A stretch of DNA of 23,063 bases. Origin: a virus. The DNA lies in IMG/VR virus record IMGVR_UViG_3300025889_000997, positions 1 through 23,063 of that record; one strand, 5' to 3'. Of the stretch, positions 1 through 23,063 are shown in pieces (positions within the stretch are counted from its first letter, which is position 1; the number at the start of each line of letters is the position of its first letter). The notes beneath the pieces are model-generated. The model ran no database searches, was not told the origin of the DNA, and saw nothing but the letters and a program-made list of their open reading frames with translations. The translations under genes were made by a program, and so were the position numbers.

Positions 1-1
1 G

Positions 2-1660
2 TTAAAATTGGCGCGTGTGTTCAATGCAATTGAATCGAAATATAATGTCACATTTAGCGGAAACTTTTTGACGCAATCACGTTTTAATGAGGCGTATTTG
101 TGGCTAAAAAATAAGGAAGTATTTAAACAAATGTCGTCACCTACAAGGGTCAATTTTATAAATACGCCGGTTGTAAGTGGCAACGGCGGAATGTTTGAAT
201 TGGATTTGGCAAACGATACATATACACCCGTTTACGTTCAAGAATATTTGTACAACGAATCGCGATTGATTTTGAATTTAACGACTTCGTGTGATTGGGT
301 TGTAAACTATTACAAACAAACTTGGAACGGAGTTGAATATATTAGTGAATTAGTGTATAGTTTGAACGGAACGAGTAACTATATTGACGTTTTGATATAT
401 CTTGAAATATTAACAAACAATTTTGAAGTTGGGTCGCCGTGTTACATTGAGGTACAAACATCAATTCCGGTGACATATACCGGAACGCTTTATTCTCGAT
501 ATTTAACTTATAATACGAGTTCAAATGAATATGACACAAACGAAACTTTAATTGATTGCGCCGGAACAACTGGGGCCGAATTAGATTTGACGAAATACGT
601 TCCCGATATTAAAGTTGCTGACTTTGTTAGCGGTGTTTTGAAAATGTTTAATTTGACCGCGTTTTCTGAAAATGAAACCGACTATACTTTTGAGCAATTG
701 GAAAATTGGTACTATCAAGGGCAAATCAAAGATTTTTCACAATACACGATTTCGGACTTTGAATTTGAAAGAATCAAAGCGTACAAATCAATAAATTTTG
801 AATTTGAAAAATCCGAATCATTCATGAATCGCGCGTTTTATGATAACATAGGTCGTGAATATGCGAATCTAAAATATAAATTCAACGTTGACGGAAGCGA
901 TTACAATATTAAATTGCCGTTTGAAACGTTGTTATTCAACAAATTCACCGGAACGGAATTGCAAGTTGGTTATTCTTTGGACAAAACATTCAATCCTTAT
1001 ATTACAAAGCCGGTTATTTTATACCGATTGGACAATGTGAGCATTGGTGACGACTTCTATTTTTCAAATGGAACGACAACAACGGCAATTTCAAACTATA
1101 ATGTTTTCGGACAAGACGTTTCATATAACGGACAAACGCACACGTTGAATTTTGGTCAAGAAATTTCGTCGTATTATTTGGAATCAATGCAGAATTCTTT
1201 ATTCAACGATTACTATTATAATTATTTAGCGAATTTATATTCCCTAAAATCAAGAATGGTCAAGGTGAAAATGCGTTTGCCTTATATTCAATTGTTGAAA
1301 TTGAAACTAAATGACCGAATTGTTATTCGTGACAAACGATATATTATCAATCAGTTCACAACTGACTTGACGACGTTCGAAGTTCAAATGGAATTGATTC
1401 AAGATTTTAGAAGTATTACTTTTTCAAATATAACCGGAAGAACAATTGATTCAAGTTCACAAACTTTGCGCTTTGATTACGTTTCAAACAAGCCATTGAC
1501 TTGGGTTGCGTTGAATGATCCAGACGCAATGATTATCACAATCGAAAATTTTGATACCTACGTTGAAATTGAAGTTAAAGAAAATTACACCGGTATTGAA
1601 AAAATTTATAGTTTGACAAATGAAAACAACGATTTAATTGTAATTACTCAAAATGGATAA
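2..1660 (+). CDS. Tail hub/tail-tip-like protein with C-terminal BACON-like domain, 5'-truncated
   Basis: The reading frame is open to the window edge; the first possible start inside is a TTG at 8, so the true start is probably upstream and at least 551 residues are visible. The middle of the protein (around KVADFVSGVLKMFNL, then a stretch near residues 410-465 with MRLPYIQLLKLKLNDRIVI followed by an RYIINQF strand) has the look of hub or baseplate proteins of Bacteroidota phages, where a beta-rich domain says how the fibre or spike is held; this is inference. The last ~80 residues, with a TWVAL segment and the terminal VITQNG, fit a BACON domain, a carbohydrate- or mucin-associated module known from Bacteroidota proteins and crAss-like phage tails. 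It is followed at once by the tape-measure gene, which fits a tail-tip role. Alternatives are a tail fibre or another minor structural protein. Confidence 0.6.
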   Translation, partial: LKLARVFNAIESKYNVTFSGNFLTQSRFNEAYLWLKNKEVFKQMSSPTRVNFINTPVVSGNGGMFELDLANDTYTPVYVQEYLYNESRLILNLTTSCDWVVNYYKQTWNGVEYISELVYSLNGTSNYIDVLIYLEILTNNFEVGSPCYIEVQTSIPVTYTGTLYSRYLTYNTSSNEYDTNETLIDCAGTTGAELDLTKYVPDIKVADFVSGVLKMFNLTAFSENETDYTFEQLENWYYQGQIKDFSQYTISDFEFERIKAYKSINFEFEKSESFMNRAFYDNIGREYANLKYKFNVDGSDYNIKLPFETLLFNKFTGTELQVGYSLDKTFNPYITKPVILYRLDNVSIGDDFYFSNGTTTTAISNYNVFGQDVSYNGQTHTLNFGQEISSYYLESMQNSLFNDYYYNYLANLYSLKSRMVKVKMRLPYIQLLKLKLNDRIVIRDKRYIINQFTTDLTTFEVQMELIQDFRSITFSNITGRTIDSSSQTLRFDYVSNKPLTWVALNDPDAMIITIENFDTYVEIEVKENYTGIEKIYSLTNENNDLIVITQNG

Positions 1661-1796
1661 TTTAATGGAGTTGCTAAAATTAGCACAAAATTTTCAAGCA
1701 AATGAAATCATTTCAATTGCAAAAGGGAAATATCAATTTCCAAAAAATATAAAAGGAATTCTTAAAAAAGCGAAACAATGGCGGTTGAAAAAATAA
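1653..1796 (+). CDS. 47-aa hypothetical protein between tail hub and tape measure
   Basis: This small ORF starts at an ATG inside the last codons of the tail gene (8 bp overlap) and ends 19 bp inside the tape-measure gene, so it fills the whole gap between the two. It encodes a lysine-rich, mostly helical peptide starting MDNLMELLKLAQNF and ending KQWRLKK. The tight double overlap and the absence of any other use for the 117-bp gap are the main reasons to call it. No family is recognised. A role as a tail-assembly or chaperone-type accessory beside the tape measure is possible from position only. Confidence 0.5.
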   Translation: MDNLMELLKLAQNFQANEIISIAKGKYQFPKNIKGILKKAKQWRLKK

Positions 1797-3853
1797 TTGA
1801 CGTAAAAATACAAAGTGACGGCGCAGAACAAGCGGTCAAATCTTTAAAAACCCAATTCCGCGAAGCGCAACAAGAAGTCGCGGAATTGAGCGCGAAATTT
1901 GGTGCAACATCAAAAGAAGCGGTCGAGGCCGCGAAACGTGCTTCCGAATTAAAAGACGCAATCGGGGACGCAAAATCTTTGACCGACGCATTCAATCCCG
2001 ACGCAAAGTTTAAGTCTTTGACGTCGTCTTTGTCGGGTGTTGCCGGTGGGTTTTCAGCCGTTCAAGGTGCTATGGGTTTAATGGGTGCGGAATCGGAAGA
2101 CGTTGAAAAAACGCTTTTGAAAGTTCAAAGCGCAATGGCATTGTCAACCGGTCTTCAACAACTTGGTGAAAGTGCCGACGCATTCAAGCAATTAAAAGCG
2201 GTTGCATTAAACGCATTGAACGGAATTAAAACTGCAATCGGGTCAACCGGAATCGGTTTGCTTGTTGTTGCTTTGGGTGCAATTTACGCATATTGGGACG
2301 ACATCAAAGAAGCGGTGAGCGGTGTATCGGAAGAACAAAAGAACTTGACCAAATTAAGTCAAGAAAATTTCGACGCTGAAAAAGGAAAACTTGACGCGAT
2401 AGGAAGCCAAGACAATATTTTGAAATTGCAAGGGAAATCCGAAAAGGATATTCTTAAAATGAAAATTGCACAAACCGACCAAACAATCAAAGCCGGTGAA
2501 ATCAATATTCAAAATCAAATCAATTCCAACAAAATGGCGTTGGAAGCGGAAAAAAGAAACTATCGCCTTTTAAAATCTTACATTGATTTCGTGTCAATGC
2601 CTTTGAATGCGTTGTGGACTTATTCAGCAAAAGCGGTCAACGGAATTATTGACATGGTCAATAAAATTCCTGGCATTAATATCGAAGGAAAACTTGACGA
2701 AAAATTAGTCGAAAAATCTGCGGATTGGTTGACAAAACTTGCATTTGACCCGAAGAAAGCCGAAGCCGAAGGAAAACAACAAATTGCCGAGCAACAAAAA
2801 GTTTTGGCAAAAATGAAAAACGACAAAGCGGGGTATCAAAATCAAGTCAATGCAATAGACCAAAAAGCAAGTGACGACGCAAAAGCGAAAGCGGAAGAAA
2901 AAGCGCAAAAAGAAGAAGAAGCACGAAAAAAAGAATTGGACGAATTGCAAAAGCAAAAAGACGCTTTAAAAGCAATTGAAGAAAAAACCGCAAAGGAAAT
3001 TGAAGACTTACAAGCCAAGACCGAACGTGAAAAATTAGAACTTCAAGCGAAGCGCGATTTGGCGGAATTGGACGCAATTAAATTATCCGAAGAAGAAAAG
3101 CAAAAAGCACGTCAAGAAATAATCGACAAATATAAAATTCTCGGAAAAGAACTTGACGAAAAAGAAGCGGAAGAAAAGACGATTAAAGATTTGGAAAAAA
3201 ACCAAAAAGAATTGGAAGACCAAGCGTTGTCATTCGAAGAACGAAAAGCATTGCTTGACGAACAATCAACTTTAATTGACGAAGGAATTTTCAAATCGGA
3301 AGAAGACCGAACGAAAGCAAAAGAAGCAAACACAAAGGCAAGAATTGAACTTGACAAATTAGAAGTTGAATCAAAACAAGCGCAACTCGAAGGAATTGGA
3401 AATGCGCTTTCTCAAATGTCAGCGATTGCCGGTGAATCTACAAACACGGGAAAAGCACTTGCAATCGCTTCGACTGCAATTTCAACTTATTCAACTGCAC
3501 AAAAGGCCTATGAATCTGCATTCCTTCCGGTGCCAACCGTTTCTTCTCCGGCACTTGGGGCGATTTTTGCGGGTGTTGCCGTTGCGGGTGGTTTAATGAA
3601 TGTCAAAAAAATATTGTCAGTAAAAACACCAAGCGGAAAAGGAAGTGCGGTTTCTGCTCCGTCAATTTCAGCCGGTGGCGCAACGTCCGCACCAAGTTTT
3701 AATGTTGTTGGAAATAGCGGAACTAATCAATTGGCGTCTTCGCTTGGAAGTGCTATTCAATCAAACCCAGTTCAAGCGTACGTCGTTGCAAGTAATGTGA
3801 CAACCGCACAATCATTGAATCGCAACATCGTTACAAATGCGACACTTGGATAA
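1778..3853 (+). CDS. Phage tail tape measure protein
   Basis: The 691-aa protein has the order usual for tape measures: an N-terminal amphipathic coiled-coil region (residues 1-70, AEQAVKSLKTQFREAQQEV), an Ala/Gly/Ser-rich region, a hydrophobic segment near residues 155-172 (STGIGLLVVALGAIYAYW), a long Lys/Glu/Ala coiled coil around 340-545, then an Ala/Gly/Ser-rich C-terminus with a second hydrophobic patch (LGAIFAGVAVAGGLMNV). Tape measures set tail length and are thought to enter the cell envelope during DNA injection. By the usual rule of about 0.15 nm per residue, the tail would be roughly 100 nm, an estimate only. The ATG at 1778 lies in the end of the 47-aa ORF. The gene is followed by head genes rather than more tail genes, which is unusual. 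Confidence 0.85.
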   Translation: MAVEKIIDVKIQSDGAEQAVKSLKTQFREAQQEVAELSAKFGATSKEAVEAAKRASELKDAIGDAKSLTDAFNPDAKFKSLTSSLSGVAGGFSAVQGAMGLMGAESEDVEKTLLKVQSAMALSTGLQQLGESADAFKQLKAVALNALNGIKTAIGSTGIGLLVVALGAIYAYWDDIKEAVSGVSEEQKNLTKLSQENFDAEKGKLDAIGSQDNILKLQGKSEKDILKMKIAQTDQTIKAGEINIQNQINSNKMALEAEKRNYRLLKSYIDFVSMPLNALWTYSAKAVNGIIDMVNKIPGINIEGKLDEKLVEKSADWLTKLAFDPKKAEAEGKQQIAEQQKVLAKMKNDKAGYQNQVNAIDQKASDDAKAKAEEKAQKEEEARKKELDELQKQKDALKAIEEKTAKEIEDLQAKTEREKLELQAKRDLAELDAIKLSEEEKQKARQEIIDKYKILGKELDEKEAEEKTIKDLEKNQKELEDQALSFEERKALLDEQSTLIDEGIFKSEEDRTKAKEANTKARIELDKLEVESKQAQLEGIGNALSQMSAIAGESTNTGKALAIASTAISTYSTAQKAYESAFLPVPTVSSPALGAIFAGVAVAGGLMNVKKILSVKTPSGKGSAVSAPSISAGGATSAPSFNVVGNSGTNQLASSLGSAIQSNPVQAYVVASNVTTAQSLNRNIVTNATLG

Positions 3854-3893
3854 AAAAAGTTTATAACAAATTAAAATTTTAAATTATATATAT

Positions 3894-4979
3894 ATGTTAC
3901 CAACCTACGAAATAAAATTTGAAGAAGGAAAAGTTGACGGGGTGTTTGGAATTTCACTTGTTGAAGATCCGGCAATTCAATCGAACTTCATTGCATTGAG
4001 CAAACAACAAAAAATTCAATTGTCAACTATTGACAATGAAAAAAGAATTTTGCTTGGCGCGGTTTTAGTTCCCGATTTGCCAATATACCGAAATCAAAAC
4101 GGAATGGAATTCAATATTGTATTTTCAGCCGACACGATTCGCAAATCAATGGAAAACTTCTTTAAACAATCGTATCAACAAAATTCCTCGTTGGAACACG
4201 ACCAAGAAATTGACGGCGTGACATTTGTTGAATCTTGGATAAAAGAAGACGACGTTCACGACAAGTCGGTTGCTTATGGAATCAATGAGCCTAACGGCAC
4301 TTGGTTTGCTACAATGAAAGTTGACAATGACGAAATTTGGAACGACTATGTTAAAACCGGACAAGTGAAAGGATTTTCAATTGACGGAATGTTTGACTTG
4401 GAAAAAATTAACTTAAATAATGCTATGAATTTAGAATCAATTACAAATGCAATCAAAGAAGGATTTGAAGCAATTTTGAGCAACAAACAAAAAGAAGTTG
4501 TTGTTGAATTAGCGCAAATCAAATTGATTGACGGGGTCACTATTTTAGAAGCAGAATCATTTGAGGCCGGAATGCCGGTTTTCGTGGTTGCTGAAAATGG
4601 TGAAAAAGTTCCGGCTCCAATTGGAGAACACGAACTTGAAGACGGGAAAATTTTAGTAATCACCGAAGAAGGAATGATTGCTGAAATTAAAGAAAAAGTT
4701 GTTGAAGACGTACAAAAAGAAAGCGCAGACGTTGAAATGAATGCAGACGAAACTCAAAAATTCGTTGATATGATTCGCGAAATGTTCACGCAATTTTCAA
4801 AACAAGTTGCAAACGAAATTGAGGCAATCAAAGTTGAAATGAAAGCCGAAATCGAAACTGCAAAATCAACAAAAGAAATCAAACCAAGCGCAAAAGTAAC
4901 GCCGGAAGTAAAAAACGAAGTTACAATTGCAATGACTAAAAAAGAAAGAATTTTATCAAACATTAAAAATTTGCAATAA
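3894..4979 (+). CDS. Prohead serine protease (XkdF/Peptidase_S78_2-like) with scaffold-like C-terminal region
   Basis: The N-terminus (GVFGISLVEDPAIQSNFIAL) and residues 50-170 match the XkdF-like phage serine proteases, a branch of the herpesvirus/HK97 prohead proteases. The likely catalytic His is H102 in SLEHDQ and the likely Ser is S162 in KGFSIDG; W115 (VESWI) and W137 (TWFATMKV) lie where the family has conserved aromatics. Residues ~205-265 form a beta-rich domain (IDGVTILEAESFEAG, GEHELEDGKILVITEEG) that I know from Bacteroidota phage structural proteins, and residues ~270-361 are a charged coiled coil typical of a scaffold. The protein thus probably both scaffolds and matures the prohead, cutting itself and the capsid protein. 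It ends one base inside the capsid gene (TAATG), implying coupled translation. Confidence 0.8.
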   Translation: MLPTYEIKFEEGKVDGVFGISLVEDPAIQSNFIALSKQQKIQLSTIDNEKRILLGAVLVPDLPIYRNQNGMEFNIVFSADTIRKSMENFFKQSYQQNSSLEHDQEIDGVTFVESWIKEDDVHDKSVAYGINEPNGTWFATMKVDNDEIWNDYVKTGQVKGFSIDGMFDLEKINLNNAMNLESITNAIKEGFEAILSNKQKEVVVELAQIKLIDGVTILEAESFEAGMPVFVVAENGEKVPAPIGEHELEDGKILVITEEGMIAEIKEKVVEDVQKESADVEMNADETQKFVDMIREMFTQFSKQVANEIEAIKVEMKAEIETAKSTKEIKPSAKVTPEVKNEVTIAMTKKERILSNIKNLQ

Positions 4980-5911
4980 TGGCAACAACTACAACAATCA
5001 CTTCAAATTATGAAGGAAAAGCGGCCGGTGCTATAATCGGACAAGCATTCAAAGAAATTGACACAATTTCAAAAGGTTTAATTACAATTGCTGAAGACGT
5101 AAACTTCAAATTGTCTTTAAGAAAAATTCAGTACACAAACGGAACAACGGCTTATTCTTGTGGATTTACTCCAGCGGGTGCAATCGTTTTAAACGAAAAC
5201 ACTTTAGAGCCTAAAAAATTCAAAAATGATTTAGACGTTTGTAAAGAAGATTTCCGCGCAACTTGGTCGGACGGAATTATGGGGGCAAACGCTTCAAATC
5301 CAAACGCTCCGGCTGACATTATGGAAGCATTACAAATGGAAGTTTTAGGAGCAATGGCTGAAAAATTAGAAACTGATATTTGGCAAGGTGACGCCGGAAC
5401 AGCTTCTGAATTCGACGGATTCTTAACTTTATTTGCTGACGACGACGATATCATCAAAGGTGGTAACGGATTGACAAATCCAACGGCTCACGTTTCGGAA
5501 TCAAACGTTTTAGATTCTTATTTAAAACCAGCATTAAACGCCGTTCCTTATGCTTTAAGACGTAAAGAATTAGTTGTTGCGGTTTCTCCGGACGTTGCTC
5601 AAATGTACGCTTTTAAATTAGCGACTGCTGGTGTAACAAACGGACTTGGAAATACTGACTTCGCTTTGTCAATTGGAAGATACCAAATCCAAGTTGTGAA
5701 CGGCTTACCGGACGAAAATATCGTAATTTTCGAAAAGAAAAATCTTGTTTTCGGAACTGGTTTATTGGCTGACTATAACACATTCACACTTGTTGACGAA
5801 GATTCAATCGGTTTATTAACCGGAAAAGTTCGTGGAAAAGTTGTTTATTCTGCGGGTGTTGGTTACTACAACCCTAGCGAAATCGTTTGGTTGAAATATC
5901 AATCAGCATAA
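4979..5911 (+). CDS. Major capsid protein (HK97-fold candidate)
   Basis: The 310-aa protein follows the protease/scaffold gene directly and is followed by an intrinsic terminator, the usual place for the major capsid protein. It has features of HK97-fold capsids: an N-arm, an acidic middle region with LEPKKFKNDLDVCKEDF, a long helix (IMEALQMEVLGAMAEKLETDIW), and C-terminal strands (LVFGTGLLADYNTFTLVDEDS, KVRGKVVYSAGVGYYNPSEIVW). Codon use differs from neighbours: more TTA for Leu and GCT for Ala, as expected for a very highly expressed gene. There is no long cleavable delta domain at the N-terminus, so scaffold function likely resides in the preceding protein. Homology is judged by eye and position. 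Confidence 0.8.
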   Translation: MATTTTITSNYEGKAAGAIIGQAFKEIDTISKGLITIAEDVNFKLSLRKIQYTNGTTAYSCGFTPAGAIVLNENTLEPKKFKNDLDVCKEDFRATWSDGIMGANASNPNAPADIMEALQMEVLGAMAEKLETDIWQGDAGTASEFDGFLTLFADDDDIIKGGNGLTNPTAHVSESNVLDSYLKPALNAVPYALRRKELVVAVSPDVAQMYAFKLATAGVTNGLGNTDFALSIGRYQIQVVNGLPDENIVIFEKKNLVFGTGLLADYNTFTLVDEDSIGLLTGKVRGKVVYSAGVGYYNPSEIVWLKYQSA

Positions 5912-5921
5912 TAAAAAAAAT

Positions 5922-5945
5922 GACCGCGATTTAAACGTCGCGGTC
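5922..5945 (+). terminator. Intrinsic terminator after the major capsid gene
   Basis: A perfect 8-bp stem GACCGCGA / TCGCGGTC with an 8-nt loop lies 11 bases after the capsid stop and is followed by TATTTT. The stem is G+C-rich in an otherwise AT-rich intergenic stretch. It probably ends or attenuates the capsid transcript, raising capsid over downstream genes. Confidence 0.8.
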
Positions 5946-5975
5946 TATTTTAATAACATTTAAAAATATAAATAT

Positions 5976-6506
5976 ATGTCTTGTTTAGTTTCAAAAGGTC
6001 GTTTATTAAATTGTAAAGACCAAAAAGGCGGAATAAAAGCAGTTTATTTCGCGAATGGAACTGCTGAAGATTTCGGAATGACTATCGCAACGCACGTTGT
6101 TACTTCATTAGGTACTTTGGACGAAGTTTTCAAATACGAAGTAAAAGCAACAACAAACACATTGACGGAAACCGGCACTTCTTCGGAAGACAACGGAACG
6201 TTTTTCGTGGCTCAAGCGTTGGCGGTAACGCTTCCAAAATTATCGGCAGATTTACAAGCACAATGTCAACTAATTTGCGCGGGAAGACCGAGCGTTTTTG
6301 TTGAAGATTACAACGGAAACATCGTTTTAGTTGGTGCTTATAATGGTACAATGTCAAACATGACAAAAGTCAGCGGGGGTGCTTCGGGTGATTTGAGTGG
6401 ATTTACTTTGGCGGTTAATGCTGAAGAAAAAGACAATTCACCATTCCTTGACAATACGACAAAAACCGCATTGAAGGCAATCGTTTCCGACGTTGTGGTT
6501 TCATAA
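5976..6506 (+). CDS. Putative major tail tube protein (virion structural protein)
   Basis: The 176-aa protein begins MSCLVSKGRLLNCKDQKGG, a start I know from abundant virion proteins of Bacteroidota phages that are often called tail tube proteins. It is beta-rich and Thr/Gly/Ala-rich (TATHVVTSLG, NGTMSNMTKVSGGASGDLSGFTLAV), as expected for a tube-forming protein, and has two N-terminal Cys residues (C3, C13) in the conserved-looking start. It is a single-gene unit between two intrinsic terminators, which fits high, separate expression. A capsid decoration or other structural protein is the main alternative. The ATG at 5976 follows an AT-rich leader without a Shine-Dalgarno sequence. Confidence 0.6.
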   Translation: MSCLVSKGRLLNCKDQKGGIKAVYFANGTAEDFGMTIATHVVTSLGTLDEVFKYEVKATTNTLTETGTSSEDNGTFFVAQALAVTLPKLSADLQAQCQLICAGRPSVFVEDYNGNIVLVGAYNGTMSNMTKVSGGASGDLSGFTLAVNAEEKDNSPFLDNTTKTALKAIVSDVVVS

Positions 6507-6523
6507 ATTGTTCATTTTTTGTA

Positions 6524-6561
6524 AAAGACGCAATTCATTCATTTGGATTGCGTTTTTTTTT
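6524..6561 (+). terminator. Intrinsic terminator after the tail-tube candidate
   Basis: A stem ACGCAAT / ATTGCGT (6528-6534 with 6547-6553), extendable by A-T pairs on the outside, encloses a 12-nt loop and runs into nine T residues. It is a textbook Rho-independent terminator and closes the tail-tube unit. Confidence 0.85.
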
Positions 6562-6592
6562 GTTACATTTTAGATTTTTTTGTTATTTTAAT

Positions 6593-6904
6593 ATGGTAGT
6601 ATTTAACCCAAACGACGAAATTCATTCATTGCGTTGCATTCCAAGAAGGCAATGTGAAGTTGTTATTTTGAAATTACGCAACGAATTAAAAGACACAATC
6701 GAAACTTTTGAAATTCCAGCATTGGAATTTGGCAACTATATGGTTTTAGAATTCGAAAAAGTATTTGTTCAAGGTGAATCTTCGGACATTGAAATTTTTG
6801 ACGCGATTCACGAAGACGAATTGTTGTATCGTGGGAAATCATACGCAACAACCCAAACTGATTTGGAAAATTTCAAATTGACAAAGGGTGTATTAAAATT
6901 ATAA
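6593..6904 (+). CDS. 103-aa hypothetical protein between tail tube and portal genes
   Basis: The frame is open from a TTG at 6548, but that start would lie in the terminator stem; the first ATG at 6593 (MVVFNPNDEIHSLRCIP) is chosen. The protein is acidic and looks beta-rich, with the segment RRQCEVVILKLRNELKDTIETFEIP followed by alternating hydrophobic strands. I do not recognise the family. It ends 2 bp before the portal gene and is probably cotranscribed with it, so a minor structural or assembly role is plausible but unproven. Confidence 0.65.
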   Translation: MVVFNPNDEIHSLRCIPRRQCEVVILKLRNELKDTIETFEIPALEFGNYMVLEFEKVFVQGESSDIEIFDAIHEDELLYRGKSYATTQTDLENFKLTKGVLKL

Positions 6905-6906
6905 AA

Positions 6907-8820
6907 ATGGAAAACAATATTCAAATTTTACAACTTGCCAATTATGTTAGGCCGGAAATCAAAGAAGTTTCGGGCAAAAAGTGGGTGTTGAATGGCGACA
7001 AAAATCAATTCTATTACGATATTATTGACGCTTACAACGGATCACCTACGAATTCGGCAATCATTGATTCTTATTCGCAATTCATTTACGGAAAAGGATT
7101 GACTTCAAAAGACAAATTCAAACAGCCGTCCCAGTGGGCAAACGTTGTTTCAATGATTTCAAAAAAAGATTTGCGAAAAATCGTCAAAGATTTTGAAATG
7201 TTCGGCGAAGCGTCTTTTGAAATCAAATATTTGGACAATAAAATTTCAAAAATTTTCCATTTACCAAAACAATGTGTTGCGCCGGAAATCGCAAACGAAG
7301 AAGGCGAAATTGTTGGGTACTATTTTAGTTATGATTTTAGAAACGTAAACAAATATAAGCCACAACGTTTTGACGCGTTTGGATATGGTGAACAAGCGAA
7401 AGGCGAACGAAGTGAAATCTTTGTTATTCACGATTACCAAGTTGGTCAATTCTATTATGCAAATCCTTCGTACGTTTCGGGACTTCCTTATTCAACATTG
7501 GAAGCGGAAATCGCAAACTATTGCGTTAATCACATTCAAAACGGATTGTCATTTGGTCACGTTATAAATATGAATACAGGCGTTCAAATGTCGGAAGACG
7601 AAATTCGTCAAAATACTGCTGAAATACGCAAACATTTAACCGGATCATCAAACGCGGGGAAATTCTTTTTGAATTGGAACGACAACAAAGATTCGGAAAT
7701 CACAATTGCGCCGTTGGAAGTAAGCGACGCACATTCACAATATCAATTTTTGTCAAGCGAAGCACGTCAACAAATTATGACTTCGCACAAATTGACATCG
7801 CCTATGTTGGTGGGGGTAAAAGAAGCGTCGGGATTTTCTTCAAATGCTGACGAAATCGCGGTTGCGTTTGCTGAATTAATGGAAAAAGTAATTAAGCCAA
7901 AACAAGAAATTATTTGCGACGCGTTGGAAGACGTTTTCGCGGTTAACAATATTACAATTTCGCTTGACTTCTTAAACTTGAATGCAAGTGAGGTTGTCGA
8001 AGAACAAGTTGACAACTTGGTTGATTCAAAAGTTTCGTACAATGGTGCGCAAATTGCAAGTGCGGTTGACATTATCGCAAAAGTAAAAGAAGGAATTCTG
8101 ACGGAAGAACAAGCAATTGTTTTCCTTGTTCAATTCTTAACGCTTCCGGTTGAGGTTGCACGTGCAATGTTTACAAATCAACCAGCACCGATTCAACAAT
8201 TGGAATTGCAATGTTCAAACCATTCAAAAGAAGACGAAGCGATTTTCAATGATATTGCAGACGCTTTGATTCAGTTAGGCGAAGAAGAAGACTTGGAAAA
8301 CTACGAATTGATTGACGAACGCACTCAAAAAGGATTGCCGAAAATAACCGAATTGACTTTGAAATTGGCTTCCGTTCCGACATCATTTCCAAACGTAACA
8401 AGCGAACAAGATAATGACTTGTTCAAAGTTCGTTATCAATATGCGCCTTTAAATGCAAGTGCAAATTCACGAGAATTTTGTCGCAAAATGGTAGGTGCTT
8501 CGAAAGTATATCGCAAAGAAGACATTTTGTTTGCAAGTGAAAATCCAAATATCAATCCTGGACTTGGGGCCGGTGGCGCGGACACTTACAATTTATTTTT
8601 ATACAAAGGTGGGGTGAATTGTCAGCATTTTTGGTTAAGAAAAATATATTTGAAAAGAAACAACAAATCAATTTCAGTAAGCGAAGCACTTCGAATCATT
8701 AATGATTTGGACCCAAGCGAACGAGCGGGGGCAAGATTGCCACAAAATCCAACTGAAGTTGCTCAAGTTGCGGAATCAAAAAATAATTATTGGTCATTAG
8801 ACCCAAATTATAGACAATAA
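6907..8820 (+). CDS. Portal protein with MuF-like C-terminal domain
   Basis: Residues ~20-420 look like an HK97/SPP1-type portal: an early ANYVRPEIKEV segment, the FEMFGEASFEIKYL strand pair, the stem/crown region, and the portal-typical stretch SHKLTSPMLVGVKEASGFSS-N-ADEI followed by a helix with VIKPKQEIICDALE. The portal dodecamer forms the DNA entry channel and docks terminase and connectors. After a variable acidic linker (~430-510) the last 124 residues have a pattern resembling phage Mu F-type minor head proteins: FCRKM near 524-528, GGADTYNLFLYKGG, then C572, H574 and W576 in CQHFW. A single polypeptide therefore appears to join portal and minor head functions; at 637 aa it is longer than a simple portal. 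A shared gene end with a frameshift is unlikely, as the frame is clean. Confidence 0.8.
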   Translation: MENNIQILQLANYVRPEIKEVSGKKWVLNGDKNQFYYDIIDAYNGSPTNSAIIDSYSQFIYGKGLTSKDKFKQPSQWANVVSMISKKDLRKIVKDFEMFGEASFEIKYLDNKISKIFHLPKQCVAPEIANEEGEIVGYYFSYDFRNVNKYKPQRFDAFGYGEQAKGERSEIFVIHDYQVGQFYYANPSYVSGLPYSTLEAEIANYCVNHIQNGLSFGHVINMNTGVQMSEDEIRQNTAEIRKHLTGSSNAGKFFLNWNDNKDSEITIAPLEVSDAHSQYQFLSSEARQQIMTSHKLTSPMLVGVKEASGFSSNADEIAVAFAELMEKVIKPKQEIICDALEDVFAVNNITISLDFLNLNASEVVEEQVDNLVDSKVSYNGAQIASAVDIIAKVKEGILTEEQAIVFLVQFLTLPVEVARAMFTNQPAPIQQLELQCSNHSKEDEAIFNDIADALIQLGEEEDLENYELIDERTQKGLPKITELTLKLASVPTSFPNVTSEQDNDLFKVRYQYAPLNASANSREFCRKMVGASKVYRKEDILFASENPNINPGLGAGGADTYNLFLYKGGVNCQHFWLRKIYLKRNNKSISVSEALRIINDLDPSERAGARLPQNPTEVAQVAESKNNYWSLDPNYRQ

Positions 8821-8822
8821 AA

Positions 8823-9329
8823 ATGACAACAATACTATTAAAAGAAGACGAACTGACAAAAAACACGCCTTTAGGCGGGAATATTGACGTTGACAAATAC
8901 GTTGTCGCAATTGCTGACTTTCAACGCATTCGAGTTGAAGAAGTTTTGGGCGAAACGCTTTATAATAAAATTTGTGAAGACTTCGAAAACGACGATTTAA
9001 CCGGCGATTATTTGAAATTGTACGAAGATTATTTGAAACCTTATATTATTCACGGGTCGGCAATGGAATATTTGCTTTACGGGGCTTATCAAATAAACAA
9101 CGGGGGAATTTCAAAACACAATCCGGCCGATTCAACTGCGGTTGACAAAGTCGAGGTTGACTATTTGGTACAAAATCAACGTTTAAAAATGGAAATGTAC
9201 GAATCGCGTTTGGAACGTTGGCTTTGCAAATTTCATTTGCCGGAATATGTGGCAAATTCAAACAACATTGTTAATCCTTTAAAATCAAAAATGATTTGCG
9301 GGAAATGGTATTTAGATAACCCGTATTAA
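8823..9329 (+). CDS. Putative head-tail connector/adaptor (DUF6712-like)
   Basis: The 168-aa protein begins two bases after the portal stop. It is mainly helical with the motif VAIADFQRIRVEEVLGETLYNKI and a later EDYLKPYIIHGSAMEYLLYGAYQINNGG-like segment split by short loops, the pattern of small Bacteroidota phage proteins placed in DUF6712. Those lie next to portal and capsid genes and are thought to be connectors or adaptors of the neck, similar in role to gp6/gp15-type proteins. The call rests on fold-like pattern and position; a biochemical role is inferred. Confidence 0.55.
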   Translation: MTTILLKEDELTKNTPLGGNIDVDKYVVAIADFQRIRVEEVLGETLYNKICEDFENDDLTGDYLKLYEDYLKPYIIHGSAMEYLLYGAYQINNGGISKHNPADSTAVDKVEVDYLVQNQRLKMEMYESRLERWLCKFHLPEYVANSNNIVNPLKSKMICGKWYLDNPY

Positions 9330-9330
9330 T

Positions 9331-9453
9331 ATGAAAAGAAAAGTCGACAAAAGGACGGAAGAAAACATCAAAAAACTAAAACTATTTTTAAAAAATGCAC
9401 ACACTTTTAAACGGAGTAACAACGAACACAACGTCAACAACGCAAAACGTTAA
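9331..9453 (+). CDS. 40-aa basic hypothetical protein
   Basis: This ORF starts one base after the connector stop with ATG and codes for a very basic, Asn-rich peptide (MKRKVDKRTEENIKKLKLF start). It overlaps the next gene by 59 bp in another frame. The immediate spacing supports translation, but the length and composition leave room for it to be non-coding. No family recognised. Confidence 0.35.
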   Translation: MKRKVDKRTEENIKKLKLFLKNAHTFKRSNNEHNVNNAKR

Positions 9454-9664
9454 TGGATTGCATACAATAACATGCAAAGGTTTAAAAGATTACAAGCAAT
9501 ATATTTATTTTTATATTAGTGTTGATAATACGCATTTCGTTTTATTTAAAACAATAACGCTTGGCCAAGACGTTTTCAATGTTTACGTTGGTAATTCGCA
9601 TATTTATTGCAAATTTGAAACGGAACTTGACGACAACGACCCAGTTTTTGTTCATATAACTTAA
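9395..9664 (+). CDS. 89-aa hypothetical protein, probably beta-rich
   Basis: The protein starts MHTLLNGVTTNTTSTTQNVN and alternates short hydrophobic strands (QYIYFYISVDNTHFVLFKTI, FNVYVGNSHIYCKFETEL). The Thr/Asn-rich start and strand pattern resemble small virion-associated or fibre-tip proteins, but I recognise no family. It lies between the connector and tail fibre genes, so a structural role is the best guess. The next ORF starts one base after its stop. Confidence 0.6.
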   Translation: MHTLLNGVTTNTTSTTQNVNGLHTITCKGLKDYKQYIYFYISVDNTHFVLFKTITLGQDVFNVYVGNSHIYCKFETELDDNDPVFVHIT

Positions 9665-9665
9665 A

Positions 9666-9800
9666 ATGAAAATAGATTTTGAAATAGCAATTTCGATTTT
9701 TGAAACAATTCGAATTGTAAAGAATAAAATAAAATCCGTCTTCGCTTCGGATTCAAAAATTAAGACGGACGACATAACAACAACAACCGATATTTTATAA
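9666..9800 (+). CDS. 44-aa hypothetical protein
   Basis: A short ORF begins one base after the stop of the 89-aa gene and ends four bases before the tail fibre start. The peptide has a helix-like half (MKIDFEIAISIFETIRIVK) and a Thr-rich end. Its second half is crossed by a perfect 8-bp inverted repeat (TCCGTCTT / AAGACGGA, 9735-9742 with 9762-9769), so the stretch may work as an RNA hairpin as well as, or instead of, coding. No family recognised. Confidence 0.4.
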   Translation: MKIDFEIAISIFETIRIVKNKIKSVFASDSKIKTDDITTTTDIL

Positions 9801-9804
9801 AAAT

Positions 9805-10767
9805 ATGGCACAACAAACAATCAACGTCGGGACAACGGCAAACGACGGAACGGGCGACGCGTTAAGAAACGCATTCATAAAAGCCAACGACAATTTTACG
9901 GAACTATACACAAACCGAATCAGCGGAAGCGGAACGGACAATTATATTCCAAGATTCAACGGAACGAACGCGCTTGAAAATAGCATTATTTTTGACAATG
10001 GAACAAACGTTGGAATTGGAACGACAAGTCCGGCATATAAATTAGAAGTAAACGGAAGTATAAACGTTTATCCAAATAATTTTTTTAGATACGACGGCGA
10101 CACGGGAATAATTGGGTCGGCGACTTCTATAGGTGGCGCTTCAAATCAACTTGGAATAAGAGCGTCAAATGATATTTTATTTGCAACAAATGGAGCAAAT
10201 GAAAGAATGCGTATCACTTCAGCGGGTAACGTTGGAATTGGAACATCAAGTCCAAGCGAAAAACTATCTATTTTGGGAAATATTGAATTGACAACTGGGT
10301 CAAATAGATATATAAAAATTGGAAGTGCTTCAAATTATCACTACAATTTACAATCTGTTGGTGATGATTTTCAAATATTAGAAGCCGGAACAACGCCAAG
10401 ATTAACTATAAAATATCCAAGTGGTAACGTTGGAATTGGAACGACAAATCCTTTGAATAAATTTGTTGTATCAAACAATAACTATAATGGTTTAGAATTT
10501 ATTCCTGACAATGGTAGCGGAATGAGTCAAATTTTTTCATTCAATAGAACTTTAAGTGCTTGGAGTGATTGCGCTTTGTATTCTTCTAATTTAATTTTTA
10601 ATACAAACGGGTCAAATGAAAGAATGCGAATCACTTCCGGTGGAAACGTTTATATTGGTAAAACTTCGGGAAGTAGTAAATTCGGTATTTCGGGATTGCC
10701 AACTTCTTCGGCCGGTTTGTCAAGCGGTGACATTTGGAACGACGGCGGAACTTTGAAAATTGTTTAA
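9805..10767 (+). CDS. Tail fibre / receptor-binding protein built of NVGIGTTSP repeats
   Basis: The N-terminus (INVGTTANDGTGDALRNAF, then KANDNFTELY) is the attachment-type start widely seen in phage tail fibre and spike proteins. The body carries repeated units ending in NVGIGTTSP, NVGIGTSSP, NVGIGTTNP and NVYIGKTSG, each followed by a KLEVNG- or KLSILG-like strand, and two ERMRITS units; such repeats form trimeric beta-structures. The end (LSSGDIWNDGGTLKIV) is also typical for this group. No C-terminal S74 chaperone domain follows, unlike many relatives, so the 320-aa protein may be a shortened form that trimerises without self-cleavage. It should contact the host surface and set host range. 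The next gene codes for a possible partner. Confidence 0.8.
   Translation: MAQQTINVGTTANDGTGDALRNAFIKANDNFTELYTNRISGSGTDNYIPRFNGTNALENSIIFDNGTNVGIGTTSPAYKLEVNGSINVYPNNFFRYDGDTGIIGSATSIGGASNQLGIRASNDILFATNGANERMRITSAGNVGIGTSSPSEKLSILGNIELTTGSNRYIKIGSASNYHYNLQSVGDDFQILEAGTTPRLTIKYPSGNVGIGTTNPLNKFVVSNNNYNGLEFIPDNGSGMSQIFSFNRTLSAWSDCALYSSNLIFNTNGSNERMRITSGGNVYIGKTSGSSKFGISGLPTSSAGLSSGDIWNDGGTLKIV
10016..10448 (+). repeat. DNA repeats inside the tail fibre gene
   Basis: A 22-bp sequence beginning AACGTTGGAATTGGAACGAC occurs at 10016-10037 and again at 10427-10448, and a 20-bp variant with GGTAACGTTGGAATTGGAAC occurs at 10225-10244 and 10423-10442. They code for the NVGIGT motif. Near-identity at DNA level, not only at protein level, would allow recombination between units and gain or loss of fibre segments. 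Confidence 0.8.
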
Positions 10768-10787
10768 TAATTTAAAATAAAAATAAA

Positions 10788-11105
10788 ATGACAAAATTTA
10801 ATTGGGTTATCAATGCAATGGATTGCATAAAAAATGAGGGTGATTTGAGCGACGTTGTTGTCGTTATTCATTGGACTTATGTTGCCGAAAAAGAAGGATT
10901 CACTTCAAGCGTTTACGGAACTTGTTCAATGCCTTTGCCAAGTGGCGAAAATTTCACGCCTTATGAAGATTTAACAAAAGACCAAGTTGTTGGCTGGTTA
11001 GTTTCTGCATTAGACGTTGAAGAAATGGAAGAAAATTTGGACAAACAAATTGATTTGTTAATCAATCCAATTATTGTATCTTTACCGCTACCATTCGAAA
11101 ATTAA
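10788..11105 (+). CDS. 105-aa small phage protein (DUF7936-like), possibly fibre-associated
   Basis: The protein starts MTKFNWVINAMDCIKNEGDLSDVV and has the motif VVIHWTYVAEKEGFTSSVYGT followed by an acidic helix. I know this layout (an N-terminal FNWxIN segment, then VxxxHWxxxA and a short SVYG) from small proteins next to tail fibre genes in many marine and Bacteroidota phages, recently grouped as DUF7936. Their function is not established to my knowledge; they may be domains of, or partners for, fibres. The AT-rich leader lacks a Shine-Dalgarno sequence. Family assignment is from memory and moderately sure. Confidence 0.6.
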   Translation: MTKFNWVINAMDCIKNEGDLSDVVVVIHWTYVAEKEGFTSSVYGTCSMPLPSGENFTPYEDLTKDQVVGWLVSALDVEEMEENLDKQIDLLINPIIVSLPLPFEN

Positions 11106-11125
11106 TAATTTTAAAATCACAATTT

Positions 11126-11278
11126 ATGGAAAATTTACAAATCATTGAACAAGCGATTAATTTGGCAGTTAGTAAAGGCGTTTTCAATTTACAAGAAGTT
11201 GACGCAATTATCAAAGCATTAAAAGAATTGTCACAACAACAACCAAGTTGCGACAAAGATTGCCAAAACAATGAGTAG
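11126..11278 (+). CDS. 50-aa hypothetical protein upstream of holin candidate
   Basis: The ORF encodes a helical peptide (MENLQIIEQAINLAVSKGVF, NLQEVDAIIKALKELS) with a Cys pair near the end (CDKDC). It overlaps the following membrane-protein gene by 8 bp, which supports translation within the lysis operon. Such short helical proteins often precede holins in Bacteroidota phages; no function is known to me. Confidence 0.55.
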   Translation: MENLQIIEQAINLAVSKGVFNLQEVDAIIKALKELSQQQPSCDKDCQNNE

Positions 11279-11474
11279 AAAAGAAAAAATTGATTTATTC
11301 TTAACGAAGTGGTTGTCAAGAAAGTTAATGATTTTGACAATCGCTTCGTTTGGTCTATTCGCTGGTAAAATTCAAAGTGCGGATTGGGTTATTGTTGCGA
11401 CAATGTATGTTGCAATTCAAGGCGCAACCGATATTGTCGAACGTTTAATGAAGGCAAAAAATGTCAATGAATGA
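11271..11474 (+). CDS. Holin candidate 1 (two-segment membrane protein)
   Basis: The 67-aa protein has a basic N-terminus (MSRKEKIDLFLTKWLSRK), a hydrophobic segment at ~19-32 (LMILTIASFGLFAG), a short polar turn, a second hydrophobic segment at ~39-52 (WVIVATMYVAIQGA) and a charged end. Size, two membrane spans and location four genes' width before the lysozyme fit a class II-like holin, which makes holes in the inner membrane at lysis. It overlaps the preceding ORF and the following membrane ORF. Which of the two small membrane proteins is the holin, and whether the other is an antiholin, cannot be told. Confidence 0.6.
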   Translation: MSRKEKIDLFLTKWLSRKLMILTIASFGLFAGKIQSADWVIVATMYVAIQGATDIVERLMKAKNVNE

Positions 11475-11634
11475 TTTGAAGTTATACGGCTTGAATTCCG
11501 TAGCTATGGCGGTAAGTTTTTCAAATGTCGAAGCGACTTTGAAAATATTCCTTTTGTGTGTTTCAATAATTTATACAATTTTGAAAACAATTGATTTGTT
11601 AATGAACAAAAACAAGAAAAATGAAACTGAATAA
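11461..11634 (+). CDS. Holin candidate 2 (single-span membrane protein)
   Basis: This 57-aa ORF starts with ATG 14 bp before the end of holin candidate 1 and runs 14 bp into the lysozyme gene, so it fills the gap between them. It has one clear hydrophobic stretch at about residues 29-44 (IFLLCVSIIYTILKTI) and a Lys/Asn-rich end. The N-terminal part (NSVAMAVSFSNVEATLK) resembles start regions of other small phage holin-type proteins. Its role could be holin, antiholin or pinholin; the basis is topology and overlap. Confidence 0.55.
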   Translation: MSMNDLKLYGLNSVAMAVSFSNVEATLKIFLLCVSIIYTILKTIDLLMNKNKKNETE

Positions 11635-12070
11635 CGAAGGTTATAAGTTAATCACAAAACACGAAGGCTTGGTTTTAAAGCCTTATTTGTGTCCGGCAAA
11701 AGTTGCGACAATTGGATACGGAAATACTTACTACGAAGACGGAAAAAAGGTGACTTTGCTTGACCAACCAATCACAAAGGAACGCGCCTTTGAAATGTTT
11801 AAGGAAATAGCCGACCGATTCGCAAAAGCGGTTTCTCAAAGCGTTACTTCCGACATCAATCAAAATCAATTCAATGCGTTGGTTTCATTTGCTTACAATG
11901 TAGGGATTGCGAACTTCAAAAAGTCAACGTTATTGAAATTAGTCAACGCAAATCCGAACGACCCGAACATAAAAAATGAATTTATGAAATGGAAGAAAGC
12001 AAACGGCGTTGTTTTAAATGGTTTAATCAAAAGACGAAATGACGAATCTAACTATTATTTTGCGATATAG
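11621..12070 (+). CDS. Endolysin, GH24 lysozyme (T4/P22-like muramidase)
   Basis: The 149-aa protein has the GH24 catalytic pattern E-x8-C-x5-T: E15 in KHEG, C24 in YLCPA, T30 in VATIGYGNT. In this family the middle position is Asp or Cys, so Cys is an accepted variant. Later family marks are NQNQFNALVSFAYNVG (~84-99) and the C-terminal LIKRRNDE. It cuts the beta-1,4 bond between MurNAc and GlcNAc in peptidoglycan. There is no signal peptide or signal-anchor helix, so release through a holin is expected, and two small membrane proteins lie just upstream. It overlaps the membrane ORF before it by 14 bp and the spanin-like ORF after it by 32 bp. Confidence 0.92.
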   Translation: MKLNNEGYKLITKHEGLVLKPYLCPAKVATIGYGNTYYEDGKKVTLLDQPITKERAFEMFKEIADRFAKAVSQSVTSDINQNQFNALVSFAYNVGIANFKKSTLLKLVNANPNDPNIKNEFMKWKKANGVVLNGLIKRRNDESNYYFAI

Positions 12071-12311
12071 GGACGCTATTTATATTGTCGTGATACTTTT
12101 ATTGCTTTTATTTAGAAGTGACGGCAAATCGCAGAAAAACGACATCATTCAAAGCGAAAGGAAGATTGATTCAATATCAATTGAAATCAAACACGCAAAA
12201 CAACAAATTCCAAACTATGAAAAAACAAATGTTGATTCCGTCAATCGTTTTCAGCCTAATGACATCGAATTGTTTTTGTCAAAACGATACAATAATAAAA
12301 ATACCGATTGA
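12039..12311 (+). CDS. Inner-membrane spanin candidate (Rz-like)
   Basis: The 90-aa protein has a short basic start, one strong membrane helix at about residues 13-25 (AIYIVVILLLLLF), then a polar, helical region (SERKIDSISIEIKHAKQQI) that would face the periplasm. This is the topology of i-spanins, which join with an outer-membrane partner to fuse the two membranes at the last step of lysis in Gram-negative hosts. Its start overlaps the end of the lysozyme gene, and the next gene starts inside it in another frame, the classic spanin arrangement. Sequence identity with known spanins is not expected in this fast-evolving group. Confidence 0.55.
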   Translation: MTNLTIILRYRDAIYIVVILLLLLFRSDGKSQKNDIIQSERKIDSISIEIKHAKQQIPNYEKTNVDSVNRFQPNDIELFLSKRYNNKNTD

Positions 12312-12636
12312 TTATGCTCGAAGCATTGTCAAAGAATTGATTCAATTTGACGTTTGCAAAGACCAAGTCAAAAAGCAAAATGTATTTATTGCATTATTGG
12401 AAGCAAAACAAAACGAACAAAACACAATAATTGAAGCGCAACGCAAATTGTTGGTTGACAAATTCAAATTTTCCCAAAACGTTGGTGCTTCTTATTTCGT
12501 GAACACGCCTTTTTTGTTTACGAATTTAAACTTCGGGACATCAAAGACAATATTTTCACTTCAAATGAATATTCCGTTCAATAACAAACCGCATTTAACG
12601 TTTAATTTTACGCACAAATTATGGCAAAGCAAATAA
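12217..12636 (+). CDS. Exported protein, outer spanin or other envelope lysis partner candidate
   Basis: The frame is open from 12118, but the ATG at 12217 begins a clear signal peptide (MKKQMLIPSIVFSLMTSNCF, then CQND), so this start is chosen, giving 139 aa. Cleavage just before Q22 would fit the frequent Gln at +1 in Bacteroidota signal peptides; lipidation at C18 or C21 is possible but the lipobox is poor. Then follow a helical region (EAKQNEQNTIIEAQRKLLV) and beta-like strands (GASYFVNTPFLFTNLNFG, FSLQMNIPF). The first 95 bp lie within the inner spanin candidate in another frame. An outer spanin is the best guess; a coiled-coil plus small beta-domain envelope protein is the alternative. 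Confidence 0.5.
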   Translation: MKKQMLIPSIVFSLMTSNCFCQNDTIIKIPIDYARSIVKELIQFDVCKDQVKKQNVFIALLEAKQNEQNTIIEAQRKLLVDKFKFSQNVGASYFVNTPFLFTNLNFGTSKTIFSLQMNIPFNNKPHLTFNFTHKLWQSK

Positions 12637-12740
12637 ATTCAGCAAATAAAGTTGGCAAACCGAAGAAAAAAAGACCAGGAATTCACGCAAAGTCAAAGAC
12701 TTCGAAATTAAAAAATTCAAAAAACTACAAAAAGATATAA
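12621..12740 (+). CDS. 39-aa small basic phage protein (KKKRPGIHAKSKTSK type)
   Basis: The peptide reads MAKQINSANK then a very basic run with KKKRPGIHAKSKTSKLKNSK, a signature I know from many phages of Bacteroidota and other hosts, usually as a tiny gene near lysis or replication genes. About 38% of residues are Lys, Arg or His. The function is unknown to me; nucleic-acid binding is plausible from the charge. It overlaps the preceding gene by 16 bp. Confidence 0.75.
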   Translation: MAKQINSANKVGKPKKKRPGIHAKSKTSKLKNSKNYKKI

Positions 12741-12773
12741 ATTTTTTGTATATTTCCCGCCTAAAAGCAATTT

Positions 12774-13895
12774 ATGAATTCAAAAATTTACTTCAAAGAC
12801 ATTGATTTTTCGAAAAATTATTTAGATAATTTAAACGACATTGTCAAAAAGCACAATTTAAATTTAACTAAAAACCAAAGACACACGTTGCGCAAATTTT
12901 TGAAAAGGAATTGCGAATCTTTGGGAATAATTGAAGCGTGTAAAAACGTTGGCGTTGATCCTAAAAATGCGCCAATGTTATGGTTGAAAACAAAGAACGA
13001 ATCCGTCCGCGTGACGAATCCATTATTTGAAAAACCGGAAGAAAAAGAATTCAAAGAATTGGGCAAAGCGTTAATTGACGATTTAAAACGATTTAAGCCA
13101 ACCTTTCCGAAAATTGAACGCCAATACACAACTGAAGGACATTGTTTGGTATTGTCACCCGCAGATATTCACGTTGGCAAATTATGCAACGAGTGGGAAA
13201 CTGGCGAAAAATATGATTCAAGCATTGCCGTTCAAAGAACTTTGGAAGGTGTTCGCGGAATCTTGGACAAATCGTCCGGCTTCAACATTGAAAAAATTGT
13301 TTTTATAGGCGGAAATGACATTTTGCATATTGACAACCCAATAAGAACAACGACAAGCGGAACGCCTCAAGATACGGACGGAATGTGGTTTGAAAATTTT
13401 ATGTTGGCAAAGCAATTATATATTGACATTTTACAAACTTTGATTTCAATTGCTGACGTTCACTTCGTTTTCAATCCTTCAAATCACGATTATACAAACG
13501 GATTTTTTTTGGCCCAAGTTATTCAAGCGTATTTCAAGGATTGCGACAACATCACGTTTGACGTTTCTATTTCACATAGGAAATATTTCAAATACTACAA
13601 TAATTTAATTGGGTCGACACACGGCGACGGGGCAAAACTTGAAAACCTTCCGTTGTTAATGGCTTCGGAATCGACGCAATGGTCAAGCGTGAAACATAGA
13701 TACATTTACACGCACCATGTTCACCATAAAATAGCAAAAGATTTCATAGGTTGCACCATTGAAAGTTTGCGTTCGCCAAGTGGGACGGATTCTTGGCACC
13801 ACCGCAACGGATACCAACACGCACCAAAGGCAATTGAAGGATTCATTCACCATAAAGAATTCGGCCAAATCGCACGATTGACGCATATTTTTTAA
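12774..13895 (+). CDS. Calcineurin-like metallophosphoesterase
   Basis: After an N-terminal region of ~120 residues (helical, with an NQRHTLRKFLKRN segment that could bind nucleic acid) come the five metal-binding blocks of the calcineurin-like superfamily: SPADIHVGK (D131, H133), GGNDILH (N181, D182), NPSNHDY (N237, H238), STHGDG (H283), and YTHHVHH (H314-H318). Such proteins bind two metal ions and cut phosphoester bonds. Close relatives occur in many tailed phages near replication or lysis genes, sometimes under wrong names such as oxidoreductase; a DNA nuclease or phosphatase role is likely but not fixed. At 373 aa it is full length. It is the last gene before the control region at 13896-14018. 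Confidence 0.85.
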   Translation: MNSKIYFKDIDFSKNYLDNLNDIVKKHNLNLTKNQRHTLRKFLKRNCESLGIIEACKNVGVDPKNAPMLWLKTKNESVRVTNPLFEKPEEKEFKELGKALIDDLKRFKPTFPKIERQYTTEGHCLVLSPADIHVGKLCNEWETGEKYDSSIAVQRTLEGVRGILDKSSGFNIEKIVFIGGNDILHIDNPIRTTTSGTPQDTDGMWFENFMLAKQLYIDILQTLISIADVHFVFNPSNHDYTNGFFLAQVIQAYFKDCDNITFDVSISHRKYFKYYNNLIGSTHGDGAKLENLPLLMASESTQWSSVKHRYIYTHHVHHKIAKDFIGCTIESLRSPSGTDSWHHRNGYQHAPKAIEGFIHHKEFGQIARLTHIF

Positions 13896-13939
13896 ATTCG
13901 CTTATTTAGAATGGTTATAAATTAGCATTTTTTTGCAAC

Positions 13940-13972
13940 TTTTTTATTAATAAATTTTGTATTAATAAAAAA
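13940..13972. promoter_or_regulatory. 13-bp perfect AT-only inverted repeat, operator candidate
   Basis: The arms TTTTTTATTAATA (13940-13952) and TATTAATAAAAAA (13960-13972) are exact reverse complements around a 7-nt spacer AATTTTG. A third TATTAAT half-site in direct orientation follows at 13975-13981. The stem contains no G-C pair and no T-tract follows it, which argues against a terminator. The dyad overlaps the -33 part of the promoter candidate. A dimeric repressor site is the simplest reading. Confidence 0.55.
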
Positions 13973-13985
13973 AGTATTAATTTAG
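13956..13985 (+). promoter_or_regulatory. Candidate Bacteroidota-type promoter of the replication operon
   Basis: TTTG at 13956-13959, an 18-nt spacer, and TAATTTAG at 13978-13985 match the Bacteroidota consensus (TTTG, ~19 nt, TAnnTTTG) with one mismatch. Transcription would start near 13992, ahead of the first small gene at 14019. The stretch is very AT-rich, so chance matches are possible. Confidence 0.4.
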
Positions 13986-14018
13986 CCGAATCAAAATAAC
14001 AATTTAAAACAACAAATT

Positions 14019-14150
14019 ATGAAAACAATCTTTGGCATTTTATCCGCAACTATTGCAATGCACACCGAAAATTTATTTGTGATGACCGCTTCTTTTTTGG
14101 TATGCTTTTATTTTATTTATTTAGAACTTAAAAAAACCGAATCAAAATGA
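14019..14150 (+). CDS. 43-aa membrane peptide
   Basis: The first ORF after the control region encodes a peptide with an N-terminal hydrophobic part (MKTIFGILSATIAM) and a clear membrane segment (LFVMTASFLVCFYFIYL), ending in charged residues. Its stop overlaps the next start (ATGA), which supports translation. The leader ACAACAAATTATG is like those of other genes here. No family recognised; as the first early gene it might act on the host envelope. Confidence 0.5.
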   Translation: MKTIFGILSATIAMHTENLFVMTASFLVCFYFIYLELKKTESK

Positions 14151-14323
14151 ATCAAGACGAAACAAAAAAAAAGTTCGAGGAATTTGGCAAATATGTCATT
14201 GAACTTGACAAAGAATTGCAACTGGCAACGCTTGAAATTCTTATTTCGTTGGCCGAATATCTCGAACGAACTTATGAAGTAAAAAAATTAAACCAAATCA
14301 AACAATTTATTGAGAAATTATGA
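14147..14323 (+). CDS. 58-aa hypothetical helical protein
   Basis: The ORF overlaps its neighbours by 4 bp on both sides (ATGA), a strong sign of coupled translation. The peptide is charged and helical (MNQDETKKKFEEFGKYVIEL then DKELQLATLEILISLAEYLE). No motif or family is recognised. Confidence 0.6.
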   Translation: MNQDETKKKFEEFGKYVIELDKELQLATLEILISLAEYLERTYEVKKLNQIKQFIEKL

Positions 14324-14754
14324 GCAAACAACTATTTGAACTAATGCGGGAACAAGAATCATTCCCGATTAACTTTGGAAAACGTGACTACATTTCACGC
14401 GGTAAAGAAATCGTTAATTCAGTCATTGAAAGTGGCGACATTGACAAAATCGAATTTTGGACAAAGGTTGCAAAGATTAAAGAAACCATTAACGCAATGG
14501 ACGCACAACTCCGCGAATCAATTTCATTGTCCGAAAAAACAACTTTGAACGGCGTTGAATTCAATCCAACAAACGGCGGTCATTCAATTAACTTTGACGA
14601 AGACGAAGTATATCGCGAATTGAAAAAGGATTTAAAAGAACGCGAAGAACTTTTGAAAATAGCGCAAAAATCCGTAATATTCGACGCATACGGAAACGAA
14701 GTTCCGAAAGTAGGAACAACACCAAGAAAAAATTCAATAACAATTAAATTTTAA
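14320..14754 (+). CDS. 144-aa hypothetical protein of the replication operon
   Basis: The protein has an N-terminal segment (FINFGKRDYISRGKEIVNSV-like), a helix with KVAKIKETINAMDAQLRES, a beta hairpin (TTLNGVEFNPTNGGHSINF) and a charged coiled coil (VYRELKKDLKEREELLKIA) before a basic end (TTPRKNSITIKF). Position directly before a possible single-stranded-DNA-binding protein suggests a replication or recombination accessory. I cannot assign a family; the coiled coil makes it look like a host-nuclease-inhibitor or Gp157-type accessory, but I see no decisive motif. Confidence 0.6.
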   Translation: MSKQLFELMREQESFPINFGKRDYISRGKEIVNSVIESGDIDKIEFWTKVAKIKETINAMDAQLRESISLSEKTTLNGVEFNPTNGGHSINFDEDEVYRELKKDLKEREELLKIAQKSVIFDAYGNEVPKVGTTPRKNSITIKF

Positions 14755-14759
14755 TAAAG

Positions 14760-15425
14760 ATGAGCAGACAAGCAGAATTTCAAACCCAGTCGTCAAACCC
14801 GACAAAAATTTATTTAGAATGGAAATCGGACGACAAGTGCTTTGCGTATTACGACAAAGACAAAAAAGAAAATGTTAAATTGGCGTTGCCAATGAAGTTT
14901 TTGACCCTTATGGAATTTCACACGATTAAAGGGTGGAATGACAAGAATCAATCCGGCGTTTATTCAAACGAAGTCAAATCAATTGGACAAGACGAATTGA
15001 ACGTTCGACTTTTCAAAGGCAATCAAAGCGTAAAAGGAATTTACAAGGAAATCAAAGAATCAATTGTCGCGCTTGGCGGACATTACACCAAATCAATTTA
15101 TGTAATGTTAGAAGACGGGTCGATTGCTAATATTAACATCAAAGGAAGTGGCGTTCAATATTGGGGCGATTTCACACAAAAAACGCGTTCACGTTTAAGC
15201 GACGAATGGATTCAAGTTGCAAACGCAGTTGAATTGAAAAAAGGCAAAGTTGAATATTCAATTCCCGAATTCAAATTCGCAACGTCTTTAAGTGACGCTG
15301 AATCAAAAATGGCAGATGAGGCCTACAATAAATTGAAGTCATACATTGACGGGTATTTGTCAAAGCAAATTGAAGTCAAAGACGAAGAAGTAATTGACGA
15401 CAACGACATTTCGGATTTATTTTAA
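14760..15425 (+). CDS. Possible single-stranded-DNA-binding protein with acidic C-terminal tail
   Basis: The 221-aa protein is beta-rich in its first two thirds (KIYLEWKSDDKCFAYYD, ESIVALGGHYTKSIYVML, IANINIKGSGVQYWGDF) and ends in an acidic tail with a terminal aromatic (DEEVIDDNDISDLF). That combination, an OB-like body and a DD...F tail, is the mark of SSB-type proteins such as T7 gp2.5 and bacterial SSB, where the tail recruits partners. No direct homology to these is visible, so this is inference from layout and from position in the replication operon. Relatives of unknown function seem common in Bacteroidota phages. The next intergenic region holds the 39-bp repeat. Confidence 0.45.
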   Translation: MSRQAEFQTQSSNPTKIYLEWKSDDKCFAYYDKDKKENVKLALPMKFLTLMEFHTIKGWNDKNQSGVYSNEVKSIGQDELNVRLFKGNQSVKGIYKEIKESIVALGGHYTKSIYVMLEDGSIANINIKGSGVQYWGDFTQKTRSRLSDEWIQVANAVELKKGKVEYSIPEFKFATSLSDAESKMADEAYNKLKSYIDGYLSKQIEVKDEEVIDDNDISDLF

Positions 15426-15430
15426 TGAAC

Positions 15431-15469
15431 AAACCTTTTCGGTCGTATAGGTCAAACCGATTTTTAAAA
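15431..15469 (+). repeat. 39-bp perfect repeat, copy 1
   Basis: This intergenic 39-bp sequence, whose core is TCGGTCGTATAGGTCAAACC, recurs without mismatch at 20792-20830. It holds a 5-bp inverted repeat TCGGT / ACCGA with a 12-nt loop followed by TTTTT, and a GGTC direct repeat inside the loop. It ends 7 bp before the start codon of the DnaA-like gene. It may act as a weak terminator, a leader structure that controls translation, or a protein-binding site. Confidence 0.9.
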
Positions 15470-15476
15470 CTAAATT

Positions 15477-15944
15477 ATGATACAAAAACAAGTTATTAAG
15501 CACATTTTAGACTTGACCGGAATCAATATCAACACCAAGTCAAGAAAACGCGAAATCGTGGAATTGAAATCAGTTTATTCGACTATTTTAAGAAACAAAA
15601 AGATTTTGACGCTTCGTGAAATTGGCGAAGAAATCGGACTGGGACATTGTTCGGTTATTCATTTATCCAAAATTTATCCATTAATCAAAAACGAATATTT
15701 GATTGACATACACGAAAAAGTTTTAATGTTATTGGACGGAATGTCAATTGATTTGATTCTATTGCAACAAGAAAAAAGAAGGATTGAAGAACAAAAATCA
15801 AAAGTTGAAGTTGAAAAACAATCAACAATTGATCCTTTTTTCGAAAATTTGATTAAACTTGCAAATGAAAATCCCGACGTCATGTTCAAACTTGAAAATT
15901 TTTACAAAATTAATAATCAAATTTACAACAAAAATGAATCCTAA
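15477..15944 (+). CDS. DnaA domain IV-like DNA-binding protein
   Basis: Residues ~20-68 match the C-terminal DNA-binding domain of the replication initiator DnaA: SRKREIVELKSVYSTIL, then the helix-turn-helix LTLREIGEEIGLGHCSVIH, where the DnaA signature has GRDHSTVLH. The AAA+ domain is missing; instead a charged coiled coil (~100-130) and a short acidic end follow. Phage proteins with only this domain are known from Bacteroidota phages. Possible roles are binding the phage origin, capturing host DnaA boxes, or repressing transcription. It is preceded by the 39-bp repeat, a candidate for its own control. The next gene overlaps its end by 11 bp. Confidence 0.75.
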   Translation: MIQKQVIKHILDLTGININTKSRKREIVELKSVYSTILRNKKILTLREIGEEIGLGHCSVIHLSKIYPLIKNEYLIDIHEKVLMLLDGMSIDLILLQQEKRRIEEQKSKVEVEKQSTIDPFFENLIKLANENPDVMFKLENFYKINNQIYNKNES

Positions 15945-16131
15945 AACGTACAAATCAATTCCTTCACACGTTCGAAAACGTGCGATTGACAAATTGAATA
16001 AAAAACCGCAAACAATTTACAATGCGATTTTTTATCAACTCGGAAAACTACCTTTGAATTTTAATGAAACAATCAAAAATGAACTTGACAATGAAATCAA
16101 CAACCTTAATTCAATCAAAGCAAAAATCTAA
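15934..16131 (+). CDS. 65-aa hypothetical protein
   Basis: The frame is open from 15859, but the ATG at 15934 (MNPKTYKSIPSHVRKRAIDK) is the likely start, overlapping the DnaA-like gene by only 11 bp. The peptide is basic in its first half and acidic at the end (NELDNEINNLNS). PSHVRKRAIDKL could form a DNA-binding helix, but no family is recognised. Confidence 0.55.
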   Translation: MNPKTYKSIPSHVRKRAIDKLNKKPQTIYNAIFYQLGKLPLNFNETIKNELDNEINNLNSIKAKI

Positions 16132-16282
16132 AATCGAACGAATGAACGATTTTTATAACTGGCTTACAAAAATACAATCAGTACATTTGAACGACAATAC
16201 TTCAATTATGAATGCGTGTGAACGCGTGACGCAAAGTCAAAACTTCTTTATATGCGTTTCGAAACAAGCAAAGTTTTTATAA
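16091..16282 (+). CDS. 63-aa hypothetical protein
   Basis: The ORF overlaps the preceding gene by 41 bp. Starts are possible at 16064, 16091 and 16142; 16091 (MKSTTLIQSKQKSKIERMND) is taken, as it begins a basic segment followed by the well-formed FYNWLTKIQSVHLND and TSIMNACERVTQSQNFFICV. A start at 16142 would avoid the overlap and leave 46 aa. The helical C-terminal part looks like a small regulatory or partner protein; no family recognised. Confidence 0.45.
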   Translation: MKSTTLIQSKQKSKIERMNDFYNWLTKIQSVHLNDNTSIMNACERVTQSQNFFICVSKQAKFL

Positions 16283-16304
16283 GCGGTTGAAAATTTCGAA
16301 AAAT

Positions 16305-16320
16305 TTGCGTCTTTGCGTCT
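16305..16320. promoter_or_regulatory. Tandem 8-bp repeat ahead of the primase-helicase
   Basis: TTGCGTCT is present twice head to tail in the 58-bp gap before the primase-helicase start, just after a TTTCGAAA palindrome (16294-16301 region). The gap is otherwise AT-rich with TATAAAA at 16323-16329. It could be a regulator site or part of a promoter, but no consensus promoter is visible. Confidence 0.3.
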
Positions 16321-16340
16321 AATATAAAAACTATTAAAAA

Positions 16341-18701
16341 ATGAATATTTCCGTTTTCAAATCACTATATAAAAGTGACGACGTCCCGTTTGAAGTTGAC
16401 GTGTTAAAAGTTTTAGCACGAATTAAAACCGGAACGTCAAAAGATAAAATTTTAAAAATTCGCAAAATGAACGATTGCGAAGAAAAAAAGAATCTAAAAA
16501 ATTCGTTGCTTTCAATCCTATTCAATGGAACGTTTTCAGCAAGGAACGACAATTCATTGATTGAACACTCCGGCCTTTGCATTTTGGACTTTGACAAATA
16601 CGAATCCATTGAAAAGCAAAACGAAGAACGCCAAAAATTAATGAATTGCGAATTCGTGTTTTCGGTTTTTGAATCACCCAGCGGGAACGGACTAAAAGCA
16701 TTGATTCGGATACCACAATGCGACAAAGAAACGCATAAAAGATATTTCAAATCATTTGGCGAATTCATTGATTCCGACTATTTCGATTTTAAGAACTCAA
16801 ATTTGAGTCGTGTTTGCTTCGAAAGTTATGATCCGGATTTGTATATCAATGAACAAGCGAAAGTTTGGGACAAATTAACCGAAGAAGAAGGACATTCAGT
16901 TTTCGAACGAAATCCAATTTTACCATTGACCGACGAAGACGAAATCATTCGACGTTTATTGAAATGGTGGGATAATAAATTCGGATTCAAAGCCGGTGAA
17001 CGCAACAACAACCTTTTCATTTTAGCCAACGCGCTTTGTGAATATGGTATTTCGCAAGATTATGCGTTTAATTATGTGAATGCAAACGTTGTCTTCGGTG
17101 ATTTTTCCGAAAACGAAATATTGACGCTTTTCAAATCGGCCTATAAACGTGCCACATTTAATTCAAAGTACTTTGAAGACATCAATAAAATTGAACGAAT
17201 CAAAGCCAATTTATCAAAAGGAATCCCAAAAAAAGACATAGCAAATTTGCTGAAAATCGACGAAACAATAATTGACGAAGTAAAAGAAATAAACGACGAC
17301 GACGACTTTTGGATAAAATACGAAGACAAAAAAGGAAATGTGACAATCAAAATTGATTCGCTGAAATACAAATACTGGCTTGAACGAAAAGGATTCAAAA
17401 AATATTATCCCGAATCGGCAACAAACCCGACATTTGTTCACATAAAATCAAACAAGGTGACACAATCGAGCGTTGACATTATCAAAGATGTTGTGTTGAA
17501 GTTTCTTTTGGAACGCAACGAAATTGAAGTATTTAATTTTTGTAGTAAGTCGGCCCAATTGTTTGGTTATTACTATTTGACAATGCTTGAATCAATTGAT
17601 TTGAAAATGATAAAAGATTCAAAGCACGAAGCATTCATTCCGTTTCAAAACGGCGTTGTAAAAATAACAAAAAACAAAGTCGAATTAATTGATTTTATAG
17701 ACGTTGAAGGTTATATTTGGGAAAACCAAATTATTAATCGCGACTTTGTGAAATCAAATGAAATTGAAAACGATTTTAAAAGTATGGTTGCGAAAGTTTC
17801 GGCCGATGACAAAAAAAGAATCGACGCGTTGGAACACACACTCGGATATTTGATTCATTCGTTCAAAGATAAGACCGACCAAAAAGCAATCATTATAAAT
17901 GACCAAGAAATTGACGACAACCCAAACGGCGGGTCGGGTAAAAGTTTAATGATTTCCGCGTTGTCAAATTTTAAAAAGGTTTTAAAAATTGACGGAAAAT
18001 CTTTCGATTCACAAAAAAGTGATTTTGTTTATCAACGTGTAGCGTTGGACACTCAAATTTTAGCATTCGACGACGTGAAAAAGAACTTCGATTTTGAACA
18101 ATTGTTTTCAATCATTACCGAAGGAATCACAATCAATAGAAAAAACAAAGACGAAATCTTTATTCCGTTTGAGCGTTCGCCAAAAATTATTATAACTACC
18201 AATTATGTAATTAATGGAAGTGGGACATCACACGACCGACGAAGACACGAAATCGAATTTTTCCAATACTTCAACGGCAAACGAAATCCGTTGACGGAAT
18301 ACGGACGTTTATTGTTTGATTCTTGGGAAGCGAACGACTGGATAAAATTTGACAATTATATGATTTCAAACTTGCAAAAGTTTTTGAAGAATGGTCTTGT
18401 TGAATCGGTTTCAATCAATGCCGACATCAAACGATTAATTCAATCAACCAATAAGGATTTTTACGATTGGGTTACTGACGGAAATTTACCGGAAAACGTT
18501 CGCGTTTACAATACGGAAATAATGGCTAAATTTACAAACGAATACAAATCATTCGGAATGATGAATTCAAAAACATTCTTGAAATGGATTCACGAATATT
18601 GTAAATTTAACGATTACGAAATTGACAAAGACAAAGATCACGTCGGAAGATTTTTTGTAATTAAAACCAACAACAAAGACAACGAAGAAGTTCCATTTTA
18701 A
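16341..18701 (+). CDS. Primase-helicase: primase-like N-terminus and SF3/D5-like helicase
   Basis: Residues ~1-175 resemble the BT4734/VirE_N-type domain found in primase-like proteins of Bacteroidota: LCILDFDKY (79-87, with metal-binding type acids D83 and D85) and SPSGNGLKALIRI (112-124). Residues ~205-272 (GERNNNLFILANALCEYGI, ENEILTLFKSAYKR) look like a PriCT-type linker domain. The C-terminal half is an SF3 helicase: Walker A NPNGGSGKS (527-535), Walker B LAFDD (574-578), sensor 1 ITTNY (618-622) and an arginine-rich DRRRHEIEF (632-640). The protein would unwind and prime DNA at the phage fork. Length of 786 aa fits a fused replicase of this type. The last residues (EEVPF) end in an acidic-aromatic tip like SSB tails. 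Confidence 0.85.
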   Translation: MNISVFKSLYKSDDVPFEVDVLKVLARIKTGTSKDKILKIRKMNDCEEKKNLKNSLLSILFNGTFSARNDNSLIEHSGLCILDFDKYESIEKQNEERQKLMNCEFVFSVFESPSGNGLKALIRIPQCDKETHKRYFKSFGEFIDSDYFDFKNSNLSRVCFESYDPDLYINEQAKVWDKLTEEEGHSVFERNPILPLTDEDEIIRRLLKWWDNKFGFKAGERNNNLFILANALCEYGISQDYAFNYVNANVVFGDFSENEILTLFKSAYKRATFNSKYFEDINKIERIKANLSKGIPKKDIANLLKIDETIIDEVKEINDDDDFWIKYEDKKGNVTIKIDSLKYKYWLERKGFKKYYPESATNPTFVHIKSNKVTQSSVDIIKDVVLKFLLERNEIEVFNFCSKSAQLFGYYYLTMLESIDLKMIKDSKHEAFIPFQNGVVKITKNKVELIDFIDVEGYIWENQIINRDFVKSNEIENDFKSMVAKVSADDKKRIDALEHTLGYLIHSFKDKTDQKAIIINDQEIDDNPNGGSGKSLMISALSNFKKVLKIDGKSFDSQKSDFVYQRVALDTQILAFDDVKKNFDFEQLFSIITEGITINRKNKDEIFIPFERSPKIIITTNYVINGSGTSHDRRRHEIEFFQYFNGKRNPLTEYGRLLFDSWEANDWIKFDNYMISNLQKFLKNGLVESVSINADIKRLIQSTNKDFYDWVTDGNLPENVRVYNTEIMAKFTNEYKSFGMMNSKTFLKWIHEYCKFNDYEIDKDKDHVGRFFVIKTNNKDNEEVPF

Positions 18702-18712
18702 AAAATTAAATT

Positions 18713-18931
18713 ATGACACCAAAAGAAAAAGCAAAAGAATTATTTGATAAATATGTAGATTTAAGCGGTATTTTTGTAGGTGATTATGAAAATGAAAAAT
18801 CAATGTGTTTAATAGTAGTTCATGAGATAATGGATTTAGGTTTATTGTATGGAAATGCTCCATTTGGCGATAGAGGTAAAAGATTTTATTCATATTGGAA
18901 GGAAGTTAAACAAGAAATAGAAAATTTATGA
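18713..18931 (+). CDS. 72-aa small phage protein, paralogue 1
   Basis: The protein starts MTPKEKAKELFDKYVDL and ends YWKEVKQEIENL, a layout typical of small proteins in many Bacteroidota phages. It is followed by a related protein with the same start and end but a different middle. Codon use differs from the core genes: Asp is always GAT (5 of 5), Leu is mostly TTA (6 of 7) and Arg is AGA. Function unknown; possibly an anti-host accessory. Its stop overlaps the next start (ATGA). Confidence 0.7.
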   Translation: MTPKEKAKELFDKYVDLSGIFVGDYENEKSMCLIVVHEIMDLGLLYGNAPFGDRGKRFYSYWKEVKQEIENL

Positions 18932-18933
18932 CA
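18902..18933 (+). repeat. 32-bp repeat at gene end, copy 1
   Basis: The sequence beginning GAAGTTAAACAAGAAATAGA and running through the ATGA overlap into the next start codon is identical at 19138-19169. It codes for EVKQEIENL plus the following start and is the 3' border of the duplicated gene unit. Confidence 0.9.
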
Positions 18934-19167
18934 TCAAAAGAAAAAGCAAATGAATTATTTAATAAGTATTTTTTATTAAACGAAAGTGCAACCGATGAAA
19001 ATGCCGTTTGGATAATTTTAGCATTAAATAAAGGATTGGCCAAAAAAACCGCATTAATAGCAGTTGATGAGATATTGAATGAATTTCCAAAAGGTTTTAA
19101 TGGAAATTTTGAAATGAAAAGAAAACTTTATTGGCAAGAAGTTAAACAAGAAATAGAAAATTTATGA
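18928..19167 (+). CDS. 79-aa small phage protein, paralogue 2
   Basis: The protein shares MTxKEKAxELFxKY at the start and YWxEVKQEIENL at the end with the gene before it, while the middle (ENAVWIILALNKGLAKKTALIAVDEILNEF) differs but keeps a similar helix followed by VxEI. The pair therefore arose by tandem duplication, with later change in the middle part. Codon use is again richer in GAT and TTA than in the core genes. It overlaps its neighbours by 4 bp on each side. Function unknown. Confidence 0.7.
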   Translation: MTSKEKANELFNKYFLLNESATDENAVWIILALNKGLAKKTALIAVDEILNEFPKGFNGNFEMKRKLYWQEVKQEIENL

Positions 19168-19169
19168 CA
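19138..19169 (+). repeat. 32-bp repeat at gene end, copy 2
   Basis: This is the second exact copy of the sequence at 18902-18933, at the end of the second paralogue and into the start of the diphosphohydrolase-like gene. The exact match, while the gene bodies differ, points to recent recombination or conversion at the gene ends. Confidence 0.9.
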
Positions 19170-19472
19170 CATTTTGACGAAGTTTTAGGATTCAAGGAAG
19201 AAGCCAAAAAAACAAACTACGAAATTGACTTTTCGTTCCTTCAGCAATTAGCCGAACGAATGGAAGAAAACAAAAATAAGTATCAACCTTATAATTGGCA
19301 AAAGCCAATTGAAATTGAAAAATTGAAGCAATCATTGTTTCGACATGTTGTCGAAGTAATGAAGGGAAACTTCAAAGACGAACAACGCGAATTTGGTCAC
19401 TTGGAAGCAATCGCGTTGAATGCAATGTTTATCAATTATCAACTTAAAAACAATAAAAATGAATCTATTTAA
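19164..19472 (+). CDS. dATP/dGTP diphosphohydrolase-like protein (DUF5664/dGTPdiphos)
   Basis: The 102-aa protein has the short helical pattern of phage dATP/dGTP diphosphohydrolase-like proteins: an N-terminal helix (FSFLQQLAERMEENKNKY), then YNW (43-45), a LFRHVVEVMKG helix (R60, H61), KDEQREFGHLEAIALNAMF with D72, E73 and H79. Members of this MazG-like group cut deoxynucleoside triphosphates to monophosphate and pyrophosphate; in phages that use 2-aminoadenine such enzymes remove dATP and supply dGMP. No PurZ gene is seen here, so the role may just be nucleotide pool control. Codon use returns to the core style (GAC, TTG, CGN), unlike the two genes before it. Confidence 0.55.
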   Translation: MTHFDEVLGFKEEAKKTNYEIDFSFLQQLAERMEENKNKYQPYNWQKPIEIEKLKQSLFRHVVEVMKGNFKDEQREFGHLEAIALNAMFINYQLKNNKNESI

Positions 19473-19701
19473 AAATTATCGAATAATTGAAATTAAAGGA
19501 AAATTTATCGCTCAAACAAGGGAATATTTTTTATTTCATTGGGAAGGAATAGACAAAGACGATTTTTATTTATGGTCTAATTTTCAACGACAAAAAATTT
19601 GGTGTTCATTTGATACGCTTCAAGAAGCAAAGGAACATTTAAAAAAATACAAAGAATATATAAAAAAACCTAAAATCAAATATTATTATGACAATGAGTA
19701 A
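19459..19701 (+). CDS. 80-aa hypothetical protein
   Basis: The frame is open from 19420, but the ATG at 19459 (MNLFKNYRIIEIKGKFIAQ), overlapping the previous gene by 14 bp, starts a well-formed protein. It is rich in aromatic residues (REYFLFHWEGIDKDDFYLWS, IWCSF) and ends in a basic helix (LKKYKEYIKKPKIKYYYDNE). The start resembles small domains that read RIxExxGKFxxQ in phage proteins of unknown function. Not further assignable. Confidence 0.65.
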   Translation: MNLFKNYRIIEIKGKFIAQTREYFLFHWEGIDKDDFYLWSNFQRQKIWCSFDTLQEAKEHLKKYKEYIKKPKIKYYYDNE

Positions 19702-19813
19702 TTTGCAACGAATCCAAAGAATTATGAATTTTTACTACAAACTTGGTTGCAACAAAGAATCGGTGAATAGATTGTATTATAAAATTTTAAAAGACAAATT
19801 TAAACGAGAGTAA
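19688..19813 (+). CDS. 41-aa basic hypothetical protein
   Basis: The ORF overlaps the end of the previous gene by 14 bp and encodes a basic helical peptide (MTMSNLQRIQRIMNFYYKLG, RLYYKILKDKFKRE). The overlap supports it; nothing else is known. It ends before the 67-bp gap at 19814-19880. Confidence 0.5.
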   Translation: MTMSNLQRIQRIMNFYYKLGCNKESVNRLYYKILKDKFKRE

Positions 19814-19826
19814 TTTTTTCCCTTCA

Positions 19827-19845
19827 ATTTATTTCGAAAGTAAAT
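19827..19845. promoter_or_regulatory. Imperfect dyad in the 19814-19880 gap
   Basis: ATTTATTTCGAAAGTAAAT pairs its outer five bases on each side perfectly and two of the inner four. The gap also has a TTTTTT run just after the preceding stop. It may bind a regulator; no promoter with acceptable spacing was found. Confidence 0.25.
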
Positions 19846-19880
19846 AATAGAAAAAACTTGACAAAAAAAACTAAAATATT

Positions 19881-20069
19881 ATGAACATTAAAATAAATAT
19901 TGAAGCAAATGAAAGTAATTACATTGTAATTACACAACCAGGAATCACCGCATTTGAATTATTAGAAATTTTTAAAGGTTTAATGTATCAAATGACATAT
20001 ACTGAAAAAACAATTAACAACGCAATTTTAGAATTGGCAGAAGAAATAAAACAAAACGAAACATTATGA
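19881..20069 (+). CDS. 62-aa small phage protein
   Basis: The peptide begins MNIKINIEANESNYIVITQP and contains GITAFELLEIFKGLMY, a layout I remember from small unassigned proteins in many Bacteroidota phages. It is acidic at the end and overlaps the next gene by 4 bp. Function unknown. Confidence 0.65.
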   Translation: MNIKINIEANESNYIVITQPGITAFELLEIFKGLMYQMTYTEKTINNAILELAEEIKQNETL

Positions 20070-20239
20070 AACAAACAGCAGTAGAAAAATTAGATTACTT
20101 TTCTTGGAGAAAAAAGAACACAATAATGTTAATCAAAGGTGGTTGGTTTGGTAATCAAACACCTTGTTATGCCCAAGATGGTAAGGAAAAAACTGAAACC
20201 GAATGGAAAAAATTATATGAACAATACCAAAACAAATAA
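20066..20239 (+). CDS. 57-aa protein with MKQTAVE start
   Basis: The first seven residues, MKQTAVE, and their DNA are nearly the same as those of the gene at 20931, but the rest (KLDYFSWRKKNTIMLIKGGW, TETEWKKLYEQYQNK) is unrelated. This looks like a shared leader joined to different bodies. The end, QNK-TAA then GAT-ATG, is the junction sequence seen again near 20829 and 20916. Function unknown. Confidence 0.6.
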   Translation: MKQTAVEKLDYFSWRKKNTIMLIKGGWFGNQTPCYAQDGKEKTETEWKKLYEQYQNK

Positions 20240-20242
20240 GAT

Positions 20243-20464
20243 ATGATAACACAAGATTTATTAAATAAAATTATACAAGACACTTCCTTTAATGGCGAGT
20301 ATTGTAAGTTTTATGAAATGTTACAAGACGAATTGGATAATTATTCCAACGAACGTATTGAAAAAATGAAAGATACTTTAAAGTTTGTAAGACCAAATTT
20401 ATCAAATGAGATTGATTTATACGACAAAATGAAAGTATTATATAAATATTCAAAATTAATTTAA
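20243..20464 (+). CDS. 73-aa hypothetical protein
   Basis: The peptide begins MITQDLLNKIIQDTSFNGEY and is helical and charged (YEMLQDELDNYSNERIEKMK). The ATG follows the TAAGAT junction. No family recognised. Confidence 0.6.
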   Translation: MITQDLLNKIIQDTSFNGEYCKFYEMLQDELDNYSNERIEKMKDTLKFVRPNLSNEIDLYDKMKVLYKYSKLI

Positions 20465-20505
20465 ACAAACAAAATCCAATTGCAAGGATAAGTGCTAAAA
20501 ATATT

Positions 20506-20784
20506 ATGGAAGATTTAAAAAAAGAAGAAGTATTGATTTTTGAAAACTTAAATTATAGACATCAAAGACTTTTAGAAAAACTTTCGGAATCAGAAAGTAG
20601 ATTACATAATTCAACTACTTTATTAGGTGGAGTATATTATTTAAAAGAAAGTAAAGAAAGTGATTCTGAAATAAAACAAAATCATTTAAGTAACTATAAT
20701 AATCAATTAGATTATTTTGAAGGTACGCTTTCATATATATTTAATCATATTGAAAGGTTAGAAAATTTATTAGTTCGTAAATAG
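20506..20784 (+). CDS. 92-aa helical hypothetical protein
   Basis: The protein is largely helical with heptad-like spacing (KKEEVLIFENLNYRHQRLLE, LSYIFNHIERLENLLVRK), suggesting a small coiled-coil protein. Codon use is GAT/TTA/AGA-rich, like the genes around it and unlike the core. No family recognised. The second 39-bp repeat follows its stop. Confidence 0.6.
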   Translation: MEDLKKEEVLIFENLNYRHQRLLEKLSESESRLHNSTTLLGGVYYLKESKESDSEIKQNHLSNYNNQLDYFEGTLSYIFNHIERLENLLVRK

Positions 20785-20791
20785 AAAAACA

Positions 20792-20830
20792 AAACCTTTT
20801 CGGTCGTATAGGTCAAACCGATTTTTAAAA
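20792..20830 (+). repeat. 39-bp perfect repeat, copy 2
   Basis: This copy is identical to 15431-15469 over 39 bp. It lies 7 bp after the stop of the 92-aa gene and 12 bp before the start of a 27-aa membrane peptide, so it occupies the same place relative to a start codon as copy 1. The genes after the two copies are unrelated. Confidence 0.9.
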
Positions 20831-20842
20831 AACAAATAAGAT

Positions 20843-20926
20843 ATGAAAGAGTTAGTAGAAATAGTAATTATATTAATCGGAGCATTAATTATATCAATAA
20901 TTTTAAAACAATTTAAAAACAAATAA
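20843..20926 (+). CDS. 27-aa single-span membrane peptide
   Basis: This tiny ORF (MKELVEIVIILIGALIISII then LKQFKNK) is almost all one membrane helix with a basic end, and it has the same leader (AAATAAGATATG) as the gene at 20243. The 39-bp repeat directly upstream is its only visible control element. It ends 4 bp before the next start. A toxin-like, antiholin-like or small regulatory membrane peptide are options; nothing decides among them. Confidence 0.5.
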   Translation: MKELVEIVIILIGALIISIILKQFKNK

Positions 20927-20930
20927 GATT

Positions 20931-21110
20931 ATGAAACAAACTGCAGTAGAATGGTTAGCAGAAAAATTAGAATCAATTACACAAGATTTATTTCAACAAG
21001 CCAAAGAAATGGAAAAGCAACAGATTATTGATGCTTATAATGAAAATGAAAATTATATGTGTGACGGAACAGAAGGAGAACAATACTACAACGAAACATT
21101 TAAAAAATAA
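20931..21110 (+). CDS. 59-aa MKQTAVEW-type conserved phage protein
   Basis: The protein (MKQTAVEWLAEKLESITQDL, then AKEMEKQQIIDAYNENE and EQYYNETFKK) belongs to a very common set of small proteins in flavobacterial phages and prophages, recognised from memory by MKQTAVEWL, AKEMEKQQIIDAY and the end QYYNETF. Its function is not known to me. The internal helix with the EKQQIIDAY motif is the conserved core. It shares its start with the gene at 20066. Confidence 0.75.
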   Translation: MKQTAVEWLAEKLESITQDLFQQAKEMEKQQIIDAYNENENYMCDGTEGEQYYNETFKK

Positions 21111-21114
21111 CATT

Positions 21115-21267
21115 ATGAAACAATTTTTATTTTATTATTGGATTGAACGCAACGACGAAGCACAAGACCGCGAAATCGTAATTCAAGGCAAAGACATTAA
21201 AAACGCGATTGACATTTTCTTCAATATTTATCCGTCGGCGAAATTAAGACGAATTGATACTTTATGA
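21115..21267 (+). CDS. 50-aa hypothetical protein before the helicase
   Basis: The frame is open from 21028 but its first part lies inside the MKQTAVEW gene; the ATG at 21115 (MKQFLFYYWIERNDEAQD) just after that gene's stop is chosen. It has a strand-then-helix layout (REIVIQGKDIKNAIDIFF) and core-type codon use, and overlaps the helicase start by 4 bp, so it may be its partner. No family recognised. Confidence 0.65.
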   Translation: MKQFLFYYWIERNDEAQDREIVIQGKDIKNAIDIFFNIYPSAKLRRIDTL

Positions 21268-22475
21268 TATTACGCGATTATCAACTTGACATTGTAAGCA
21301 AAGGAAAAACGATTTTGAATCAATTTGGAATCGTTTACCTTGCAATGGAAGTGCGCACCGGAAAAACCGCAACGGCCTTGACAATTGCAAAAGATTATAA
21401 ACGCGTTTTGTTTATAACCAAGAAGAAGGCAATTCAATCAATTTTGAGCGATTTCCGCGCTTTAAATTACAATTATGAACTTGTTGTCATAAATAACGAA
21501 TCGTTGCATAAAATCGACGGCAAATTCGATTTAATTATTTCAGACGAACACCACCGAAACGGAACGTACCCGAAGCCGAACTTGTCCGCGAAATTTATTC
21601 GAACACATTTTGCAAATCTTCCAATGATATTTTTATCGGGAACGCCTTCGCCGGAGTCTTTTTCACAATTGTATCACCAATTTTGGGTTTCAAACAATTC
21701 ACCATTCAAAAATTATAAGAATTTTTATGCTTGGGCAAAGGATTTTGTTAACATTCAAGAAAAAAATTTCGGTTATGCAGTTGTAAAAGATTATTCAAAT
21801 GCAAAATTTGACACTATAAATGAACAAGTTAAAAAATTTTTCATTACTTTTACCCAAAATGAAGCGGGATTTGAAACGAAAGTAAATGAAAACGTTCTTA
21901 TTTGTGACTTGAAACCAAGCACAATTGACATAATAAACAAATTGAAACGCGATTTGATTGTCATAGGCAAGGAAGAAGAAATTGTCGCCGATACAAAGGT
22001 TAAATTAATGCAAAAGATTCACCAGTTGTCAAGCGGAACAATCATTTTTGAATCCGGCAACGGAAAAGTCATTGACGATTCAAAGGCAAAATTCATTCAA
22101 TCGCATTTCAAAGGAAAAAAGATTGCAATATTTTATAAGTTCCAACAAGAATTGAACGCCTTGAAATCCGTCTTCGGTGATTCCTTTACTACTGAATTGG
22201 ACGAATTCAATTCAACCGACAAGAATATTGCATTGCAAATCGTTTCGGGTCGTGAAGGAATCAGTTTGAAAAACGCTGACGTTTTGGTTTATTATAATAT
22301 TGATTTTAGTGCGTTGTCTTATTGGCAAAGTCGCGACCGACTTACAACAATGGATCGCAAATCGAATGACGTGTATTGGATATTTTCAAGAAACGGAATT
22401 GAACAACAAATTTATAAAAAGGTGATTGACAAAAAGGATTTCACATTGAAACATTTTAATACTGAATATTTATGA
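21264..22475 (+). CDS. SF2 DNA helicase (DEAD/SNF2-like)
   Basis: The protein begins with a Q-motif-like LRDYQLDIV, then Walker A as EVRTGKT (29-35; one Gly fewer than the usual GxGKT), motif II DEHH (94-97), motif III SGTPSP (125-130), motif V SGREGISL (328-335) and motif VI YWQSRDR (353-359). Together these define a two-domain SF2 helicase or translocase of the SNF2-related phage type, ~400 aa, without a nuclease or extra domain. It probably acts in phage replication, recombination or remodelling of DNA-bound proteins. It is preceded by a 4-bp overlapping small gene and followed by another with the same overlap. Confidence 0.85.
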   Translation: MILRDYQLDIVSKGKTILNQFGIVYLAMEVRTGKTATALTIAKDYKRVLFITKKKAIQSILSDFRALNYNYELVVINNESLHKIDGKFDLIISDEHHRNGTYPKPNLSAKFIRTHFANLPMIFLSGTPSPESFSQLYHQFWVSNNSPFKNYKNFYAWAKDFVNIQEKNFGYAVVKDYSNAKFDTINEQVKKFFITFTQNEAGFETKVNENVLICDLKPSTIDIINKLKRDLIVIGKEEEIVADTKVKLMQKIHQLSSGTIIFESGNGKVIDDSKAKFIQSHFKGKKIAIFYKFQQELNALKSVFGDSFTTELDEFNSTDKNIALQIVSGREGISLKNADVLVYYNIDFSALSYWQSRDRLTTMDRKSNDVYWIFSRNGIEQQIYKKVIDKKDFTLKHFNTEYL

Positions 22476-22723
22476 AATATGAAATAGTACAATTTAAAAG
22501 CGAAAATATAGATTTTAATAATCGCTTTTTTGGAATAAGAAGACGAAAATTTTTTGAAAGTCTATTTAATTACGGCGGTGATTATTTCGACTTAAAAGAC
22601 AAAATTCATTTTTGGAATTCGGATTCCGTATTTTTTGAAGATTGCAAAACAAAAGACGTTAAGTTAATATTTAATTTGCATTCAAAACTTACAAATAACG
22701 TAGTTGAAGAAATAATAAAATAG
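22472..22723 (+). CDS. 83-aa hypothetical protein
   Basis: The gene overlaps the helicase stop by 4 bp. The protein (start MKYEIVQFKSENIDFNNRFF) is rich in aromatic and charged residues, with RRRKFFESLFNYGGDYFDL and a run of Asp/Lys later. No family recognised. It is probably cotranscribed with the helicase. Confidence 0.6.
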   Translation: MKYEIVQFKSENIDFNNRFFGIRRRKFFESLFNYGGDYFDLKDKIHFWNSDSVFFEDCKTKDVKLIFNLHSKLTNNVVEEIIK

Positions 22724-22724
22724 T

Positions 22725-22937
22725 ATGGTAAAAAGAACTATAAAATCAGAAATAATTTTTGATTCCAATTGTAGCACAATAGAGGTAATTGAAAAGTTAA
22801 AGAATCAATTTGATGATTTTAGGGAAATATATATTGAAATCAAAGAAAATGAATATTCAAAATTTGGTTATCCTTTTAATTATAAGGTTGTTTTTTATCA
22901 CGATTCTTGGGTTGATTTAACAAAAATTGAACATTAA
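22725..22937 (+). CDS. 70-aa hypothetical protein
   Basis: The peptide (MVKRTIKSEIIFDSNCSTIE, then KLKNQFDDFREIYIEI) has a strand-helix-strand layout and starts one base after the previous stop. Codon use is TTA/GAT-rich. No family recognised. Confidence 0.6.
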   Translation: MVKRTIKSEIIFDSNCSTIEVIEKLKNQFDDFREIYIEIKENEYSKFGYPFNYKVVFYHDSWVDLTKIEH

Positions 22938-22954
22938 AAATAAATAGAAAAACT

Positions 22955-23063
22955 ATGAAAATAAATAATAATATTGTTTTTGATATTGGCGACATTGTAT
23001 TTTTAAAGACGGATTCCGAACAATTGCCAAGAATTATCACTGGCATTTTAATGCGTCCAAATG
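22955..23063 (+). CDS. Small phage protein of GDIVFLKTD type, cut by the window end
   Basis: Thirty-six codons are visible (MKINNNIVFDIGDIVFLKTD, then EQLPRIITGILMRPN) and the frame is open at the edge. The segment GDIVFLKTDxEQLPRxITGI is one I know from small proteins of Bacteroidota phages and mobile elements that look like SH3-like beta-barrels; function is not known to me. Confidence 0.65.
   Translation, partial: MKINNNIVFDIGDIVFLKTDSEQLPRIITGILMRPN

Follow-up and report, generated by a model that had tools for sequence, protein, structure and literature searches.

The stretch of DNA analysed here (the window, 23,063 nt) is a virus record that is not backed by any longer genome, and carries two copies of a 39-bp sequence, one between a gene for an SSB-like protein and a dnaA-like gene and the other between two small open reading frames, ORF92 and ORF27 (Table 1). 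PHROG 6706, in which the SSB-like protein falls, is a family of unknown function; the AlphaFold model of this protein (pLDDT 77) has no significant match in the PDB, and Pfam, PDB sequence and fold searches gave no confirmation of its identity as an SSB.

Table 1. Features at the two copies of the 39-mer; elements of the core are given for copy 1.
Feature	Position	Strand	Remark
Gene upstream of copy 1, 221-aa beta-rich SSB-like protein, acidic tail ending in F	14760..15425	+	PHROG 6706
39-mer copy 1, core RNA motif 15433-15460	15431..15469	+	Match to model R1, 46.7 bits
S1 5' strand ACCU	15433..15436	+	Invariant in 30/30 aligned members; pairing with 15449-15452 suggested by complementarity only
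S2 5' strand UCGGU	15439..15443	+	Covarying helix
Loop NGYAU (CGUAU in the window)	15444..15448	+	Conserved in most members; 4-nt forms exist
S1 3' strand AGGU	15449..15452	+	Invariant
S2 3' strand ACCGA	15456..15460	+	Covarying helix
T5 tract	15461..15465	+	Frequent in this phage group, missing from many other members
Gene downstream of copy 1, 155-aa protein, DnaA C-terminal helix-turn-helix	15477..15944	+	PF08299, E=4.5e-5, under the Pfam cut-off
ORF92, upstream of copy 2	20506..20784	+	No relative among fetched loci
39-mer copy 2, core RNA motif 20794-20821	20792..20830	+	Exact repeat of copy 1
ORF27, coding for a hydrophobic 27-aa peptide, after copy 2	20843..20926	+	ORF

The recurrence first noticed in a sequence-only reading of the window is real: the two copies are exactly identical and lie on the same strand, the bases immediately flanking them differ, and they stop 7 and 12 nt short of the ATG codons at 15477 and 20843, as that reading had it. 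Both also begin shortly past a stop codon, the ACCT of the core following that of the SSB-like gene by 7 nt and that of ORF92 by 9 nt. Searching the window with a 38-nt query (up to three mismatches) added no copy to these two, and shuffled sequence yielded none. Among the internal features that had been proposed, the TCGGT/ACCGA stem and the T5 run are both present in the 39-mer; the GGTC 'direct repeat in the loop' is no conserved feature, because the last C of its second GGTC varies freely among relatives (C, A, T or G), and one half of its first GGTC lies within the stem. A GGTC direct-repeat binding site was rejected on account of this free variation. Copy 2, known from the window alone, sits inside an accessory segment (about 19.80-20.91 kb, about 1.1-1.3 kb in length) that is missing in close relatives. 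This segment (19800-20910) is made up of small ORFs, ORF92 and ORF27 included, and is an indel hot spot, being absent or different in close relatives. Small paralogous genes with an MKQTA start, which share an A-rich leader and shift in position, are found at 20066-20239 and 20931-21110 of the window and after 7562 in the related locus L003.

Relatives that share both the SSB-like gene and the dnaA-like gene with the window (L004, L006, L008-L010, L012, L015 and L029/L252) carry the element in the same gap, with a core altered at just two loop positions. Third codon positions of the SSB-like gene differ by 7-28% in the four relatives compared; this contrast and the recurrence of the motif in unrelated phages support the earlier proposal that the sequence is under selection. 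Compensatory change is seen at orthologous sites, where the stem reads TTGGT/ACCAA in L251 and, in L255, L256 and L260, ACGAT/ATCGT with loops one base shorter. In L003, a small MKQTA-type gene separates the element from the dnaA-like gene, and the junction that follows the element (ACAAATAAGATATG) matches the one behind copy 2 of the window and not the one behind copy 1. In many still more distant relatives, the slot past the SSB-like stop is occupied by an ordinary intrinsic terminator. A strong terminator in this slot is followed in L288, L292, L297, L301, L310, L312, L314, L316 and L322 by a conserved aatagtacacatttaaagcgttttcctatacccc-like stretch, perhaps a promoter or operator.

The core of the 39-mer follows the pattern ACCT-UN-S2(5 bp)-NGYAU-AGGT-NAA-S2', which is also present in unrelated phages. 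The general motif occupies about 25-30 nt and is composed of a 5' ACCU, 1-2 nt, the 5-bp helix S2, a loop NGYAU or GUAU, AGGU, NA(A) and the partner strand of S2; the T5 tract is absent from many members and hence lies outside it. Loop length differs among members (5, 4 or 3 nt) with the stems retained, the shorter-loop form occurring at the orthologous sites of relatives, in microviruses and in crAss-like phages. In a covariation alignment of 30 members (A2), S2 shows 41 double-changed cells, where shuffling gives 15.1 +/- 2.5 (0/500), with three covarying pairs in its own core and one outer pair; slid controls collapse, and the covariation is seen again within the short-loop class. The S1 strands, ACCU and AGGU, are mutually complementary and invariant, and a scan with S2 fixed and S1 mostly free found real members with ACCT/AGGT only, which places S1 beyond a test by covariation. 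Given the complementarity of ACCU to the AGGU in the loop, the likely fold is an H-type pseudoknot, which S1 and S2 together give on paper; since S1 never varies, this fold is implied and not proven. Alternatively, the RNA may form a plain hairpin in which the 12-nt loop and the 5' flank are conserved. Single-sequence folding of the element showed nothing unusual.

Viral sequences were scanned with this pattern first with the stem fixed and then with S2 free, pairing in the latter case not being used for selection; the S2-free scans of viruses and of prokaryotes both used the class I loop (NGYAU) pattern. The S2-free viral scan returned 25 distinct copies with the full loop sequence (NAAAC), with all five S2 pairs Watson-Crick in 18 of them and four pairs in a further 5. 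Applied to 84,980 prokaryote genomes, the matching scan returned 36 distinct copies; one of them had four S2 pairs and none had all five, as chance would predict. Across the same genomes, neither paired copies nor arrays of the class I pattern were found, and a mimic of a CRISPR repeat or antitoxin was rejected accordingly. Rfam 15, at gathering and at permissive thresholds, holds no real match to the element, a blast search of a 66-bp stretch of the window against phage records gave chance matches only, and the literature searched for the motif letters contained no occurrence. We suggest that the element belongs to a small folded-RNA motif not described before, whose recurrence in very different bacterial viruses hints at a virus-specific RNA function.

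The carriers and their genes are diverse. In the capybara microviruses SP_61 and SP_77 the motif follows the capsid gene, SP_66 and SP_330 have the short-loop form in the same place, and pig microviruses have the motif at a different place; the crAss-like carriers are cr50_1, Kolpuevirus 'frurule' and cr126_1, and further contexts include a major tail protein gene and positions ahead of a holin and ahead of a tRNA (L014). Neighbouring genes are unrelated across carriers, with no conserved class of regulated gene, and a gene-associated riboswitch or leader family was rejected for this reason. The gene that follows the motif in cr50_1 (L336, 1535-2134) encodes a 199-aa protein with the tail EGEIVDDDEL; this is possibly an SSB, in which case the motif adjoins SSB-like genes in two unrelated phages. 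Complete genomes have one clear copy each and the contigs, which are fragmentary, mostly one; three contigs hold a second, divergent copy, which counts against the reading favoured below. In Kolpuevirus and cr126_1 the motif lies within the leader of a 93-aa gene, and in cr106_1 and phage DAC15 the same leader lacks it, with the bases on both sides conserved; this marks the element as a unit added to the leader, no part of the basic ribosome-binding region. The notion of a mobile or selected cassette thus holds in part, in that the element is a discrete unit present or absent at one otherwise conserved crAss-like leader, but not as the many-copy arrangement of T4-style cassettes, as most genomes have one copy. 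A conserved leader, CTCATTACTCCTCC...TTGAAT, precedes crAss-like 93-aa genes in L335 (around 1440-1480), L340, L341 and L342, and partly precedes paralogues too.

The motif occupies non-coding gaps and has the sense orientation in every member with an identifiable flanking gene. Both this orientation and the avoidance of coding sequence speak against a DNA-level operator or origin, bound for instance by the DnaA-like protein, as does its occurrence next to other genes in both microviruses and crAss-like phages. Such an operator would fit the replication genes that adjoin the window copy and the almost exclusively Watson-Crick pairs of S2, where the one G-U pair is in cr50_1 (short-loop class); this near-lack of G-U is unusual for RNA and counts against an RNA motif. 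Overall, the evidence points to RNA, and we consider a DNA operator highly improbable. The other contexts in microviruses and crAss-like phages, together with the intervening gene in L003, likewise leave the suggestion that the DnaA-like protein is the regulator unsupported. An intrinsic terminator as the general function was rejected, as a terminator scan found no site at either copy and many members lack a U tract; the motif does resemble intrinsic terminators in that some members have a T tract behind the stem and in that it fills the slot which terminators take up downstream of the SSB-like gene, but it differs in its conserved loop of 10-12 nt, its conserved 5' ACCUU and its want of a general T tract. 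Programmed readthrough or frameshifting was also rejected, the readthrough frame shutting at once in 6/19 cases and no frame being consistently open. Models built on a DNA operator, on a terminator, on recoding or on the DnaA-like protein leave these facts unexplained, and three possibilities are left: a leader element acting in cis, an element at a 3' boundary, and an RNA whose action does not depend on its location.

The core starts 7-11 nt past a stop codon in most lineages (14, 16 and 23 nt in the exceptions), with no close upstream stop in cr50_1, Kolpuevirus and L014. Most lineages also have a start codon 7-33 nt further on, the exceptions being L057/L064/L080, L075, L166 and L014. A gap of about 60 nt places so short an element near both genes, and neither need therefore be its target. 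An element that makes or shields the 3' end of the mRNA ahead of it would explain the usual distance from the stop codon, and would suit both the abundant structural proteins (capsid, major tail) encoded by some upstream genes and the strong terminator that distant relatives keep after the SSB-like gene; against it stand the negative terminator scan at both copies, the many members without a U tract, the want of a co-directional upstream gene in cr50_1 and the single copy per genome, which is odd for a stability element, and we regard it as unlikely.

Proximity to a start codon in many members would also suit cis translational control, in which the pseudoknot, 5' of the ribosome-binding region and together with a bound factor, would tune translation of the downstream gene. 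The distance is 7-11 nt in several members from microviruses and crAss-like phages, no gene of the same direction precedes the motif in cr50_1, and there is a precedent in the operator of T4 gene 32, which is a pseudoknot (PMC3014915). If the fold proposed for the motif is right, both are small H-type pseudoknots in untranslated stretches of phage mRNA, and an SSB-like gene lies alongside the motif in the window and possibly in cr50_1. The T4 pseudoknot, however, sits in the leader of the SSB gene, whereas the motif comes after the SSB-like gene, both in the window and in its relatives, lies beside unrelated genes as well and is conserved in sequence across unrelated phages. The unrelatedness of the downstream genes, the lineages without a nearby start codon, the tRNA that follows in L014 and the replacement of the downstream gene in L003 with the element retained all weigh against a cis leader, which we hold to be possible, if doubtful.

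Other known systems offer partial parallels. The promoter/stem-loop cassettes (PeSL) of T4-like phages, like the motif, are stem-loop modules found between genes and repeated within a group of phages, but the motif usually occurs once per genome and is common to unrelated phages, microviruses included. A put-like RNA, which modifies the transcribing RNA polymerase for processive antitermination, would share with the motif its gene independence, sense strand, single copy and restriction to phages, and RNA polymerase would be a host factor conserved between phyla; the motif is, however, far smaller than the put RNA of HK022, and this reading appears improbable. Type III antitoxin RNAs (ToxI, antiQ, CptI, TenpI) and phage pseudo-ToxI are pseudoknots of about 30-40 nt, similar to the fold proposed for the motif, and a pseudo-ToxI carried by a phage is able to neutralise the toxin of a host (PMC5086642). 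Type III antitoxins are tandem repeats, in contrast to the motif, which is single in the window, in the loci and in complete phage genomes; the prokaryote scan for the class I pattern found no matching type III-like arrays, and no toxin family was found among the flanking proteins scanned, which cover part of the lineages.

We lean towards the view that the 39-mer is the local form of a phage-restricted structured RNA that is recognised by a factor and probably acts independently of the neighbouring gene, a mode favoured by the usual single copy per genome and by the lack of any associated gene. In an untranslated gap of the phage mRNA, clear of terminating and initiating ribosomes, the motif would stay folded, and its invariant ACCU/AGGU and NGYAU would most likely be bound by a protein or ribonucleoprotein, one that presumably either is conserved across hosts or comes from many of the phages themselves. 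The RNA could then bind or sequester this factor as a decoy, or mark its own transcript, neither of which would be tied to control of one particular neighbouring gene, and the two identical copies in the window would be explained by recent duplication or acquisition combined with strong constraint. More tentatively, the motif may represent a trans-acting phage RNA family, a pseudoknot of <30 nt that unrelated phages with hosts from different phyla mostly carry as a single copy, and which would capture a conserved host or defence factor and be expressed from whichever gap stays free of ribosomes.

What is new here is the RNA family; its mechanism may prove familiar. Its function looks testable, since the motif is small enough to probe and mutate and there is a carrier with a recorded host, the Kolpuevirus of Bacteroides cellulosilyticus (OQ198718). 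A compact RNA motif that ssDNA microviruses have in common with crAss-like, Flavobacterium-type and other phages, and that is tied to no gene and absent, in the class I pattern, from the prokaryote genomes scanned, implies a selected function at the RNA level, which phages would gain independently or by transfer.
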